Shown piece by piece: positions 1 through 64,000 of a stretch of 64,000 bases of DNA. The stretch comes from Oscillospiraceae bacterium (GTDB lineage: Bacteria; Bacillota; Clostridia; Oscillospirales; Oscillospiraceae): NCBI GenBank assembly GCA_902791215.1, contig CADAUZ010000017.1:1-64000 (forward strand). The letters run 5' to 3'. Numbering within the stretch: the first letter of the stretch is position 1; the number at the start of each line of letters is the position of its first letter. Position numbers and translations under genes: made by a program. Below the pieces are notes generated by a model. That model worked only from the letters and a program-made list of their open reading frames with translations, had not been told where the DNA came from and ran no database searches.

Positions 1-96
1 GGATACCCGGACGATGAATACTTCTTCCTCAAGCTATTCGACGCCAGCCGCAGAACCTATGACCGCAATCCCAAATCCCACAGGTTTTGTGATTGA
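1..96 (+). CDS. Possible 3' end of a truncated ORF, unknown
   Basis: Frame 1 is open from the window edge to a TGA at 94-96 and reads as 31 residues rich in aromatic and charged amino acids. I do not recognise a family. The opposite strand also has a 70-codon ORF (34-246) over the same bases, so which strand codes, if either, is undecided. The position just upstream of an rml/glycosyltransferase cluster would suit a polysaccharide gene, but that is inference only. Confidence 0.2.
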   Translation, partial: GYPDDEYFFLKLFDASRRTYDRNPKSHRFCD

Positions 97-419
97 GTCT
101 TTCATATTCGCGGCTTTACAGTTGAAAATTCTTTTCCGGTTTCGAGTTTCTTCTACAGTCATGTCAATATTTTCAGCCTTATATCCTTGAAAAGCCCACC
201 TTACCATGGTATTATTAAAAAAATTCTGGTCGAGAGGGGTTGACATGAGTGATCAAACGGGACACAATTAGTCAGTCAGTCAGTCAGTCAGTCAGTCAGT
301 CAGTCAGTAAAGCTTACTTCTGCCCCAATTTACTGTCAAGTTTTATAGGCGTGGTGCACCCTTTTTAGGGATGCATCACGCTTTTTTGCTGCAAATAAAG
401 ACAATAGGTGAGGCAGAGC
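97..419. other. Intergenic region with tetranucleotide repeat
   Basis: About 320 bases lie between the possible partial ORF and the rmlC remnant. The stretch is AT-richer than the genes downstream. It contains the GTCA tract at 270-308 and no convincing gene on the plus strand. The only ORF is the 70-codon minus-strand frame (34-246), which has no recognisable family. Confidence 0.6.
270..308. repeat. (GTCA)n simple sequence repeat
   Basis: Thirty-nine bases form an uninterrupted tetranucleotide array of about 9.75 units with unit AGTC/GTCA. It ends about 110 bases before the rmlC start codon. It lies outside any recognised reading frame, so it could only act on promoter spacing or leader structure. 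Perfect tracts of this length are prone to slipped-strand length change. Confidence 0.95.
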
Positions 420-974
420 ATGAACTTTATTCAAGGAAAATTGAACGGTCTTTGGATCATCGAGCCGCGCGTATTTAGCGACAGCCGGGGCTTTTTTATG
501 GAAACATGGTCGAAGCGAGAATTTGAAGGGAACGGCCTGTTCTACGACTTTGTATAGGATAATCATTCCTCAAGCACAGTGAAGGGAACGCTGCGCGGCA
601 TCCATTTCCAGCGCGACAATAAGGCGCAAGCCAAGCTGGTGCGCTGTGTGCGCGGCGCAGTATTGGATATTGCAGTGGATCTTCGCCCGTCGAGTCCAAG
701 CTATAAGCAGTGGCAGGCGGTAGAACTGAGCGAGGAGAACAAGCGTCAGCTTTTGATCCCCCGCGGCTTCGGTCACGGTTTTGTGACACTGTGCGATCAT
801 GTGGAGTTTCTGTACCTCGCGGATAACCCTTATGCCCCGGAGGCGGATGCGGGCATTCTCTGGAATGACCCGGAACTCGGGATCGACTGGGGCATTGAAA
901 ACCCGATCCTCTCGGAGAAGGACAAGCACAATCCCCTGCTTCGGGACGCCGTAACCGGCTTTGAGGAATGGTAA
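420..974 (+). pseudogene. rmlC: dTDP-4-dehydrorhamnose 3,5-epimerase interrupted by in-frame TAG
   Basis: Reading from the ATG at 420 gives a full-length RmlC (185 codons) except for a TAG at 555-557, codon 46. Both sides are in the same frame. The N-terminal half has the usual 'NGLWIIEPRVFSDSRGFFMETW' type opening. The C-terminal half holds RGIHFQ with the catalytic His and the cupin body to FEEW. The stop falls exactly where the family has Gln in the conserved F-V-Q-D-N-H-S-S-S segment, so one C-to-T change (CAG to TAG) explains it. An internal GTG at 579 could restart, but the product would lack the N-terminal strands. RmlC makes dTDP-4-keto-L-rhamnose for surface polysaccharide. It is followed two bases later by rmlD. 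Confidence 0.85.
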
Positions 975-975
975 G

Positions 976-1824
976 ATGAAGGTTTTGATCACCGGCGTCA
1001 GCGGGCAGCTTGGATATGACGCGGCGAAAGTATTGTGGGAGCGTGGAAAAGACTGTCGCGGTGTAAGCTCGAAAGAACTGGACATCACTGACCGAGACGC
1101 GGTGCTGCGCGCACTTTCGGAATACCGTCCTGATGCCGTGCTGCACTGCGCGGCCTATACGAAGGTTGACCAGGCCGAGGACGAAGCGAATCTCTGCATG
1201 CGCGTCAACGCTGAGGGGACGCGGAATATTGCCCTGGCCTGCCGGGAGATCGGCGCGAAGCTGTTGTATGTCTCCACGGACTATGTCTTTCCCGGTACGG
1301 GGGACAAGCCCTGGGAGACCGATGACGCGACAGGGCCGCTGAATGTGTACGGGAGGAGCAAGCTGGCAGGGGAGCTGGCCGTGCGGGAGCTGGTCGAAAA
1401 GCATTTTATTGTCCGTACCTCCTGGGTTATCGGAGAGCACGGGAACAACTTTGTCAAGACCATGCTGCGGCTCGCCGAGACGCACGACTGTCTGCGTGTG
1501 GTAGACGATCAAATTGGCTCACCCACGTTCACGGCGGATCTGGCGCCGCTGCTGTGCGATATGCTCTTAACAGAAAAATACGGCGTCTATCATGCGACAA
1601 ACGAGGGCTTCTGCTCCTGGGCGGAGCTGGCGGAGGCTGTCTTCCGACTGAGTGGAAAAGAAGTTGCGGTTGAGCACGTCAGCACGGAGGAATACGGTGC
1701 GAAAGCGCAGCGGCCGAAAAATTCCCGCCTGAACAAACGCTCCCTCGACGAGGGCGGCTTTGCGCGTCTCCCGGATTGGGAAGTGTCGCTTACAAAAATG
1801 CTGGAAAAGGAGAGATTTGAATGA
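976..1824 (+). CDS. rmlD: dTDP-4-dehydrorhamnose reductase
   Basis: Intact 282-residue short-chain dehydrogenase of the extended RmlD type, catalysing the last NADPH-dependent step to dTDP-L-rhamnose in the cytoplasm. The Rossmann motif TGVSGQLG sits at residues 6-13, followed by the STDYVFPG segment and the catalytic YGRSK (YxxxK). The ATG at 976 is chosen over the in-frame TTG at 961 because it gives the canonical MKVLITG start and leaves one base after the rmlC stop. The stop overlaps the next gene's ATG by four bases, so the genes are translationally coupled. Upstream rmlC is broken, so rhamnose supply here would need another epimerase. Confidence 0.95.
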   Translation: MKVLITGVSGQLGYDAAKVLWERGKDCRGVSSKELDITDRDAVLRALSEYRPDAVLHCAAYTKVDQAEDEANLCMRVNAEGTRNIALACREIGAKLLYVSTDYVFPGTGDKPWETDDATGPLNVYGRSKLAGELAVRELVEKHFIVRTSWVIGEHGNNFVKTMLRLAETHDCLRVVDDQIGSPTFTADLAPLLCDMLLTEKYGVYHATNEGFCSWAELAEAVFRLSGKEVAVEHVSTEEYGAKAQRPKNSRLNKRSLDEGGFARLPDWEVSLTKMLEKERFE

Positions 1825-4800
1825 ATGAGCGAGAGGCATCCCCGGCATTTGAAAACCCGGAAGCCCTTATTGCTGACTGTGCAGCCAGGGGCGGCGTCCT
1901 TTACGGACAGCTTCCCGACGAAAAGGACAGGCGCGTGCTGTTGGCAAGCCACGAGCTTGGGCTGAACGGGGCTCCGATCGTTCTGCTGTACATGGCCCGG
2001 AGCCTGAGACGTCTGGGCTGGCAGCCGGTTCTGATTTCGCCTGCTGCGGGACCTCTCCTTGATACGCTCATGCAGGAGTCTTTCCCTGTCCTGCTCTGTC
2101 CCTCGCTGACGGAAAACGACATAGTGCCGCGGGCGGCCGGTCTGTTCCGTTTTGTGGTGCTCAATACGCTTGTGTTTTCACCCATTGCCGAAGTGCTCAA
2201 CGGCTCAGGCGCGAGCGTGCTGTGGTGGCTCCATGAGGCGGAGGAGATATATCACAGCGATTTCGCACAGCGCATGCCGCTTTATCTGTTTTCCAATATC
2301 ACGGTCTATGCTGACAGCCCGCGAAGTCGGGAACACCTGCTTCGGTACAGGCCGGACTATTGTGCCGGGGTGCTGGCTTTCGGCATCCCCGATGCTGCCG
2401 GACAAGACGTGAAGCCGTATCCCCTCTCCGAAAAAGCAAAGGGAAAGCGCGTCTTTGCCCTGGTGGGGACTGTGGAGAGGCGCAAGGGGCAGGACGTGCT
2501 GCTGGACGCTGTCGGGCTTCTGCCGGAGGATGCCGCGCGGCAATGCTTTTTTGTCTTTGTCGGACCTGTTTTCCACACCGACGTCGGAGACCGGGTTTGC
2601 ATGGCAGCTTCCAGGCAGACGGACCGCTTTCAATACATTCCACAGCTTCCGCTGGAAGAGCTGCCCGCGTTTTATGCCGCCGTCGACTGTGTGGTCTGCG
2701 CCTCCCGGGACGATCCCGGGCCAATCACGGTGGTGGAGGGCTGTCAACTTTCCAAATCGGTGATCTGCTCGGAGCATACCGGGATGGCCCCGCTCCTTGA
2801 GAGGGATCGCGCGGGCTTCGTATATGGCGGCGACGATCCGGCGGCGCTGGCGCGCTGTATCGTGCGGCTACTCGACCAGAGCGCCGGGGACGCGGCTGCA
2901 ATGCGGGAGCGCGCCCGGGCATTTTATCTTTCGCGCTTTTCTCCCGTGTCGTTTGACCGGCGTCTGGAAACGGAAATTCTGCCGGAGCTGCTGGGCCCGA
3001 CCCTGTTGAGCGGGAAGCCAGACGCGCAGGTGCAGCTTATCCGTATGGCGGAGAACAGCAGACAAAGGCTCCTTCAGCTTGAACAAATGCAAAAACAGGA
3101 GCTTGAGATTTGGATGCCGAAACAGCTCATCCGGGAGCAGCAGGAGAGGATTGAGCGGCTTGAAGCACAGAACCGTTATCTCCAGGAGAGCTTCAATATC
3201 ATCGCCAACTCGACCTGCTGGAAAATCACAAAGCCGGTTCGCGCCGTGCTGGACGAGTTGAAACGCCTGCCGCAACCCAGTACAGAAAATGCGCTTATCC
3301 GCAAAGGCCTCTACAGTCTGCGTACAAATGGACTGCGTGTTACGTGGTACAAGACCGTCAATAAGCTGAATTACAGCAGAGCCTATAAAAGGCTTGCAAA
3401 GCAGGCGCTGTTTACGAAAGAGGAGCTTGCCGGGCAGCAGGAGCATGTCTTTCCCCGGCGAATCAAATTCAGCGTCGTGGTGCCGCTCTACAACACACCG
3501 GAGCGCTTTCTGCGCGCGATGATCGAGTCCGTACAGGCCCAGACCTACGCCGGGTGGGAGCTCTGCATGGCGGACGGCAGCGACGCGCAGCACGGCGAGG
3601 TAACGCGCATCTGCTGGGAATATGCGCGCAGAGACAAGCGCATCCGCTATCGGAGGCTGGAAAAAAACCTCGGCATCTCCGGCAATACCAACGCCTGTCT
3701 GGAGATGGCAACGGGAGACTATATCGGCCTCTTCGACCACGATGACCTGCTGCACCCGGCAGCGCTGTACGAGATCATGCGCACGATCGAAAACACCGGT
3801 GCGGACTTTGTCTATACCGATGAAAGCACCTTTCACGATACGCCGGAGGACGCGTATCTGCCGCATTTCAAGCCAGACTTTGCGCCGGATAATCTGCGTG
3901 CCAACAACTATATCTGCCACTTCACCGTGTTTAAGCATTCCCTGCTGGATCAGGTCGGACCGTTCGATCCGGACTGCGACGGCTCGCAGGATCATGACAT
4001 GGTGCTGCGCCTGACAGAAAAGGCGCGTCGCGTGGCGCATATCCCGGAGATCCTGTATTACTGGCGGGCACACGCGGGTTCGGTTGCGGAGAGTACCGGC
4101 GTCAAGCCCTATGTGATAGAGGCGGGCATCCGGGCAGTCGAAAAACAGCTTGAACGTCTCGGACTCGAGGGCAAAGTCGAACCGGTCCGGCCCGGTATGT
4201 CGTTCTACCGCATCCGCTACGCTGTCGCGGGGACACCGAAGGTATCTATCCTGATCCCCAATTATGAGCATATCAACGATCTCCGGACTTGCCTGAATTC
4301 TATTTTTTATAAAACGACCTGGCCCAATTATGAGATCGTCATTGTCGAAAATAACAGCACATCCCGGAAGCTTTTTGCCTATTACGAGAACATACAGCGG
4401 GAGCATGCCAATGTGCGTGTCGTCACCTGGGAAGGAAAGTTCAACTACTCTACTGTCAACAACTATGGTGCGCGGTTTTGCACGGGGGATTATCTGCTCT
4501 TGCTCAACAACGATATCGAGGTGATCACCCCCGAATGGATCGAGGAAATGCTGATGTTTGCTCAGCGCGCCGATGTTGGCGCTGTCGGCGCAAAACTGTA
4601 TTATCCCGACAGGACCATTCAGCACGCGGGCGTATGCCTGGGGCTGGGTGGCGTGGCAGGCCACTATTTTCATCATATGAGCCAGGAAAATGTGGGCTAT
4701 ATGGGGCGGCTCCTATACCCGCAGAATATGGCCGCGGTGACGGCAGCCTGCATGCTGCTGCGCCGGGAGATATGGGACAAGGTGGGCGGCCTGGATGAGG

Positions 4801-5087
4801 ACTGGGCCGTGGCCTTCAACGACGTGGATCTGTGTATGCGTATTCGCAAGGCGGGCTATCTGATCGTCTGGACACCCTATGCGGAACTCATTCATTATGA
4901 GTCTAAGAGTTGCGGACAGGATGACACACCGCAAAAGCGGAAGCGCTTTGAGGACGAGGTGCTCCGATTCCAATCCCGCTGGGCGAAGGAACTGGAAGCG
5001 GGCGACCCGTATTATAATCCGAATTTCACTTTGAATAGATCGGATTTCGTTGTGAAACCGGACGTTCGGCAATATGACGCGAGGTGA
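1821..5087 (+). CDS. Three-domain glycosyltransferase (GT4 + GT2 + GT2)
   Basis: A 1,088-residue protein joining three transferase modules. Residues about 35-400 form a GT-B fold of the GT4 type, with the nucleotide-sugar domain starting near residue 210 (LVGTVERRKGQDVL) and a later SRDDPGPITVVEG segment. Residues about 410-470 are a Gln/Glu/Leu-rich coiled coil ending in the CWKITKP motif often seen in rhamnan-type transferases. A GT2 domain starts near 549 (FSVVVPLYN) with FDHDD at 638-642. A second GT2 starts near 806 (VSILIPNYEH) with LLLNNDIEV around 898. It probably adds several sugars, rhamnose among them, to a lipid-linked surface glycan. The exact linkages cannot be read from sequence. 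No signal peptide is visible, so it should act at the inner membrane face. Confidence 0.9.
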   Translation: MNEREASPAFENPEALIADCAARGGVLYGQLPDEKDRRVLLASHELGLNGAPIVLLYMARSLRRLGWQPVLISPAAGPLLDTLMQESFPVLLCPSLTENDIVPRAAGLFRFVVLNTLVFSPIAEVLNGSGASVLWWLHEAEEIYHSDFAQRMPLYLFSNITVYADSPRSREHLLRYRPDYCAGVLAFGIPDAAGQDVKPYPLSEKAKGKRVFALVGTVERRKGQDVLLDAVGLLPEDAARQCFFVFVGPVFHTDVGDRVCMAASRQTDRFQYIPQLPLEELPAFYAAVDCVVCASRDDPGPITVVEGCQLSKSVICSEHTGMAPLLERDRAGFVYGGDDPAALARCIVRLLDQSAGDAAAMRERARAFYLSRFSPVSFDRRLETEILPELLGPTLLSGKPDAQVQLIRMAENSRQRLLQLEQMQKQELEIWMPKQLIREQQERIERLEAQNRYLQESFNIIANSTCWKITKPVRAVLDELKRLPQPSTENALIRKGLYSLRTNGLRVTWYKTVNKLNYSRAYKRLAKQALFTKEELAGQQEHVFPRRIKFSVVVPLYNTPERFLRAMIESVQAQTYAGWELCMADGSDAQHGEVTRICWEYARRDKRIRYRRLEKNLGISGNTNACLEMATGDYIGLFDHDDLLHPAALYEIMRTIENTGADFVYTDESTFHDTPEDAYLPHFKPDFAPDNLRANNYICHFTVFKHSLLDQVGPFDPDCDGSQDHDMVLRLTEKARRVAHIPEILYYWRAHAGSVAESTGVKPYVIEAGIRAVEKQLERLGLEGKVEPVRPGMSFYRIRYAVAGTPKVSILIPNYEHINDLRTCLNSIFYKTTWPNYEIVIVENNSTSRKLFAYYENIQREHANVRVVTWEGKFNYSTVNNYGARFCTGDYLLLLNNDIEVITPEWIEEMLMFAQRADVGAVGAKLYYPDRTIQHAGVCLGLGGVAGHYFHHMSQENVGYMGRLLYPQNMAAVTAACMLLRREIWDKVGGLDEDWAVAFNDVDLCMRIRKAGYLIVWTPYAELIHYESKSCGQDDTPQKRKRFEDEVLRFQSRWAKELEAGDPYYNPNFTLNRSDFVVKPDVRQYDAR

Positions 5088-5090
5088 AAG

Positions 5091-6446
5091 ATGAATCAAA
5101 GTAAACATATATTGGCAAAGGAATATTTGCTTGTCCTGCTGGTCTTCTGCATCTGCCTGACGGGCGCTCTGCATCTGCCTGTTGGTCAATGCCCGGACGA
5201 ATATCTCAGAAGTCGCCTCATCGTATGGATGGTAGAAAAAGGCACACTTCCGACCGGGGATGAGCTTGAGACCATGGCGCTCAACCCGCCCCCGGATGTT
5301 AATTATGGTTTTTCCTATGCACTTCGCCCCTATCTTCCGTCAATGATCAGTGCGGTGTTTGTCAAAGCCGCGATGCCTTTTTTTGATTCTGACAGGGTAC
5401 TGCTCCTGGCGGCACGGCTGGGCAGTGTGCTGTCGGTCACGGGATGCTGCTGGTTTTGTCTCCGGCTTGGACACAGGCTTTTTGACAAGCGCAGTTCTGC
5501 GATCCTGTTTGCTGTGCTTGTCTGCTTTTTGCCGCAGGTTCAGTTCCTTGGCATGTATCACAACAATGACGCGCCTTCTCTCTTTGCGGTGAGCATGATG
5601 CTGTTCTTTCTTGTTGAGGGATATGCCCAGCAGTGGCCGGTCAAATGCTGCATCGGACTTGCGATCGCTTTTTCCGTCGGGCTGCTGTCCTATTATTCGA
5701 TCTATGGCTGGATCCTCATGTGTGCTGTGTTCTGCATTGTCTCGGTCATGACTGACCGGGAAATTGCGGATAAAGGCCGCTTGATCCTCAAACGCGCGGG
5801 ACTGATCGGCGGGATCTGCCTGCTGCTTGCCGGGTGGTTCTTTATTCGCGCCGCAATCCTCCACAACGGTGATTTTCTGGGGATCGCCTACGAGGAGGTA
5901 TCCCGGGCGCGTGTTGAGGACCTGGGCTATAAGCTGTTCCAATATCTCTGTTATCGGCGTGACGGACTGTCGATACCGGAATTTATCCGCCTCGGGAATT
6001 ATGGATGGCTTAGAACAAGCGCACAAAGCTTTGTGGGCACCTTCGGCAACATGACGCTGTTTCTCCCGATGTTTCTTTACGGCATCTATTTCACCATTTT
6101 TGCTTTTGGCCTCCTGTGCTTCCTTGCCGTGCTGAAACACAAGCGGATGTGCAGACGCGACAGACTGCTGATGCTGGTGATGCTTGTTTCGGGAGGGATC
6201 AATTTTGCCCTTCATTTCTGGCAGTCCTACGCCCGGGACTATCAGGCCCAGGGGCGCTATATCATCACCCTGATTCTTCCGCTTGCCTTTATGCTGGCTT
6301 ATGGGCTGGACAAAACGACTGTTGCAGTGCAAAATCCAAGGCCCGGAAAAGCGGCTGAGCTGAACCCGGCTGCCGCACTCACCGTGCTGTGGCTCATCCT
6401 GTTTGTCTGGGCTGCCATTGGTACGATGAGCAAGATGCTCCCATGA
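5091..6446 (+). CDS. Polytopic membrane glycosyltransferase-like protein (GT-C/DUF2142 type)
   Basis: A 451-residue integral membrane protein with about ten to twelve hydrophobic segments. After the first helix there is a loop with the acidic motif GQCPDEYLR. GT-C enzymes of the PMT/ArnT kind and DUF2142 proteins carry catalytic Asp/Glu at this place. It starts three bases after the triple glycosyltransferase and has a good AT-rich start context. By analogy it would use a polyprenyl-phosphate sugar donor on the outer face to decorate the polysaccharide. Family assignment is tentative; a polymerase or flippase-like role is the alternative, but the PDE motif argues for GT-C. Confidence 0.65.
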   Translation: MNQSKHILAKEYLLVLLVFCICLTGALHLPVGQCPDEYLRSRLIVWMVEKGTLPTGDELETMALNPPPDVNYGFSYALRPYLPSMISAVFVKAAMPFFDSDRVLLLAARLGSVLSVTGCCWFCLRLGHRLFDKRSSAILFAVLVCFLPQVQFLGMYHNNDAPSLFAVSMMLFFLVEGYAQQWPVKCCIGLAIAFSVGLLSYYSIYGWILMCAVFCIVSVMTDREIADKGRLILKRAGLIGGICLLLAGWFFIRAAILHNGDFLGIAYEEVSRARVEDLGYKLFQYLCYRRDGLSIPEFIRLGNYGWLRTSAQSFVGTFGNMTLFLPMFLYGIYFTIFAFGLLCFLAVLKHKRMCRRDRLLMLVMLVSGGINFALHFWQSYARDYQAQGRYIITLILPLAFMLAYGLDKTTVAVQNPRPGKAAELNPAAALTVLWLILFVWAAIGTMSKMLP

Positions 6447-6470
6447 CGGGAAAAACGGAGGTGTTCTCTT

Positions 6471-7358
6471 ATGCTTCCAACACTGAAAAAACACCGTTTT
6501 TTGCTTGAGGAGCTGGTCAAGCGCGACTTTGACCGGAAATATAAGGGCAGCTTTCTGGGCGCAGCTTGGAGTGTTCTAAATCCGCTGCTTTCGCTGCTGA
6601 TTATGCGTTTTATATTCGGGCACTTTTTCGGTTCGGCTATTCCGCATTTCACCACTTACCTTTTCTGTGGTAATATCGTATTCAGCTTTTTCTCCGAGTC
6701 AAGTGCCGAGGGCTTGATGGCGCTGTATGGCAATGCGCATGCCGAGATTGAACAGCAGCAGCATCATGATCGGATAAACAAGCGCAAGAAACTTCCATGT
6801 GAATACGATACCGTCCAGCGCGCAGAACAGGAAGAATACACAGAGCGTAATGCCAAAGTTGATCAGCGTCTGGGCATTTTTCGACAGCAGGAACAGGTAT
6901 TTCGGGACATTGACCTTGGTGAAAATATCCGGCGCAGCGCCTACCTCCGCGGCGCCATGCTGGGCTATACCCGTGAATTTATGGATGAAAAATACGAGGA
7001 GATCATCGACTTCGCCGAACTGAAAGATTTTGAAGACCGATCTTTCAAGCAGCTCTCCACCGGTATGCAGAGCCGTCTGGCCTTTTCCATCGCAAGCCTT
7101 GTGCAGCCAGATATCCTGATCTTGGACGAGATTCTGTCTGTCGGTGACGGTGCCTTTGCCGAGAAGAGCGAAGCAAAAATGCGGGAGATATTGGACAGCG
7201 GCGCGACCACGATCCTGGTTTCCCATTCGCTGGATCAGGTGCGTGAACTGTGCAACAAAGTCCTGTGGCTGCATCAGGGACGGCAGATCGACTTTGGCGA
7301 GACCGACCCGATCTGTGACCGCTATCAGGCGTTCCTGCATGGAGAAATCGAATTATGA
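6471..7358 (+). pseudogene. Collapsed O-antigen-type ABC exporter: permease N-terminus, inverted permease fragment, ATPase C-terminus
   Basis: The single 295-codon ORF is a chimera. Residues 1-89 are the start of a Wzm/TagG-type ABC-2 permease (LVKRDFDRKYKGSFLG, then two hydrophobic helices). Bases about 6741-6925 read as nonsense on the plus strand but as the next permease segment on the minus strand (KVNVPKYLFLLSKNAQ plus two helices). From about 6926 the frame is the C-terminal two thirds of a Wzt/TagH ATPase, with LSTGMQSRLAFSIA (signature) and ILDEILSVGD (Walker B), then the switch His in VSHS. The permease remainder, the ATPase start and Walker A are all absent. Neither half can work. 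The next gene overlaps by four bases. Confidence 0.85.
6741..6925 (-). other. Inverted internal fragment of the exporter permease
   Basis: Translated on the minus strand, this segment gives the conserved permease core after 'GNA': NVPKYLFLLSKNAQTLINFG and the two following helices, ending in LLLFNLG. On the plus strand a permease would need this segment directly after residue about 88. A GGCAT/ATGCC microhomology is visible at the left junction. No long flanking inverted repeats were found. Confidence 0.8.
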
Positions 7359-8224
7359 AGGTAAGTATAATTATCCCCACGCTCAACGCGGAGCGCTGGA
7401 TATCGCGACAGTTGGATAGCCTGCTCTCGCAGACGGCAGAAGCGGAGATCATCGTGATCGACTCCGGTTCGACGGATGCGACGGGCTCCATCGTCCGCGC
7501 CCGCGCCGACCGCGTGCGGCTGATGGAAATCCCGCGGGAAGACTTCGATCACGGCGGCACACGGGATTACGCTCTGCGTCAGAGCGCGGGCGACTTTGTG
7601 TGCTTTCTCACACAGGACGCCCTGCCGACCGACGAGCGCTGTCTGGAACATTTGCTTTCGGCCTTCTCGTCGCCGGATATCGCGGCGGTTTACGGCAGAC
7701 AGATCGCGTATCTCGACGCGCCGGAATATGAGAGGCTGACCAGAGTCTTCAATTACCCCGAACAGCCGCGCATCTGGCGGGAGGCAGATATTCCCCGCTA
7801 CGGGGTCAAGTCGTATTTCTTTTCAAACGTTTGCGCGGCCTATCGTAGAGATGCGTACCTTGCCGCCGGCGGCTTCGACGCACCCATCCTCTGCAACGAG
7901 GATATGATGATGGCGGCAAAGCTGCTCCACAAGGGTTATGCATTGGCCTACACGCCGGACGCGGCTGTGTATCATTCTCACCGCTATACCTTGACGGAAG
8001 AGCTGCGGCGTAATGCCCGCATCGGCAAAGTAATGGGACAGTATCGGGAACGTCTTTCACGGGCGAACACTGATACCGAGGGCTGGCGTATGCTGCGCTT
8101 CGTCGGCGGGGAGCTTGCGCGCCGGAGGCAATACGGTGAGCTATTTACCTTTTACACTCATGCCGTGGTACGCTTTACGGGCAATCGCATCGGGAAAATC
8201 ATGGATAAGCGGAGCCGCAGATGA
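7355..8224 (+). CDS. Family 2 glycosyltransferase, rhamnosyltransferase-like
   Basis: A 289-residue GT2 enzyme that opens with VSIIIPTLNA and continues with IVIDSGSTDATG. The FDHGGTRDYA motif typical of rhamnosyltransferases of the RfbF/WsaF kind follows, then the donor-metal segment FLTQDALP. A basic amphipathic C-terminus may sit on the membrane. It overlaps both neighbours by four bases (ATGA), so it belongs to the polysaccharide operon. The motif set supports transfer of L-rhamnose from dTDP-rhamnose, but acceptor and linkage are unknown. Confidence 0.85.
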   Translation: MKVSIIIPTLNAERWISRQLDSLLSQTAEAEIIVIDSGSTDATGSIVRARADRVRLMEIPREDFDHGGTRDYALRQSAGDFVCFLTQDALPTDERCLEHLLSAFSSPDIAAVYGRQIAYLDAPEYERLTRVFNYPEQPRIWREADIPRYGVKSYFFSNVCAAYRRDAYLAAGGFDAPILCNEDMMMAAKLLHKGYALAYTPDAAVYHSHRYTLTEELRRNARIGKVMGQYRERLSRANTDTEGWRMLRFVGGELARRRQYGELFTFYTHAVVRFTGNRIGKIMDKRSRR

Positions 8225-9126
8225 AGCTTATTGTTTTGCTTTCTACATATAACGGCGTGAACTATATACGGCAGCAGTTGGACAGCCTTCTGGAGCAGTC
8301 ACTTCCCGGCGTCGAGATTCAGGTGCGGGATGACGGCTCAACAGACGGCACCTGCGATATTCTGGAAGAGTATGCGAAACGCGGTGCCCTGCGTTGGTAC
8401 GCGGGTCGCAACCTCGGTCCGGCGTGCAGCTTCTGGCAGCTTTTGCAAGACTGCGGTGAGGCGGAGTACTACGCCTTCTGCGATCAGGACGATGTATGGG
8501 ACGGGGATAAACTGGAGGCTGCCGTCGCTGCGCTGACAAGTTTTGATGCCGATACGCCTGTTTTATATTGCGGCGATGTCAGAGTCACAGATGAATCTCT
8601 GAACGTTCTATACGATCACATGGTTAACCCATGCCCCGCAGATTATCCCCACGCGCTGCTGCGAAATCTGGCTCCCGGCTGTACCTTCGTTTTCAATCAT
8701 CAGGCCCGGGAGCTGCTGCGACTGTATGACACAGAAAAGCTCGGCCTCGACCTGCACGACTGGACAGCGTATCAGGTCGTTGCCTGCTTTGGCCATGTGA
8801 TTTTCGATACCGTGCCTCACATGTGCTATCGGCAGCACGAAACCAACGTCAATGGCGCACACCGCCGGTCAGCGATTTCCCTTCTGCGTAAAGTGCCTGT
8901 TTTTTGGAACGGCCCTATGAGAAACAGCCGCCGTCGTCAGGCGCTTCGACTGGAGCAGACTTACGGTGAGATCATGCCGGCAGGAAACCGTGAGCTGACC
9001 GAACTGATAGCACATTATGACGAGGATGCGTCAAAATGGCGCAAGCTGTTGTATATACTTTGGAACACCATAGATGGTGCAGATGCTCGTATGGCATGCC
9101 TCTTGGCCTTGTGTAACAGACTGTAA
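8221..9126 (+). CDS. Family 2 glycosyltransferase
   Basis: A 301-residue GT2 protein with IVLLSTYNGVNYI at the start, QVRDDGSTDGT near residue 35 and the metal-binding motif FCDQDDVW at 86-93. The fold and the C-terminal HMCYRQHETNVNGA segment match rhamnosyl- and galactosyl-type EPS transferases. It is the last gene of the operon and its start overlaps the previous stop. GC content drops sharply right after its stop codon, which marks the end of the locus. Confidence 0.85.
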   Translation: MKLIVLLSTYNGVNYIRQQLDSLLEQSLPGVEIQVRDDGSTDGTCDILEEYAKRGALRWYAGRNLGPACSFWQLLQDCGEAEYYAFCDQDDVWDGDKLEAAVAALTSFDADTPVLYCGDVRVTDESLNVLYDHMVNPCPADYPHALLRNLAPGCTFVFNHQARELLRLYDTEKLGLDLHDWTAYQVVACFGHVIFDTVPHMCYRQHETNVNGAHRRSAISLLRKVPVFWNGPMRNSRRRQALRLEQTYGEIMPAGNRELTELIAHYDEDASKWRKLLYILWNTIDGADARMACLLALCNRL

Positions 9127-9916
9127 ATATTCTGCCGCGGACTGTTTTGGAAGGAATGATCAACAGGCAGGAATAGGGCGGTTTAAAGCTTGTACTGCTC
9201 AGATCGTGCTTACTCATTTTTTGAGGGAGCTGTGTTTTATCGCATCGCTTATGCTATCGAACGCAGCACATCTACTTCTGCACACAGATCGTTCAATACT
9301 TTTGTAAATCCTTTGCCGGGAATTTCTTATACGGGTAACCTTTGAGAGTCAGGTACACTGATCTATTATGATTATCAAGTTCTGTCTTGCGCTCCTGATC
9401 AAATTTGCCCTGCTCCTTTTGCAGATAAGGAGTACGTATATTTAAATGAGAGTCGCAGGAAAGATGAGCGTGTTGTCAGCTCTGCCTGCACTGCTCTATC
9501 AAGTCTTGCAGGAATAAAGAGCATTAATTCACCCCAAAATCGTAATTATTCTAGCTTAAATATCTGCTGAATAAGAGCAAAAGAGAGGGAATTGAAAACC
9601 TATTTATTGGAATTCCGCTCTGGAGCGAATGGCTTCTCCGCAAATGATCCTTTGTTCGTTTGGATGCTTTCCATTGCCTGATTTGCCCAACACGAGAAAA
9701 TGGGCGACAGAAAAAGCCAAGGACGGACGTTCCCTTTTTCCGTCCTTAGCTTCGCTTCAATATTTGATTTCTTACAAGTGCGACACTAATTATAAGTATA
9801 ATGATAGAAAACCGGGATGATACGCACATTTCTGTACGTAATATCCCGGTTTCTTTGTCAGCCAACCCTGCCAGTCAGATGCCCAAATCAGTTTGACGTT
9901 CAAAACTGTCTTATGA

Positions 9917-9949
9917 ACACCCGGCTTAAGGCCGGGGTTGTTTTTTTTT
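9917..9949 (+). terminator. Rho-independent terminator
   Basis: A CCCGGC/GCCGGG stem with a short TTAAG loop is followed by GGTTG and nine T residues. A second imperfect hairpin (AAACCGGGAT with ATCCCGGTTT) lies about 70 bases upstream. Confidence 0.75.
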
Positions 9950-10020
9950 AATGTTTACCTTTTTTGTTTACCTTGTTCAAAATCGAAAAAGTCAATATAG
10001 CCTTAAAAATACCGAAAAGC

Positions 10021-10057
10021 GAAGAAAAGAGCTTTGAAACTCGCGTTTCAAAGCTCT
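10021..10057 (-). terminator. Terminator of tRNA-Pro
   Basis: A perfect 13-base-pair stem (10028-10040 with 10045-10057) with a four-base loop lies just after the tRNA 3' end. On the minus strand it is followed by TTTTCTTC. Confidence 0.85.
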
Positions 10058-10062
10058 AAAGC

Positions 10063-10138
10063 TGGTCGGAGTGCGGGGATTTGAACCCCGGGCCTCTTGG
10101 TCCCGAACCAAGCGCGCTACCATCTGCGCTACACCCCG
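10063..10138 (-). tRNA. tRNA-Pro (CGG anticodon)
   Basis: On the minus strand the 76 bases fold as a standard cloverleaf. The acceptor is CGGGGTG/CACTCCG with one G-T pair. There is a D-arm with GTAGCGC, anticodon stem CTTGG/CCAAG with loop TTCGGGA (anticodon CGG), and T-arm GGGGTTCAAATCCCC. The 3' CCA is encoded. A consensus promoter lies upstream and a strong terminator downstream, so it is a single-gene transcription unit. Confidence 0.97.
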
Positions 10139-10169
10139 AAAAATATTCTCTTGTCTGGACAGCTTTTAT

Positions 10170-10198
10170 ATTATAATCATTGTGGAGCGCCTTGTCAA
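10170..10198 (-). promoter_or_regulatory. Consensus sigma-A promoter for tRNA-Pro
   Basis: On the minus strand TTGACA (10193-10198) and TATAAT (10170-10175) are separated by exactly 17 bases, about 32 bases upstream of the tRNA 5' end. Confidence 0.9.
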
Positions 10199-10276
10199 GT
10201 GATTTGTTTCATCCTTTTAAGAATGAAAAAGAATACGGGAACAAGGGTTATGTAAACTTAACGATATCGCATCTGC

Positions 10277-10306
10277 TTGACAGACAGGCACATTTTCCAG
10301 TATAAT
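10277..10306 (+). promoter_or_regulatory. Promoter of first caspase-like gene
   Basis: TTGACA (10277-10282) and TATAAT (10301-10306) are separated by 18 bases, about 70 bases before the start codon. The same arrangement, including TATAATACAT, precedes the paralogue. Confidence 0.85.
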
Positions 10307-10374
10307 ACATTCAGATTATTCATTTTCCTTCATATAAACCGGAGCTAAACCGGAGCCAAAAGGAGCAATGCTGT

Positions 10375-12672
10375 ATGAAAAAGATCCTGTTTCTGCTTTT
10401 GACCGCTGTGATGCTGCTCACGCTCAGCCCCTTTGCATCGGCGGAGTTCACACTGCCCAAAGGCATGAAGACGATCGAGGACGAGGCCTTTATGAACACC
10501 AGCGCCGGGAATATCCTGACGATTCCCGACGGCACCGAGAGCATCGGTGCACGGGCCTTTGCCGGGACCGGCCTGCAGGTCGTTGTCCTGCCGGATACCC
10601 TGCGGTCTATCGGGCAGGGCGCGTTTGACGCGGGCACTGTCTTTGACGTTTTTCCGAAGACATACGCGAAAAGCTGGGCCGTTGAAAACGGTTTTGACTT
10701 TTCGGAAATCTGCCTTAAGGCAAGTCCGGAAGAACAGCACATCTATAAGAACGGAACAGGCGTGGTCAAGGCAATCAATTCCTATGCCGATCAAATGACC
10801 TTCCAATGGGAAAAGAGTTCGGATGTGGAGAACTGGACCGTCATACCCGATGAGACCGGGCCGATCCTGCGCATTCCATACGACGAGAAAACAAAGGAGA
10901 TGGTCGTGCGCTGCCGGGCACGCTTCAAAGACAGGGAACTGGATTACTGTGATCTGGCTTTCGTGTATTTCCACGGTGAGAAAACGACGTTCAAGGAGAA
11001 TGACTGCGGGACAATCAGCGCCGACTCTGTTTACCTTGTATGGAACAGCATGGGGAAGAAGGTGACATATACCCTGTACAAGCGGCTCTCTGGCAGCGGC
11101 ACCGGGCAGAACGGCTGGGAAAAGATTGCGGATGTGAAGAATGAGACTGCCTATAGAGTGTACGGACTGACCGGGAATACAAGCTATGATTTCAAGGTCA
11201 CCGCCGCCATTACGGAGGGTGTGGCGGAGCCCTTTACGGCCGACGGGGAAGAGATCACCCTGAAGACCGGCACCAAACCGAGCTATTTTAGAATGGAGTG
11301 CTCCGCCAACGGTACGGCTCTCAACGTCGACTGGGAGAAGCTGGAAAGAGCGGTCTATGACGTCATGGCGGTCAAGGATAACGGAGAGCAGACCTGTCTC
11401 GCCCAAAATTCGACGGGTGACCATCTGAGCTATTATGTCCTTGAGAAGGAGACAAATTATACCGTCCGCGTCATTGCCAAGATCCCGGACGACAGCCAGT
11501 CCGGCGGATATCTCACCGTTGCCGAGCGGAGCGCTGCGGTGAAGACCGGAAGCAGCGACCCGGTCATTGAAAATTTTCAGGCGATCGCGGTGAACGATAC
11601 CGTGCGGCTGAGCTGGAAGCCGCTGCGGGACACCGAGTACAGCCTGTATATGCGCGGCGACAATGAAAACGAGATGCCCATCACCACGCTCAAGGAGGCA
11701 TACTGCGACATCGGCGGGATGGACAGAGAATGTAATTATACCTTCCGCGTGCAGGCGTCCAGCGGAGGGTGGGAGAGCAAGTCTGCCGAGACCACGGTCA
11801 GATCGCAGAAGAAAAATGACGTCGAGTACCGGGCGCTGCTGGTCGCGGAGGGAAACCACAAAGGAGACCAGCACCTCAACTCAGTGTACAACGACATTGA
11901 GCTGGTCGCCGAAACGCTTGCGTCCGCAAATACACCGAGCGGCAGCAAGTACTCCTATCTGCGCAGGACCGATCTGTCGAAAGAGCTGCTCCTGTTCTCC
12001 ATCAGGGAGGCGTTCCAGAACGCCGATGACAACGACGTGTCCCTCTTCTACATCAGTACACACGGGGACATATCTTTGAGCGGCAAATATGCCGGCCAGC
12101 TGGCCCTTGCGGACAAACAGGGCAATGAGGAGACAATCCGTCTGGAAGAGCTCGCCGCTGCGCTGAGCAATGTCAAAGGTAAGGTGATTGTCTGGCTCGA
12201 TAGCTGCGGCTCCGGCGCAGCGGTCTATAAGGAGGGCGTGCCGCAAAACGGCGAGCCCGGCTTCAATCCCGATCCGGTCGATACTGCGGCGTTCAACGCT
12301 GCCGCGGTCGAGGCCTTTGCCGCTTACGATTCCGCCGCGGATGCCGACCGCGTGTTGGCCGAGGATTTCGCGGTCGGCGATACGGCGGCTTTTGACACGG
12401 GCGAATTCTGCGTGGATGGGAAGTTCTGCGTGCTGACCGCCTCCGCCTACCAGCACAGCAGCGCAGGCAATACCTACGGCATTTTCACCGGTTTCCTCTG
12501 CGACGGCATCAAGACGGAAAACGGTTACATGCGCGCCGACGCAAACCACGACGGAAAGCTGACCCAGCATGAGCTGTTCATGTATATCAAATACCGCGAG
12601 GAACATCCCGTGAAGGGGCAGGATGCGCAGGTATATCCGCTCAACAGCGACTATGTTCTGTTCGTAAACTGA
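10375..12672 (+). CDS. Secreted LRR/Fn3 protein with caspase-like protease domain and EF-hand
   Basis: A 765-residue secreted protein. A signal peptide (MKKILFLLLTAVMLL, cleavage near ASA-E) is followed by two to three BspA-type LRR_5 repeats (residues about 24-110). Three fibronectin-III-like domains follow (about 125-480). The caspase/clostripain-like domain (about 485-660) has candidate dyad His563 in FYISTHGD and Cys611 in WLDSCGSG. Near the C-terminus DANHDGKLTQHE (722-733) is a textbook EF-hand loop, suggesting calcium dependence. No LPXTG, SLH or other anchor is seen. It probably acts on host, microbial or matrix proteins outside the cell; the substrate is unknown. It is monocistronic, with its own promoter and terminator, and about 55-60 percent identical by eye to the next gene. 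Confidence 0.85.
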   Translation: MKKILFLLLTAVMLLTLSPFASAEFTLPKGMKTIEDEAFMNTSAGNILTIPDGTESIGARAFAGTGLQVVVLPDTLRSIGQGAFDAGTVFDVFPKTYAKSWAVENGFDFSEICLKASPEEQHIYKNGTGVVKAINSYADQMTFQWEKSSDVENWTVIPDETGPILRIPYDEKTKEMVVRCRARFKDRELDYCDLAFVYFHGEKTTFKENDCGTISADSVYLVWNSMGKKVTYTLYKRLSGSGTGQNGWEKIADVKNETAYRVYGLTGNTSYDFKVTAAITEGVAEPFTADGEEITLKTGTKPSYFRMECSANGTALNVDWEKLERAVYDVMAVKDNGEQTCLAQNSTGDHLSYYVLEKETNYTVRVIAKIPDDSQSGGYLTVAERSAAVKTGSSDPVIENFQAIAVNDTVRLSWKPLRDTEYSLYMRGDNENEMPITTLKEAYCDIGGMDRECNYTFRVQASSGGWESKSAETTVRSQKKNDVEYRALLVAEGNHKGDQHLNSVYNDIELVAETLASANTPSGSKYSYLRRTDLSKELLLFSIREAFQNADDNDVSLFYISTHGDISLSGKYAGQLALADKQGNEETIRLEELAAALSNVKGKVIVWLDSCGSGAAVYKEGVPQNGEPGFNPDPVDTAAFNAAAVEAFAAYDSAADADRVLAEDFAVGDTAAFDTGEFCVDGKFCVLTASAYQHSSAGNTYGIFTGFLCDGIKTENGYMRADANHDGKLTQHELFMYIKYREEHPVKGQDAQVYPLNSDYVLFVN

Positions 12673-12691
12673 CAAGCATACACATGGAAAG

Positions 12692-12720
12692 GGCAGTCCG
12701 CATCCGCGGACTGCCTTTTT
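12692..12720 (+). terminator. Terminator of first caspase-like gene
   Basis: The stem GGCAGTCCGC/GCGGACTGCC with loop ATCC is followed directly by five T residues. Confidence 0.9.
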
Positions 12721-12760
12721 CCCGCGCGGGGAGCCTGGCCCGTTTTTCGTTTCGGTCTGC

Positions 12761-12790
12761 TTGACAGGGGAAGATCATTGCCATTATAAT
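12761..12790 (+). promoter_or_regulatory. Promoter of second caspase-like gene
   Basis: TTGACA (12761-12766), an 18-base spacer and TATAAT (12785-12790). Spacing and the CTTGACAG/TATAATACAT context match the promoter of the first copy, so the duplication included the control region. Confidence 0.85.
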
Positions 12791-12846
12791 ACATATAATT
12801 ATTCATGTTAAAATGGAAATAGACGAATTTCAAAGGAAGATGATAT

Positions 12847-15135
12847 ATGAAAAAAATCCTGTTTCTGCTTCTGGTCACGGTCCTGCTTCTTGCGTGCGGC
12901 GCTTCCGCCTCGGCGGAATTCGCTTTTCCCCAAGACCTCAGGATTATTGAAGCCGAGGCCTTTACGAACGTCCCCATGGGTAATTACCTGGAGATTCCAT
13001 ACGGAATTGAGGAAATCGGCCCGCGGGCCTTCGCCGGGACCGGACTCCAGGTTGTTACCCTGCCCCCGACGCTGTCTTCTATCGCACCGGACGCGTTCGA
13101 TCAGGGCGTTGCCTTTGATGGGTTCCCGAAGACTTACGCAAAGCAATGGGCGGAGGGAAACGGTTTTGATTTCCGCGAGATCAACAAACCCTTACTGGAT
13201 CATAAAGCCATGCACATCTATGGTCAGGACGCAGTAGGAACGGTTCGGGTAAACAATTCCTATACCGAAAACATGACCTTTGAGTGGGAAAAAAGCCTGG
13301 ATGCGGATAACTGGACCGTTATAGAAGGTGCGACCGGGCCGACGCTGCAGATCCCCTGCGATCCCACAGCTAAAGATATCATGGTGCGCTGCCGGGCAAG
13401 CCTGGGCGATATAAAACTGGAAAAGTCCGATTTGGTTTTCATCTATTTCCACGGCGACAAAACGCCGTTTAAGGAAGACAAGTGCCGGACGCTCAGCGGG
13501 GACGCGGTTTACCTTGAATGGGAGAGCATGGGGGAGAACGTGGTTTATACCCTGTTAAAGCGCCCCAGCGGCAGCAGCACCGGCCAGGACGGCTGGTCTG
13601 ATGTCGTGCAGCTGAATAATAAAACCAACTATACGGTGTACGGACTGACTGCGGATACAAGCTATGATTTCAAGGTCGTCTCCTACATCAAGGATGGGGA
13701 TGAGCCTCTCACGCTCGACGGGCAGGAGCTCACTTTGAAGACAGGAACTACTGCAACCACGTTCACAGCGGGCGCGAGCGCCAACGGCACAGCCCTCAGT
13801 GTCAGCTGGGATGCTTTGGACGGCGCGGTATATGACGTCGCGGCGGTCACAGCCGACGAAAAGCGCTATGATCTTGGACAGGGGTTGACCGGACAAATCC
13901 TGAACTACTATGTCCTTGAGCCAGAAACAGCGTATACCGTTCAGGTTACGGCGAGAATCGCCGACAGCAGCCAGCCTGACGGCTTTGTCACCATGGCCGC
14001 GCCGCCTGTTGCGGTGACGACTGGGAACAGCGCGCCGATTGTTGAAGAGCTCCGGGCAGTCTCGGCCGGGGATACCGCACGGCTTAGCTGGAAGGAGCTG
14101 GAGGACACAGAATACAGCGTATATATGCGCAAGGGCAGCGGGGAAGATAAGATTGTTGGCAAGTTCAAGACCACGAAATGTGAGATCGGCGGATTGGAAA
14201 GCGGGATCGTATACACCTTCCGCGTGCAGGCATCCAGCGGAGCGTGGAGCAGCGAGTTCACCGAAGTCAAACTCACGCCGCCGGCAAAGAATCCTGTAGA
14301 GTACCGGGCGCTGCTGATCGGAGAAGGAAACCATCCCGGACAATTGCGCCTTGACTCGGTTTATGATGATATCGAGCTGGTCGGCGCAACGGTCTCAAAC
14401 GCGAAAACCCCGACGGGCGGCACCTACTCCTATGTGCGCAGATCGGATCTTTTAAAGCAGGAGATCCTCGATGCCATCGCGGAGACCTTCCGCTATGCCG
14501 ATGAAAACGACGTTTCTATCTTCTATATCAGTACGCACGGCGATACGAGCCAGGGCGGCAAAAACGCAGGCGAGTTCTCTCTTGTGGACAAAGAGGGAAA
14601 CACAGAAACGATGCGCATGGAAGAGCTCGCCGCTGCGCTGAGCGAAGTCAAGGGGAAAGTGATCGTCTGGCTCGACTGCTGCGGGTCCGGCGCGGCCGTC
14701 TATCAGACGGGCGTGCCGCAAAACGGCGACGAAGACTTCAATCCCGATCCGGTCAGTTTCGAGGCGTTCAATGCCGCGGCGGTCGAGGCGTTTGACGCTT
14801 ACGATTCTGCCGTGGACCTCAACGACGTACTCTATGACGGGTTTGCCGTGGAAGATACAGCGGCCTTTGAAACGGGCGAATTTCGTGTGGAGGGTAAATT
14901 CTATGTGATGACCGCTGCAGCCTTTCAGCGAACGAGCGCGAGCGAAAAATACGGCATATTCACAGCTTACCTCTGCGAGGGCATTGAGCACATGCGCGCC
15001 GACGCAAACGATGACGGAGAACTGACGCAGCATGAGCTGTTCATGTACGTCAAATATCGCGAGGAAAACCCGGCGAGGGGACAGGACGCACAGGTGTATC
15101 CGCTTAACAGCGACTACGTCCTGTTCGTAAAATAA
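12847..15135 (+). CDS. Paralogue: secreted LRR/Fn3 caspase-like protein with EF-hand
   Basis: A 762-residue paralogue of the preceding gene with the same architecture: signal peptide, LRR_5 repeats, three Fn3-like domains, caspase-like domain and terminal EF-hand. The dyad is His564 (FYISTHGD) and Cys612 (WLDCCGSG, an extra Cys in front of the catalytic one). The EF-hand loop is DANDDGELTQHE at 719-730. The most divergent stretch is in the Fn3 domains, while the protease core and C-terminus are nearly identical, which suggests retained activity with a changed binding surface. It ends in the same DYVLFVx tail. Promoter and terminator are also duplicated. No inhibitor or dedicated exporter lies beside the pair. 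Confidence 0.85.
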   Translation: MKKILFLLLVTVLLLACGASASAEFAFPQDLRIIEAEAFTNVPMGNYLEIPYGIEEIGPRAFAGTGLQVVTLPPTLSSIAPDAFDQGVAFDGFPKTYAKQWAEGNGFDFREINKPLLDHKAMHIYGQDAVGTVRVNNSYTENMTFEWEKSLDADNWTVIEGATGPTLQIPCDPTAKDIMVRCRASLGDIKLEKSDLVFIYFHGDKTPFKEDKCRTLSGDAVYLEWESMGENVVYTLLKRPSGSSTGQDGWSDVVQLNNKTNYTVYGLTADTSYDFKVVSYIKDGDEPLTLDGQELTLKTGTTATTFTAGASANGTALSVSWDALDGAVYDVAAVTADEKRYDLGQGLTGQILNYYVLEPETAYTVQVTARIADSSQPDGFVTMAAPPVAVTTGNSAPIVEELRAVSAGDTARLSWKELEDTEYSVYMRKGSGEDKIVGKFKTTKCEIGGLESGIVYTFRVQASSGAWSSEFTEVKLTPPAKNPVEYRALLIGEGNHPGQLRLDSVYDDIELVGATVSNAKTPTGGTYSYVRRSDLLKQEILDAIAETFRYADENDVSIFYISTHGDTSQGGKNAGEFSLVDKEGNTETMRMEELAAALSEVKGKVIVWLDCCGSGAAVYQTGVPQNGDEDFNPDPVSFEAFNAAAVEAFDAYDSAVDLNDVLYDGFAVEDTAAFETGEFRVEGKFYVMTAAAFQRTSASEKYGIFTAYLCEGIEHMRADANDDGELTQHELFMYVKYREENPARGQDAQVYPLNSDYVLFVK

Positions 15136-15150
15136 TACGCTAACACAGGA

Positions 15151-15183
15151 AACGGCAGGCCGCATTTGCGGTCTGCCGTTTTG
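15151..15183 (+). terminator. Terminator of second caspase-like gene
   Basis: The hairpin AACGGCAGGCCGC/GCGGTCTGCCGTT with loop ATTT is followed by a short T run. It is related to the terminator of the first copy. Confidence 0.85.
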
Positions 15184-15269
15184 CATCGGGCGGATTGTTC
15201 CAATGGGTTTACATAATGTTACAAACAGCGAAATTCAACGATAATCATACGATTCACTGCAAAAAAAGA

Positions 15270-15298
15270 TTGTAAAGAGCGATTTAATGTGATATAGT
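15270..15298 (+). promoter_or_regulatory. Candidate promoter of the ABC importer operon
   Basis: TTGTAA (15270-15275), a 17-base spacer and TATAGT (15293-15298), about 120 bases upstream of the lipoprotein start. The leader before the start codon contains an imperfect GTGTCCCG/CGGGACAC pairing. Confidence 0.6.
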
Positions 15299-15417
15299 AC
15301 TACAGTGTTTCGGGGATTATCATGTGTCCCCGGAATAAAAAAGGGGAGAGCCGTATCCTGACTGTCCGGCGCTGTGCCGGACGGGACACGGATCTTCAAA
15401 ACAATAAGGAGGATAAC

Positions 15418-16695
15418 ATGAAAAAGCTGATTGCTCTTCTGCTTGCGCTGACCATGATTTTCGCTCTGGCTGCCTGCGGCAAGAAGACCGAGACCGCCCC
15501 TGCGGCTACCGAGGCTCCTGCGGCTACCGAGGCTCCTGCGGCTACCGAGGCTCCTGCGGCTACCGAAGCTCCCGCTGCCGAAGCCAAGCCCCACATCGGC
15601 ATCATCACCGGTTCTGTTTCCCAGTCCGAGGATGACCGCCGCGGCGCCGAGGCTTTCCAGGCCAAGTATGGCGAGGATATGGTCAAGCTGGCCATCTACC
15701 CCGACAACTTCACCGAAGAGCTCGAGACCACCATCCAGACCATCGTCAACATGTCTGACGATCCCGACATGAAGGCCATCATCGTCAACCAGGCCGTCCC
15801 CGGCACCACCGAGGCTTTCCGTCAGATCAAAGAGAAGCGCCCCGACATCCTCTGCATCGCCGGTGAGTCCCACGAGGACCTGCCCGAGATCGGCTCCGCC
15901 GCTGACCTTGTCGTCAACAACGACTTCGTCGCCCGCGGCTACCTGATGATCCGCACCGCGCACGAGCTGGGCTGCGACACCTTCGTTCACATCTCCTTCC
16001 CGCGCCACATGTCCTACGAGACCATGAGCCGCCGCGTGGCCATCATGAAGGCCGCCTGCGAGGAGTTCGGCATGCAGTTCGTGCTTGAGACCGCTCCCGA
16101 CCCCACCACCGATGTCGGTGTTGCCGGCGCTCAGGCCTATATCCTTGAGAAGGCCCCCGAGTGGATCGAGAAGTACGGCAAGAACTCCGCGTTCTTCTGC
16201 ACCAACGACGCCCACACCGAGCCTCTGCTCAAGCAGCTGCTCGAGTACGGCGGATGCTTCGTTGAGGCTGACCTGCCCTCTCCCACCATGGGCTACCCCG
16301 GCGCTCTGGGCATCGACCTGACCGCTGAGGCAGGCGACTACGCCAAGATCCTGGCCAAGGTCGAGAAGGCCGTCGTTGAAAAGGGCGGCGCAGGCCGCTT
16401 CGGCACCTGGGCTTACTCCTACGGCTACACCGTGTCCGCCGGTCTTGCCCAGCACGCGCTGAACGTCATCAACGGCGAGAGCGAGCTGCTCGACATCGAC
16501 GACATCTCCAAGGCCTACGGCGTCTTCTCCCCCGGCGCTGAGTGGAACGGCTCCAACTACACCAACGCGGAGACCGGCGTCAAGGCTGAGAACACCTTCC
16601 TGATCTACCAGGATACCTATATCATGGGCGATCCGGGCCACTACATGGAGGCCACCTCCGTCGAGGTCCCCGAGAAGTACTTCACTGTCAAGTAA
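15418..16695 (+). CDS. Substrate-binding lipoprotein, DUF3798/BMP-like
   Basis: A 425-residue lipoprotein. The lipobox LAAC puts the lipidated Cys at residue 19. A low-complexity linker of four APAATE units follows, then a periplasmic-binding-protein fold from about residue 57 (HIGIITGSVSQSEDDRRGAEAF). The family looks like DUF3798, which accompanies RbsA-type importers; the ligand is not known. The ATG at 15418 is preferred over an upstream in-frame ATG at 15322 because it has an AAGGAGG Shine-Dalgarno and gives a proper signal peptide. A GC-rich hairpin after the stop probably reduces read-through into the transporter genes, giving excess binding protein, as is common. Codon use is strongly biased to C-ending codons, which suggests high expression. 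Confidence 0.85.
   Translation: MKKLIALLLALTMIFALAACGKKTETAPAATEAPAATEAPAATEAPAATEAPAAEAKPHIGIITGSVSQSEDDRRGAEAFQAKYGEDMVKLAIYPDNFTEELETTIQTIVNMSDDPDMKAIIVNQAVPGTTEAFRQIKEKRPDILCIAGESHEDLPEIGSAADLVVNNDFVARGYLMIRTAHELGCDTFVHISFPRHMSYETMSRRVAIMKAACEEFGMQFVLETAPDPTTDVGVAGAQAYILEKAPEWIEKYGKNSAFFCTNDAHTEPLLKQLLEYGGCFVEADLPSPTMGYPGALGIDLTAEAGDYAKILAKVEKAVVEKGGAGRFGTWAYSYGYTVSAGLAQHALNVINGESELLDIDDISKAYGVFSPGAEWNGSNYTNAETGVKAENTFLIYQDTYIMGDPGHYMEATSVEVPEKYFTVK
15494..15570 (+). repeat. 18-bp tandem repeats coding the APAATE linker
   Basis: Four near-identical 18-base units encode Ala-Pro-Ala-Ala-Thr-Glu just after the lipobox. They act as a flexible spacer between the lipid anchor and the binding domain. 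Confidence 0.9.
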
Positions 16696-16724
16696 TTCTC
16701 TTTCAGACACTTTCAGCTATGCAG

Positions 16725-16756
16725 AAGGGGAGGGGGCGCCGCTCCCTCCCTTTTCC
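16725..16756 (+). terminator. Hairpin after the binding-protein gene
   Basis: A GGGAGGG/CTCCCTCCC stem around GGCGCCG is followed by TTTTCC. It lies between the lipoprotein and the ATPase and probably acts as an attenuating terminator. Confidence 0.65.
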
Positions 16757-16770
16757 CTGTAGGATGCTTT

Positions 16771-16848
16771 TGTCATCCTGAGCGCAGCGAAGGATCTTTC
16801 CCCGGATATCGGCACGCTATAAGATTCTTCGCTCTGCTCAGAATGACA
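16771..16848. repeat. Palindromic intergenic repeat (TGTCATCCTGAGC type)
   Basis: An imperfect inverted repeat with ends TGTCAT/ATGACA and arms CCTGAGCGCAGCGAAGGATC and its degenerate complement. This is a widespread bacterial intergenic repeat type, here inside the ABC operon. A related element with the same ends is at 47309-47413. Confidence 0.8.
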
Positions 16849-16881
16849 TGTTTTTATCGTTTACATAGGTAGGTTAGAAAA

Positions 16882-18471
16882 ATGGCAAATGCAAACGCTC
16901 CGCTCCTGGAGATGCGCAACATCAAAAAGGACTTCTTCGGAAACCAGGTGCTCAGTGATATCAACATCACCCTGGCTGCGGGCGAGGTCCTGGGCCTTTG
17001 CGGTGAAAACGGCGCGGGCAAGTCCACGCTCATGAAGATCCTTTTCGGTATGGACGTGATCCGCGAAACGGGCGGCTATGAGGGCGACATCCTCATAAAC
17101 GGCGGGAAGGTGACGTTCAACACGCCCTTTGACGCGCTGGCCACAGGCATCGGCATGGTACACCAGGAGTTCTCCCTGATCCCCGGCTTCACCGCCACGG
17201 AGAATATTCTCCTCAACCGCGAGCCGAAAAAGAAAAACATTGTCTCCGAGATCTTCGGGGACAGGCTCGACACGCTGAACTACAACGAGATGACCGGCCG
17301 CGCGGAGGCCGCCATCGACAAGATGGGCTTCCACATCGACAAGGACATGGTCATCAGCGACATGCCCGTCGGCCACAAGCAGTTCACCGAGATCGCGCGC
17401 GAGCTAAGCAAGGACCAGCTCAAGCTGCTGATCCTCGACGAGCCGACCGCCGTTCTGACCGAAAAGGAGGCCGAGGCGCTGCTGGCCTCGATCCGCTCCA
17501 TGTCGGAAAAGGGCATCGCGGTCATCTTCATCACGCACAGACTCCATGAGATCCTGTCCGTGTGCGACAAGGTGGTGGTCATGCGCGACGGTCTCGTCGT
17601 GGCGGACGTTCCGGCGGCGAGCACCAGCGTCGGCGAGATTTCCAAATGGATGGTCGGCCGTAGCGTTGCGACCGCCGCCAAATCGGATATACGCGACCAT
17701 TCGGACGCGAAGACCATCATGTCCATCAAGCGCCTCTGGGTCGACATGCCCGGCGAGACCGTGCGCGACGTGAGCCTGGACGTGAAGGAGGGCGAGATCC
17801 TCGGCATCGGCGGCCTTGCCGGTCAGGGCAAGCTCGGCATCCCCAACGGCATCATGGGCCTTTACGAGGCGGGCGGCAGCGTCGAATTCGACGGAAAGCC
17901 CATCCCCCTCAACAGCCCCCGCAAGTGCCTGGATTCGTCCCTGGCCTTCGTGTCGGAGGACCGGCGCGGCGTGGGCCTTCTGCTCGACGAGAGCCTGGAA
18001 TGGAACGTTGCTTTCCCGGCCATGCAGGTGCAGAACAAGTTTTTGAAAAATTATCTCGGCGGCCTCATCAAGTGGCGTGACGAGAAGGGCATCCGCGAGG
18101 TGACCGAGCGCTATATCGACGAGCTCCAGATCCGCTGTACCGGCTCCAAGCAGAAGGCGAGGGAGCTGTCCGGCGGCAACCAGCAGAAGGTCTGCCTTGC
18201 CAAGGCCTTCGCGCTCGAGCCGAAGTTCCTCTTTGTCTCCGAGCCGACGCGCGGCATTGATGTCGGCGCCAAGGCCCTGGTGCTGGAGGCGCTGCGGCAG
18301 TTCAACCGCGAAAGCGGCGTCACCGTGGTCATGATCTCCTCGGAGCTTGAGGAGCTGCGGTCGATATGCGACCGCATCGCCATCGTGTCCGGCGGCAAAA
18401 TTGCGGGCATCCTGCCCGCGTCGGACCCGTCGGAGGACTTTGGCATGCTGATGGTCAGCATGGTCAAGTGA
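16882..18471 (+). CDS. ABC importer ATPase with two ABC domains (RbsA/YufO type)
   Basis: A 529-residue protein with two fused ATPase domains. The first has Walker A GENGAGKST (41-49), Q-loop HQEFSLIPG and Walker B LLILDEPTAVLT, with a degenerate signature (ARELSKDQ). The second has a degenerate P-loop (GGLAGQGKLG) but a full signature ELSGGNQQK and SEPTRGIDVGA. This asymmetric pattern is usual for sugar and nucleoside importers of the RbsA/MglA class. It powers the two permeases encoded directly downstream; the Shine-Dalgarno of the first permease follows its stop after a few bases. The substrate cannot be deduced. Confidence 0.93.
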   Translation: MANANAPLLEMRNIKKDFFGNQVLSDINITLAAGEVLGLCGENGAGKSTLMKILFGMDVIRETGGYEGDILINGGKVTFNTPFDALATGIGMVHQEFSLIPGFTATENILLNREPKKKNIVSEIFGDRLDTLNYNEMTGRAEAAIDKMGFHIDKDMVISDMPVGHKQFTEIARELSKDQLKLLILDEPTAVLTEKEAEALLASIRSMSEKGIAVIFITHRLHEILSVCDKVVVMRDGLVVADVPAASTSVGEISKWMVGRSVATAAKSDIRDHSDAKTIMSIKRLWVDMPGETVRDVSLDVKEGEILGIGGLAGQGKLGIPNGIMGLYEAGGSVEFDGKPIPLNSPRKCLDSSLAFVSEDRRGVGLLLDESLEWNVAFPAMQVQNKFLKNYLGGLIKWRDEKGIREVTERYIDELQIRCTGSKQKARELSGGNQQKVCLAKAFALEPKFLFVSEPTRGIDVGAKALVLEALRQFNRESGVTVVMISSELEELRSICDRIAIVSGGKIAGILPASDPSEDFGMLMVSMVK

Positions 18472-18481
18472 GGAGGGCAGC

Positions 18482-19558
18482 ATGAACGAAACATTAGACA
18501 GAACAAATCAGTCGCTGGCCGACCGCCTGCGCGAGTTTGCGAAAAGCTTCGGCCTGCCGCGGCTTATCATCGCGGGCTTCCTGCTGCTGCTGTTCATCGC
18601 GGCTCCCTTCGTGGGCGCGGACTTCTGGACGCAGATCAGCAACACCATCAACCGCTTCAGCTGGAACGCCATCATGGTGCTCGCCATGGTGCCGATGATC
18701 CACTCCGGCTGCGGACTCAACTTCGGCCTGCCCCTCGGCATCATTTCCGGTCTTCTCGGGGCGACGCTCTCCATCGAGTTCGGCTTCACCGGGCCCATGA
18801 GCTTCCTTATGGCCATCCTCATTGCCACGCCCTTTGCGGTCGTCCTCGGCACGCTCTACGGCTGGCTTCTCAACAAGATCAAGGGCGGCGAAATGATGAT
18901 CGCCACCTATGTGGGCTTTTCCAGCGTGTCCTTCATGTGCATGATGTGGCTGCTGCTTCCGTACCACAGCCCCACCATGGTCTGGGGCTTCGCGGGCAAG
19001 GGCCTGCGCACCACCATCTCCCTCGAGGGCTTTTATGACAAGGTGCTGGCGGGCTTTCTGCAGATCAACATCGGCAATCTCTCCATCCCGACGGGAACGC
19101 TCCTGTTCTTCGCGGTCCTGGCCTTCGGCATGTGGGCTTTCCTGCACACCAAGACCGGCACCGCCATGACCGCCGTGGGCTCAAACCCCACCTTCGCAAG
19201 GGCCGCCGGCGTGAATGTGGACAAGATGCGCATGCTCTCCGTCATTCTCTCTACCTGGCTTGCCGCCATCGGCATCCTGGTCTATGAGCAGGGCTTTGGC
19301 TTTATCCAGCTCTACATGGCCCCGTTTTACATGGCGCTGCCCGCCGTGTCCGCCATCCTCATCGGCGGCGCGACCGTCAACAAGGCCACCATTGCCAATG
19401 TCATCATCGGCACCTTCCTCTTCCAGGGCATCGTCACCATGACCCCGACGGTCATGAACAACATGATCCACATGGACATGAGCGAGGTCATCCGCGTCGT
19501 TGCCTCCCAGGGCATGATCCTCTACGCACTGACCAGAAAAACGGAGGCGACGAAATGA
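18482..19558 (+). CDS. ABC importer permease, BPD_transp_2 type (first)
   Basis: A 358-residue polytopic protein of the RbsC/YufPQ permease family with about nine to ten helices. It carries the family segments GLNFGLPLGIISG and SNPTFARAAGVNVDKM (cytoplasmic EAA-like coupling loop). It lies ten bases after the ATPase stop, and its own stop overlaps the next ATG by four bases. It pairs with the second permease to form the heterodimeric channel. The N-terminal 25 residues are polar and cytoplasmic. Confidence 0.92.
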   Translation: MNETLDRTNQSLADRLREFAKSFGLPRLIIAGFLLLLFIAAPFVGADFWTQISNTINRFSWNAIMVLAMVPMIHSGCGLNFGLPLGIISGLLGATLSIEFGFTGPMSFLMAILIATPFAVVLGTLYGWLLNKIKGGEMMIATYVGFSSVSFMCMMWLLLPYHSPTMVWGFAGKGLRTTISLEGFYDKVLAGFLQINIGNLSIPTGTLLFFAVLAFGMWAFLHTKTGTAMTAVGSNPTFARAAGVNVDKMRMLSVILSTWLAAIGILVYEQGFGFIQLYMAPFYMALPAVSAILIGGATVNKATIANVIIGTFLFQGIVTMTPTVMNNMIHMDMSEVIRVVASQGMILYALTRKTEATK

Positions 19559-20664
19559 AAAAAGAAAACAAGATTTTCACCTTCCTCCGCGACAACTCCG
19601 TGCCGATCATGTTCGTCATTATTTGCGCGGTGTGCATCCCCGTCTCCGGCTTCTCCTACAGCTATCTGATTAACGAGATCGTCACCCGCATGGGGCGCAA
19701 CATCTTCCTGATCCTCGCGCTGCTCATCCCCATCATGTCCGGCATGGGCCTGAACTTCGGCATGACCCTCGGCGCCATGGCGGGCGAGATCGCGCTGATC
19801 CTGGTCTCCGACTGGCAGATCTGGGGCATCCCCGGCGTCGTGCTGGCGATGATCCTCTCCATCCCCATCTCCATTCTGCTCGGCGCCTTCTGCGGTAAGA
19901 TCCTCAACATGGCCAAGGGCCGCGAGATGATCACCTCCTACATCATCAGCTTCTTCATGAACGGCATTTACCAGCTGGTGGTGCTGTACATGATGGGCTC
20001 CATCATCCCCATCAAGCACTTCTCGGTAAAGCTTCCCCGCGGCTACGGCATCCGCAACACGGTGTCGCTGCTCAACATGCGCCAGTGCCTGGATAACCTG
20101 CTGGCCGTGCGCGTGGGCGGCGTGAAGATCCCGGTGCTGACCTTCATGATCATCGGCGTGCTGTGCGTGTTCATCGTGTGGTTTAGAAAGACCAAGCTCG
20201 GCCAGGACATGCGCGCTGTGGGTCAGGACATGAACGTTGCGCGTGACGCGGGCATCAATGTCGAGCGCACCCGCATCATCTCCATCGTCATGTCCACGGT
20301 GCTCGCGGGCTTCGGCATGGTCATCTACCTCCAGAACATGGGCAATATCGCCACTTACAGCTCCCACTCGCAGATCGGCATGTTCTGCATCGCGGCGCTG
20401 CTGGTCGGCGGCGCGAGCGTGGACAAGGCCTCCATCGGCAATGTCTTCCTCGGCGTTATCCTCTTCCACACCATGTTCATCGTGGCCCCCAAGGCGGGCG
20501 CCCAGATCACCGGCGACTCCATGATCGGCGAGTACTTCCGCGTCTTCGTCTCCTACGCGGTCATCACCGTGGCCCTCATCATGTACGAGACCAAGAAGCG
20601 CAAGCACAAGAGCGCAGCGGCCCAGCAGCTGCAGGCGGCGCAGAATGAGGAGGCGGCACAATGA
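19555..20664 (+). CDS. ABC importer permease, BPD_transp_2 type (second)
   Basis: A 369-residue permease related to the preceding one, with GMGLNFGMTLGAMAGE in the same position as the first permease and QDMNVARDAGINVERT as the coupling loop. About ten helices are predicted. The C-terminal tail is long, basic and then Gln/Ala-rich and probably cytoplasmic. It overlaps both neighbours by four bases, so the operon is tightly coupled. Confidence 0.92.
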   Translation: MKKENKIFTFLRDNSVPIMFVIICAVCIPVSGFSYSYLINEIVTRMGRNIFLILALLIPIMSGMGLNFGMTLGAMAGEIALILVSDWQIWGIPGVVLAMILSIPISILLGAFCGKILNMAKGREMITSYIISFFMNGIYQLVVLYMMGSIIPIKHFSVKLPRGYGIRNTVSLLNMRQCLDNLLAVRVGGVKIPVLTFMIIGVLCVFIVWFRKTKLGQDMRAVGQDMNVARDAGINVERTRIISIVMSTVLAGFGMVIYLQNMGNIATYSSHSQIGMFCIAALLVGGASVDKASIGNVFLGVILFHTMFIVAPKAGAQITGDSMIGEYFRVFVSYAVITVALIMYETKKRKHKSAAAQQLQAAQNEEAAQ

Positions 20665-21134
20665 AGAACAAGAGACGCTTTTTCTTCCGCCTCGGCGCCA
20701 TCGCGCTGCTTGTTGCGATCGCGGCCTGTATGATGGTCATCGGCCGCGGCCACACCGTGTATATCGACAACAAGAGCCTTGAATATGAGGGCGAGACCTA
20801 TGCGCCCTACTACCGTGCCACCGTCTATGTAAACGGCGAGCGCGTGTCCAAGCTCCAGCCCAAGGAGCGCGCCAGCGCCACGAATATCGGGCAGAGCTTT
20901 TCCATGACCCTTGAGCTCATCAAGGAGAAGGGCGGCGAGACGAAGACCGTCGACATCGCCCTCAAGCTGCCCTACAGCATGGACGGCATCATCGTCAACA
21001 TCCCCGGCTACATGGCGGGCCTGCCCCAGGACGCGTGGATGAGCGAATTTGTCTCCACACCCACCGAGGCCGAGATGCAGGACGAGGAAATCCCCACCGA
21101 GGAGGAAGACGTCCTCGCCGGCGCGGAGTTCTAA
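20661..21134 (+). CDS. Small membrane-anchored protein of the ABC operon (DUF6672-like)
   Basis: A 157-residue protein with a basic start, one hydrophobic segment (residues about 10-26, an uncleaved anchor or signal) and an extracellular beta-rich domain. The segment VYIDNKSLEYEGETYAPYY and a Glu-rich acidic tail are notable. It begins within the stop of the second permease, so it is made with the transporter. I believe small DUF6672-type proteins occupy this slot in related operons, but cannot confirm it. It could assist assembly of the importer or ligand capture. Confidence 0.6.
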   Translation: MKNKRRFFFRLGAIALLVAIAACMMVIGRGHTVYIDNKSLEYEGETYAPYYRATVYVNGERVSKLQPKERASATNIGQSFSMTLELIKEKGGETKTVDIALKLPYSMDGIIVNIPGYMAGLPQDAWMSEFVSTPTEAEMQDEEIPTEEEDVLAGAEF

Positions 21135-21446
21135 AACTATTTTACAGCCCATGCAAACGCATGGGCTGTTCCGCTGTCATCCTTTTACCGGACAAACAGA
21201 TCGTATCAAAGGCTTGAAAACACTGTTCTCCAACACTTCACGACCAGACAGCGGCGCGAGCGTAAGCGAAGCCCTCCGCGGTCGGCGTGGCGCAGGACCG
21301 TATACCACTTGCAAGCGCCTTTTTCTTTTCTTACACCGGGCGCGGCGCATTCTTTTCTTTTCGGCAAGACGAAAAGAAAAGAATGGGGGGCGCATCACGC
21401 AGATAATGTTTTTGGGCATTATAATTGATTCATTCAGGAGGAAGTT
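21135..21446. other. Intergenic region with two hairpins and a palindromic element
   Basis: Just after the stop, 21144-21169 forms a perfect 11-bp hairpin (ACAGCCCATGC stem, loop AAAC) that probably ends the ABC operon, though the T run is weak. Further on, 21349-21386 has CATTCTTTTCTTTTC facing its complement. No gene is supported. pepD's Shine-Dalgarno (AGGAGG) is at the right edge. Confidence 0.7.
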
Positions 21447-22898
21447 ATGGCAAAATTGGAGGGCTTGAAGCCCGAAAAGGTTTTTCAGTTTTTTGAGATG
21501 CTCTGCTCGGTGCCCCACGGCTCGGGCAACACGAAGCAGATCAGCGACCTGTGTGTGAAGTTTGCCGAGGAGCGCGGACTTCGCTATAAGCAGGACGCGC
21601 TCAACAACGTCATTATCTGGAAGGACGCAAGCCCCGGCTGCGAGGACCTTGAGCCTCTGATCTTCCAGGGCCACATCGACATGGTCTGCGCGAGCGAGCC
21701 GGACTGCGGCATCGACATGAAAACCGACGGTCTGAACGTGTATGTGGATGGGGACTGGGTCAGGGCGCACAAGACCAGCCTCGGCGCGGACAACGGCATC
21801 GGCGTCGCCATTACCATGGCCCTGCTCGATGACGACACCCTCCGCCATCCGCGCCTGGAGGCCCTCTTCACCACCGATGAGGAGACCGGTATGTTCGGCG
21901 CGAACGGCGTAGATCTCAGCGAGCTCAAGGGCCATAACCTTATTAACCTCGACTCCGAGGAGGAGGGTGCCCTCACCGTGAGCTGCGCGGGCGGCGTGCG
22001 GGCCGACTGCCTGTTCCCCGCCGACTGGGAGGCGGCGAGCGCGGACATGCGCTTTTATGAGGTCGTGATCGACGGCCTGCGGGGCGGCCACTCCGGCGCG
22101 GAGATCGACAAGGGCCGCGCCAACGCCATCCGGCTCATGGGCCGCTTCCTCTACGGCGCCGAGCAGCAGACGGGCCTGCGCGTTGCGTCCATGGAGGGCG
22201 GCACCTTCACAAACGTCATCCCGCTTTACTGCCGCGCCGTCGTCGCCGTCCCGGAGGAGAAGGCCTCCGAATTTGAAGCCACCGTTTTATATGACGCCGC
22301 CATGTTCAAAAACGAGTACCTGACCGCCGACCCGGGCCTCGCCATGCGCACAGCGCCCGCAGCGGCGGCGGAACGGGTCTTCTCCGAAGAGCGGACCAGG
22401 GCCCTGCTTCAGATGATGGTCCTGGCCCCGAACGGTGTGCAGGCCATGAGCATGGACATCCCCGGCCTCGTGCAGACCTCGCTGAACCTGGGCGTGGTCA
22501 AAACGGAAGGGGAGGGGATGGGGCTGTATTTCAGCGTCCGTTCCTCCATCCAGAGCCAGAAGGAGGCGCTGGTCGTCAAGCTCAGCGCGCTCTGCGGCCT
22601 TCTCGGCGCAAGCTTCCGTACCCACGATCCCTACCCCGCCTGGGCCTTCAAAAAGGAATCCCGCCTGCGCGACGCGATGGCAAAGGCATGCGCCGCGGTC
22701 TACGGCAAGGCGCCCAACATCACCGCGACTCACGGCGGGCTTGAGTGCGGCCTGTTCATGGAAAAGTGCCCGGACTTCGACTGCGTCTCCCTCGGCCCGG
22801 ATCTGCGCGAGGTCCACTCCGTCCGCGAGCGCCTGAGCATCTCCTCCACCGAGAAGCTGTACAGAGTTGTAAGAAGCTTCGTGGAAAACTGGGAGTAA
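21447..22898 (+). CDS. pepD: Xaa-His (aminoacyl-histidine) dipeptidase
   Basis: A 483-residue M20-family metallopeptidase that hydrolyses dipeptides such as carnosine-like and other Xaa-His substrates in the cytoplasm. The metal-site segments are in order: IFQGHIDMVC (His and Asp ligands), SLGADNGIGVA (bridging Asp), TTDEETGMFGA (catalytic Glu pair) and LINLDSEEEG. THGGLECGLF near the C-terminus supplies the last His. The lid/dimerisation domain lies at about 200-390. Length is usual for PepD. It is a single-gene unit followed by a strong terminator. Confidence 0.95.
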   Translation: MAKLEGLKPEKVFQFFEMLCSVPHGSGNTKQISDLCVKFAEERGLRYKQDALNNVIIWKDASPGCEDLEPLIFQGHIDMVCASEPDCGIDMKTDGLNVYVDGDWVRAHKTSLGADNGIGVAITMALLDDDTLRHPRLEALFTTDEETGMFGANGVDLSELKGHNLINLDSEEEGALTVSCAGGVRADCLFPADWEAASADMRFYEVVIDGLRGGHSGAEIDKGRANAIRLMGRFLYGAEQQTGLRVASMEGGTFTNVIPLYCRAVVAVPEEKASEFEATVLYDAAMFKNEYLTADPGLAMRTAPAAAAERVFSEERTRALLQMMVLAPNGVQAMSMDIPGLVQTSLNLGVVKTEGEGMGLYFSVRSSIQSQKEALVVKLSALCGLLGASFRTHDPYPAWAFKKESRLRDAMAKACAAVYGKAPNITATHGGLECGLFMEKCPDFDCVSLGPDLREVHSVRERLSISSTEKLYRVVRSFVENWE

Positions 22899-22904
22899 AA
22901 CAAG

Positions 22905-22937
22905 AGCGTGAACCGAAAACCCGGTTCACGCTTTTTT
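22905..22937 (+). terminator. Terminator of pepD
   Basis: The 11-bp stem AGCGTGAACCG/CGGTTCACGCT with loop AAAAC (plus one C) is followed by six T residues. It lies between convergent genes and may also serve the minus-strand gene. Confidence 0.92.
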
Positions 22938-23377
22938 CAGCGCTTTGGTATTTGCTCCGCTCCGCCCGTCACGACCTCGCCGGTCCGGACGGGGATGCCG
23001 CCGGGCGCTCCTGTTTCGGCGCAGACCGCGGCCCCGGCACAGGGAAGCTCGGCATGGGCGGCGAGGGCTATATAGAGGACCGCGACGCAAAACAGCGCGA
23101 TCAGGGCCAGGACGATCAGCGTCCGCTTGACCATGACCCTGCGCCGTCTGCGCATCCGATCCTGCTCACGGCGCAGCTCCTCGGCCTGACGCTTCGCCTT
23201 CTCTCTTGCCAGCGCGGCGCTCTGTTGGGCCTTGCGCGCCTTGTCGGCGTAGAAGCGTTTCGCGTCGCCGACGGTGTCGCGGCCCACCTCGGCGGCAAAG
23301 CTTTTCACCGGGCCGAGCAGATCCTGCTTGAGACTGTGCAGCTCGTCCCGTTCTTCCTGACTCAGATAGGCGCTCAT
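22937..23377 (-). CDS. Single-pass membrane protein with coiled coil, unknown function
   Basis: A 146-residue protein. Residues 1-80 are highly charged and predicted helical/coiled coil (many Lys, Arg, Glu and Gln). A very basic stretch (MRRRRR) precedes one strong transmembrane helix (about 84-106), followed by a short small-residue tail with two Cys. The basic flank places the N-terminal coil in the cytoplasm. The start at 23377 has a GGGGAGGG Shine-Dalgarno; longer in-frame extensions read into the next gene's 3' region and are rejected. No family recognised. Confidence 0.65.
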   Translation of the reverse strand: MSAYLSQEERDELHSLKQDLLGPVKSFAAEVGRDTVGDAKRFYADKARKAQQSAALAREKAKRQAEELRREQDRMRRRRRVMVKRTLIVLALIALFCVAVLYIALAAHAELPCAGAAVCAETGAPGGIPVRTGEVVTGGAEQIPKR

Positions 23378-23442
23378 GGCGTACCCTCCCCGCATGATGA
23401 TTTGCCTTATCATACCACACAAGATGCACGCTTGAAAAGAGC

Positions 23443-23478
23443 AAAAAACGAACCCCCGGCCTGTACGCCGGGGGTTCG
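23443..23478 (-). terminator. Terminator of the BI-1-like gene
   Basis: On the minus strand a 12-bp GC-rich stem (23467-23478 with 23449-23460) is followed by six T residues. Confidence 0.9.
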
Positions 23479-23492
23479 CTGCATACGCGCGT

Positions 23493-24308
23493 TTACTTGT
23501 TGTTATTGTTCTTGCTGCCGAGGATGCGCAGCAGGCGCAGGAAGAGGTTTGCCATGTCGAGGTAGATGTCCAGCGCGCAGTCCACGGCGTTGTCCAGCGT
23601 CTTGGGGAACTGCTGGGAGCGGTGGATGTCGTAGGCGATGTACACGCTGAAGAGGCCCGAGGCGATCCAGTCCGTGACGTTCTGCCGCACACGGAACAGC
23701 AGCAGCACGACCTCGCACAGCAGGAGCGCGATCAGGCAGCCCAGCAGCGCCATGCCGAGCTTTTCAAAGAAGGCCGGGAACATCATCTCGATGCCGAGCA
23801 TGGCAAGCGTCACGACGAGGGTGTACAGGAAAGCGTCCTTCACGACCTGGGAGTCGATCCCGCCGTACTCCGCCACCATGGCCGAGATCGCAAGGCCCAG
23901 TGGGACGACGACCATATTGTAGCCGAGAAAGCTGATGCCGGCGTTGTCGGACTTCGAGGCGATAAAGATGCCGCCGAAGGCCAGCACAAAGTACAGGATC
24001 AGGAAGGCGACGGGATTGATGTAGCGGTACACGTCGCCAACATAGGTGCACAGCAGGACGTTGACGAGCAGGCCCCACACCACCACGCCGATCATCACGG
24101 CGTTGTAAGCGCGGGTGCTGATGATCGCGCCGGGTTCGACAGCGGCCTCAAGCCTTGCCTGGCGCGCAGCATGGCCGAGGGCGAGCGCGGCGCCCGCGGC
24201 CTTCTGGGTCTCGGCCATGTGCGTCTGTGCCTGCTGGAGAGGCGCGCCGCACTCCGCGCAGAAGCGCGCGTCACGCGGGTTTTCGGTGTTGCAGTTCGGA
24301 CATTTCAT
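23493..24308 (-). CDS. Bax inhibitor-1 family membrane protein with N-terminal zinc ribbon
   Basis: A 271-residue protein. Residues 3-22 ([19 protein letters not shown]) form a CxxC...CxxC zinc ribbon. A helical linker is followed by seven hydrophobic segments. The C-terminal signature [10 protein letters not shown]... [22 protein letters not shown] is the Bax-inhibitor-1/YccA/YetJ hallmark, with acidic residues that gate calcium leak in characterised members. The protein should be an integral membrane channel-like protein with the ribbon in the cytoplasm. The ribbon may bind a partner or metal. It is downstream of a nucleotide cyclase gene on the same strand, separated by an inverted-repeat element. 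Confidence 0.85.
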
Positions 24309-24329
24309 AGAGCAGAACCCCCTTCAAAA

Positions 24330-24474
24330 AAGTGAAAAGTGAAAAGTGGAAAGTGAAGATAAAAGAGTGGAGACGGGAAATCGAAAAGCGGAGTTACGGT
24401 GAGACTTCGGCGCTTCTACAATCATTGCGCAGCGATACCATAACTACACTTTTCACTTTTCACTTTCTACTTTG
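24330..24474. repeat. Inverted-repeat element with GTGAAAAGTG arms
   Basis: The left arm (about 24330-24357) is built of GTGAAAAGTGAAAAGTGG-like units. The right arm (about 24447-24474) is its complement. About 90 bases lie between them. The right arm encodes the last residues and stop codon of the cyclase gene. No transposase is present, so it resembles a MITE or other small dispersed repeat. Confidence 0.8.
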
Positions 24475-25220
24475 CTGTTATCCAGCCTGTGTTTGCCGTA
24501 GCCTGCGATGTCGTGCAGGCGGATCTGCCCCTGGATGCCCTTGGGCGTGACCCACATGGCGCCAGCCTCATTGAGGATGAGGCTGGGGCCGGCTTCCTCC
24601 ACCAGCTCGTCGGTGGCGAGGATCTGCCCGCCCGCGGTGCAGCCCTGGACACGGGAGGCGAGATTGACGTTGCGGCCGATCATGTCGTACTTCGTGCGCG
24701 TCTCGGAGCCGATATTGCCGAGGATGGCCTCGCCCTTGTGCAGGCCGATGCCCATGGAGATATCGGGGTAGCCCTGCGCCCGGTTCCACTCGTTGACGGC
24801 AGCCATGCGCCGCTGCATGGCGACCGCGCAGGCGGCGGCGTTGCGGGCGGACAGCTCATTGTCGCGCGGCGCGCCGAAGACCACCACGATCGCGTCCCCC
24901 ACAAAGTCGAGGATGTTGCCCTGCCAGGCGTTGATGATCTCGATCATTTCCTCGAGGAAATGGTTGAGCATGCGGATGAAATCCACCGGGTCCATCTGCT
25001 CGGAAAGCTGTGTGGAGCCGCGCAGATCGGCAAACAGCATCGCCACGTCCCGGCGCTCCCCGCCGATCTTGAAGTCCTTGTCTTTTAAGATCTCCTCCAG
25101 CACCTCGTCGGTCAGATAGCGGCCGAAGGTGCTGCGGATAAAGGCGTCCCGCTGAAACAGCGTCTGGCGCAGCTGCTCGTTTTCGGCCTCCAGCGCTGCA
25201 ATGATCGTTTTGTCGGTCAT
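24453..25220 (-). CDS. Class III adenylate/guanylate cyclase
   Basis: A 255-residue soluble protein. An N-terminal leucine-zipper-like helix (1-40) is followed by a class III cyclase homology domain (about 50-235). The metal ligands are Asp65 in FADLRGST and Asp109 in FVGDAIV. Substrate-base residues Lys177 and Asp179 (KYDMIG) fit ATP. The transition-state pair Asn186 and Arg190 sits in GRNVNLASR. All catalytic residues are present, so it should make cAMP as a homodimer. No sensor domain other than the coil is visible. The last residues (SKVESEK) are encoded by an inverted-repeat arm, so the native C-terminus has been replaced or extended. A cAMP target is not apparent in the window. Confidence 0.9.
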   Translation of the reverse strand: MTDKTIIAALEAENEQLRQTLFQRDAFIRSTFGRYLTDEVLEEILKDKDFKIGGERRDVAMLFADLRGSTQLSEQMDPVDFIRMLNHFLEEMIEIINAWQGNILDFVGDAIVVVFGAPRDNELSARNAAACAVAMQRRMAAVNEWNRAQGYPDISMGIGLHKGEAILGNIGSETRTKYDMIGRNVNLASRVQGCTAGGQILATDELVEEAGPSLILNEAGAMWVTPKGIQGQIRLHDIAGYGKHRLDNSKVESEK

Positions 25221-25530
25221 GATGGATTCCTCTCTTTTCTATGCTGAGAAAACAATACCACAAAAGAGAAGATTTGAAAACAGGGAATTGTAAATTTTTC
25301 ACCTGTACAGAAAATGACAAAATAAAAACAAACCGGAGAAAAGAATTGTCGAAAATTTTGGAAAACTGATAATGGATTCTTGTAATAACTGTAAGTACAT
25401 GGTAGAATGATAGGGAAATAATGGGAGAGCGCGCGCCTATATATAGCATGTTGCGGCGCTTAAGACATAATAATTTGTATCTATATAACAATATCTGCGC
25501 TTTACGGCAGCGAGATGGGAGGGACGGCGC
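25221..25530. other. Divergent control region between cyclase and pilus island
   Basis: An AT-rich 310-base gap between divergently transcribed genes. A plus-strand promoter candidate is listed at 25380-25408. The leader downstream contains CGCGCGCCTATATATAGC and a long AT stretch. No gene is supported. Confidence 0.6.
25380..25408 (+). promoter_or_regulatory. Candidate promoter of the pilus island
   Basis: TTGTAA (25380-25385), a 17-base spacer and TAGAAT (25403-25408), about 120 bases before the first gene of the island. Confidence 0.55.
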
Positions 25531-25812
25531 ATGACGGACAAACAGCTCAGAAAGCTCAGGCGTTCGGAATTGCTGGAAATGCTGATGGAAATCGAACAGG
25601 AAAATGAGACGCTGGCGGCGGAAAACCGCGATCTGCGCGCACGGCTCGAGGATAAGCAGCTTCGCATCGAAAAGTCCGGCTCCCTGGCGGAGGCTGCCTT
25701 GCAGCTCAGCGGCGTGTTTGAGGCGGCCCAGAGGGCGGCGGAGCTCTACCTGGAGAACATCAAGCAGCGCTCACCCGAGGACAGCGCGGGGACGGAACGA
25801 CAGGAAGCATAG
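25531..25812 (+). CDS. Small coiled-coil protein at head of pilus island
   Basis: A 93-residue soluble protein almost wholly alpha-helical. MTDKQLRKLRRSELLEMLME is followed by a Glu/Leu heptad coiled coil to about residue 85. The N-terminus resembles small regulatory or scaffold proteins found ahead of signal peptidase/sortase genes in Clostridia, but no function is established. It ends in TAG, three bases before the signal peptidase start, which shows that TAG is a normal stop here. Possibly a cytoplasmic partner of the secretion module. Confidence 0.7.
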   Translation: MTDKQLRKLRRSELLEMLMEIEQENETLAAENRDLRARLEDKQLRIEKSGSLAEAALQLSGVFEAAQRAAELYLENIKQRSPEDSAGTERQEA

Positions 25813-25815
25813 ACA

Positions 25816-26397
25816 ATGGAACAGAGAACAGACAGACCCACGGTCGAGCAGCTTGACCGCGAGATCCGCAGGCGAAAGAGAAGCCTGCAAACGCGCCGCG
25901 TCCTGCGCAATACGCTCTACAGCCTCCTGACGGTGGCGGCAGCGGCGGTGCTGGTATCCACGCTGTTTTTCCCGGCGCTGAGGATTTTCGGCAATTCCAT
26001 GGTGCCGACGCTCCACGAGGGGGAGATCGTTGTGTGCCGGAAGAACTCCGGCTTTCAGACGGGAGACGTGGTTGCCTTCTATTATAATAACAAGATCCTC
26101 GTCAAACGCGTCATCTGCGGGCCGGGGGACTGGTTCACCATGAAAGAGGACGGAACCGTCATCGTCAACGGCAGCGTGATCGACGAGCCCTACGTGACCG
26201 AGAACGGCTTCGGCCCCTGCGATCTGGAGCTGCCGTTCCAGGTACCGGACGGGCAGTTCTTCGTCATGGGGGATCAGCGCGCAAGCTCCGTCGACTCGCG
26301 TATGAGTCAGGTGGGCTGCGTCACACAGGAACAGATCGTCGGCCAGATCATCCTTTGCATTTGGCCGCTGGAAAATTTCGGTTGGATCGAAAAGTAA
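25816..26397 (+). CDS. lepB: Type I signal peptidase
   Basis: A 193-residue single-pass membrane protease. After a basic cytoplasmic segment, the helix at about 33-53 leads into FGNSMVPTL with the catalytic Ser61. The general base is Lys97 in NNKILVKRVICGPGD. VMGDQRASSVDSR supplies the third box. It is short, as expected of Gram-positive SipS-type enzymes. Its position directly before the pilus adhesin suggests a dedicated enzyme that cleaves the unusual long signal peptides of the pilus proteins, as in other pilus islands. A housekeeping role is also possible. Confidence 0.92.
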   Translation: MEQRTDRPTVEQLDREIRRRKRSLQTRRVLRNTLYSLLTVAAAAVLVSTLFFPALRIFGNSMVPTLHEGEIVVCRKNSGFQTGDVVAFYYNNKILVKRVICGPGDWFTMKEDGTVIVNGSVIDEPYVTENGFGPCDLELPFQVPDGQFFVMGDQRASSVDSRMSQVGCVTQEQIVGQIILCIWPLENFGWIEK

Positions 26398-26506
26398 TAT
26401 AAGCTCCGCTGCGGTATAGTTTACACACGCAAAAGCATTTCAAACGCGCTCATCCACAGCCGGCCCGAGATGCTTTTTGCACGCTTGCCGCCGGGGAGGA
26501 GCAGAC

Positions 26507-29500
26507 ATGCAGGATCTGGAAACGAGAGCGACAAAACGATATAACGAGAGAAGGAGGAGCACCGCGCGCAAGTACGGCATCGGTCTGTTGGCCCTGCTGG
26601 TCCTGCTTTGTACGGCGGCTGCTCTTTTGCTGCCCGCCTTCACGCTGGAGAAGGATGTCTTCTGCGGGCTGGAGGAGCATACGCATACGGAGGCCTGCTA
26701 TGAACTGGTCCCGGTCTGCGTCGTGGAGGAGCATGCGGCTCATACCCATACGGACGCCTGCTTCGAGACCGCGCGGGAGCTGAGCTGCGGCCTCGAAGAG
26801 AGCGAGGGCCACACCCACACCGACGCCTGCTTCAAAGAGGAGAAGGCGCTTACCTGTGTCCTGGAAGAGGACGAAGGCCACGCCCACACGGACGCATGCT
26901 ATATCGAAGAGCGGGAGCCTGTCTGCGGCATCGTTGAGACCGAGGGCCATGCCCACGACGATAGCTGCTGGAGCACCGAGCAGGACCTTGTCTGCGAACT
27001 CGAGGAGAACGAGGAGCATCAGCATGACGATGCCTGCTATATCGAGACGTCCGTCCTTGTCTGCGGCGAAGAAGAGCGCGAAGCCCATACCCACGACGAA
27101 AGCTGCTATGTGACGCGCCTTGTCCCGAACTGCGGCGAGGAAGAACGCGAGGGCCATACCCATACCGACGAATGCTATACCGTGAAGCAGAAGCTTGTCT
27201 GCGAACTTCCCGAAGATGCGGGCCACACCCATACCGACGCATGCTATACCGATACACAGAAGCTGATCTGCACCCTCCCCGAGGATGAGGGCCACACGCA
27301 CAGCGAGGCGTGCATGGAGGAAAAGCTTGTCTGCGAAAAAGAGGAGCACACCCACAGCCTGCAGTGCTATTCCAACCCCGAAGCGGTCGAGAGCGAGGCC
27401 GCCTGGGTCCTGAGCTTCCCCACGTTCGGCGAGGACGCGACGCACCTTGAGCGTCTGCTCGGCATCGCGGAGTCGCAGCTCGGCTACCAGGAGAGCGCGG
27501 AAAACTATCTGGTGGACGAGAATAAGTCTCTCCACGGCTACACCCGCTTCGGCGATTTCTGCGGCGAGCCTTACGCCGACTGGAACGCCATGTTCGTGAG
27601 CTTCTGCCTGCATTATGCCGGCATCGACCCGGCGATCTTCCCGGCCGAGGGCGACGCGCAGAGCATGATCGACGCGCTCACCGAGAAGGAACTGTATATC
27701 CCGAACGGGACGGAGGGCTTCCTGCCGCGTCCCGGCGATCTGATATTCTTTGATAACATCTACACGGGGACCTACACTGTCCGCGTGGGCATTGTCACGT
27801 CCGTTGACCGGGAGCTCGGCGTCCTCAATGTCATGGAGGGCGACAGCGCCGACAGCGTGGCCGAGTGCAGATACGCCCTGGACGACACGACGATCCTGGG
27901 CTACGGCGTCCTGCCCGAGGCTCTGCGTGCGGAAGCGGACGCCGAAGCCGACACCACCGCCGAAAGTACCGACACCAAGGACGCGGACACCAAAGCTGCG
28001 GATACCAAAGCTGACGAGACCAAGGCTGACGAAACCAAGGCCGACGAGACCAAAGCTGACGAGACCAAGGACGGCGAGACCAAGGCCGACGAGACCAAAG
28101 CTGACGAGACCAAGGCTGACGAGACCAAGAACGGCGAGACCAAAGCTGACGAGACCAAGGCCGACGAGACCAAGGACGACGAGACCAAGGACACGGACAC
28201 CAAGGACGACGCAAAGACCGGCGACGCGAAGGACGCAGATTCCGAGCCCAACATCACAGAGTCCAAACTGAAAATGAAGGCCGGCAACCCGATGCTTCTG
28301 GGAGATCCCGCCCAGTTAAATCTTGTTGATCTGACAAACGGCGGTGGCTATATCAGACCGACTGAGACTGCCTATAAGGGCTTGGAGCGCGGGCAAGAGG
28401 TGGAACTCAAATTCCATTTTAAAATTGCCAATGAGCACCTGACGGAAGCATTACAAAACAACTGGTACTATGATCTGAGCAATTATATCGGGGATGGACC
28501 TGATAAAATCTTCTCCTCCATAGATGGAGTAACGGGCGGGCAGCTTATGTCCGGTACCGATATAGTCGGAAGCTATGAGATCAAAGACGGTAAATTTATC
28601 ATTAAGCCCAATCCAGATCTGTTAATAGGGTTCGATCACGACTTGGAGGGCAGTTTTACTTTTGATGCAAAGGTGAACAAGAACTTCTCCCCGGAAGAAA
28701 ATGTCCAGACGATCACGTTCCCGGGAGAAGGAACTTCCACTTTCCAGTTCAATGAGAAGAAAGTCAACCACAGCAAGACCGTCAGCGCGACAGAAGGCGG
28801 AAGCAGCGCACAGGGAGACAGTGCGCAGTTGGTAGAGGAAAACGGTAAATACTACCTGTATTATAAAATCCACATGCAGCCGCATCAGACTCTTGATTCG
28901 CTCAGCTTTACCGATACCCTCTCTGCCGGGCAGAAGCTTGATGCCGACAGCATTAAGCTTAACGGAGAGTCTGTTAGCGGCCAGAATGTAAGTGACAGCG
29001 GTTTTTCCTTTGATGTTGCGCAGCATCTGGAGGATCAGGGCAAGACCATCTCGGACTGGCAAAATTTTGACGTCACCTACCGTGCGGAGATCACTGACGT
29101 AGATGCACTTAAAGCCGGAAACCTGAAGGATCTCACCAATGAAGCCAACTATACATGGACAGGTGATACTGCGAAAGACAAGACCACGGTCAATCCGAAG
29201 TTTGACAAGGAGCTGTATTCGAGCAAGGCTGTCGGCGGCCTGGACGGTGTCTATGTGGGCGGCGGCAATGTAGACGTGATCAAAGATGGAGACGGTTTTT
29301 ACCTCGAGTACCGCATCACGGCCACACCGAACACGGAGACAAGCAACCTGACGATCACGGACACCATCGGCGCTGGGCAGGAGCTCGTTGCAGGATCGGT
29401 CTCTTATCAGGTTGGCAATGATGGTTCAGTGAAGCCTGCGAGTGTTACCTCGACTGACAGTGGCTTTACCTATAAAATCCCGGAAACGGTTTCTGCCAAC

Positions 29501-32500
29501 ACGCCTGTCATCATGACTTACCGGGTCAAGCTGACGCCGAATACAGAAGGAGATACTTCGCCTCTGGGAAGTCCAAAAACGAACACCGCAAAATGGACCT
29601 GGGAAGGTAAACCCTCGGAGAACACCACCACCGTCACACCCAAAGAGCCGGAGCCGAGGTTTGGCGTGACCAAATCGGCCGACGCTCTCGAGGCGGGACC
29701 CGGTGATGAAGTCACCTATACCATCACCATTGTAAACCCGGACCCGGGACATGTGGATCTCAAAGATTATCCCTTCAACGACTATATTGCAAACTACCCG
29801 TTCACGGTGAAGCCGGAGAGTTTTCATGTCACAAACAGCAACGGAACGGAAATCAGCACCGGTGATCCGACATGGAACCAACCGGACACCACCACTGCAC
29901 CCGGCAGCAGCTACAAGCTCTTTACCTACAACTTCCCGGAGGGCTCTAAAGACAGAGAATACACCATTACCTATACCATCAAACTCGGCGATGACGGCAA
30001 TGCGGGCACCCGGGCGCTTATTAACCGCGCTGTGATCGGCGAAGGCGAAGATAACAGCAATACCACTGTCGACTACGATAAACCGACAGTTAAGAAGAAC
30101 TGGACAGAGGCGGGCACGGGCACGGATGACAACATCGTCGCCTGGACGATCCGCGTAGAAGTGCCGAAGGACAAAAGCTTCAAAGATGTTGTCGTTAAAG
30201 AGAGCGACTTTATGGGCGGTCCGACCCAGTGGGACCTCAAGGATCTGATCATAGACTGGACTTCTCTCAATGTCTATGAAGACGATGGAACCGGAAAACC
30301 CAAGGGCGATGCTATCATTGAGGGAGATATGACATACAAAGTCAATCCCACTGAAAACACCATCACCTTCCCGGAACTCAACGCCTCACGCATTATCACC
30401 CTCAACACGAAGCTCCCCGATGGCCTGAAATTTGCGGATCTTGCCAAGCAGGGCTACTATGTCAAGAACACCGCCTCCCTGACGGTCAAAGGCGAGGGTG
30501 TCGATTCCTCGACCGACTCCCATACCTACGCAAAGCAGGATTACAGCTTTACGAAGGATGGCGTGCTCCAGGGTGAAAAGACGAACGATGGGCGCCCGCT
30601 CTGGAAGTGGACGGTCACGATCAACAATGAAACGCTTGAACTCGATCCGGATATTTTGCGCCCCGTTTTCACGGATACCATTCCCGAAGAAATGGAGCTT
30701 TATCCGGCTGATGGCAAAAACGTCAAAGTCAGTTTTTATGCTCGGATTCAGGGTATAAACAGAGATGGCAATAAGGTCAGCCCAGGCGGCGAGGCAAACA
30801 TTCATTGCACCCCGCGCGATAACGAGTTTGGCTTCAATATCGTTGAGGAGCTGAGAAAGGCCCTCGGACAATACGTAAATGCGCCCGAAGGTGTGAGCGG
30901 CGTACAGTATACGATCACGTATTCTACCACTGTCACTGAAGAACTGTGGGCCGAGATGAAAGAGACTGTCGACAATTACAGCTTCACCAACAAGACAAAA
31001 CTCTTGGATGAAGACGGCGGCACCTTGAAAACCACAGAAGATACCGTGACCTATGAGTATAAGAATGTTATTGATAAAGTAGGAGAAGCTATCAACAATT
31101 TCACCCTTGAGTATAAAGTCAAGGTAAATCCGGAAGGCCTGAAGCTCAACAACGGGAAAGACTATACGGTCTATGACAAACTGAGCACAGATTTAACGCT
31201 TGATACGACATACATAAAGGTGTACGAGGGCGCAGAAACGGAGGCTGACCTTGTATATCCCAAGGAGCCTACGCCGGTTATTGTCAGTTATGATGACAAT
31301 ACCCGCACGCTGGCGTTCAGTCTCCCGGATGGGAAGGCTTATATCATAGTCTTTCGTGTGGCGCCTACTCCCAACAAGGACAACAAGTATTCCAACACAG
31401 TTGTTCTTCGTACGGACACGCTGCAATTCAAGGACACGGAAGAGACCGAGCATGAGTTCCATTCTGGGGCGGAGGTTCATGCTGCTCATGGAGATTTCAG
31501 TCTGCTCAAGACCGATCAGTTCAACCCGGCCTCAAAGCTGAAGAACGCAGTGTTTAAGCTTTATGAGGTAGAACTGGCGAACAACTACGCCATGGTAGGT
31601 GAGCCGAAACGGCTGCCTGACGCTACTACGACATTTACGTCGAACGAAAACGGCGTGGTTGAGTTTACCGGCGTGGACTTTATGGAAGGCAAGCTCTATT
31701 GCTGGCAAGAGACTGAGCCAGCAGACGGGCACGTGCTGACCGATGAATCCATGCACTACTTCTGCATCTATAATAAGTACACTTCTGCCGGCCTCACAAA
31801 AGGTGACAACTACGAACATCACTGGAGCTATGACGGTCTGACCGATGGACTCAAGGTAAAAATCAGGTCTTTTTTGGAAATGGAGCCAAATACTACAGAG
31901 CCCTTCTCGGTTAAAGAGATCATGGAAAAGGCGGGTGACGACGCTGAGAAAAAGGCAGCCGCAAACCTCATCCTCAGTGAGCTTGCCGGTGAACTGAGCC
32001 AGATATCGTTTGACAGAGCCGAGAATCTGGACCACGGCGCACAGGACGCCAACAACATCATCGTCCTCAGCGAACTGAGCGGCTACCAGTGGACGTGGCG
32101 CAACCCCGATGACCAGACCGCTCAGGCGGTTCTCAAGGGCACAAAGCTGCTCCATGGCCTTGACTTGGAGGCAGGGGAGTTCGCCTTCCGCCTCGACGAC
32201 ATGAGCATGGGCAATGAGGATGATCCGACCCGCGTTCAGATCGTGAAAAACGATGCCAACGGCGACTTTGCGTTTTCTGCGCTCTCCTTCAAAAAACCCG
32301 GTATATACCACTATCAGATCACTGAGTATCCCGGCAAAAACTCTGTTCCGGGTGTGATCTATGATACGACGAAGTATCAGGTCGAGATCGAGGTCCTGCA
32401 GTCGGATATCGGAAACCGCGCGGGTGTTCCCGAAGAGCGCATCAGGTACTACAAGAACGGTCAGGAGATGGAAAAGGCTTTCTTCAACAACATTGAGGAC

Positions 32501-35206
32501 AAGGCCAGCCTCACCATCATCAAGACCTTCTCCGGCGATTTTATCAAAACGGATGCCTTCGAAAACAGCGGTGTGAAGGATAATCTCCGCTTCGAGATCC
32601 GCAAAAAGAAAACCGGCGAGCTTATTAAAACGGTGTTCTACTCTGAGATGTCCGGCGGGACCTACACGCTGACCGAGGGCATCGAGTCCAATACGGTATA
32701 CACCGTGACGGAGAAAGACGCCGATATTCCCGGTGCCGTGCGTACCACGATTTACAGTTCGGTGCGCGAGCCGAAGGAAACCGACTGGCAGAAGAACGCC
32801 ACCGATACCGCGACGGTCAATACCAACGGCGACAAGCCTGCCTTCGTAAACTATGACAACAGCTATGAGCCGCAGGTCATGAAGATGAAGCTCAAAAAGC
32901 TGTGGTACAGTGAAGGCTCCCGCGAAGAGTCCGGAAGCACAGTCGAAACTATGGAACTGGCCACTGCCCCCAACGGTGTGGATGAAATCTTCTTTAAGCT
33001 CCAGCGCTATGAGAGGAATGGATGGAATTTCGTCGATAAGAAGTATGAGACGGAGTATTTGCTTCCTGTGAACGGATTGTACGCCTTTGACGATTATTAC
33101 ATCCTTTCCCCGACCATGAGCTGGGCGAAGGAACTGGAAAACATGCCCTTGGGCAAATACCGCGCGGTAGAGATCGAAAAGGTCGGGGATGGAGATCCCC
33201 AGCAGTGGAAGATCGTCGACCAGAGCGATGTGGTCTATTTGAACAATCAGGAGATTACACTGCATAACGGTTATGCTGTCGCAAAGGACGTATCCGGCAG
33301 CGAGAGCGGCATCCTAGACGGCAAAGACGGTACGGTCTACATTTGCAACCGCACGTTGGAGCTTGACTTTGTCAAGGCCTGGAAGGATAAGGACGGGCAG
33401 AATGTAACTGATCCCTTTGAAAAATACAACATCCAGTCCATCACCTTCCAGCTCATGCAGGCCACAAGCCCGGACGACGAAGCGACACCGGTTGCAGGCA
33501 AGACCTGGACCATGACCAGCGCCAATCAGGACGAACCGATCCACTTCGACGGCCTCCTGAGCCAGGATAAGGAGGGCAACGACCTGTATTACAGCGTCAC
33601 GGAGAAGATCATATTGAACGATGACACGGAGCTCAATCCCGATAGCTTTGCGATCATGTCCGCTGACGGTGAGACTCCCTTTGTCGGCGTGGAGCCCTCT
33701 GACGAACCCCAGGCCATCACCAATGTCGAGCAGCCCATCGGCATCACGATCAAGAAGGTGTGGAATAATGTGGATGCGGAGGAACGGCAGACCGTCTATG
33801 TTCAGATGCAGGCGTTTTACAATAATAGTTTCCACATTGTCAATGATCCAGACATCAAGACCGACGCAGGAAATGGACCCATATTAGGCACTGACGGCCT
33901 GTACGCCATCGAATGGAATGACACAAGCAACGAGACCATCACCTTCAGCAATCTGTTCCGGTACTATGACGGTAAGTTCAATGAACAGCCCAAGTATGAC
34001 AATGCCGATGTCTCTATGGTAAAGTTCGTGGAATTTCGAAAAAATGGAGACGCTTATGAGGAATTCAGCGGCGACACGTACATGGTTACGTACTCCTTCG
34101 AGGGGAAAAACGGGCCGCAAGACGCTCGTGACGGCATATCTCCGACGGAAAACGGCACCCTGACCATCACCAATAGCAAACGTGAGAGCACAAAACTGAT
34201 GGTCACCAAGAGCTGGCCTGAGAAGAAGGATACCAAAATCTATTATCAGGTGCACCTCGTCGCGGAAGACGGTGCGGACGGAGTGCTGGGGCTGTACGAT
34301 AGTAATGGAATTCAAAACAACGAGGAAAAGCATATTCATTACGGTTCTCATTGGAGCAATAGTGTACTGTTTCTTAAATATGACTCTGTTAACTCGGCTT
34401 GGGAAACGGCGGAATTTGAATTCCCGAAAAAAATGAATATCAACGGGAGTAGTAAATATCTTGCCGGCGTCTATGTCGTGGAGGTGGGAGAAGACGGCAC
34501 TCCGCTTGATAACAACAACGACGGGATGACGGATTTGCAGACTGAAAACTGGAAGATCACCTACACCTTTGACGGCAAAACCGTCAGCAAGTCCAATCCC
34601 GTTCCCGCCGGTTCCAACGGCCCCCTGACCATCAAAAACGGAGATGAGACTCCGCCGTCGATTGATCTGAAAATCGTCAAGGTCGACGCAAACGACCTCA
34701 GCAAGGAGCTTGACCAGGCGAGAAAGCTTGTGGCGACCTTCACCCTCAAACGCTCCGACAGCCCGGACGCGGCGACTAACGATTCCTATGCGGCTATGGA
34801 CACGTATACCAAAGTCTCCACGGGTGTAAACGGCGAGCTGAAATTTGAAAACCTTCTTGACGGTTATTACCGCCTGGTGGAGGTGAACGCCCCGCGGTAC
34901 TATGTCAACAGCGGCGAGCCGTTTGATTTCACCGTCAAGGATGGCGTCTTGACCGCGCATGACAGCAGACTCATCGTGCATGACCAAGATGTAAGCAAGC
35001 CTGACGGCGGCAAGGTGTACACCTACAAGATCGGCAACGAGAAGGGTGTTGAGCTGCCGTCCACCGGCGGCGTGGGTGTCGGCGTGTACCGCATTGGCGG
35101 CGCGGCGCTGCTGCTCGCGGCCACAGGACTTGCGGCGGCAGAGTCTCTGAAACGTTCCCGCGCCGACAGGGCGCGCAGACGAAAAGGGGGTGAGGGCGAG
35201 ACATGA
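26507..35206 (+). CDS. Giant LPXTG surface adhesin with His/Cys repeats and CHAP-like pseudoenzyme domain
   Basis: A 2,899-residue wall-anchored protein, probably the pilus tip or ancillary adhesin. A long N-region signal (helix about 25-46) is followed by eleven C-x(n)-HxHxxxC repeats (53-287) and a CHAP-like domain (about 310-475). There the expected WC is WN (Asn360) and the expected HVGIV is RVGIV (Arg426). A 15-unit xDETK spacer (about 488-567) comes next. Then a long series of beta-sandwich repeats of the DUF11/Cna-B/isopeptide type covers about 590-2830, including an FctA-like domain near 1875 and several Cna-B modules. LPSTG begins at 2850, followed by a membrane helix and basic tail. 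The ATG at 26507 has GGAGGAG upstream; an in-frame ATG at 26477 has none. GC falls markedly after about 28,285. Confidence 0.88.
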   Translation: MQDLETRATKRYNERRRSTARKYGIGLLALLVLLCTAAALLLPAFTLEKDVFCGLEEHTHTEACYELVPVCVVEEHAAHTHTDACFETARELSCGLEESEGHTHTDACFKEEKALTCVLEEDEGHAHTDACYIEEREPVCGIVETEGHAHDDSCWSTEQDLVCELEENEEHQHDDACYIETSVLVCGEEEREAHTHDESCYVTRLVPNCGEEEREGHTHTDECYTVKQKLVCELPEDAGHTHTDACYTDTQKLICTLPEDEGHTHSEACMEEKLVCEKEEHTHSLQCYSNPEAVESEAAWVLSFPTFGEDATHLERLLGIAESQLGYQESAENYLVDENKSLHGYTRFGDFCGEPYADWNAMFVSFCLHYAGIDPAIFPAEGDAQSMIDALTEKELYIPNGTEGFLPRPGDLIFFDNIYTGTYTVRVGIVTSVDRELGVLNVMEGDSADSVAECRYALDDTTILGYGVLPEALRAEADAEADTTAESTDTKDADTKAADTKADETKADETKADETKADETKDGETKADETKADETKADETKNGETKADETKADETKDDETKDTDTKDDAKTGDAKDADSEPNITESKLKMKAGNPMLLGDPAQLNLVDLTNGGGYIRPTETAYKGLERGQEVELKFHFKIANEHLTEALQNNWYYDLSNYIGDGPDKIFSSIDGVTGGQLMSGTDIVGSYEIKDGKFIIKPNPDLLIGFDHDLEGSFTFDAKVNKNFSPEENVQTITFPGEGTSTFQFNEKKVNHSKTVSATEGGSSAQGDSAQLVEENGKYYLYYKIHMQPHQTLDSLSFTDTLSAGQKLDADSIKLNGESVSGQNVSDSGFSFDVAQHLEDQGKTISDWQNFDVTYRAEITDVDALKAGNLKDLTNEANYTWTGDTAKDKTTVNPKFDKELYSSKAVGGLDGVYVGGGNVDVIKDGDGFYLEYRITATPNTETSNLTITDTIGAGQELVAGSVSYQVGNDGSVKPASVTSTDSGFTYKIPETVSANTPVIMTYRVKLTPNTEGDTSPLGSPKTNTAKWTWEGKPSENTTTVTPKEPEPRFGVTKSADALEAGPGDEVTYTITIVNPDPGHVDLKDYPFNDYIANYPFTVKPESFHVTNSNGTEISTGDPTWNQPDTTTAPGSSYKLFTYNFPEGSKDREYTITYTIKLGDDGNAGTRALINRAVIGEGEDNSNTTVDYDKPTVKKNWTEAGTGTDDNIVAWTIRVEVPKDKSFKDVVVKESDFMGGPTQWDLKDLIIDWTSLNVYEDDGTGKPKGDAIIEGDMTYKVNPTENTITFPELNASRIITLNTKLPDGLKFADLAKQGYYVKNTASLTVKGEGVDSSTDSHTYAKQDYSFTKDGVLQGEKTNDGRPLWKWTVTINNETLELDPDILRPVFTDTIPEEMELYPADGKNVKVSFYARIQGINRDGNKVSPGGEANIHCTPRDNEFGFNIVEELRKALGQYVNAPEGVSGVQYTITYSTTVTEELWAEMKETVDNYSFTNKTKLLDEDGGTLKTTEDTVTYEYKNVIDKVGEAINNFTLEYKVKVNPEGLKLNNGKDYTVYDKLSTDLTLDTTYIKVYEGAETEADLVYPKEPTPVIVSYDDNTRTLAFSLPDGKAYIIVFRVAPTPNKDNKYSNTVVLRTDTLQFKDTEETEHEFHSGAEVHAAHGDFSLLKTDQFNPASKLKNAVFKLYEVELANNYAMVGEPKRLPDATTTFTSNENGVVEFTGVDFMEGKLYCWQETEPADGHVLTDESMHYFCIYNKYTSAGLTKGDNYEHHWSYDGLTDGLKVKIRSFLEMEPNTTEPFSVKEIMEKAGDDAEKKAAANLILSELAGELSQISFDRAENLDHGAQDANNIIVLSELSGYQWTWRNPDDQTAQAVLKGTKLLHGLDLEAGEFAFRLDDMSMGNEDDPTRVQIVKNDANGDFAFSALSFKKPGIYHYQITEYPGKNSVPGVIYDTTKYQVEIEVLQSDIGNRAGVPEERIRYYKNGQEMEKAFFNNIEDKASLTIIKTFSGDFIKTDAFENSGVKDNLRFEIRKKKTGELIKTVFYSEMSGGTYTLTEGIESNTVYTVTEKDADIPGAVRTTIYSSVREPKETDWQKNATDTATVNTNGDKPAFVNYDNSYEPQVMKMKLKKLWYSEGSREESGSTVETMELATAPNGVDEIFFKLQRYERNGWNFVDKKYETEYLLPVNGLYAFDDYYILSPTMSWAKELENMPLGKYRAVEIEKVGDGDPQQWKIVDQSDVVYLNNQEITLHNGYAVAKDVSGSESGILDGKDGTVYICNRTLELDFVKAWKDKDGQNVTDPFEKYNIQSITFQLMQATSPDDEATPVAGKTWTMTSANQDEPIHFDGLLSQDKEGNDLYYSVTEKIILNDDTELNPDSFAIMSADGETPFVGVEPSDEPQAITNVEQPIGITIKKVWNNVDAEERQTVYVQMQAFYNNSFHIVNDPDIKTDAGNGPILGTDGLYAIEWNDTSNETITFSNLFRYYDGKFNEQPKYDNADVSMVKFVEFRKNGDAYEEFSGDTYMVTYSFEGKNGPQDARDGISPTENGTLTITNSKRESTKLMVTKSWPEKKDTKIYYQVHLVAEDGADGVLGLYDSNGIQNNEEKHIHYGSHWSNSVLFLKYDSVNSAWETAEFEFPKKMNINGSSKYLAGVYVVEVGEDGTPLDNNNDGMTDLQTENWKITYTFDGKTVSKSNPVPAGSNGPLTIKNGDETPPSIDLKIVKVDANDLSKELDQARKLVATFTLKRSDSPDAATNDSYAAMDTYTKVSTGVNGELKFENLLDGYYRLVEVNAPRYYVNSGEPFDFTVKDGVLTAHDSRLIVHDQDVSKPDGGKVYTYKIGNEKGVELPSTGGVGVGVYRIGGAALLLAATGLAAAESLKRSRADRARRRKGGEGET
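26663..27367 (+). repeat. Eleven HxHxxxC protein repeats
   Basis: Each unit is about 20-25 residues and contains a Cys, an acidic stretch, then HTHTDAC or a close variant. The count of HxHxxxC motifs is eleven. The ligand density suggests metal binding outside the cell, which is inference. Confidence 0.92.
27970..28206 (+). repeat. 15-bp tandem repeats encoding xDETK spacer
   Basis: About fifteen units of GCTGACGAGACCAAG or close variants encode ADETK, with DGETK, NGETK and DDETK variants. It separates the CHAP-like domain from the repeat stalk. The near identity at DNA level makes copy-number change likely. Confidence 0.93.
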
Positions 35207-35244
35207 TCCGTCCAACCCCCAGCATCCGGGACGTCCCGGCCTAT

Positions 35245-35392
35245 GCCTCCCTCTCTGAGGGAGGTGGCACGGCGCGTCCCCCCGCAAGCGCCGTGACGGA
35301 AGGAGTCCCCATGACTTGCACCCGACGAAAGGATCGCGACTCCCTCAGTCACCAGTGTGCGCACTGGTGCCAGCTCCCTCGGAGAGGGAGCC
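35245..35392. repeat. Palindromic intergenic element, family A (copy 1)
   Basis: The ends GCCTCCCTCTCTGAGGGAGG and CCTCGGAGAGGGAGCC flank inner hairpins (ACGGCG...CGCCGT, and CACCAGTGTGCGCACTGGTG). It lies between adhesin and major pilin genes. Related copies are at 37666-37794 and 48231-48372. Confidence 0.85.
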
Positions 35393-35454
35393 AAGCGCAA
35401 ACCAACCTCTATGCAAAATAAAAAAATAAACAAACACGAAAGGAAACACGAAAC

Positions 35455-37503
35455 ATGAAGAAACTTGCAAAAGTCCTCTCCCTCGCGCTGGTTCTCGTCA
35501 TGGTGTTAAGCCTCGGCGGAACTGCGTGGGCGGACGTTACCGTTACTGTCGCAACTATCAAAGACCAGGGCGGCGGGACCCATGCCCACACATTTAAAGC
35601 TATCCAGCTTTTTACGGGTGAACAGACAGATGAGCAGAATACCCTGAATATACTTGGTAATATTCAGTGGAGCGATGATCTCAATTCCGATACTCTGAAA
35701 AACAATGTTATTACTGCCATCAGAGCGATTGACAATACAATTGCATTGACTGATGTAGACACGACAAATCCTTCAAATCCTCTCGGTTCTTCTGCCACTG
35801 AAGTTGCGGAAGCAATCTCTACCTTTACGCAGGCTCAGGCAGAGCAGTTTGCAGAACTGCTTGATGAGTATCTGAAGGGCCTCACGGGAACTACGCTTAC
35901 CGGAAGCACAACTTTAGCTACAGGCTATTATCTGATCGTTGACACGACAACGATCGGAGAAGGCGATGCGCGAAACGCTTCTCTGCTCCAGCTTACACAA
36001 GATATTACAGTAGCAGTAAAGACTGATATCCCGTCCCAGGAAAAGAAAGTTAAGGACAACGCGCCCGCAGACGGCGACAGTACGATTGCGAGTACTAAAG
36101 CTTTAGGCACTACAAACATAGATCGCGGCGAAGGATACAACGATGTCGCAGACTACAGCATCGGCGATACTGTGCCGTTTGAAATCTTTTCCCGTATTCC
36201 CAATATGCATTATTATGATACTTATTACTTCTGCTTCCATGATACAATGGACCCCGGTCTGACGTTGGCAAGAGACAGCATCAGAATAAAGATCGGTGAA
36301 TATGAAATTTATAAGCCGGCTGATGATGATTATACTGGAGGGGCAGATGAAATGCGTACCCTGTGGAATAGTCTTGTGCCAACCGATGGTTCCCACAGCG
36401 ATAATAGCCCAGATTGCAGCTTCCATGTTACATTTTCCAATCTGAAAGTTTTTGTTAATAATAATCTTGAGAAGATAATGGGTACAACAGCGTATACCGC
36501 AAAAGTTGCGGAATGCACTTCTGCAGGGAAGACCATTTCTTCCGATGATGCGGAAGGTTTACCAATCAAGGTTAGTTTTGATGCGGTGTTGAATATTAAT
36601 GCTAATGTTGGCGATGCATTAGGAAATATCAATAAATCCAAGGTTGAATACAGCAATAATCCGGATGAGGAAACGAAGCACGGAGAAACACCGGAAGACA
36701 AGGTAATTGTATTTACATACAAATTGGATAACAATAAGTACGATGGCAAAGCCGCTACACTTTCTTCCAGTGCAACTTATTGGAAAGATCGTGCATGCAA
36801 TGAATCTTGCGAATCTACTGATGCCGCAGCCAAGTATGCTGTGGATAGTTCGAAGAAATACGTCAAAATTGGAAGTACCTGGCATGAACTCCTGGATGGT
36901 GCCAAGTTCATTCTGACAAAAGAAGTGTCTGGAACAACATTTGTAGCCATATTTGACAACCGCCAGCACGTTATAGGATGGACAAGTAAAGCTGCCTACA
37001 ATACCACAGCAATCAAGGCGAATCCTGACAATTTTTCCAACATTGATCAGAACGACCTTCGCGATGGCACGATTAATAATGATGGTGTCGGTTATGGTGC
37101 AAGTGAGTGTGTAACGCTGATCATGGAGTCAAACAACAATGGGTATTTTGGCGCAATCGGTCTCGATGAAGGAACATACAAGCTGGTTGAGGTTGCGCCG
37201 CCTGAGGGCTACAATGCTGCTGCGGATCTTCAGTTCACGATTACTGCAACTGAGATGACTGATCGACAGAATTGGACTACTACATCGGCAGATGCAATCA
37301 CAAAACTTGAGATTACAGCTGGTGCTACGACAGACGGAGATGAAACGACCGGTGTCGTTACCCTGAATGTAGCGAACAACAAGGGCATCTCGCTGCCCGA
37401 GACCGGCGGTGTCGGCACTACGCTGTTCTACGTTTTCGGCTCCATGCTCGTCATTGCCGCGGCCGTGTACTTCGTGACCAAGAAGCGCTCCGAGGTGGAG
37501 TGA
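35455..37503 (+). CDS. Major pilin subunit, LPXTG isopeptide-forming fimbrial protein
   Basis: A 682-residue secreted protein with a clear signal peptide (cleavage near AWA-D). An N-terminal pilin domain (TFKAIQLFTG...) and middle isopeptide-type domains follow. A Cna-B-like domain holds the E-box-like YKLVEVAPPEGYN near 575. LPETG starts at 647, followed by a membrane helix and KKRSEVE tail. The domain order matches SpaA/FimA backbone pilins polymerised by class C sortases. A classical WxxxVxVYPK pilin motif is not obvious. Two closely spaced Cys (ACNESC) near residue 447 are unusual. GC is visibly lower than in neighbouring genes. A palindromic element separates it from the adhesin, with AGGAAA as a weak Shine-Dalgarno. 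Confidence 0.87.
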   Translation: MKKLAKVLSLALVLVMVLSLGGTAWADVTVTVATIKDQGGGTHAHTFKAIQLFTGEQTDEQNTLNILGNIQWSDDLNSDTLKNNVITAIRAIDNTIALTDVDTTNPSNPLGSSATEVAEAISTFTQAQAEQFAELLDEYLKGLTGTTLTGSTTLATGYYLIVDTTTIGEGDARNASLLQLTQDITVAVKTDIPSQEKKVKDNAPADGDSTIASTKALGTTNIDRGEGYNDVADYSIGDTVPFEIFSRIPNMHYYDTYYFCFHDTMDPGLTLARDSIRIKIGEYEIYKPADDDYTGGADEMRTLWNSLVPTDGSHSDNSPDCSFHVTFSNLKVFVNNNLEKIMGTTAYTAKVAECTSAGKTISSDDAEGLPIKVSFDAVLNINANVGDALGNINKSKVEYSNNPDEETKHGETPEDKVIVFTYKLDNNKYDGKAATLSSSATYWKDRACNESCESTDAAAKYAVDSSKKYVKIGSTWHELLDGAKFILTKEVSGTTFVAIFDNRQHVIGWTSKAAYNTTAIKANPDNFSNIDQNDLRDGTINNDGVGYGASECVTLIMESNNNGYFGAIGLDEGTYKLVEVAPPEGYNAAADLQFTITATEMTDRQNWTTTSADAITKLEITAGATTDGDETTGVVTLNVANNKGISLPETGGVGTTLFYVFGSMLVIAAAVYFVTKKRSEVE

Positions 37504-37537
37504 TCCCGCGATTAACGCACAAATCCCGGTTGACTCC

Positions 37538-37614
37538 GTAGGGGCCGACGCCTATCACGCGGCCCGTGTCATGGTACGATAACCGACACGGGACGCCCGG
37601 GGGTCGTCCCCTAC
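37538..37614. repeat. Palindromic intergenic element, family B (copy 1)
   Basis: It begins GTAGGGGCCGA and ends TCGTCCCCTAC, with inner GGCCCGTGTC/GACACGGG pairing. It shares ends with copies at 59045-59158 and 62056-62169. Confidence 0.8.
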
Positions 37615-37665
37615 AGGGAAAAACCAATGTTTCTGTGATAACACCAACGATTGCACCCGTGCATT

Positions 37666-37794
37666 GCCTCCCTCCTTGAGGGAGGTGTCACGGCGGCTTG
37701 CCGCCGTGACGGAAGGAGTCCCCACGGTCTGCACCCGCCGAAAGGACGGGGGACTCCCTCAGTCGCTGCGCGACAGCTCCCTCAGAGAGGGCGC
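37666..37794. repeat. Palindromic intergenic element, family A (copy 2)
   Basis: The ends GCCTCCCTCCTTGAGGGAGG and CTCCCTCAGAGAGGGCGCC flank the inner hairpin CACGGCGGC/GCCGCCGTG and GTCGCTGCGCGAC. It is close to copy 1 in layout. Confidence 0.85.
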
Positions 37795-37882
37795 CCCATC
37801 ACCTCCGGCATGACCAAAACGCACAGCTTTCCCTGCGCGCTTTGCTGATCCCGGAAACTTTCCCAACGAAGGAAAAAGCCCT

Positions 37883-38824
37883 ATGACCTGGTTAAAAAAG
37901 AATTTCGTCTCCCTGTTGGTGCTGCTCATGGCGCTGGTCGGGGTGGGGCTGCTGGTCTATCCCACCTTCTCCGACTGGTGGAACAGCTTCCACCAGAGCC
38001 GCGCCGTCGCGGGCTACGCCCAGGCGGTCGCCGAGCTCGACCCCGACCGCTACAAGGAGGTCTTCGAGGCCGCCGAAAAGTACAACGAAAAGCTCTGCAA
38101 AAGCGGTGTCCTGTGGAACATGAGCGACGCGGAGAAGAAGGAATACAACGCCCTGCTGGATGTCAACGGCTCCGGCATCATGGGCTACATCGACATCCCG
38201 AAAATCAACGTCACCCTGCCCATTTACCACGGCACCGACGAGGCCGTGCTGCAAATCGCAATCGGCCATCTCGCGGGGACGAGCCTGCCCGTCGGCGGCA
38301 CCGGGACCCACTGTTCCGTCTCCGGCCACCGCGGCCTGCCAAGCGCCCGGCTCTTTACCGACCTTGACAAGCTGGCTCCCGGCGACAACTGGACCGTTAC
38401 GGTCCTCGACCGCACCGTCACCTACGAGGTCGACCAGATCCGCATCGTGCTCCCCTCCGAGGTGTCCGAGCTCAAGATCGACCCGGAGAAGGACTACTTC
38501 ACCCTCGTCACCTGCACCCCCTACGGCATCAACTCCCACCGCCTGCTGGTGCGCGGCCACCGCGTGGAAAACGCGCAGGGCAAGGTCATCGTCCTGGCCG
38601 AGGGCGTGCTCATCGAACCGGTGTACCTGGCGCTCGTGATCGGCGTGCCGATCCTGGTGCTGCTGTTCATCTGGTCCATGGCGGACGCCGGACGGCGCGT
38701 GGACTACCTCCGCCTCAGCCGCTCCGCCGCCGACGCGCTCAACCACCGCATCGAAAGACGCAGACAAACAGACGACTCCCGGGCACGCAAAAAGCCCGGT
38801 GACAAAGGAGATTCCCAATCATGA
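37883..38824 (+). CDS. srtC: Class C sortase (pilin polymerase)
   Basis: A 313-residue membrane transpeptidase with an N-terminal anchor helix (about 10-28), a sortase beta-barrel, and a second hydrophobic helix near the C-terminus (about 250-270), the layout of class C enzymes. Catalytic residues are His149 (SGHRGL), Cys211 (TLVTCTPYG) and Arg220 (NSHRLLVRG). It joins pilin Thr to a Lys of the next subunit. A classical DP(W/F/Y) lid motif was not evident, although SDWWNSF near residue 32 could fill the role. Its stop overlaps the next gene's ATG. Confidence 0.93.
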   Translation: MTWLKKNFVSLLVLLMALVGVGLLVYPTFSDWWNSFHQSRAVAGYAQAVAELDPDRYKEVFEAAEKYNEKLCKSGVLWNMSDAEKKEYNALLDVNGSGIMGYIDIPKINVTLPIYHGTDEAVLQIAIGHLAGTSLPVGGTGTHCSVSGHRGLPSARLFTDLDKLAPGDNWTVTVLDRTVTYEVDQIRIVLPSEVSELKIDPEKDYFTLVTCTPYGINSHRLLVRGHRVENAQGKVIVLAEGVLIEPVYLALVIGVPILVLLFIWSMADAGRRVDYLRLSRSAADALNHRIERRRQTDDSRARKKPGDKGDSQS

Positions 38825-39579
38825 GGAAAAGAAGATTCATCCGCCTGGCCCTGGCCCTGACGCTGGCACTGCTGACGGTCGTGTCAGCTCTGCCGCCCGC
38901 GATGGCCGCGCCCGACCTCACGAAAACCGACTGCTCCATCACCCTTGACCTGAAAGGCATGGAGGGCGGCAGCGTCGCGCTCTTCTATGTGGCGGGCGTC
39001 ACACAGAAGGACGCAAACTACGTTTATGACGTGGAGAGGGGCGACTTTGCCGACTCCGATACCGCCAAAAGAATCCCCGGCCTCAGCGAAAGCAAGCTGG
39101 ACAAGCAGAACCCCACGCTCTCGGCGATCCTCGTCAAGGAGGCCGACACGAAAAAGCTCAGCCCCCGCAAGACAGCTTCGATCACCGGCGGCAAGGTCGA
39201 GTTCAAGAATCTGCCCGTGGGCCTGTACCTGCTGTATCAGCTGACTGCCTCCAACGGCAGCAAGAAGCTGACGCCGTTCCTGCTTTCGGTGCCGCAGCGG
39301 GACCCGGAGACCGGCGAGGAGATCTACGCGGTGAGCGCCGCGCCCAAGAGCGGCATCACCACGCCGCCGCCCTCCGTCACCCCGTCCCATACCCCGACAC
39401 CCACCCACACCCCGTGGCCCAGCTACACGCCCTATTATCCCACCGTCACCTATACGCCCGGCAAGAGCTACGTCTACCTCCCGCAGACCGGCCAGCTCTG
39501 GTGGCCGGTGCCGGTGTTGGCCGCGCTCGGCGTGGTGCTGGTGATCTCGGGCCTGCTCCTGCGCCGCCGGGGGGACTGA
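38821..39579 (+). CDS. LPQTG-anchored minor pilin or surface protein
   Basis: A 252-residue protein with signal peptide (cleavage near AMA-A), one Cna-B-like domain (about 30-175), a Pro/Thr/Tyr-rich stalk (TPTHTPWPSYTPYYPT), LPQTG at 220-224, a hydrophobic helix and the basic end RRRGD. Size, proline-rich stalk and position between two sortase genes fit a basal pilin that fixes the pilus to the wall. It overlaps srtC by four bases and ends three bases before the next sortase gene. Confidence 0.82.
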   Translation: MRKRRFIRLALALTLALLTVVSALPPAMAAPDLTKTDCSITLDLKGMEGGSVALFYVAGVTQKDANYVYDVERGDFADSDTAKRIPGLSESKLDKQNPTLSAILVKEADTKKLSPRKTASITGGKVEFKNLPVGLYLLYQLTASNGSKKLTPFLLSVPQRDPETGEEIYAVSAAPKSGITTPPPSVTPSHTPTPTHTPWPSYTPYYPTVTYTPGKSYVYLPQTGQLWWPVPVLAALGVVLVISGLLLRRRGD

Positions 39580-39582
39580 GCC

Positions 39583-40236
39583 ATGGAGACGCGAAAGGGC
39601 AGACGCGCCCTGTCGGCGCTGCTGATCCTGCTGGGCCTTGCGATGCTCGGCGGGGCGCTGGGCCTCGTGCTGCACAACATGCGGGAGAATAACCGTGCCG
39701 CCGAGGCAAGCGGGTATGTCCTTGCCCGCATCATCGAGACCCGCCCCGAGCTCCGCCTGCCCGAGCCTACGCCCCCGCCCACTGAGGGCGGCATGGAGGA
39801 CTTAGAGCCTGTGATCCCCGACATGCCCACAAAGGAGATCGACGGCTGGAATTATATCGGCACGCTCGCCATCCCTTCGCTGGAGCTGGAGCTGCCCGTC
39901 ATGGACGACTGGGACATGGACAGCCTCAAGTACAGCCCCTGCCGCTACCAGGGAAATTACTATGCCGATGATCTGGTCATCTGCGGCCACAATTTCCCCA
40001 GCCATTTCAGCCCCATCAAGTTCATCGAGGTCGGCGCCGAGGTCACATTTACCAACGTCGAGGGCGTCGTCTACCGCTACATCGTCTCCAACCGCGAGAC
40101 CGTGCGCCCCACGGATGTGCAGTACATGATCGACAACCAGAGCGACACGGCGGAGAAGTGGGACCTCACACTCTTCACCTGCAACACCGGCGGCCAGACC
40201 CGCTGCGCCGTCCGCTGCATCCGCGCCGACGGGTGA
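39583..40236 (+). CDS. Second sortase, likely housekeeping/anchoring type
   Basis: A 217-residue membrane transpeptidase with one N-terminal helix, a Pro-rich linker and a compact sortase domain. His136 (CGHNFPSHF), Cys200 (LFTCNTGG) and Arg207 (GQTR) form the active site. There is no C-terminal membrane helix, unlike the class C enzyme. It is therefore more likely to attach the finished pilus or the LPQTG protein to the wall. The exact class (D/E or a clostridial subclass) cannot be fixed by eye. It is the last gene of the island and is followed by a terminator. Confidence 0.88.
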   Translation: METRKGRRALSALLILLGLAMLGGALGLVLHNMRENNRAAEASGYVLARIIETRPELRLPEPTPPPTEGGMEDLEPVIPDMPTKEIDGWNYIGTLAIPSLELELPVMDDWDMDSLKYSPCRYQGNYYADDLVICGHNFPSHFSPIKFIEVGAEVTFTNVEGVVYRYIVSNRETVRPTDVQYMIDNQSDTAEKWDLTLFTCNTGGQTRCAVRCIRADG

Positions 40237-40248
40237 ATATAACAGCAT

Positions 40249-40289
40249 AAAACCTCCTGCAAATCCACTGGATTTTTGCGGGAGGTTTT
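40249..40289 (+). terminator. Terminator of the pilus island
   Basis: A long stem (AAAACCTCCTGCAAA with TTTGCGGGAGGTTTT, one G-T pair) runs into a terminal TTTT, ending the sortase operon. Confidence 0.85.
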
Positions 40290-40302
40290 GATATGATTAC
40301 GG

Positions 40303-40336
40303 TGTGACACGAGTGTGATGGAATGTGTGATAAACT
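40303..40336 (+). promoter_or_regulatory. Triple TGTGA direct-repeat promoter, copy 1
   Basis: TGTGAC at 40303, TGTGAT at 40314 and TGTGAT at 40326 are spaced 11 and 12 bases start to start. The last repeat runs into a -10-like TAAACT (40331-40336). There is no -35 consensus. The identical layout precedes the double-glycine gene. Direct repeats at helical spacing suggest binding of an activator of response-regulator type. Confidence 0.75.
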
Positions 40337-40376
40337 TTAACCATCAAGAATACAAAACCGAAAGGAATGAATCAAT

Positions 40377-41339
40377 ATGAAAAAACTGATTTGCATGGTC
40401 ATGGCGGTCCTGCTGCTCGCGTCCCTGAGCGCCGCCGCATTCGCAGACTCCGGCATCGGGGTCGAGCCCGGCCAGCACATGGCCGACTTCACCGTCTCCC
40501 TCACCGACGGCTCTACCGCCACCCTCTCCGAGCTTCTCAAGGAGAAGGACCTGGTCGTGCTCAACATCTTCGCCAGCTGGTGCGGCCCCTGCGAGAACGA
40601 GTTCCCCGAGATGGAGAAGGTCTATCAGGCCAACAAGGACCGCATGGAGCTTGTCGCGGTCTCCGGCTATGAGGACGACACTATGGACATCATCTCCGAC
40701 TACAAGGCCAGCCACAGCCTCAGCTTTCCGATGGGCCTTGCGGGCGAGGACCTGAGCTACCTCAACGTCCCCGGCTACCCCACCACCTTCTTCATCGACA
40801 AGAGCGGCAATGTCGGCTTCATCAAGGTCGGCTCCTTCCCGAGCGCGGAGGAGTTCGAGGGTAAGGTCAAGATCTTCCTCGCCGCCGATTACGACGGCAA
40901 GCCCCTCAAGACCGAGCAGGCCGTGAACATCCTGCCCTATATCCTCCTGCTCCTTGCGCTGGGCGGACTGCTGCTCGTCATCGGCAGATGGTGCCTGCTT
41001 AAAAAGGCGGGCAGACCCGGCTGGCACAGCCTCATCCCGATCCTCAGCAGCTACCAGGAGTACGATATCTGCTGGAACGGTTGGTTCGGCGTTGCCGCGG
41101 ACCTGTGCCTGCTGGTTGCGCTGTTCACGAACAACCTCGGCATCAGCCCCATCATTCACTACGTCCTCATGGCCGCAAGCGTCATCCTCGGCATCCCCCA
41201 GAGCTTCAAGCTCGCCAAGGCCTTCGGCCAGGGCAAGCTGGTCGGCGTGCTGCTGATGCTCCCCGGCCTCAAGGAGATCAGCCGCTTCGTCCTCGGCGTG
41301 AGCAAGGCCAAGTACCAGCCCCTCGCCTCCAGAGTGTAA
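40377..41339 (+). CDS. TlpA/ResA-like thioredoxin fused to a membrane domain
   Basis: A 320-residue protein. A signal peptide (1-22) is followed by a TlpA/AhpC-type thioredoxin fold (about 28-180) with active site WCGPCE near 65-70 and the cis-Pro segment VPGYPTTFFID. A transmembrane helix (about 185-203) comes next, then the segment GRPGWHSLIPILSSYQEYDICW and further helices. This resembles the DUF5684 membrane domain found at the C-terminus of clostridial membrane proteins. The thioredoxin domain is therefore extracytoplasmic, held by a multi-pass C-terminal module. It could reduce or form disulfides in exported proteins. The shared promoter motif with the next gene suggests that the GG-leader protein may be a partner. 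Confidence 0.82.
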   Translation: MKKLICMVMAVLLLASLSAAAFADSGIGVEPGQHMADFTVSLTDGSTATLSELLKEKDLVVLNIFASWCGPCENEFPEMEKVYQANKDRMELVAVSGYEDDTMDIISDYKASHSLSFPMGLAGEDLSYLNVPGYPTTFFIDKSGNVGFIKVGSFPSAEEFEGKVKIFLAADYDGKPLKTEQAVNILPYILLLLALGGLLLVIGRWCLLKKAGRPGWHSLIPILSSYQEYDICWNGWFGVAADLCLLVALFTNNLGISPIIHYVLMAASVILGIPQSFKLAKAFGQGKLVGVLLMLPGLKEISRFVLGVSKAKYQPLASRV

Positions 41340-41381
41340 TGTTGACGGCGGCTGCGGCACTGTGGTATACTGTACCCGGAA

Positions 41382-41415
41382 TGTGACAAATGTGTGATGC
41401 TTCGTGTGATACAAT
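41382..41415 (+). promoter_or_regulatory. Triple TGTGA direct-repeat promoter, copy 2
   Basis: TGTGAC at 41382, TGTGAT at 41393 and TGTGAT at 41405 have the same 11 and 12 base spacing as copy 1. The third repeat again overlaps the -10 element (TACAAT, 41410-41415). Between the repeats, only the A after TGTGAC, the G after the first TGTGAT and the G before each TGTGAT are kept. Confidence 0.78.
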
Positions 41416-41462
41416 CAGCTCACAGATTGAGAAATACAGATTGCAGAGCAGAGGAGCGGAAT

Positions 41463-41714
41463 ATGAAACATATGAGCAAGCTGAATGACAACGAACTGGA
41501 AAAGATCTCCGGCGGCACGATTTCGCAGGATGAGGCGGTGAGCAGCGCACTGGGCTATGTGGCGCTGTCGAGAGGCGATATCGACTTTCTGAAAAGGGCT
41601 GAGCTGAACGGGCAGACCTACGACATCAAGTTCTACAAGGGCGGGATGGCGTACTCGTTCAGCGTAGACGCCGAGTCCGGCGCGGTCCTCGCCTACAGCC
41701 AGGATTTCGCCTGA
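41463..41714 (+). CDS. Double-glycine leader peptide fused to PepSY-like domain
   Basis: An 83-residue protein. Residues 1-18 (MSKLNDNELEKISGG after MKH) are a bacteriocin-type leader ending in the Gly-Gly cleavage site used by C39-peptidase ABC exporters. The remainder (about 19-83) looks like a single PepSY-type alpha/beta unit: a helix DEAVSSALGYVAL, then strands with YDIKFYKGGMAYSFSVDAESGAVLAY. It has no Cys or Lan precursor features, so it is unlikely to be a lanthipeptide. It could be an exported inhibitor or chaperone-like protein. No C39 exporter is encoded in the window. The start may be ATG 41463 or 41472. It is a single-gene unit with its own regulated promoter and strong terminator. 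Confidence 0.75.
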   Translation: MKHMSKLNDNELEKISGGTISQDEAVSSALGYVALSRGDIDFLKRAELNGQTYDIKFYKGGMAYSFSVDAESGAVLAYSQDFA

Positions 41715-41732
41715 TCGCAGAAAAAGCAAAAG

Positions 41733-41776
41733 GGCGGGGGTGTGAATGCAGATTTCACACCCCCGCCGCTTTTTTT
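41733..41776 (+). terminator. Terminator of the double-glycine gene
   Basis: A perfect 14-bp stem GGCGGGGGTGTGAA/TTCACACCCCCGCC with a six-base loop is followed by GCTTTTTTT. Confidence 0.95.
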
Positions 41777-41827
41777 GACAGGGAAGGGTATTATGCATAC
41801 CAAAATATGAAAACAAAATTATGTTAA

Positions 41828-42904
41828 CTACTTCTCCAGCGTCACCACAACGCGCACCGGGTTGTGGTCGGAGTTTTCAAAGGCCGCGTCCACCGTTTTG
41901 ACCTCCTCAAGCTTCACATTGGGGGAGAGGATCAGACCGTCGATCACGTAGTACTGCGTGCCGGCGGTGTCGGCGGGATTGTATGGCTGGTTGAGCAGGC
42001 GGCAGGAGGGGACGTCCAGATCGTAGGCCAGGGTCCAGCCCTCGGGCAGGAGCTTTTCATCCAGCACGCCCGGCTCCCAGTTCTCGGCGTGGGTGTTGGG
42101 GTAGGCCTCCAGACTGCCGGGGAAGACCTGGTTGAAGTCGCCGCCCGCAATGACATAGTTGCCCTTGGCATATTCAGCCTCGATATAGTCGCGCAGCTGG
42201 TTGGTCTGGGCGATCTTGCCCTCGCCGTCGTCGTAGGCCTCAAGGTGGAGGTTCACCAGCACGAGCTCCCTGTCGCTGCCCTCGACGGGCAGGCGGCTGA
42301 CCAGCAGGCAGCGTTTGAGGTTTGCGATCCTGAGCGGCCAGGAGAAGGGGCAGGGGAGGGAGATACGCTCGGCGCTGTCGACGCGGATGCCGTCCGTCAG
42401 GGTGTACAGGCCGCTGTTGATTTTGCCCAGGGGGTGGATGATCAGCGTGTTCGGGTTCGGCACGAAGGGGCAGGAGTAGTTGAGCGCATAGGCGCTGCTG
42501 CCCGTGGGGCTGCCGAGCTGCTCGCGCTCGTCGATGCCGAAGGTGCGGGAGGAATTTGCGTCCACCTCCTGCAGCAGCACGAGATCGGCGTCGCTTTCCT
42601 TGATCGTGTCGGAGATGCCGTTCAGATAGGCCTGTACCTGGGGCTTGTCGGCGGATTTGGTGTTTTTGCCGCCGTCCATGAAGAAGTCCGAGTCCTTGCC
42701 GAGCCCGCCGTAGCCGACATTCCAGCTTAGCATCGTGAGCGCCTGCCCGGGCTTGAGCGCAGCGCCTTCGTCCGCGCGCTGCACCGCAACCGTTTCGACC
42801 GGCGCGGGCTTATACTCCGTCGCGGTCAGCCAGCCGAAAAGCCCGCCGGTGGCAAACACGGCGGCGATCGGCGGCGCCAGGATCACTTTCACAATCTTTT
42901 TCAT
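41828..42904 (-). CDS. Membrane-anchored endonuclease/exonuclease/phosphatase (EEP) family protein
   Basis: A 358-residue protein with an N-terminal hydrophobic anchor or signal (about 8-28) and an EEP fold. The motif series is LSWNVGYGG (Asn), VLLQEVD (metal Glu), LVNLHLEAYDDGEG, VIAGGDFNQVF (Asp/Asn) and SDHNPVRV (Asp-His). All are in place, so it should be an active Mg-dependent phosphodiesterase outside the membrane. Relatives include sphingomyelinase-like, inositol phosphatase and DNase-type enzymes; the substrate is unresolved. It faces the double-glycine gene convergently. Confidence 0.85.
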   Translation of the reverse strand: MKKIVKVILAPPIAAVFATGGLFGWLTATEYKPAPVETVAVQRADEGAALKPGQALTMLSWNVGYGGLGKDSDFFMDGGKNTKSADKPQVQAYLNGISDTIKESDADLVLLQEVDANSSRTFGIDEREQLGSPTGSSAYALNYSCPFVPNPNTLIIHPLGKINSGLYTLTDGIRVDSAERISLPCPFSWPLRIANLKRCLLVSRLPVEGSDRELVLVNLHLEAYDDGEGKIAQTNQLRDYIEAEYAKGNYVIAGGDFNQVFPGSLEAYPNTHAENWEPGVLDEKLLPEGWTLAYDLDVPSCRLLNQPYNPADTAGTQYYVIDGLILSPNVKLEEVKTVDAAFENSDHNPVRVVVTLEK

Positions 42905-42984
42905 CGTCTTGTACCTCTGTTGTGTAAGATTGGGGCATCATGTCTTCATTATCATATCATGCGCAGGGAAAACGTGCAAGAGTC

Positions 42985-43013
42985 TTGTCAAGCGCGGCGG
43001 AATCATGTATAAT
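42985..43013 (+). promoter_or_regulatory. Promoter of glyA
   Basis: TTGTCA (42985-42990), a 17-base spacer and TATAAT (43008-43013), about 30 bases before the start codon. Confidence 0.8.
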
Positions 43014-43045
43014 GCAGCGCGGATTAAAATACAGGAGGATGCTTC

Positions 43046-44290
<1,245 letters not shown>

Positions 44291-44342
44291 CATAATTTCT
44301 TAAACGACGGCAGAACTCCGGAATTGACAACACAGTATTACC

Positions 44343-44382
44343 AAGGCTGATTCAAGGATTATCCTTGAATCAGCCTTTTGTT
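44343..44382 (+). terminator. Terminator of glyA
   Basis: The 16-bp stem AAGGCTGATTCAAGGA with its exact complement and a three-base loop is followed by TTTTGTT. Confidence 0.92.
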
Positions 44383-44423
44383 AGCGACATAATAGAGTAA
44401 ACATAATATTATTAACATAATAT

Positions 44424-44450
44424 AGCCTCCTTCGATCGAAGGAGGCTTTC
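44424..44450. terminator. Palindromic hairpin at the 3' side of ilvA
   Basis: A perfect palindrome AGCCTCCTTCGA/TCGAAGGAGGCT lies just beyond the ilvA stop on the minus strand. T-rich sequence is modest on both sides, so it may be a bidirectional terminator. Confidence 0.65.
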
Positions 44451-44452
44451 TC

Positions 44453-45670
44453 TCAGTTTAATTCCACTTCATACCCGTGGTTTTTCAGCTCGTCCAGCAC
44501 GGCCTGACCGTGGGCCCGGCCGCCGACCTCGCAAGCGATGTGTACCTTGGTCTCGTTGGGGTTGAGGCCCGCGGCGAGTTTGTCGTGCTCGATGGTGAGG
44601 ATGTTGGCTCCGCTCCCGGCGAGGATATTGAGCACCTGTACGAGGCTGCCGGGCTTGTCCAGAAGCCGTGCCGTAAAGCGGATGCGGCGGTGGCGGGCGG
44701 CCATGCCCTGCTCGATGATGCTCTGGATAAAGCTCACGTCAATGTTGCCGCCGGAGAGCAGGCACACCACGTTTTTGCCCTTGACGTCGATCTTGCCGTT
44801 CAAGACCGCCGCGACAGGCGTTGCGCCAGCGGGCTCCACGATCATCTTGCAGCGCTCCATCAAAAGCAGGATCGCGTCGGCGATCTGGGTGTCGGAGACC
44901 GTGACCACGCCGTCACACCAGTCGTTGATGATGCCGACGGTGATGTCGCCGGGGGCCTTGACCGCAATGCCGTCGGCAATGGTGGCAGCGGTGGCGGTGG
45001 TGACGAGGCGCTTTTCCCGAAAGCTCTGGGCGATGGCGTTGGCCCCCTCGGCCTGCACGCCGTAAACTTTTACGCGGGGGTTGACCTGCTTGACGGCAGC
45101 AATGACCCCGGCCAGCAGCCCGCCACCGCCCGCGGGGGTGATGATCATGTCCACCGTCGGCAGATCGCCGAGGATTTCCAGCCCCAGCGTTCCCTGCCCG
45201 GCGATGACCTCGAGATCGTTGTAGGGGTGCAGGAAGGCCGCGCCCTGCTCCTTGCAGATTTCGCAGGCCCTGGCGTAGGCGTCGTCGTACACCTCGCCCG
45301 CCAGCACGACCCTGGCCCCGTAGTTCTCGGTGGCCTGGATCTTGGCAATGGGGGCGTTTTTCGGCATGACGATGGTGGCCGGGATGCCGAAGGCCGTGGC
45401 CGCGCAGGCCACGCCCTGGGCGTGGTTTCCGGCGGAGGAGGCAACCACCGGACAGCGCTCCCCGCGCTCGACCATGGCGGAGAGCTTGTTGGTCGCGCCG
45501 CGGATCTTGAATGAGCCGGTCTTCTGCCGGTTTTCGCACTTGAGATAGATATTGCCGCCGGTCATGCGGGAGAAGGTGGAGGAGAGGTCCAGCTCCGTAT
45601 GGTGCAGGATGGGTTTTAAGCGGCGGGAGGCCGCCATGATTTCGCTCAGCTCGGGCTTGAGAGCTTCCAT
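44453..45670 (-). CDS. ilvA: Threonine ammonia-lyase with C-terminal ACT domain
   Basis: A 405-residue fold-type II PLP enzyme deaminating threonine to 2-oxobutanoate. The PLP lysine lies in KTGSFKIRGA, the phosphate cup is GGGGLLAG, and SSAGNHAQG binds substrate. A short ACT domain (about 325-405, FTARLLDKPGSLVQVLNILA) gives regulation. This is the catabolic/short type, like TdcB with one ACT domain, not the long biosynthetic form with two. I chose the ATG at 45670, with AAGGAG eight bases upstream. An upstream GTG at 45679 overlaps that site. It may supply oxobutanoate for isoleucine or for energy, and pairs logically with glyA in serine/threonine metabolism. Confidence 0.93.
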   Translation of the reverse strand: MEALKPELSEIMAASRRLKPILHHTELDLSSTFSRMTGGNIYLKCENRQKTGSFKIRGATNKLSAMVERGERCPVVASSAGNHAQGVACAATAFGIPATIVMPKNAPIAKIQATENYGARVVLAGEVYDDAYARACEICKEQGAAFLHPYNDLEVIAGQGTLGLEILGDLPTVDMIITPAGGGGLLAGVIAAVKQVNPRVKVYGVQAEGANAIAQSFREKRLVTTATAATIADGIAVKAPGDITVGIINDWCDGVVTVSDTQIADAILLLMERCKMIVEPAGATPVAAVLNGKIDVKGKNVVCLLSGGNIDVSFIQSIIEQGMAARHRRIRFTARLLDKPGSLVQVLNILAGSGANILTIEHDKLAAGLNPNETKVHIACEVGGRAHGQAVLDELKNHGYEVELN

Positions 45671-45787
45671 GTATGTCACTCCTTAATCTGAAATGTGTAA
45701 GTCGGTTTTCTGTGCTTCTATTCTACCATCCCGCGCTGCACTTTTCTACCGTCTGTGTGAAAAAAACGCTAAAAAGGGAAAATCCCT

Positions 45788-45816
45788 TTGACAATCCCGT
45801 GCCCCTGTGTTACGAT
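45788..45816 (+). promoter_or_regulatory. Promoter of the riboswitch-controlled permease
   Basis: TTGACA (45788-45793), a 17-base spacer and TACGAT (45811-45816). The predicted transcript starts a few bases before the riboswitch. Confidence 0.85.
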
Positions 45817-45822
45817 ACCAAA

Positions 45823-45951
45823 GTAACAGGGAGTAGCCGGCGCTTTTGGCGTCGGGCAGATCGCCATTCCCGGGGCCCCGGCCCCCGGTCTGCCCGTTAA
45901 ACGGCGAGACTTTTACCACCGGAAAGGTCCGCGCGGTAAAGGTCTTTTTTT
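45823..45951 (+). ncRNA. yybP-ykoY family (Mn2+-sensing) riboswitch with terminator
   Basis: The leader contains the family hallmark AGGGAGTAGC (45828-45837). Its paired conserved segment is GGCGAGAC (45903-45910), with a long GC-rich helix between (CGGGGCC/GGCCCCGG). Directly after it, GACTTTTACC (45908-45917) can pair with GGTAAAGGTC (45935-45944), followed by seven T residues. This makes an intrinsic terminator that overlaps the aptamer end. Metal binding to the aptamer would prevent the terminator and turn expression on, as in known members. The permease start is 20 bases downstream. Confidence 0.85.
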
Positions 45952-45970
45952 GTTGTCTGGAGGTAGTGCT

Positions 45971-47281
45971 ATGATACCGGCCCTGATCGTTTTTATCATT
46001 ACTTACATTCTGATGCTGAGCTTTCAGAAGTACCGCCCGTACATCGCCCTCGGCTCGGCGTGCGTGATGCTGATCCTCGGCGCGCTGGGGTACTTTGAGA
46101 TGACGCCGCTGTCGGCTTTGAAGGCGGTGGACTACAACGTGCTGCTGATGATCTCGGCGACCATGTGCACGGTCACGCTCTTCATCGAAAGCCGCATGCC
46201 CGCGCGCCTTGCGGAGATGATGATGGTCAAGGTGCCGAACGTCATGTGGGCCGTCACGGTGCTGAGCCTCTTTGCCGGTGTGGTGAGCGCGTTTGTCGAT
46301 AACGTGGCGACGCTCCTGATGGTCGCGCCCGTGGGCCTTGCTATCTCCCGTAAGCTCAAGATTTCGCCCGTGCCGGTGCTGATCGCGATCTCCGTCTCAT
46401 CCAACCTCCAGGGCGCGGCCACACTCGTGGGCGACACCACCAGCATCCTGCTCGGCGGCTTTGCGAATATGAACTTCATGGAGTTCTTCTGGTTCAAGGG
46501 CAAGCCCAGCATCTTCTTCAGTACCGAGCTCGGGGCGCTTGCGTCGCTGCTGGTGCTGATGTTCCTTTTCCGCAAGTACACCGACAAGGTGGAAAGCAAG
46601 GTCGAGACCGAGGTCGACGACCTGGTGCCCACCTGGCTCATGGTCGGGACAGTCCTGATGCTCATCTGCATGTCCTTCGTGCCCGAACCCGCCGATCCCA
46701 CGCTCAAGGTGCTCCACAGCCTCAGAAGCGGCCTGTCCTGCGTGCTCTTTGCCCTGATCGGCCTTCTGCGCCAGAGCATACGCGAACGCAAAATCAGCCC
46801 CTTTGCCCGCGCCATGAAGGAGATGGACACGGACACGCTCCTGCTGCTGTTCGGCCTGTTCATCGTGATCGAGGGCATACGCTCCGCCGGCGTCATCGAC
46901 GCGGCTGCGGGCCTGTTCCACAAGGTCGCGGGCAACAGCCCTCTGCGCCTCTACGTGCTGATCGTGGGCGTGTCGGTGGTGCTGTCGGCCTTCATTGACA
47001 ACATCCCGTACGTTGCCACCATGCTGCCCGTGGTGCGCGGCATCGCGGGCCTCATGGGTGTGGACCCCACGGTCTACTACTTCGGCCTTCTGATCGGCGC
47101 GACCCTCGGCGGCAACCTGACGCCCATCGGGGCCTCGGCCAACATCACGGCCATCGGCATCCTGCGCAAGAACGGCGAGGAGGTCACCACCGGCGACTTC
47201 CTGCGCATCGGCGTGCCCTTCACGCTGACGGCGGTGCTTGTCGGTGCGAGCTTCACCTGGCTTGTGTGGGGCGTGAAATAA
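45971..47281 (+). CDS. ArsB/NhaD/SLC13-type permease under Mn2+ riboswitch
   Basis: A 436-residue integral membrane protein with about eleven helices in two inverted halves. Each half has a re-entrant hairpin with the ion-transporter motif: FVDNVATLLMVAP and AFIDNIPYVATMLP. Later segments are NLQGAATLVGDTTS and GNLTPIGASANITA. These repeats are typical of the IT superfamily (ArsB, NhaD, citrate and SLC13 transporters). The start at 45971 has GGAGG seven bases upstream. Because a yybP-ykoY riboswitch controls it, the likely role is coping with excess Mn2+ or a related ion, perhaps by cation efflux. This substrate is inferred, since the family also moves arsenite, Na+/H+ and carboxylates. Confidence 0.85.
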   Translation: MIPALIVFIITYILMLSFQKYRPYIALGSACVMLILGALGYFEMTPLSALKAVDYNVLLMISATMCTVTLFIESRMPARLAEMMMVKVPNVMWAVTVLSLFAGVVSAFVDNVATLLMVAPVGLAISRKLKISPVPVLIAISVSSNLQGAATLVGDTTSILLGGFANMNFMEFFWFKGKPSIFFSTELGALASLLVLMFLFRKYTDKVESKVETEVDDLVPTWLMVGTVLMLICMSFVPEPADPTLKVLHSLRSGLSCVLFALIGLLRQSIRERKISPFARAMKEMDTDTLLLLFGLFIVIEGIRSAGVIDAAAGLFHKVAGNSPLRLYVLIVGVSVVLSAFIDNIPYVATMLPVVRGIAGLMGVDPTVYYFGLLIGATLGGNLTPIGASANITAIGILRKNGEEVTTGDFLRIGVPFTLTAVLVGASFTWLVWGVK

Positions 47282-47288
47282 GCATATT

Positions 47289-47440
47289 GGGCGCATTGCA
47301 AAATGCGCTGTCATTGCGAGACCAGTTCGCAAACTGGTCGTGGCAATCCGTTTCTCCGGGAAAAGAGGACGGATTCCCACACCAGTGACATCGGTCACTG
47401 GTTCGGAATGACAGGGTGAAAGCATTTTGCAACGCGCCCG
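47289..47440. repeat. Nested palindromic intergenic repeat (TGTCATTGCGAG type)
   Basis: The outer arms GGGCGCATTGCAAAATGC (47289-47306) and GCATTTTGCAACGCGCCC (47422-47439) enclose an inner element 47309-47413 with TGTCATT/AATGACA ends and CCAGTTCGCAAACTGG and CCAGTGAC/GTCACTGG hairpins. The outer stem plus GGTTTTTT downstream may also terminate the permease gene. Confidence 0.85.
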
Positions 47441-47533
47441 GTTTTTTCCCTCCGGGGCTTGCGAAACGGAGGGACTTGTATTATTATTCTGTCGTTGTTA
47501 TTATAATAGTATCGAAGGAGAGGGAAGCGAGGC

Positions 47534-48204
47534 ATGGCCGTCGAACGCATCACGTCAAGAAAAAATCCCCTGATCCTGCGTCTGCGCGCCCTCGCAGCCG
47601 ACGGGGCCTTCCGGCGCGCGGAGAGGGAGTACCTCTGCGACGGGCACAAGCTGCTCGAAGAGGCGCTGGACAAGGGCGCGAAGGTCCTCGCGGTACTCTG
47701 GAAGGGCGAACCGGGCAACATCACGCTGCCTGACACCGTGCGGCAGTATACCGCGCCGGAGGACCTCTTCGACTACGCTTCCCCGATGAAAAACAGCCCC
47801 GGCCCGCTCTTTACGCTTGCGATCCCCGAAGAGCGGGAGCCGGTTTTTACCCGCGCGATATTGCTTGAAAACGTGCAGGACCCCGGCAATGTCGGCACCG
47901 TCATCCCACCATGGGGGCCGTCTTCCGGGAAAAGATCCTGCACTGTGACGTGGAAGGCGCGCGGGCACTTGCACAGCGCAATTCCCTGAAGATGTACGGC
48001 GCGGCGCTGTCGGAGCGGGCAGCCGATATCCGCACGCTGAGTCTTCAAAATGCCGTCGTCGCCGTGGGCAGCGAGGGACGGGGACTGAGCCGGGAACTTC
48101 TCGGCCAATGCGACGGGGAGCTCATCATCCACATGTCCCCGGGCAGCGAGTCCTTAAACGCCGCCGTCGCCGCGTCGATAATATTGTGGGAAATGGCGCG
48201 GTAA
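47534..48204 (+). pseudogene. SpoU/TrmH-type rRNA/tRNA 2'-O-methyltransferase with internal deletion and frameshift
   Basis: The first part (47534 to about 47903) gives the N-terminal substrate-binding domain and the start of motif 1 (ENVQDPGNVGTVI). From 47911, in another frame, the rest continues as MGAVFREKI, then motif 2 VAVGSEGRGLS and motif 3 HMSPGSESLNAAVAASIILWE. In intact relatives about 27-30 residues join these pieces, including the Arg of motif 1. So roughly 80-90 bases, not a multiple of three, are missing at about 47904-47910. The encoded 151-residue product runs out of frame and lacks the SAM-binding knot. It is probably inactive. Its neighbour is dprA, in the usual clostridial order. 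Confidence 0.85.
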
Positions 48205-48230
48205 ACTGCTGCCTGCTTGAGTGCCTTCTT

Positions 48231-48372
48231 GGCTCCCCCCTTTGGGGGAGCTGTCACCAGTGCGCACACTGGTGACTGAGAGGGTTGTCGGACACAGTAC
48301 AACATCGGTAGACCCTCTCCGTCATTCGCCTTGCGTGAGACGGCGAATGCCACCTCCCCCAAAGGGGGAGGC
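48231..48372. repeat. Palindromic intergenic element, family A (copy 3)
   Basis: The ends GGCTCCCCCCTTTGGGGGAG and CTCCCCCAAAGGGGGAGGC flank CACCAGTGCGCACACTGGTG and inner CATTCGCC/GGCGAATG hairpins. The layout matches the copies in the pilus island. Confidence 0.85.
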
Positions 48373-48401
48373 AAGAATAAATGTATGAAAGGCGGGGTTA
48401 T

Positions 48402-49643
48402 ATGTCATCCATCCGATACTGGGTATGGCTGTCGAGCGTGAGCGCGGCGAATCCGCGGGCGCGCTATGCCCTTGCCGAGCATTACGGCGGCGCGGAAAAC
48501 GCCTTCCTTGCCCCGCGCGGAGAATACAAAACCATCCAGGGCCTGTCCGAGCACGAGGCCGAGCTGTTTGAACGGCGTGACTTATCCGAGGCCGACCGCA
48601 TCCTCGAGACCTGCCGCCGGGAGAATATCACGATCCTGACCCTCGCGGACGCGGCCTATCCCCGCCGTCTGCGCAATATCTACGACCCGCCCGTGGTGCT
48701 GTACATCAAGGGCAGGCTCCCGGATGTGGACGCTATCCCTTCCGTCGCCGTCATCGGCACCCGCTCCGCCACGCCCTACGGCCTCAAGATGGGGCGGGAC
48801 ATCGCCTTCGAGATCGCAAAGTGCGGCGGCATCGTCGTCTCCGGCCTCACCGAGGGCATTGACCGCGCGGCGGCCAGAGGCTGCCTGCTTGCGGGCGGAA
48901 TCTGCATCGGCGTCCTCGGCACGCCTCACGGCAAGGGCGGGGAACTGCGGGACGATGTGAGCGCTCTCGGCGTGCTGGTATCGGAGTACCCGCCCGGGGC
49001 AAAGCCGCAGAACCGCTTCTTCCGGGAGCGAAACCGCGTCGCCTCCGGCCTTTCCCACGCGGTGTGCGTGGTGGAGGCCCCGGCCAAGAGCGGCGCGCTG
49101 CTCTTCGCGGCCGAGGCCCTGGAGCAGGGCAGGGAGATCTTTGCCGTGCCCGGCAACGCCGACGCGGAAAATGCCGCCGGGATCATGGCGTTATTAAAAC
49201 AGGGCGCGCGCCCCGCCGCCTGCGGATGGGACGTGCTGGAGGATTTCGCCGCCGTCTACCCCGACAGACTGCGCAGACCCAACGGCGAAAAGTGCCAGGC
49301 TCCCGATCCGGAGCCCGTCCCCGCGCGTGAAAAAAGCGCGAAAAAAGCGCCCGCGCCCAAACCCGAATCCGACTTAGCTCCCGACGCTTCGACAAAAAAA
49401 GAGATTGACAAGCAATCGGACGCGGGATATATTGACTTGCATGACCAACTCAAAGCATTAAGTGAGGATCAGCTGCAGATCGTCACGGCCATCAGCCGGG
49501 GCGAGACGCATATCGACGATATCATTGAGGCCACCGGCATGGGCGCGGCGAAGGTGCTGTCCCAGCTCACGATCCTGGAGATCAAGGGCTATATCCGCCG
49601 GGTGGCCGGCAGGCGCGTCAGCCTGAACATTACGCAAAAGTGA
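48402..49643 (+). CDS. dprA: DNA-processing protein DprA
   Basis: A 413-residue protein. A SAM-like N-terminal helical region (1-70) is followed by a Rossmann fold with SVAVIGTRSATPYG and SGLTEGIDRAAARG. The ssDNA-binding segment SEYPPGAKPQNRFFRERNRV and the wall GREIFAVPGN come next. A Lys/Pro-rich linker (about 295-345) leads to a winged-helix DprA_WH domain (about 350-413). It loads RecA on incoming ssDNA during transformation. The loop after VLGT is short (PHGKGGELRDD) compared with the usual GxDxxYPxxN version. The start at 48402 has AGGCGGGG upstream; an in-frame ATG at 48381 does not. Ends ten bases before topA. Confidence 0.93.
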   Translation: MSSIRYWVWLSSVSAANPRARYALAEHYGGAENAFLAPRGEYKTIQGLSEHEAELFERRDLSEADRILETCRRENITILTLADAAYPRRLRNIYDPPVVLYIKGRLPDVDAIPSVAVIGTRSATPYGLKMGRDIAFEIAKCGGIVVSGLTEGIDRAAARGCLLAGGICIGVLGTPHGKGGELRDDVSALGVLVSEYPPGAKPQNRFFRERNRVASGLSHAVCVVEAPAKSGALLFAAEALEQGREIFAVPGNADAENAAGIMALLKQGARPAACGWDVLEDFAAVYPDRLRRPNGEKCQAPDPEPVPAREKSAKKAPAPKPESDLAPDASTKKEIDKQSDAGYIDLHDQLKALSEDQLQIVTAISRGETHIDDIIEATGMGAAKVLSQLTILEIKGYIRRVAGRRVSLNITQK

Positions 49644-49652
49644 GGAAACGAA

Positions 49653-51941
49653 ATGGCAAAAGCGAAGGATCTCGTCATCGTGGAGTCGCCCGCCAAGGCA
49701 AAGACGATCGAGAAATATCTGGGCAGCGGCTACAAGGTGACCGCGTCCATGGGACATCTGCGGGACCTGCCCAAGAGCAAGATGGGCGTCGACATAGAAA
49801 ACGGCTTTGAGCCGCAGTATATCCCCGTGCGGGACAAGCGGGAGCTCATCAATGAGCTCAAGAAGGAAGCCAAGGATGCCAAGACCGTCTTTCTCGCAAC
49901 CGACCCTGACCGCGAGGGCGAGGCCATCTCCTGGCACTTAAAGGAGCTTCTGGAACTGGACGACAAGAAGGCCAAGCGCGTCACCTTCAACGAGATCACC
50001 AAGAAGGTCGTCACCGAGAGCATCCAGCACCCGCGCAGCATCGACCAGAACCTGGTGGACGCCCAGCAGGCGCGCCGCATCCTCGACCGCATCGTGGGCT
50101 ATGAGCTATCGCCCCTTCTGTGGAAGAAGGTCAAAAAGGGCCTGAGCGCGGGCCGCGTCCAGTCGGTTGCCACGCGCATGGTGGTGGACCGCGAGGAGGA
50201 GATCGAGGCCTTCGTGCCGCAGGAGTACTGGCTTTTGGACGCAAGGCTTAACTGCGGTGCGGAGAATTCCTCCTTCACCGCCCGCTTCCACGGCAAGGGC
50301 GACAAGAAGCAGGAGCTCCACTCCAAGGAAGAGGTGGACGAGGTCCTCGCCGCCGTGGAGAAGGCTCCCTTTATTGTCAATAACGTCAAGCGCGGTGAGA
50401 AGCAGAAATCCCCCGCGCCCCCCTTCATCACCTCCACCCTCCAGCAGGAGGCGTCGAGACGACTGAGCATGACGCCGCGGCGCACCATGTCCATTGCCCA
50501 GCAGCTCTATGAGGGCGTGGAGATCGCGGGCCAGGGCTCCGTCGGCCTCATCACCTACATGCGTACCGACTCCCTGCGTTTAAGCGAGGAGGCCCTCGCC
50601 GCAGCTAAGGACTATATCACCGGCCACTACGGCCCGGAATACTACCCCGGCAAGCCCCGGCACTTCAAGACCAAGGCCGGCGCCCAGGACGCCCATGAGG
50701 CCATCCGCCCGACGGACGTAACGCTGACCCCCGAGCTTGTGCGCAAGGACCTGACCCAGGAGCAGTACCGGCTCTATCGCCTCATCTGGGGCCGCTTCAC
50801 CGCCTGCCAGATGGCAAACGCGGTGTACGATAATGTGTCCGTGGACATCGACTCCGCGGGCTATACCTTCCGCGCCAACTACTCGGAGCTTAAATTCAAG
50901 GGCTACACCGCCGTGTACGAGGAATCGAAGGACGAGGAGTCCAATGAGCTTGCAAACCCGCTGCCGAGCCTGAGTGAAGGCCAGGCGCTGAATCTTGAAA
51001 AAATGATGAGCGAGCAGCAGTTTACCCAGCCGCCCGCCCGCTATACCGAGGCGACCCTCATCCGCGCCATGGAGGAAAAGGGCATCGGCCGCCCGTCGAC
51101 CTACGCCCCGACGATCTCCTCCATCACCGCGCGCGACTACGTCATCAAGGAGGGCAAGTACCTCAAGCCGACGCCCCTGGGCCAGGTGGTGACGGGGCTT
51201 ATGAAGGAGCGCTTTGCCGACATCGTGGACCTCAAGTTCACCAATCAGATGGAAGCGGAGCTCGACGAGATCGAGAGCGGGAAGGCCGAGTGGCGCAGTG
51301 TCCTGGAAAACTTCTACGGCGGTTTCAGCAAGGAGCTGCACGAGGCCGAGGAGGCCCTGGACGGCGTGCGCCTCAAGGTGCCGGACATTCTGAGCGACGA
51401 GTACTGCGACGTCTGCGGGCGGCAGATGGTGGTCAAGAAGGGAAAATTCGGCTACTTCCTGGCCTGTCCCGGCTTCCCGGAGTGCACCTTCACCAAGCCC
51501 ATCGTCATCGAAATGCCCGGCAAGTGCCCCAAATGCGGCGGCCGCATCCTCAAGCGCACCAGCAAGAAGGGCTATGTCTTCTACGCCTGCGAGCGCGGCA
51601 CCGACTGCGGCTTCATCACCTGGGACGTACCCACCAAGGACTTCTGCCCCATCTGCGGCAAGACCATGTTCAAGCACAGCGGCAGGGGACCGTTAAAGTC
51701 CTTCTGCATCAACGAGGAATGCCCGAACTTCGTCCCCGAGGACAAGCGGACCTATAAGAAAAAGACGCCCGAGGAAAAGGCGGAGGCTGAGGCAAAGAAG
51801 GCCGAGAAGAAGGCAGCCGCCGAAGAGAAGAAAGCCGCCAAAAAGACAACGGCGAAGAAAACCACCGCCAAAAAGACCGCGACAGCGAAAAAGACCGCCA
51901 CCCGCAAGACCGCCGCAAAGAAGGCGGCTGCGGAGGAATAA
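49653..51941 (+). CDS. topA: DNA topoisomerase I
   Basis: A 762-residue type IA topoisomerase that relaxes negative supercoils. It has a TOPRIM domain at the N-terminus (VIVESPAKAKTIEKYLG, ATDPDREGEAISWHL) and the catalytic Tyr302 in ITYMRTDSLRLS. Three C-terminal zinc ribbons (about 585-705) have CDVCG, CPKCG and CPICG openings. The tail (about 710-762) is a Lys/Ala-rich, histone-like stretch of KKTTAKKTTAKKTATAKK type, which should increase DNA binding. Four bases separate it from trmFO, in the usual dprA-topA-trmFO order. Confidence 0.97.
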   Translation: MAKAKDLVIVESPAKAKTIEKYLGSGYKVTASMGHLRDLPKSKMGVDIENGFEPQYIPVRDKRELINELKKEAKDAKTVFLATDPDREGEAISWHLKELLELDDKKAKRVTFNEITKKVVTESIQHPRSIDQNLVDAQQARRILDRIVGYELSPLLWKKVKKGLSAGRVQSVATRMVVDREEEIEAFVPQEYWLLDARLNCGAENSSFTARFHGKGDKKQELHSKEEVDEVLAAVEKAPFIVNNVKRGEKQKSPAPPFITSTLQQEASRRLSMTPRRTMSIAQQLYEGVEIAGQGSVGLITYMRTDSLRLSEEALAAAKDYITGHYGPEYYPGKPRHFKTKAGAQDAHEAIRPTDVTLTPELVRKDLTQEQYRLYRLIWGRFTACQMANAVYDNVSVDIDSAGYTFRANYSELKFKGYTAVYEESKDEESNELANPLPSLSEGQALNLEKMMSEQQFTQPPARYTEATLIRAMEEKGIGRPSTYAPTISSITARDYVIKEGKYLKPTPLGQVVTGLMKERFADIVDLKFTNQMEAELDEIESGKAEWRSVLENFYGGFSKELHEAEEALDGVRLKVPDILSDEYCDVCGRQMVVKKGKFGYFLACPGFPECTFTKPIVIEMPGKCPKCGGRILKRTSKKGYVFYACERGTDCGFITWDVPTKDFCPICGKTMFKHSGRGPLKSFCINEECPNFVPEDKRTYKKKTPEEKAEAEAKKAEKKAAAEEKKAAKKTTAKKTTAKKTATAKKTATRKTAAKKAAAEE

Positions 51942-51944
51942 GCC

Positions 51945-53270
51945 ATGGAACAGGTAACGGTACTGGGTGCGGGGCTCGCCGGCAGTGAGTGCACCTGGCA
52001 GCTGGCAAAGCGCGGCGTGCGCGTAAAGCTGATCGAGATGAAGCCGGGGAAGATGACCCCGGCCCACAGCTCCCCATATTTCGGGGAGCTGGTCTGCTCC
52101 AACTCGCTCAGAAGTGACGAGCTTTCCAACGCTGTCGGCCTGCTCAAGGCCGAGATGCGGGCCATGGGCTCGCTCATCATGGAAAGCGCGGATTCAAACC
52201 GCGTGGCGGCGGGCGGCGCACTGGCCGTCGACCGCGTGGGATTCAGCAGATACATCACCGAAAAACTGTCGGGTCATCCCAATATTGAGATCATCTCCGC
52301 CGAGGCAACAGACATCCCGGACGGGGAAGTGGTCATCGCCACGGGGCCGCTTTCCAGCGACGCCATCGCCGAGAAGATCGCCGCCCTCTGCCCGGACAGC
52401 GACCTGCATTTTTATGATGCGGTGGCCCCCATTGTGACGCTCGAGAGCGTGGACATGGAAAGCGCCTTTTTCGCCTCCCGCTACAACAAAGGAACGGCGG
52501 ATTATGTAAACTGCCCCATGGACAAGGACGAGTACCTGGCCTTTGTGAAGGAGCTGGTCTCCGCCAAAGAGGCGGAGGTTCACGGCTTTGACGACGGCGG
52601 TGTCTTCGAAGGCTGCATGCCCGTCGAGGTCATGGCGCGCCGCGGGGTGGACACCCTGCGCTACGGGCCCTTAAAGCCCGTGGGCCTTATTGATCCGCGC
52701 ACGGGGAAGAACAATTACGCCGTTGTCCAGCTCCGGCGCGACAATGCCGACGGCACCATCTACAACCTTGTCGGCTTCCAGACGCACCTGACCTGGGGCG
52801 AGCAGAAGCGCGTGTTCTCCATGATCCCGGCGCTCAAAAACGCGGAGTTCGTGCGCTACGGCGTCATGCACCGCAACACCTACTTAAACAGCCCCCGGCT
52901 TCTGGACCGCTACTACCGCCTGCGGTCCGACCCGCGCATCAGCTTTGCCGGGCAGATGACCGGCGTGGAGGGCTATGTGGAGTCCGCCGCCTCCGGCATG
53001 CTGGTGGGCATCGAGACCGCCGCGCGCGTGCTGGGACTTCCTGCTGTGGACTTCCCGCAGGAGACCGCCATCGGCGCCCTGGGGCTCTACGTCTCCGGCG
53101 GCAGCGTGGGCGAATTCCAGCCCATGAACATAAACTTCGGCATCATTACACCCCTGGATCACCGCGTCAAAGGAAAGCGAAACAAGAACGCGGAAATCTC
53201 CAAGCGTTCGTTGGAGATCATAGAAAAGCTCAAGGAGAAGGAGGTTTTCCGCATTGAGGATCATCATTGA
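51945..53270 (+). CDS. trmFO: Methylenetetrahydrofolate-tRNA-(uracil-5-)-methyltransferase
   Basis: A 441-residue flavoprotein that forms ribothymidine-54 in tRNA using methylene-THF. The FAD motif VLGAGLAGSECTWQLA is at residues 5-20. Family segments ELVCSNSLRSDELSNAVGLLK and RYGVMHRNTYLNSPRLLD follow, then AGQMTGVEGYVESAASG. Length is usual. The plsX gene begins inside its last 17 bases. Confidence 0.97.
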   Translation: MEQVTVLGAGLAGSECTWQLAKRGVRVKLIEMKPGKMTPAHSSPYFGELVCSNSLRSDELSNAVGLLKAEMRAMGSLIMESADSNRVAAGGALAVDRVGFSRYITEKLSGHPNIEIISAEATDIPDGEVVIATGPLSSDAIAEKIAALCPDSDLHFYDAVAPIVTLESVDMESAFFASRYNKGTADYVNCPMDKDEYLAFVKELVSAKEAEVHGFDDGGVFEGCMPVEVMARRGVDTLRYGPLKPVGLIDPRTGKNNYAVVQLRRDNADGTIYNLVGFQTHLTWGEQKRVFSMIPALKNAEFVRYGVMHRNTYLNSPRLLDRYYRLRSDPRISFAGQMTGVEGYVESAASGMLVGIETAARVLGLPAVDFPQETAIGALGLYVSGGSVGEFQPMNINFGIITPLDHRVKGKRNKNAEISKRSLEIIEKLKEKEVFRIEDHH

Positions 53271-54267
53271 CGCCATGGGCGGCGACAACGCGCCCGGTGA
53301 AATCGTAAAGGGCGCCATGCGCGCGAAGAACGAGCTCGGCGTGGACATCGTGCTGGTGGGCAAAAAGGAAGAGATCGAGGCCTGCCTCGAAAGCGACGAC
53401 CGCTACCGGGTCGAGATCGTGGACGCCCGCGAGGTCGTCACCATGGAGGACGACCCCAGCACCGCGACCCGCCGCAAGAAGGATTCCTCCATGACCGTGG
53501 CCCTCAACCTCCTGCGCGACGGCAAGGGCGACGCGGTGGTCTCCGCCGGCTCCACGGGGGCGTTGCTGACGGGAGCGACCCTGATCGTCAAGCGCATCCG
53601 CGGCATCCGCCGGGCCGCCATGGCTCCGGTCCTGCCCGCGGGCGAGCACGGCATCATGCTCATCGACTGCGGCGCGAACGTCGAATGCACGCCCGAGTAC
53701 CTCCTGCAGTTTGCCTACATGGGCAGCTTTTATGCAAAAAAAATGATGGGCTGTGAACCCCCCCGCGTCGGCCTTCTCAACGTCGGCACCGAGGACACCA
53801 AGGGCGGCGAGCTCCAGCACCAGGCCTTTTCCCTGCTCAAGCAGGCGGGGGACGAGGGGCGCATCAACTTCGTCGGCAACGTCGAGGGAACCGGCGTCTT
53901 TGAGGGCGCGGCGGATGTCGTCGTGACCGACGGCTTCACCGGAAACGTTCTTCTGAAGGCGACCGAGGGGACGATCAAGTTTTTGATGAAATCCCTCAAG
54001 GGTGTGTTCTACAAGAGCACCAAGAACAAGCTGGCCGCCGCCGTTTTGAAGAATGATCTGACCGCCATGAAGAAATCCATGGATGTAAACGAGGTCGGCG
54101 GCACCGCCTTTGTGGGCATCTCTAAGCCCGTCATCAAGGCCCACGGCTCCTCCAACGCGGCAAGCCTCTTTGCCGCCGTGCGCCAGGCCGTCGCCTATGT
54201 CAACGCGAACGTGGCGCAGGACATCGAGGACAACATCGAATACATGAAGCTGAAAGCGGATAACTGA
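53254..54267 (+). CDS. plsX: Phosphate acyltransferase
   Basis: A 337-residue peripheral enzyme making acyl-phosphate from acyl-ACP for phospholipid synthesis. The start is TTG at 53254, which gives the expected (M)RIIIDAMGGDNAPGE. No better upstream ATG exists and the frame overlaps the trmFO end by 17 bases. GSTGALLTGATLIVKRI and DGFTGNVLLKATEG are family segments. The stop shares a base with the rnc ATG (TGATG). An acpP gene is often next in other species but is absent here. Confidence 0.96.
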   Translation: MRIIIDAMGGDNAPGEIVKGAMRAKNELGVDIVLVGKKEEIEACLESDDRYRVEIVDAREVVTMEDDPSTATRRKKDSSMTVALNLLRDGKGDAVVSAGSTGALLTGATLIVKRIRGIRRAAMAPVLPAGEHGIMLIDCGANVECTPEYLLQFAYMGSFYAKKMMGCEPPRVGLLNVGTEDTKGGELQHQAFSLLKQAGDEGRINFVGNVEGTGVFEGAADVVVTDGFTGNVLLKATEGTIKFLMKSLKGVFYKSTKNKLAAAVLKNDLTAMKKSMDVNEVGGTAFVGISKPVIKAHGSSNAASLFAAVRQAVAYVNANVAQDIEDNIEYMKLKADN

Positions 54268-54941
54268 TGGATAAGCTGGAAGAAAAAATCGGATATCATT
54301 TTCACGACCGGGACCTGCTCACCACCGCGCTGACCCACAGCTCCTACGCAAACGAGAAGCACGGCGAGGCCCAGAGCTACGAGCGCCTGGAGTTTCTGGG
54401 CGACTCCATCCTCGGCCTTGTGACGGCGGAGTTTCTGTATACCCATGAGCCGCGCCTGCCCGAGGGGCGCATGACGCGCCTCAGGGCCGAGCTGGTGTGC
54501 GAGGTAAGTTTACATAAAACCGCGCTCGAGCTGGGCCTTGGCCGATACATGCGCTTGGGCCGGGGAGAAGAGCACACCGGCGGGCGCGAGCGTCCCTCCA
54601 TCCTCGCGGACATGGTGGAGGCCATCATTGCGGCCATGTACCTGGATTCCGGCATGGATCAGGCGAGAAGCTTCATCCTCGAGCGCATCCTCCATGACGT
54701 GGAGTTCGGCGACAGCCACCGCAGCGCCGACTACAAGACCCAGCTCCAGGAGCTGGTGCAGCGCAGGAGCAACCAGGTCATCACCTACCGCCTCAAGGGC
54801 GAGTCCGGCCCCGACCACGACAAGACCTTTCTCTTTGAGGTCCTCATCAACGGCGAGACCTGCGGCGAGGGCAGCGGCAAGACCAAGAAGGAGGCCGAGC
54901 AGATGGCCGCCCGCAAGGCGCTGGAAGCGTATCGGGAATGA
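54267..54941 (+). CDS. rnc: Ribonuclease III
   Basis: A 224-residue dsRNA endonuclease for rRNA and mRNA processing. The RNase III domain holds the signature ERLEFLGDSILGLV (metal ligands in ERLEFLGD) and DMVEAIIAAMYLD. A dsRBD (about 152-222) ends in GSGKTKKEAEQMAARKALEAY. It is translationally coupled to plsX and overlaps the radical SAM gene by four bases. Confidence 0.97.
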   Translation: MDKLEEKIGYHFHDRDLLTTALTHSSYANEKHGEAQSYERLEFLGDSILGLVTAEFLYTHEPRLPEGRMTRLRAELVCEVSLHKTALELGLGRYMRLGRGEEHTGGRERPSILADMVEAIIAAMYLDSGMDQARSFILERILHDVEFGDSHRSADYKTQLQELVQRRSNQVITYRLKGESGPDHDKTFLFEVLINGETCGEGSGKTKKEAEQMAARKALEAYRE

Positions 54942-55954
54942 GCGCGAGAGCGTACATCGTCCCGGTCTTTGTCCCGCACTGGGGCTGCCCCCATGCCTGC
55001 GTGTTCTGCAACCAGCGCCGCATCTCCGGGGCGAATAAGCCAGCCTCAGCCGGGGACGTGAAAAATGCCATACAGCAAGCAGCCGCCTTCCTCCCCAAAG
55101 GAGGAAAGCGGCAACTGGCGTTTTATGGGGGCAGCTTCACCGCCATCCCGGCAAGTGACCAGGAGGCGCTGTTGGGCGCTGCAAAGGAGGCAATGGACAG
55201 GGGGGAGATCGACGCTGTGCGCCTGTCCACCCGGCCCGACGCCATCGACGACACGGTGCTTGCACGCCTCAAACGTTACGGTGTGGAGACTGTGGAGCTC
55301 GGCGCCCAGTCCATGGACGATGCGGTCCTGCGCCTGACCGAGCGCGGGCACACGGCGCAGGATGTGGAGCGGGCGTCACGGCTTGTCAAGGCTGCGGGCT
55401 TCCGCCTTATTCTCCAGATGATGACGGGCCTGCCCGGCGCGACGGATGAAAGTGACATCGAGACCGCCCGCCGCCTCGTCGCCCTGCGCCCGGACGGGGT
55501 GCGCGTCTATCCCACGGTCATTGTGCGCGACACGGCGCTTTTTGACCTGTGGCAGGCGGGGGAGTACCGGGAGCATACGGTGGAGGACGCGGTTTCAGTC
55601 TGCGCGAGGATCGTGCCGCTTTTTGAGCAGGCTAACATCCCCATTATCCGCCTCGGCCTCAACCCCACGGAAGAGCTCTCCGGCGGCGCGGCGGTCGGCG
55701 GAGCCTATCACCCCGCGCTGGGGGAGCTGGTCAAAAGCCGCATCCTGCTGGAAAAAGCGCGGGCGCTGCTGAACGGAATCGAACCAGGCAGCCGCGTGAC
55801 GCTCATGGTCGGGCGCGGCAAAACCTCGCAGATGGCGGGCCAGCACCGGGAGAATGTCCGCAGGCTCACGGAGGAATACGCGCTCACCAATCTGAAAATC
55901 CGCGAAAAAACCGAAACGGACACGGAAATTGTGCTGCTTTCCATTGAAAAGTGA
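54938..55954 (+). CDS. Radical SAM protein (Elp3-like/COG1243 group)
   Basis: A 338-residue protein with the [4Fe-4S] motif C-x3-C-x2-C at Cys17, Cys21 and Cys24 (GCPHACVFCNQ). Further radical SAM landmarks are FYGGSFTAI, TVELGAQSMDD and MMTGLPGATDESD. It lacks the HAT domain of true Elp3. This gene occurs regularly between rnc and smc in Clostridia. The function is unproven; tRNA modification is a reasonable guess. A short C-terminal domain of about 70 residues binds neither obvious metal nor SAM. Confidence 0.88.
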   Translation: MSARAYIVPVFVPHWGCPHACVFCNQRRISGANKPASAGDVKNAIQQAAAFLPKGGKRQLAFYGGSFTAIPASDQEALLGAAKEAMDRGEIDAVRLSTRPDAIDDTVLARLKRYGVETVELGAQSMDDAVLRLTERGHTAQDVERASRLVKAAGFRLILQMMTGLPGATDESDIETARRLVALRPDGVRVYPTVIVRDTALFDLWQAGEYREHTVEDAVSVCARIVPLFEQANIPIIRLGLNPTEELSGGAAVGGAYHPALGELVKSRILLEKARALLNGIEPGSRVTLMVGRGKTSQMAGQHRENVRRLTEEYALTNLKIREKTETDTEIVLLSIEK

Positions 55955-56011
55955 GCGCAATGGGTATATAATATAATGGTTTTATTTTAAAGAAGTATTG
56001 AGGTCATTGAT

Positions 56012-59000
56012 TTGTACTTAAAGGCACTCGAGATTCAGGGCTTCAAGTCCTTCGCGGACAAGACGCGCCTGAGCTTTGAAAAAGACATTACCGCCATCGT
56101 GGGGCCGAACGGCTCTGGCAAATCCAATATCTCCGACGCCCTGCTCTGGGTCATGGGCGAGCAGCGCTCCAAGGCGCTGCGCGGCAGCAAGATGGAGGAC
56201 GTGATCTTCGGCGGCACCGAAAAGCGCGGGGCGATGGGCTACGCGCAGGTGTCGCTCGTGATCGATAACTCCGCCCACATCTTTGACTCTGACAGCTCGG
56301 AGATCATGCTGACCCGCCGCTATTACCGCAGCGGCGAGAGCGAGTATTACATCAACAAGGAGGCCGTGCGCCTCAAGGACATTAACTCCCTCCTGATGGA
56401 CACGGGCCTCGGCCGCGACGGCTACTCCATCATCGGCCAGGGCCGCATCGCCGAGATCGTCTCCTCCCGCAGCACCGACCGACGCGACGTGTTTGAGGAG
56501 GCGGCGGGTATCTCCCGCTACCGCTACCGCAAGGAGGAGGCCGAGCGCAAGCTCGAGCGCACCGAGGAAAACCTGGTGCGCATCAATGACAAGATCGAGG
56601 AGCTGGAGCTGCAGGTCGGGCCGCTGAGAAAGCAGGCCGAGGTCGCAAAGCAGTACCTGAAGCTCCGCGACGAGCTGCGTGTGCAGGAAATCTCCCTCTG
56701 GATGGCCCAGCTCGACAAGCTCCACCAGCAAAACGAGGCCGTACAGCTTGAGTTTGAGCAGGTGAACCGGGAGCTGGAAAAGGCCCGGGCAGACCTCGAA
56801 GCACTCTATGCGTCCTCCGAGGGCATCGGCGAGCGTATGCACCGCAAGGACGTTGAGACCGAGCAGGCCCGCGAGCGCCTTTCGGCAGCGGAAGGGGAGA
56901 GCGCCAAGTGCGAATCCCTCGTTGCCGTCCTGCGGGCCGATCAGAAGAGCACCCAGGAGAGTCTGGAGCGCATGCTTGCCGACATTGCCGAGCAGGAAAA
57001 CCGCGTGCGCGAGGTCAGGAAAAATATCGACGAGGCGGAAGGGAAGCTCAAAGAGCTTGACACAAGCCTCAATGAACTGCGCGAGGAGAACGGCCGCAAC
57101 CAGAACGCCCTGGAGGGCGCGCGCATGAAGGTCAAAAACCGCGAGATGAACGTGGAGACCCTCACCGAGAAGGTCAACCGCCTGTCGGTCGACGCGCGGA
57201 CCATGGACTCGCGCATCAAGATGCTCGACGATATGCAGCGCGATTTCGAGGGCTTTTCCAAGGCGGTCAAGGGCGTCATGCGCGAATCCGCCCGTGGAAA
57301 CCTCAAAGGCATCCACGCGCCGGTGGCAAACCTCATCCGCACGGACGACGAGTTTGCCCTGGCCCTCGAAACCGCCCTCGGCGCCTCTGCCCAGAACATT
57401 GTCACCGACACCATGGCCGACGGCCGCGCCGCCATCGAATACCTCAAGCGTTCCGACGGCGGCAGGGCCACCTTCCTGGCCCTTGACACCGTGCGCGGCA
57501 CTGTCATGAAAAACGCCCCCGACCGGGACCCCGGCTTTGTCGGCATCGCGTCGGAACTCGTGCAGTGCGACGAGAAATACAGCGGCATCATCGCCGAGCT
57601 CCTGGGCCGCACGGTCATTGCCGAACGACTCAGCGACGCCATCCGCATGTCGAAGAATAACCAGAACCGCCTGCGCATCGTGACGCTCGACGGCCAGCTT
57701 ATAAGCCCCGGCGGCGCCATGACCGGCGGCAGCAGCGTGCGCGGCAGCGGCATCCTCTCGAGGGCAAACGAGCTCGAAAAGCTCAGAAAGCAGCGCGAGA
57801 GAATGCGCGAGGACGAAAAGCGCTCCGTACAGGAGCTGGAGCGGGCGCGCACAGACCTCGCCTCCGTGCGCTATCAGCTCGATATGTGCGTGGAGGAGCA
57901 GAGCGAGCTCAAGAGCAAGATGTCCTCCCTCGAAGCCGAGAAGCGCGCCACCCAGACCAATACCGCCCAGATGAAGCTGCTGCTGGAAAGTCTCAGCGGC
58001 GATAGCTTGGAGCGGCAGAAGACGGTGGACGCCTTCCGCAGCCGCATTGAGGATTTCAATAATCGTATCGCAGAGCGGGAAGAGGAGCTTAAAAAGCTCC
58101 GCGCCAAAGCAGACGCCATCCGGGGCGAGATCGCGGACATCAGCAAGTCCAAGCTCGAGCTCGAGGGCAAGCGCACGAGAGCCGACAAGGAGGCTCAGAC
58201 CCGCAACAGCGAGATCCTGGACCTGGAGCGCCGCAGCGCGAGGATCGAGCAGAAAAAGCTCGCCGCCGACATGGAAGAAAAGCAGCTCATGGACAAGCTC
58301 TGGGAAAACTACGAGCTGAGCCATACCGCCGCCCAAGCCCTGCGCCAGGAGGTGGAGAGCATCCCGAAGGCAAGCAAGGCGGTGTCGGAGCTGCGCGGCA
58401 AAATCAACGCCCTCGGCACGCCGAACCTCGGCGCCATCGACGAATTTGAGCGCGTCAATACCCGCTACGAATTTCTCACCGAGCAGCGCAGCGATATCGA
58501 CAAAGCGAAGGCTGAGCTCCTTGACATCATCAAGGACATCACCAGCCAGATGGAGGAGGTCTTCCTCGAGCGCTTCAAGCAGATCAACGCCTGCTTTCAC
58601 GAGACCTTCCTGGACCTCTTCGGCGGCGGCAAGGCCGAGCTTCGCCTGGAGGACGAGAACGATGTCTTGAACTGCGGCATCGAGATCAAGGTGCAGCCGC
58701 CCGGCAAGGCGCTGTCGAACATCAGCCTCCTGTCCGGCGGCGAGATGGCCTTCGTCGCCATCGCCCTGTACTTTGCGATTTTGAAGGTGCGCCCGACGCC
58801 GTTTTGCGTCATGGACGAGATCGAGGCCGCCCTGGACGACGCAAACGTCAATCGCTACGCAAGCTACATGCGCAAGATGGCGGACAAGACGCAGTTTCTG
58901 GTCATCACCCACCGCCGCGGCACCATGGAGGAGGCCGACATGCTCTACGGTGTGACCATGCAGGAGAAGGGCGTCTCGACCGTGATTGAGCTGGATTTGG

Positions 59001-59029
59001 AGACCGCGCAGAAAACAGCGGAGGTATGA
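56012..59029 (+). CDS. smc: Chromosome segregation SMC ATPase with short arms
   Basis: A 1,005-residue condensin ATPase. The N-terminal head has Walker A GPNGSGKSN (31-39), and the C-terminal head has LSGGEMAFVAIAL and VMDEIEAALDD. The hinge is about 411-568 (DFEGFSKAVKGVM to GGAMTGGSS). The start is TTG (YLKALEIQGFKSF), weak but matching all SMCs. Typical SMCs are near 1,180-1,190 residues. Here the first coiled arm (about 170-410) and the return arm are each around 90 residues shorter, while both heads and the hinge are complete. The frame has no break. A TATAAT-rich stretch around 55965-55977 may be its own promoter. Confidence 0.95.
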   Translation: MYLKALEIQGFKSFADKTRLSFEKDITAIVGPNGSGKSNISDALLWVMGEQRSKALRGSKMEDVIFGGTEKRGAMGYAQVSLVIDNSAHIFDSDSSEIMLTRRYYRSGESEYYINKEAVRLKDINSLLMDTGLGRDGYSIIGQGRIAEIVSSRSTDRRDVFEEAAGISRYRYRKEEAERKLERTEENLVRINDKIEELELQVGPLRKQAEVAKQYLKLRDELRVQEISLWMAQLDKLHQQNEAVQLEFEQVNRELEKARADLEALYASSEGIGERMHRKDVETEQARERLSAAEGESAKCESLVAVLRADQKSTQESLERMLADIAEQENRVREVRKNIDEAEGKLKELDTSLNELREENGRNQNALEGARMKVKNREMNVETLTEKVNRLSVDARTMDSRIKMLDDMQRDFEGFSKAVKGVMRESARGNLKGIHAPVANLIRTDDEFALALETALGASAQNIVTDTMADGRAAIEYLKRSDGGRATFLALDTVRGTVMKNAPDRDPGFVGIASELVQCDEKYSGIIAELLGRTVIAERLSDAIRMSKNNQNRLRIVTLDGQLISPGGAMTGGSSVRGSGILSRANELEKLRKQRERMREDEKRSVQELERARTDLASVRYQLDMCVEEQSELKSKMSSLEAEKRATQTNTAQMKLLLESLSGDSLERQKTVDAFRSRIEDFNNRIAEREEELKKLRAKADAIRGEIADISKSKLELEGKRTRADKEAQTRNSEILDLERRSARIEQKKLAADMEEKQLMDKLWENYELSHTAAQALRQEVESIPKASKAVSELRGKINALGTPNLGAIDEFERVNTRYEFLTEQRSDIDKAKAELLDIIKDITSQMEEVFLERFKQINACFHETFLDLFGGGKAELRLEDENDVLNCGIEIKVQPPGKALSNISLLSGGEMAFVAIALYFAILKVRPTPFCVMDEIEAALDDANVNRYASYMRKMADKTQFLVITHRRGTMEEADMLYGVTMQEKGVSTVIELDLETAQKTAEV

Positions 59030-59044
59030 GGGCAAAGCAGTGCT

Positions 59045-59158
59045 GTAGGGGCCGTTCACGAACGGCCCGCGCGGAGGAATGTTTATTGTACGAATCTGCC
59101 CGGGCGAAAAACAAGACGGCCGCCATGCTCTGCCGGGCGATTCGTGAATCGCCCCTAC
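59045..59158. repeat. Palindromic intergenic element, family B (copy 2)
   Basis: The ends GTAGGGGCCGTTCACGAACG and GATTCGTGAATCGCCCCTAC flank an inner GCGGCC-rich stretch (CAAGACGGCCGCC). It is closely similar to 62056-62169, between smc and ftsY. Confidence 0.88.
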
Positions 59159-59255
59159 GCTTGTTGTCCCAGGTTTATTTCAAATCGTACACACGATAAT
59201 CTGGAGTTATGTCCTGTTTCCGGATAAAGATAATGAATAGTTAGGAGCAAATACA

Positions 59256-60161
59256 ATGGGATTTTTTGACAAGATCTTCTCCGGCCTGACCAAGACCAGA
59301 GTGAAGATGGAGGATCTGGAGCAGATCTTCCAGGACTACCGTCCAGATGACGACGATTTCTTTGACGAGCTGGAAGAGCTCCTCATCATGGCGGACATGG
59401 GCGTGGACACGGTGGACCGGGTCGTCACCTCCATGCACTATCTCTGCTTTGACAAGAACATCAAGCGCGGCGACAAGGCCCGCGAGGTGCTGATCGACGA
59501 GCTCAAGAAGGAGCTGGACGCGGGCGAATCCGAGCTCAAGATCGGGACAAAGCCCAGCGTGATCCTCATGGTGGGCGTCAACGGCGTCGGCAAGACCACC
59601 ACCATCGGCAAGCTTGCCGCCCTGCTCAAGTCCCAGGGCAAGAAGGTCCTGCTGTGCGCGGGCGATACCTTCCGCGCCGCCGCCGCCGATCAGCTCGAGA
59701 TCTGGGCCAACCGCGCGGGCGTGGACATCGTGCGTCATGAGGAGGGGAGCGACCCCGCCGCCGTCGTGTATGACGGCATCTGCGCCGGCAAGGCGAGAGA
59801 CATGGACGTCATCATCATCGACACCGCCGGGCGCCTGCACAACAAGGCAAACCTCATGAACGAGCTGAGCAAGATGCGCCGCATCATCGACCGGGAGCTT
59901 CCCGGCGCGGACGTGGAGACCCTCATGGTCCTCGACGCCACCACCGGCCAGAACGGCCTTATCCAGGCCGAGCAGTTCCTGGAGACCGCGGGTCTGACCG
60001 GCATTGTGCTGACAAAGCTTGACGGCACGGCCAAGGGCGGCGTGGTCTTCGCCATCGCAAACCGCCTCAAGCTTCCCGTGAAGTTTGTCGGCGTCGGCGA
60101 GGGGATCGACGATCTCATCCCGTTCAATCCCAAGGACTACATCGAGGCACTGTTTAAATAA
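59256..60161 (+). CDS. ftsY: Signal recognition particle receptor FtsY
   Basis: A 301-residue SRP-GTPase with a short N-domain (1-85) without a long acidic A-domain, as in many Firmicutes. The G-domain motifs are [15 protein letters not shown] (G1), [12 protein letters not shown] (G2), DTAGRLHNK (G3) and [10 protein letters not shown] (G4). [20 protein letters not shown] is the C-terminal signature. It docks ribosome-SRP complexes to the membrane for co-translational insertion. Its usual partner ffh is not in the window. Confidence 0.97.
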
Positions 60162-60174
60162 AAGGAGATTTTAT

Positions 60175-60480
60175 ATGATAACCAGTAAACAGCGCGCCCA
60201 GCTTCGCGGCCTTGCCATGGCCGAGGATACCATTATCCAGATCGGCAAGGGCGGCATCACCGACAGCGTCGTGGCCTCCGTGTCCGCCGCTCTGAAAGCG
60301 CGGGAGCTCGTCAAGGGCAAGGTGCTGGAAAATTCCATGCTCTCCGCCCGCGAGGCCTGCGATGCCCTCGCAGAGGCCTGCAAGGCCGAGCAGGTGCAGG
60401 TGATCGGCACCAAGTTCGTGCTCTACAAGCGCAACGAAAAAGAGCCGAAGATCGAGCTTGTAAAGGACAGAAAGAAATGA
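60175..60480 (+). CDS. yhbY: CRM-domain RNA-binding protein YhbY
   Basis: A 101-residue protein covering one CRM domain: QRAQLRGLAMAEDTIIQIGKGGIT near the start, the GxxG-like loop, and VIGTKFVLYKRNEKE. The family binds the assembling 50S subunit. The chosen ATG at 60175 has AAGGAG upstream; longer in-frame openings read the ftsY 3' region. The stop overlaps the nadD start by four bases. Confidence 0.93.
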   Translation: MITSKQRAQLRGLAMAEDTIIQIGKGGITDSVVASVSAALKARELVKGKVLENSMLSAREACDALAEACKAEQVQVIGTKFVLYKRNEKEPKIELVKDRKK

Positions 60481-61643
60481 GAATCGCCATCTACGGCGGC
60501 AGCTTCAACCCGCCCCACATCGGTCACGCCGAGGCCGCCCGCGCAGCCTCCAAGGCGCTGGAGCCCGACAAGTTCCTCATCATCCCGACCAATACTCCGC
60601 CCCACAAGGAGCTGGAGGCGAACAGCCCCAGTCCCGAGCAGCGGCTGGAATTCTGCCGCCTCGCCTTCGGAGACATCCCGGGGGCGGAGGTCTCCGACAT
60701 GGAACTGAGGCGCGAGGGCAAGAGCTACACCGCCGACACGGTGGACGTCCTGCTGGAGCAGTACCCGGGGGCGGAGATCTGCATCGTGATGGGCACCGAC
60801 ATGTTTTTGAGCTTTCGCAGCTGGTACCGCTGGCAGCACATGCTGGAAACGTGCACCCTCGCGGTACTGAGCCGGGAAGATTTTGACCGCCGCGAGATCG
60901 AAAACTTCAAGGCGGAGCTGGAGAAGGAAAACGGCGCGAAGGTGATCCTCATCCCGCACCTGCCCCTGCCCATGAGCTCCACCGAGATCCGCGAGCGCCT
61001 GCGCCGGGGCCTCGGGTCGGACGATCTGTGCCAGGGCGTGTACGAGTGCATCATCCGAAACGGCTACTATGACGCAAAGCCGGAGCTTTCCTGGCTGCGG
61101 CAGATGGTGATGCCCTACCTCAAGGAAAACCGCATCGCCCATGTCACGGGGGTGGAAAGTCAGGCGGTCATGCTCGCCATGCGCTGGGGCGCGGACCCGG
61201 ACACCGCCGCCATCGCGGGCATCCTGCACGATATCACCAAGGCGCAGAGCAAAGAGAAACAGTTGAAACTGTGCGAGAAATATGGTATCATTCTGGAAAA
61301 CGCCGAACGGGAGAACCCCGCGCTGCTGCATGCCCGCACGGGCGCGGCGCTTGCGAAAGAGCGCTTCGGCATCTCCGATGAGATTTACAGCGCCATCCGC
61401 TGGCACACCACCGGCAAGCCCGACATGAGCACGCTGGAGAAGATCATCTACCTTGCCGACTACACCGAGCCTACGCGCGATTTTGAGGGCGTGGAGGAGC
61501 TGCGGGAGCTTTCGTTTGAGGACCTGGACAGGGCCATGGCCCTGGGACTCGAAATGAGCATTGAGGACCTCACCGAGCGAGGCAAGCCGATCTTCCACGA
61601 CACCATGGACGCGTACAACTGGTATAAAAATCTGACTGAATAA
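60477..61643 (+). CDS. nadD-yqeK: Fused nicotinate-nucleotide adenylyltransferase and HD-domain YqeK hydrolase
   Basis: A 388-residue bifunctional protein. Residues 1-195 are NadD: the nucleotidyl transfer motif GGSFNPPHIGH (7-17) and LPMSSTEIRERL. They make NaAD for NAD synthesis. Residues about 205-388 are a YqeK HD hydrolase with AHVTGVESQA, GILHDITKAQ (HD), LLHARTGAALA and AIRWHTTG with YLADYTEPTR. YqeK enzymes cleave diadenosine tetraphosphate symmetrically. In many Firmicutes the two are separate adjacent genes, here fused without a linker break. It is followed by rsfS in the same order as in other species. Confidence 0.95.
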   Translation: MRIAIYGGSFNPPHIGHAEAARAASKALEPDKFLIIPTNTPPHKELEANSPSPEQRLEFCRLAFGDIPGAEVSDMELRREGKSYTADTVDVLLEQYPGAEICIVMGTDMFLSFRSWYRWQHMLETCTLAVLSREDFDRREIENFKAELEKENGAKVILIPHLPLPMSSTEIRERLRRGLGSDDLCQGVYECIIRNGYYDAKPELSWLRQMVMPYLKENRIAHVTGVESQAVMLAMRWGADPDTAAIAGILHDITKAQSKEKQLKLCEKYGIILENAERENPALLHARTGAALAKERFGISDEIYSAIRWHTTGKPDMSTLEKIIYLADYTEPTRDFEGVEELRELSFEDLDRAMALGLEMSIEDLTERGKPIFHDTMDAYNWYKNLTE

Positions 61644-61664
61644 AAATTGATTGGAGGAATTAGA

Positions 61665-62024
61665 ATGCTTACCGCAGAACAGATCGCCGCGATCGCCGCG
61701 AAAGCCCTTGAGGACAAGAAAGCCAAGGACGTCAAAGTCCTCCGCACGACCGAGCATACCGTGCTTGCCGACTACTTTGTCATCTGCAACGGTACCTCCT
61801 CCACCCACATCAAGGCCCTGGTCGACGAGGTCGACAAGCAGCTGAGCGAGGCGGGCGAGCCCCCCACGCGCCGCGAGGGCCTGCGCTCCGATATCTGGGT
61901 GCTGATGGACTTCGGCTGCGTCATTGTCCACGTCTTCACCGACGAGGCCAGAAAGTTCTATGACCTGGAGCGCCTCTGGAGCGACGCCGCCGTCGTAGAC
62001 CCCGCAACCTTAAGCGCCGAGTAA
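61665..62024 (+). CDS. rsfS: Ribosomal silencing factor RsfS
   Basis: A 119-residue protein of the Iojap/RsfS family, which binds L14 and blocks subunit joining under starvation. Family segments are DVKVLRTTEHTVLADYFVICNGTSSTHIKALVDEV, the GLRSDIWVLMDFGCVIVHVF stretch, and RKFYDLERLW. The ATG at 61665 has GGAGG upstream; the earlier in-frame start at 61647 overlaps the nadD-yqeK end region. Confidence 0.96.
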   Translation: MLTAEQIAAIAAKALEDKKAKDVKVLRTTEHTVLADYFVICNGTSSTHIKALVDEVDKQLSEAGEPPTRREGLRSDIWVLMDFGCVIVHVFTDEARKFYDLERLWSDAAVVDPATLSAE

Positions 62025-62055
62025 AACAGTTCACATCGGCATGAAGTAAAGCACC

Positions 62056-62169
62056 GTAGGGGCCGTTCACGAACGGCCCGTGCGGATTGACCGGGATTAC
62101 ACAGATTCGGCGGGGCGAAAACGCGGCAAGCCGCGTTTTGCTGCCGGGCGATTCGTGAATCGCCCCTAC
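62056..62169. repeat. Palindromic intergenic element, family B (copy 3)
   Basis: Same ends as copy 2 (GTAGGGGCCGTTCACGAACG ... GATTCGTGAATCGCCCCTAC). The inner part carries CGCGGCAAGCCGCG. It lies between rsfS and leuS and could be mistaken for a leuS leader; no T-box features are seen. Confidence 0.88.
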
Positions 62170-62246
62170 AATTCGAGTCAGATGCTTTGCCGTATACATC
62201 CGGTGCGCATTAGCTTTGCTATTTTGTTTTAGGGAGAGAATCCAAT

Positions 62247-64000
62247 ATGAGATATGATTTCGCAGCCATTGAAAAGAAATGGCAGGACCGCTGGGAAGAG
62301 ACCAAGCCCTACGCTGCCGTCACCGGGAGCGACAAGCCCAAGTTCTACGGGCTGATCGAGTTTCCGTATCCCTCCGCCGCGGGCCTGCACGTGGGCCATC
62401 CGCGCCCCTTCACCGCCATTGACATCGTCACCAGGAAAAAACGCATGGAGGGCTACAATGTCCTTTACCCCATCGGCTTTGACGCCTTCGGCCTGCCGAC
62501 GGAGAACTTCGCCATCAAGAACCACATCCACCCCGCCATCGTCACCAAGCAGAACATCGAGAACTTCACCCGTCAGCTCAAGATGCTCGGCTACGGCTTC
62601 GACTGGGACCGCGTGGTCGACACCACCGACCCCAAGTACTACAAGTGGACGCAGTGGATCTTCCTGCAGATGTTCAAAAACGGCCTTGCCTACAAGACCA
62701 CCATGCCCATCAACTGGTGCACCAGCTGCAAGTGCGGCCTCGCCAATGAGGAGGTCGTGGAGGGCGTGTGCGAGCGCTGCGGCTCCCCGGTCGTGCGCAA
62801 GGAGAAGAGCCAGTGGATGCTGCGCATCACCAAGTACGCCGACCGCCTGATCGACGATCTGGACGATCTGGACTTCATCGAGCGCGTCAAGGTCCAGCAG
62901 AAGAACTGGATCGGCCGCTCCACCGGCTGCGAGGTCACCTTCAAGACCAACACCCCCGACGACATCACCGTCTACACCACCCGCGCCGACACCCTGTTTG
63001 GTGTCAGCTATGTCGTCATCTCTCCCGAGCACCCGCTGCTCGACAAGTGGCAGGACCGCATCGCCAACTGGGCCGATGTCGCCGCCTATAAAGAAGCCGC
63101 CTCCCGCAAGTCCGACTTTGAGCGCGGCGAATTAAACAAGGACAAGACCGGCGTGCGCCTCGAGGGCATCGAGGTCATCAATCCCGCCACCGGCGCGGTC
63201 GTGCCGATGTTCACCTCCGACTACGTGCTCATGGGCTACGGCACCGGCATCGTCATGGGCGTGCCGGGCCATGACCAGCGCGACTGGGAGTTTGCCACCA
63301 AGTTCGGCCTGCCGATCGTGGAGGTCGTCAAGGGCGGCGACATCACCAAGGAGGCCTTCGTCTCCAAGGACGAGGATGCCATCATGGTAAACTCCGGCTT
63401 CCTCAACGGCATGACCGTGAAAGAGGCCATCCCCGCCATGAAGAAGTACGCCGAGGAGCAGGGCTGGGGCAAGGAGAAGGTAAACTTCAAGCTGCGCGAC
63501 TGGGTCTTCTCCCGTCAGCGCTACTGGGGCGAGCCGATCCCCCTCGTCAACTGCGAGAAGTGCGGCTGGGTCCCCATCCCCGAAAGCGAGCTGCCCCTCG
63601 TTCTGCCGCAGGTCGAGAGCTATGAGCCCACCGACGACGGCGAATCCCCCTTAAGCAAGATGACCGACTGGGTCAACACCACCTGCCCCTGCTGCGGCGG
63701 GCCTGCCAAGCGCGAGACGGACACCATGCCCAACTGGGCCGGCTCCTGCTGGTACTTCCTGCGCTACATGGACCCCCACAACGACGAGGCTCCCTTCTCC
63801 AAGGAGGCCGAAGAGTACTGGGGCCCGGTCGACTGGTATAACGGCGGCATGGAGCACACCACGCTGCACCTCCTGTACAGCCGCTTCTGGCACAAGTTCC
63901 TGTACGACATCGGCATTGTGCACACCAAGGAGCCGTACATGAAGCGCACCTCCCACGGCATGATCCTCGGCAAGAACCCGCACTATGTCGGCAACGTCGA
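62247..64000 (+). CDS. leuS: Leucyl-tRNA synthetase, 5' part (runs off window)
   Basis: The reading frame is open from ATG 62247 to the window edge, 584 complete codons of a roughly 800-codon gene. The class I HIGH signature appears as HVGHPRP near residue 50, after [14 protein letters not shown] Zn-binding CTSCKCGL ... CERCG insert and the CP1 editing domain ([13 protein letters not shown]) follow, then a second zinc ribbon CEKCGW. The KMSKS region lies beyond the window. The start has an AGGGAGAG-like Shine-Dalgarno. No riboswitch or T-box leader is apparent upstream. Confidence 0.97.

Follow-up and report, generated by a model that had tools for sequence, protein, structure and literature searches.

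Genetic context of the two promoter sites

The window, i.e., the whole 64-kb stretch of DNA analyzed here, carries on its forward strand two copies of a spaced repeat, at positions 40303-40331 and 41382-41410, which a first-pass annotation had read as three TGTGAC/TGTGAT half-sites shared by two promoters. A pattern scan of the window confirmed both as zero-mismatch matches to TGTGAY-N5-TGTGAY-N6-TGTGAY. At ≤3 mismatches, these were the only two matches within the 64 kb; the shuffled window gave a mean of 0.09 matches at this threshold, and two were reached in 1 of 100 shuffles.

The first site comprises two 11-bp direct repeats (TGTGACACGAG / TGTGATGGAAT; 40303-40324), proposed as an activator box on the grounds of the exact match, the family logo, and the spacing, and a TG-extended -10 element (TG-A-TAAACT; 40328-40336), whose hexamer starts 17 bp past the start of repeat 2 and which contains part of the supposed third repeat. 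A gap of 40 bp separates the end of this promoter from a gene (40377-41339, forward strand) whose 320-aa product joins a TlpA-like thioredoxin (AhpC-TSA/Redoxin) to a DUF5684-like membrane part, as judged from Pfam and orthologues; the DUF5684 match (23.3 bits) lies under its cut-off of 27.4, and a signal peptide was recognized by eye. The second site begins 42 bp past this gene and has the same build, with two exactly matching 11-bp direct repeats (TGTGACAAATG / TGTGATGCTTC; 41382-41403) as the proposed activator box and, from its sequence and its spacing to repeat 2, a TG-extended -10 (TG-A-TACAAT; 41407-41415) that stops 47 bp before the next gene. This gene (41463-41714, forward strand) encodes an 83-aa protein with a double-glycine leader, MKHMSKLNDNELEKISGG, assigned by eye, and a PepSY-like core that scored 23.4 bits in Pfam, just under the cut-off of 24. 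The hexamers TAAACT and TACAAT, noted at first pass as overlapping the last repeat, each belong to a TG-extended -10.

The remark that neither promoter has a -35 holds for the motif itself and fails for the surrounding DNA, where a separate sigma-70-like match, TTGACG-18-TATACT (41342-41371, forward strand; consensus match only), lies just 5' of the second site; the PepSY gene may receive extra basal expression from it. Downstream of the PepSY gene there is an intrinsic terminator-like hairpin (41733-41767, forward strand), one of two such matches in 2 kb against a shuffle mean of 1.8. On the other flank, positions 26477-40236 hold genes for large surface proteins (2909 and 682 aa) whose ends are LPxTG-like, along with sortase-like genes, all recognized by eye; this run is likely a pilus cluster, and it stops just before the first site.

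Promoter anatomy

Promoter anatomy was measured at 80 loci of the candidate regulator described below, the best 80 of 150 relatives, chosen without reference to the motif. The promoter class that emerges has two TGTGACAnnTn repeats 11 bp apart, followed by a TG-extended -10 that starts 17 bp past the start of repeat 2. Between TGTGAY repeats in these best 80 of 150 loci, a spacing of 11 bp was found 87 times, 12 bp 14 times and 23 bp 15 times, and every remaining distance from 8 to 24 at most 3 times; spacings of 12 and 23 are those that involve the third element. The reversed-pattern control gave 0 throughout, except for 1 at 18. The distance from the start of repeat 2 to the start of the -10 was equally sharp in the same best 80 of 150 loci, at 17 bp in 57 cases and 0-1 for the other values from 12 to 22.

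When the third element was left free, 67 of 82 distinct sites in the best 80 of 150 loci retained TG, while TGTG occurred in 27 and TGTGA in 10. Since TG is kept and TGTGA is mostly absent, the third element is a TG-extended -10 and not a half-site, and the third half-site of the first-pass annotation is ruled out; the TGTGAT at this position in both window sites is a coincidence. A larger set that includes motif-fetched loci gave the same picture (101 spacings at 11 bp; TG in 78/94, TGTG in 36/94, and TGTGA in 12/94). TG-extended -10 elements are found in Gram-positive promoters.

The logo built from 108 sites (≤2 mismatches) reads gTGTGACAgTTg TGTGACAg..cc TGTGnTAtAaT. Beyond it, a stretch around CCGTAA is also conserved, at +38 to +43 from the start of the box, just 3' of the -10 and at about the expected transcription start.

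Genes downstream of the motif

Across the 3.19 Mb (67 contigs) of the genome from which the window comes, the triple TGTGAY pattern had 25 matches at ≤3 mismatches, among them 5 exact and 8 with one mismatch, against 6 for the reversed control. With the -10 added to the pattern, 19 matches were found at ≤3 mismatches and none in the reversed control, and 17 of the 19 sit on contigs other than that of the window. In this genome some 18 promoters make up the regulon that includes the two window genes, whose joint control, as proposed at first pass, is borne out as far as computation reaches.

Target genes in this genome were called by eye from the ORF maps of a simple gene finder. The first gene after the site encodes a double-glycine protein in 12 of 19 cases and a signal-peptide protein in 3, two of these TlpA-like; the remaining 4 comprise a zinc-ribbon membrane protein, a 66-aa membrane protein, a site with no clear gene, and a 3-mismatch match about 270 bp before the gene of a paralogous regulator. 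A gene start (ribosome-binding site plus ORF) lay within 160 nt of 53 of 55 distinct sites with ≤1 mismatch in the best 80 of 150 loci, a count that leaves out one site near a locus end. By a rule-based call, 39 of the 46 complete ORFs shorter than 200 aa after sites in the best 80 of 150 loci begin with a double-glycine leader, compared with 211 of 5000 after random positions in the same regulator loci.

The wider locus set, which mixes in motif-fetched loci and from which near-end sites and duplicates were left out, holds 116 sites, 109 with a gene and 66 with a leader (64 of the 88 shorter than 200 aa, vs. 184/5000 in the background). Inspection by eye added about ten variant leaders (VGG, QGG), and many other proteins of this set begin with signal peptides. 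At 30 site loci of other regulator-bearing genomes, lipoprotein-like and other secreted genes were commoner by eye than double-glycine peptides. A family of 43-45-aa ORFs, with no evident leader, follows the box at five loci of Pseudobutyrivibrio and Butyrivibrio (L209, L210, L212, L214, and L222), and in Butyrivibrio sp. AE3009 (L219) a site lies 5' of a gene that by eye resembles the membrane half of the TlpA fusion.

Full-length TlpA orthologues were present in 11 of the 102 genomes of the window's genus, and all 11 carry the site upstream (10 at ≤2 mismatches and one at 3; in one of the 11 the site lies some 230-260 bp upstream), so the motif does recur upstream of orthologues. Three weaker TlpA homologues among the 102 genus genomes all lacked an upstream site. 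The PepSY gene was recognized in three of the TlpA-orthologue loci, each time with a site. Near-identical LysM double-glycine peptides with similar boxes occur on different contigs (L081:7816-8049 and L085:6505-6738), and one genome (G015) holds several near-identical boxes; the sequence of these copies suggests dispersed duplication of promoter plus gene.

Candidate regulator

No regulator had been seen in the window, and a likely candidate lies on another contig of the same genome. It is a 270-aa protein (G000:C29:36609-37418) in which a receiver-like domain precedes a SARP-like winged helix of the OmpR/PhoB type, and its gene is the last of an operon that runs from a site through a 78-aa LysM double-glycine peptide, a DUF218 protein (assigned on the near-identical L119 locus), and a 168-aa protein to the regulator. 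The receiver (residues 3-111) matched PF00072 above the cut-off (E 3.2e-14), and the winged helix follows after about residue 125, where Trans_reg_C scored 16.4 bits, below the Pfam cut-off of 26.2; the fold search agrees with OmpR/PhoB. With the DNA-binding half as a profile, EmbR, a SARP-type protein of actinomycetes, came first as the best solved match (E 0.0087). Separate profile matches to OmpR/PhoB regulators span both domains. A BTAD domain was not detected in the DNA-binding half of three proteins, searched with Pfam at a maximum E of 5.

An AlphaFold model built with ten paralogues in the alignment reached a pLDDT of 88 and a pTM of 0.56, while 30 near-alike orthologues alone gave a poor DNA-binding half (mean pLDDT 62.5). 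The top PDB matches of this model in Foldseek were two-domain OmpR/PhoB regulators, such as DrrB, RpaA, and PhoP. Aligned across the two domains, these reach TM-scores of about 0.4 with an rmsd greater than 10 A, since the relative placement of the domains differs or, at a pTM of 0.56, is uncertain. Across 30 orthologues the DNA-binding half is nearly invariant and the receiver diverges quickly; the phospho-aspartate is kept as D in 42 and replaced in 38 of 80 orthologues (best 80 of 150).

Since the regulator gene is the last of a site-led operon, the protein probably amplifies its own expression. Few other loci are arranged in this way, however: a same-strand site lies within 3.5 kb upstream of the regulator in 11 of 72 loci (from the best 80 of 150), and 37 of the best 80 of 150 regulator loci had no site at all in the retrieved stretch. 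Self-control and close linkage are therefore not general. As to the linked response regulator that the first-pass annotation proposed to look for, an orthologue of the candidate co-occurs with the motif in two genera, without close linkage as a rule.

Distribution of motif and regulator

In the 102 genomes of the window's genus, with the motif called at ≤1 mismatch and the orthologue at ≥62% identity, the motif was found in 42, the regulator orthologue in 36, and neither in 60, and the control in none of the 102. All 36 genomes with the orthologue have the motif, compared with 6 of the 66 without it. These six (G009, G073, G075, G076, G077, and G086) stand against the preferred assignment; in G075 (96% complete, 6 sites) and G077 (83% complete, 11 sites) the absence of the orthologue is not easily due to missing sequence. 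Across 23 genomes from other genera of the order, neither the motif at ≤1 mismatch nor such an orthologue was found.

A scan of named genomes returned regulator loci of which the best 80 of 150 are 61-98% identical, with record titles that range from rumen Ruminococcaceae/Oscillospiraceae MAGs to Pseudobutyrivibrio and Butyrivibrio isolates; these best 80 of 150 loci held 91 sites at ≤2 mismatches, against 0 for the control. In regulator-bearing genomes, mostly Lachnospiraceae by title, the motif was present in 17 of 20 (TRTG allowed), but the remaining 3 had no site at ≤1 mismatch. Pseudobutyrivibrio xylanivorans DSM 14809, which is in culture, has 6 sites. The association was repeated in the genus of P. 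xylanivorans (Lachnospiraceae; 29 genomes, TRTG allowed, orthologue at ≥67% identity), where the motif occurs in 18 and the orthologue in 17 genomes; the motif accompanies the orthologue in 17 of 17 and occurs in 1 of the 12 others (G155), a further exception to the preferred assignment. Fisher p values were 1e-21 and 3e-7, uncorrected for kinship.

Kinship was considered on a RplA-RplK-NusG tree of 70 of the 102 genus genomes, restricted to genomes whose rplA is near-complete. This tree implies 11 changes of state for the regulator, at least 7 of them on supported branches. Among independent pairs, an average of 5.3 out of 7 show the motif changing in the same direction as the regulator and none shows the reverse, although the sign test on these pairs was borderline (median p 0.06).

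Signal input and export

In 80 of 80 loci (best 80 of 150), the gene that ends immediately 5' of the regulator gene encodes a homologue of the 168-aa protein, with 59-100% identity to one of two queries. This coupled protein is a plausible signalling partner of the regulator; in L119 (9498-10004) it had no Pfam or NCBIfam match above cut-off. Other neighbours of the regulator include a STAS protein with an RsbW-like ATPase (L140) and a SpoIIE phosphatase (L162), and from this gene neighbourhood the partner protein, perhaps together with a partner-switching module, would supply the signal in many species.

The NHLM exporter model TIGR03796 scored over its cut-off in 63 of the 102 genus genomes, comprising 36 of 36 with the regulator and 27 of 66 without it, and in 22 of the 36 regulator-bearing genus genomes the exporter lies within 10 kb of the regulator on the same contig. 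At L140, a C39 peptidase ABC exporter pair, TIGR03796 and TIGR03797, both over cut-off, is found near the regulator. The NHLM exporter would be the predicted handler of these double-glycine leaders; the one peptide scanned with NCBIfam (L119:13137-13337) matched neither the NHLP (nitrile-hydratase-like) nor the Nif11 leader models.

Comparison with known systems

The closest parallel in promoter geometry is AfsR of Streptomyces, a SARP whose dimer occupies two 11-bp repeats (-40 to -19), one subunit next to the other, and touches sigma region 4; the general SARP rule is direct repeats 11 (or 22) bp apart with the 3' repeat 8 bp from the -10 (PMC10936776). If the -10 hexamer is placed at -12 to -7, the repeats described here also fall at -40 to -19, and as two 11-bp direct repeats just 5' of the -10 they take the place of a good -35; as to the SARP spacing, 11 bp was counted 87 times and any other distance from 8 to 24 at most 15 times in the best 80 of 150 loci. 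From repeat 2 to the -10 we count 6 bp when the repeats are taken as 11-bp units, as in the afs box, and 10 bp when taken as heptamers. The heptamer count departs from the 8 bp of the general SARP rule, and it is with the 11-bp units of the afs box that the promoters agree. The proteins share an OmpR-type winged helix (fold search OmpR/PhoB; EmbR at E 0.0087), but here it is C-terminal, behind a receiver, and not N-terminal, and BTAD was not detected in the DNA-binding halves searched; for these two reasons we do not class the regulator as a SARP, although it would work like one. The hosts (Clostridia), the extended -10, and the targets seen, which are secreted proteins as opposed to antibiotic genes, also differ.

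PhoB binds direct-repeat boxes one helical turn apart. The candidate resembles OmpR/PhoB regulators in its receiver and winged helix, both in the fold search and in the profile matches over two domains, and differs in a Trans_reg_C score under cut-off, in the loss of the phospho-aspartate in 38 of 80 orthologues and in having, in 80 of 80 loci, a partner gene immediately 5' whose product matches no Pfam or NCBIfam family (both from the best 80 of 150). NisR and SpaR, lantibiotic regulators of the OmpR family, act at peptide promoters whose -35 region holds short direct repeats spaced by about 11 bp; their repeat sequence is another one, and the targets here are not lantibiotics. For export, the NHLP/NHLM systems have Gly-Gly-leader substrates and a C39 peptidase ABC exporter (Haft 2010; PMC2887384). 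Our loci resemble these systems in the exporter pair near the regulator and in the Gly-Gly leader of 39 of 46 small genes (best 80 of 150 loci), and differ from them in cores that look like LysM, SH3, or PepSY domains; the words "promoter" and "transcription" occur 0 times in the main text of that paper.

Proposed mechanism

The motif, its fixed geometry, its target genes, the orthologue footprint, and the co-occurrence with the regulator in two genera were all observed by computation. On this basis we consider it likely that the window sites represent an activator-dependent promoter class, read by a winged-helix dimer on 11-bp repeats, with the 270-aa protein of C29 as the most likely regulator. 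This protein would bind the repeats and would activate, rather than repress, the site-bearing genes, and an AfsR-like mode of activation offers the simplest reading of these promoters. The regulator dimer would sit side by side on the two direct repeats, which would stand in for the -35 element and upstream spacer; it would bring in the housekeeping RNA polymerase to read the TG-extended -10, and the latter would make up for the missing -35. The earlier proposal of a single response-regulator-type activator on tandem half-sites is supported by computation, with two half-sites plus an extended -10 in place of three half-sites. The predicted output consists of secreted or exported proteins: double-glycine proteins (LysM, SH3-like, PepSY, and zinc-ribbon), whose export and trimming would presumably fall to an NHLM-type C39 ABC exporter, together with signal-peptide proteins such as the TlpA-like thioredoxins.

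More tentatively, and with rather less than even confidence, a SARP-like activator with a decaying receiver may have spread with its box among gut Clostridia (at least two families), where it might exert global control over the cell surface and secretion (double-glycine proteins with LysM, SH3, or PepSY cores, and thioredoxins) and take its signal through the 168-aa protein and a STAS/RsbW-like/SpoIIE module instead of phosphorylation. If this holds, it would represent a new wiring of an activator, an anti-sigma-type switch, and double-glycine export, serving cell-surface proteins and not bacteriocins.

No description of the motif or the regulator was found in the open-access literature, judged by title or the start of the abstract. 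A simple DNA signature would point to a regulon of secreted proteins in gut Clostridia that have received little study, cultured Pseudobutyrivibrio and Butyrivibrio strains among them, and with a probable regulator named this prediction is directly testable. If true, the 11-bp direct-repeat geometry of Streptomyces SARPs would extend to Clostridia, with an extended -10, and the targets suggest large-scale double-glycine export of proteins with wall-binding-type domains (LysM, SH3-like).

Alternative explanations

The box could be read by another regulator, for instance a paralogous receiver-winged-helix protein, with the orthologue only travelling with an island or being one of several readers. 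Paralogues do adjoin sites on contig C7 of the window's own genome, where the nearest site has 3 mismatches, and also in G075: there a site is followed by genes for a double-glycine peptide and a paralogous receiver-winged-helix regulator. To go by these arrangements, paralogues may share the same box; the many sites of G075 and G077 in the absence of the orthologue point the same way. Yet distant homologues (E ≤ 1e-20) do not predict the motif, because they are present in 14 of the 60 genus genomes that lack both motif and orthologue, whereas the orthologue does predict it, in two genera of different families. The orthologue also shows much stronger conservation in its DNA-binding half than in its receiver, which is what a conserved box would demand. 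We therefore regard a different reader as unlikely, and the C29 protein as the better candidate.

Far less probable is that an alternative sigma factor recognizes the repeats as -35-like elements. The constant distance from repeat 2 to the -10 would suit such a factor, but the -10 conforms to the standard extended type (TGnTAnnnT), and the 11 bp between the second TGTGAC and the -10 are few for a -35 spacer. A box duplicated exactly, one helical turn on, suits a dimeric regulator, and no sigma factor was recognized by eye in the ORF maps. TGTGA is also the CRP half-site, and CRP and FNR bind inverted repeats. A regulon of the cyclic-nucleotide or FNR type would draw on this half-site and on paired small cyclic-nucleotide-binding-like proteins seen by eye near sites at L079:8783-9720 and L313:10598-11514; the repeats here, however, have the same orientation and lie 11 bp apart, and by eye these proteins have no obvious helix-turn-helix or other DNA-binding part, which leaves this reading highly improbable. 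Least credible of all is a local duplication of one promoter inside the window with no wider meaning. The two sites are only 1.1 kb apart, but chance and local duplication are both ruled out by the shuffles, the genome-wide matches and the orthologue footprint: 17 further matches lie on other contigs, the sites are kept in relatives, and the spacers and -10 elements differ between the two window sites.
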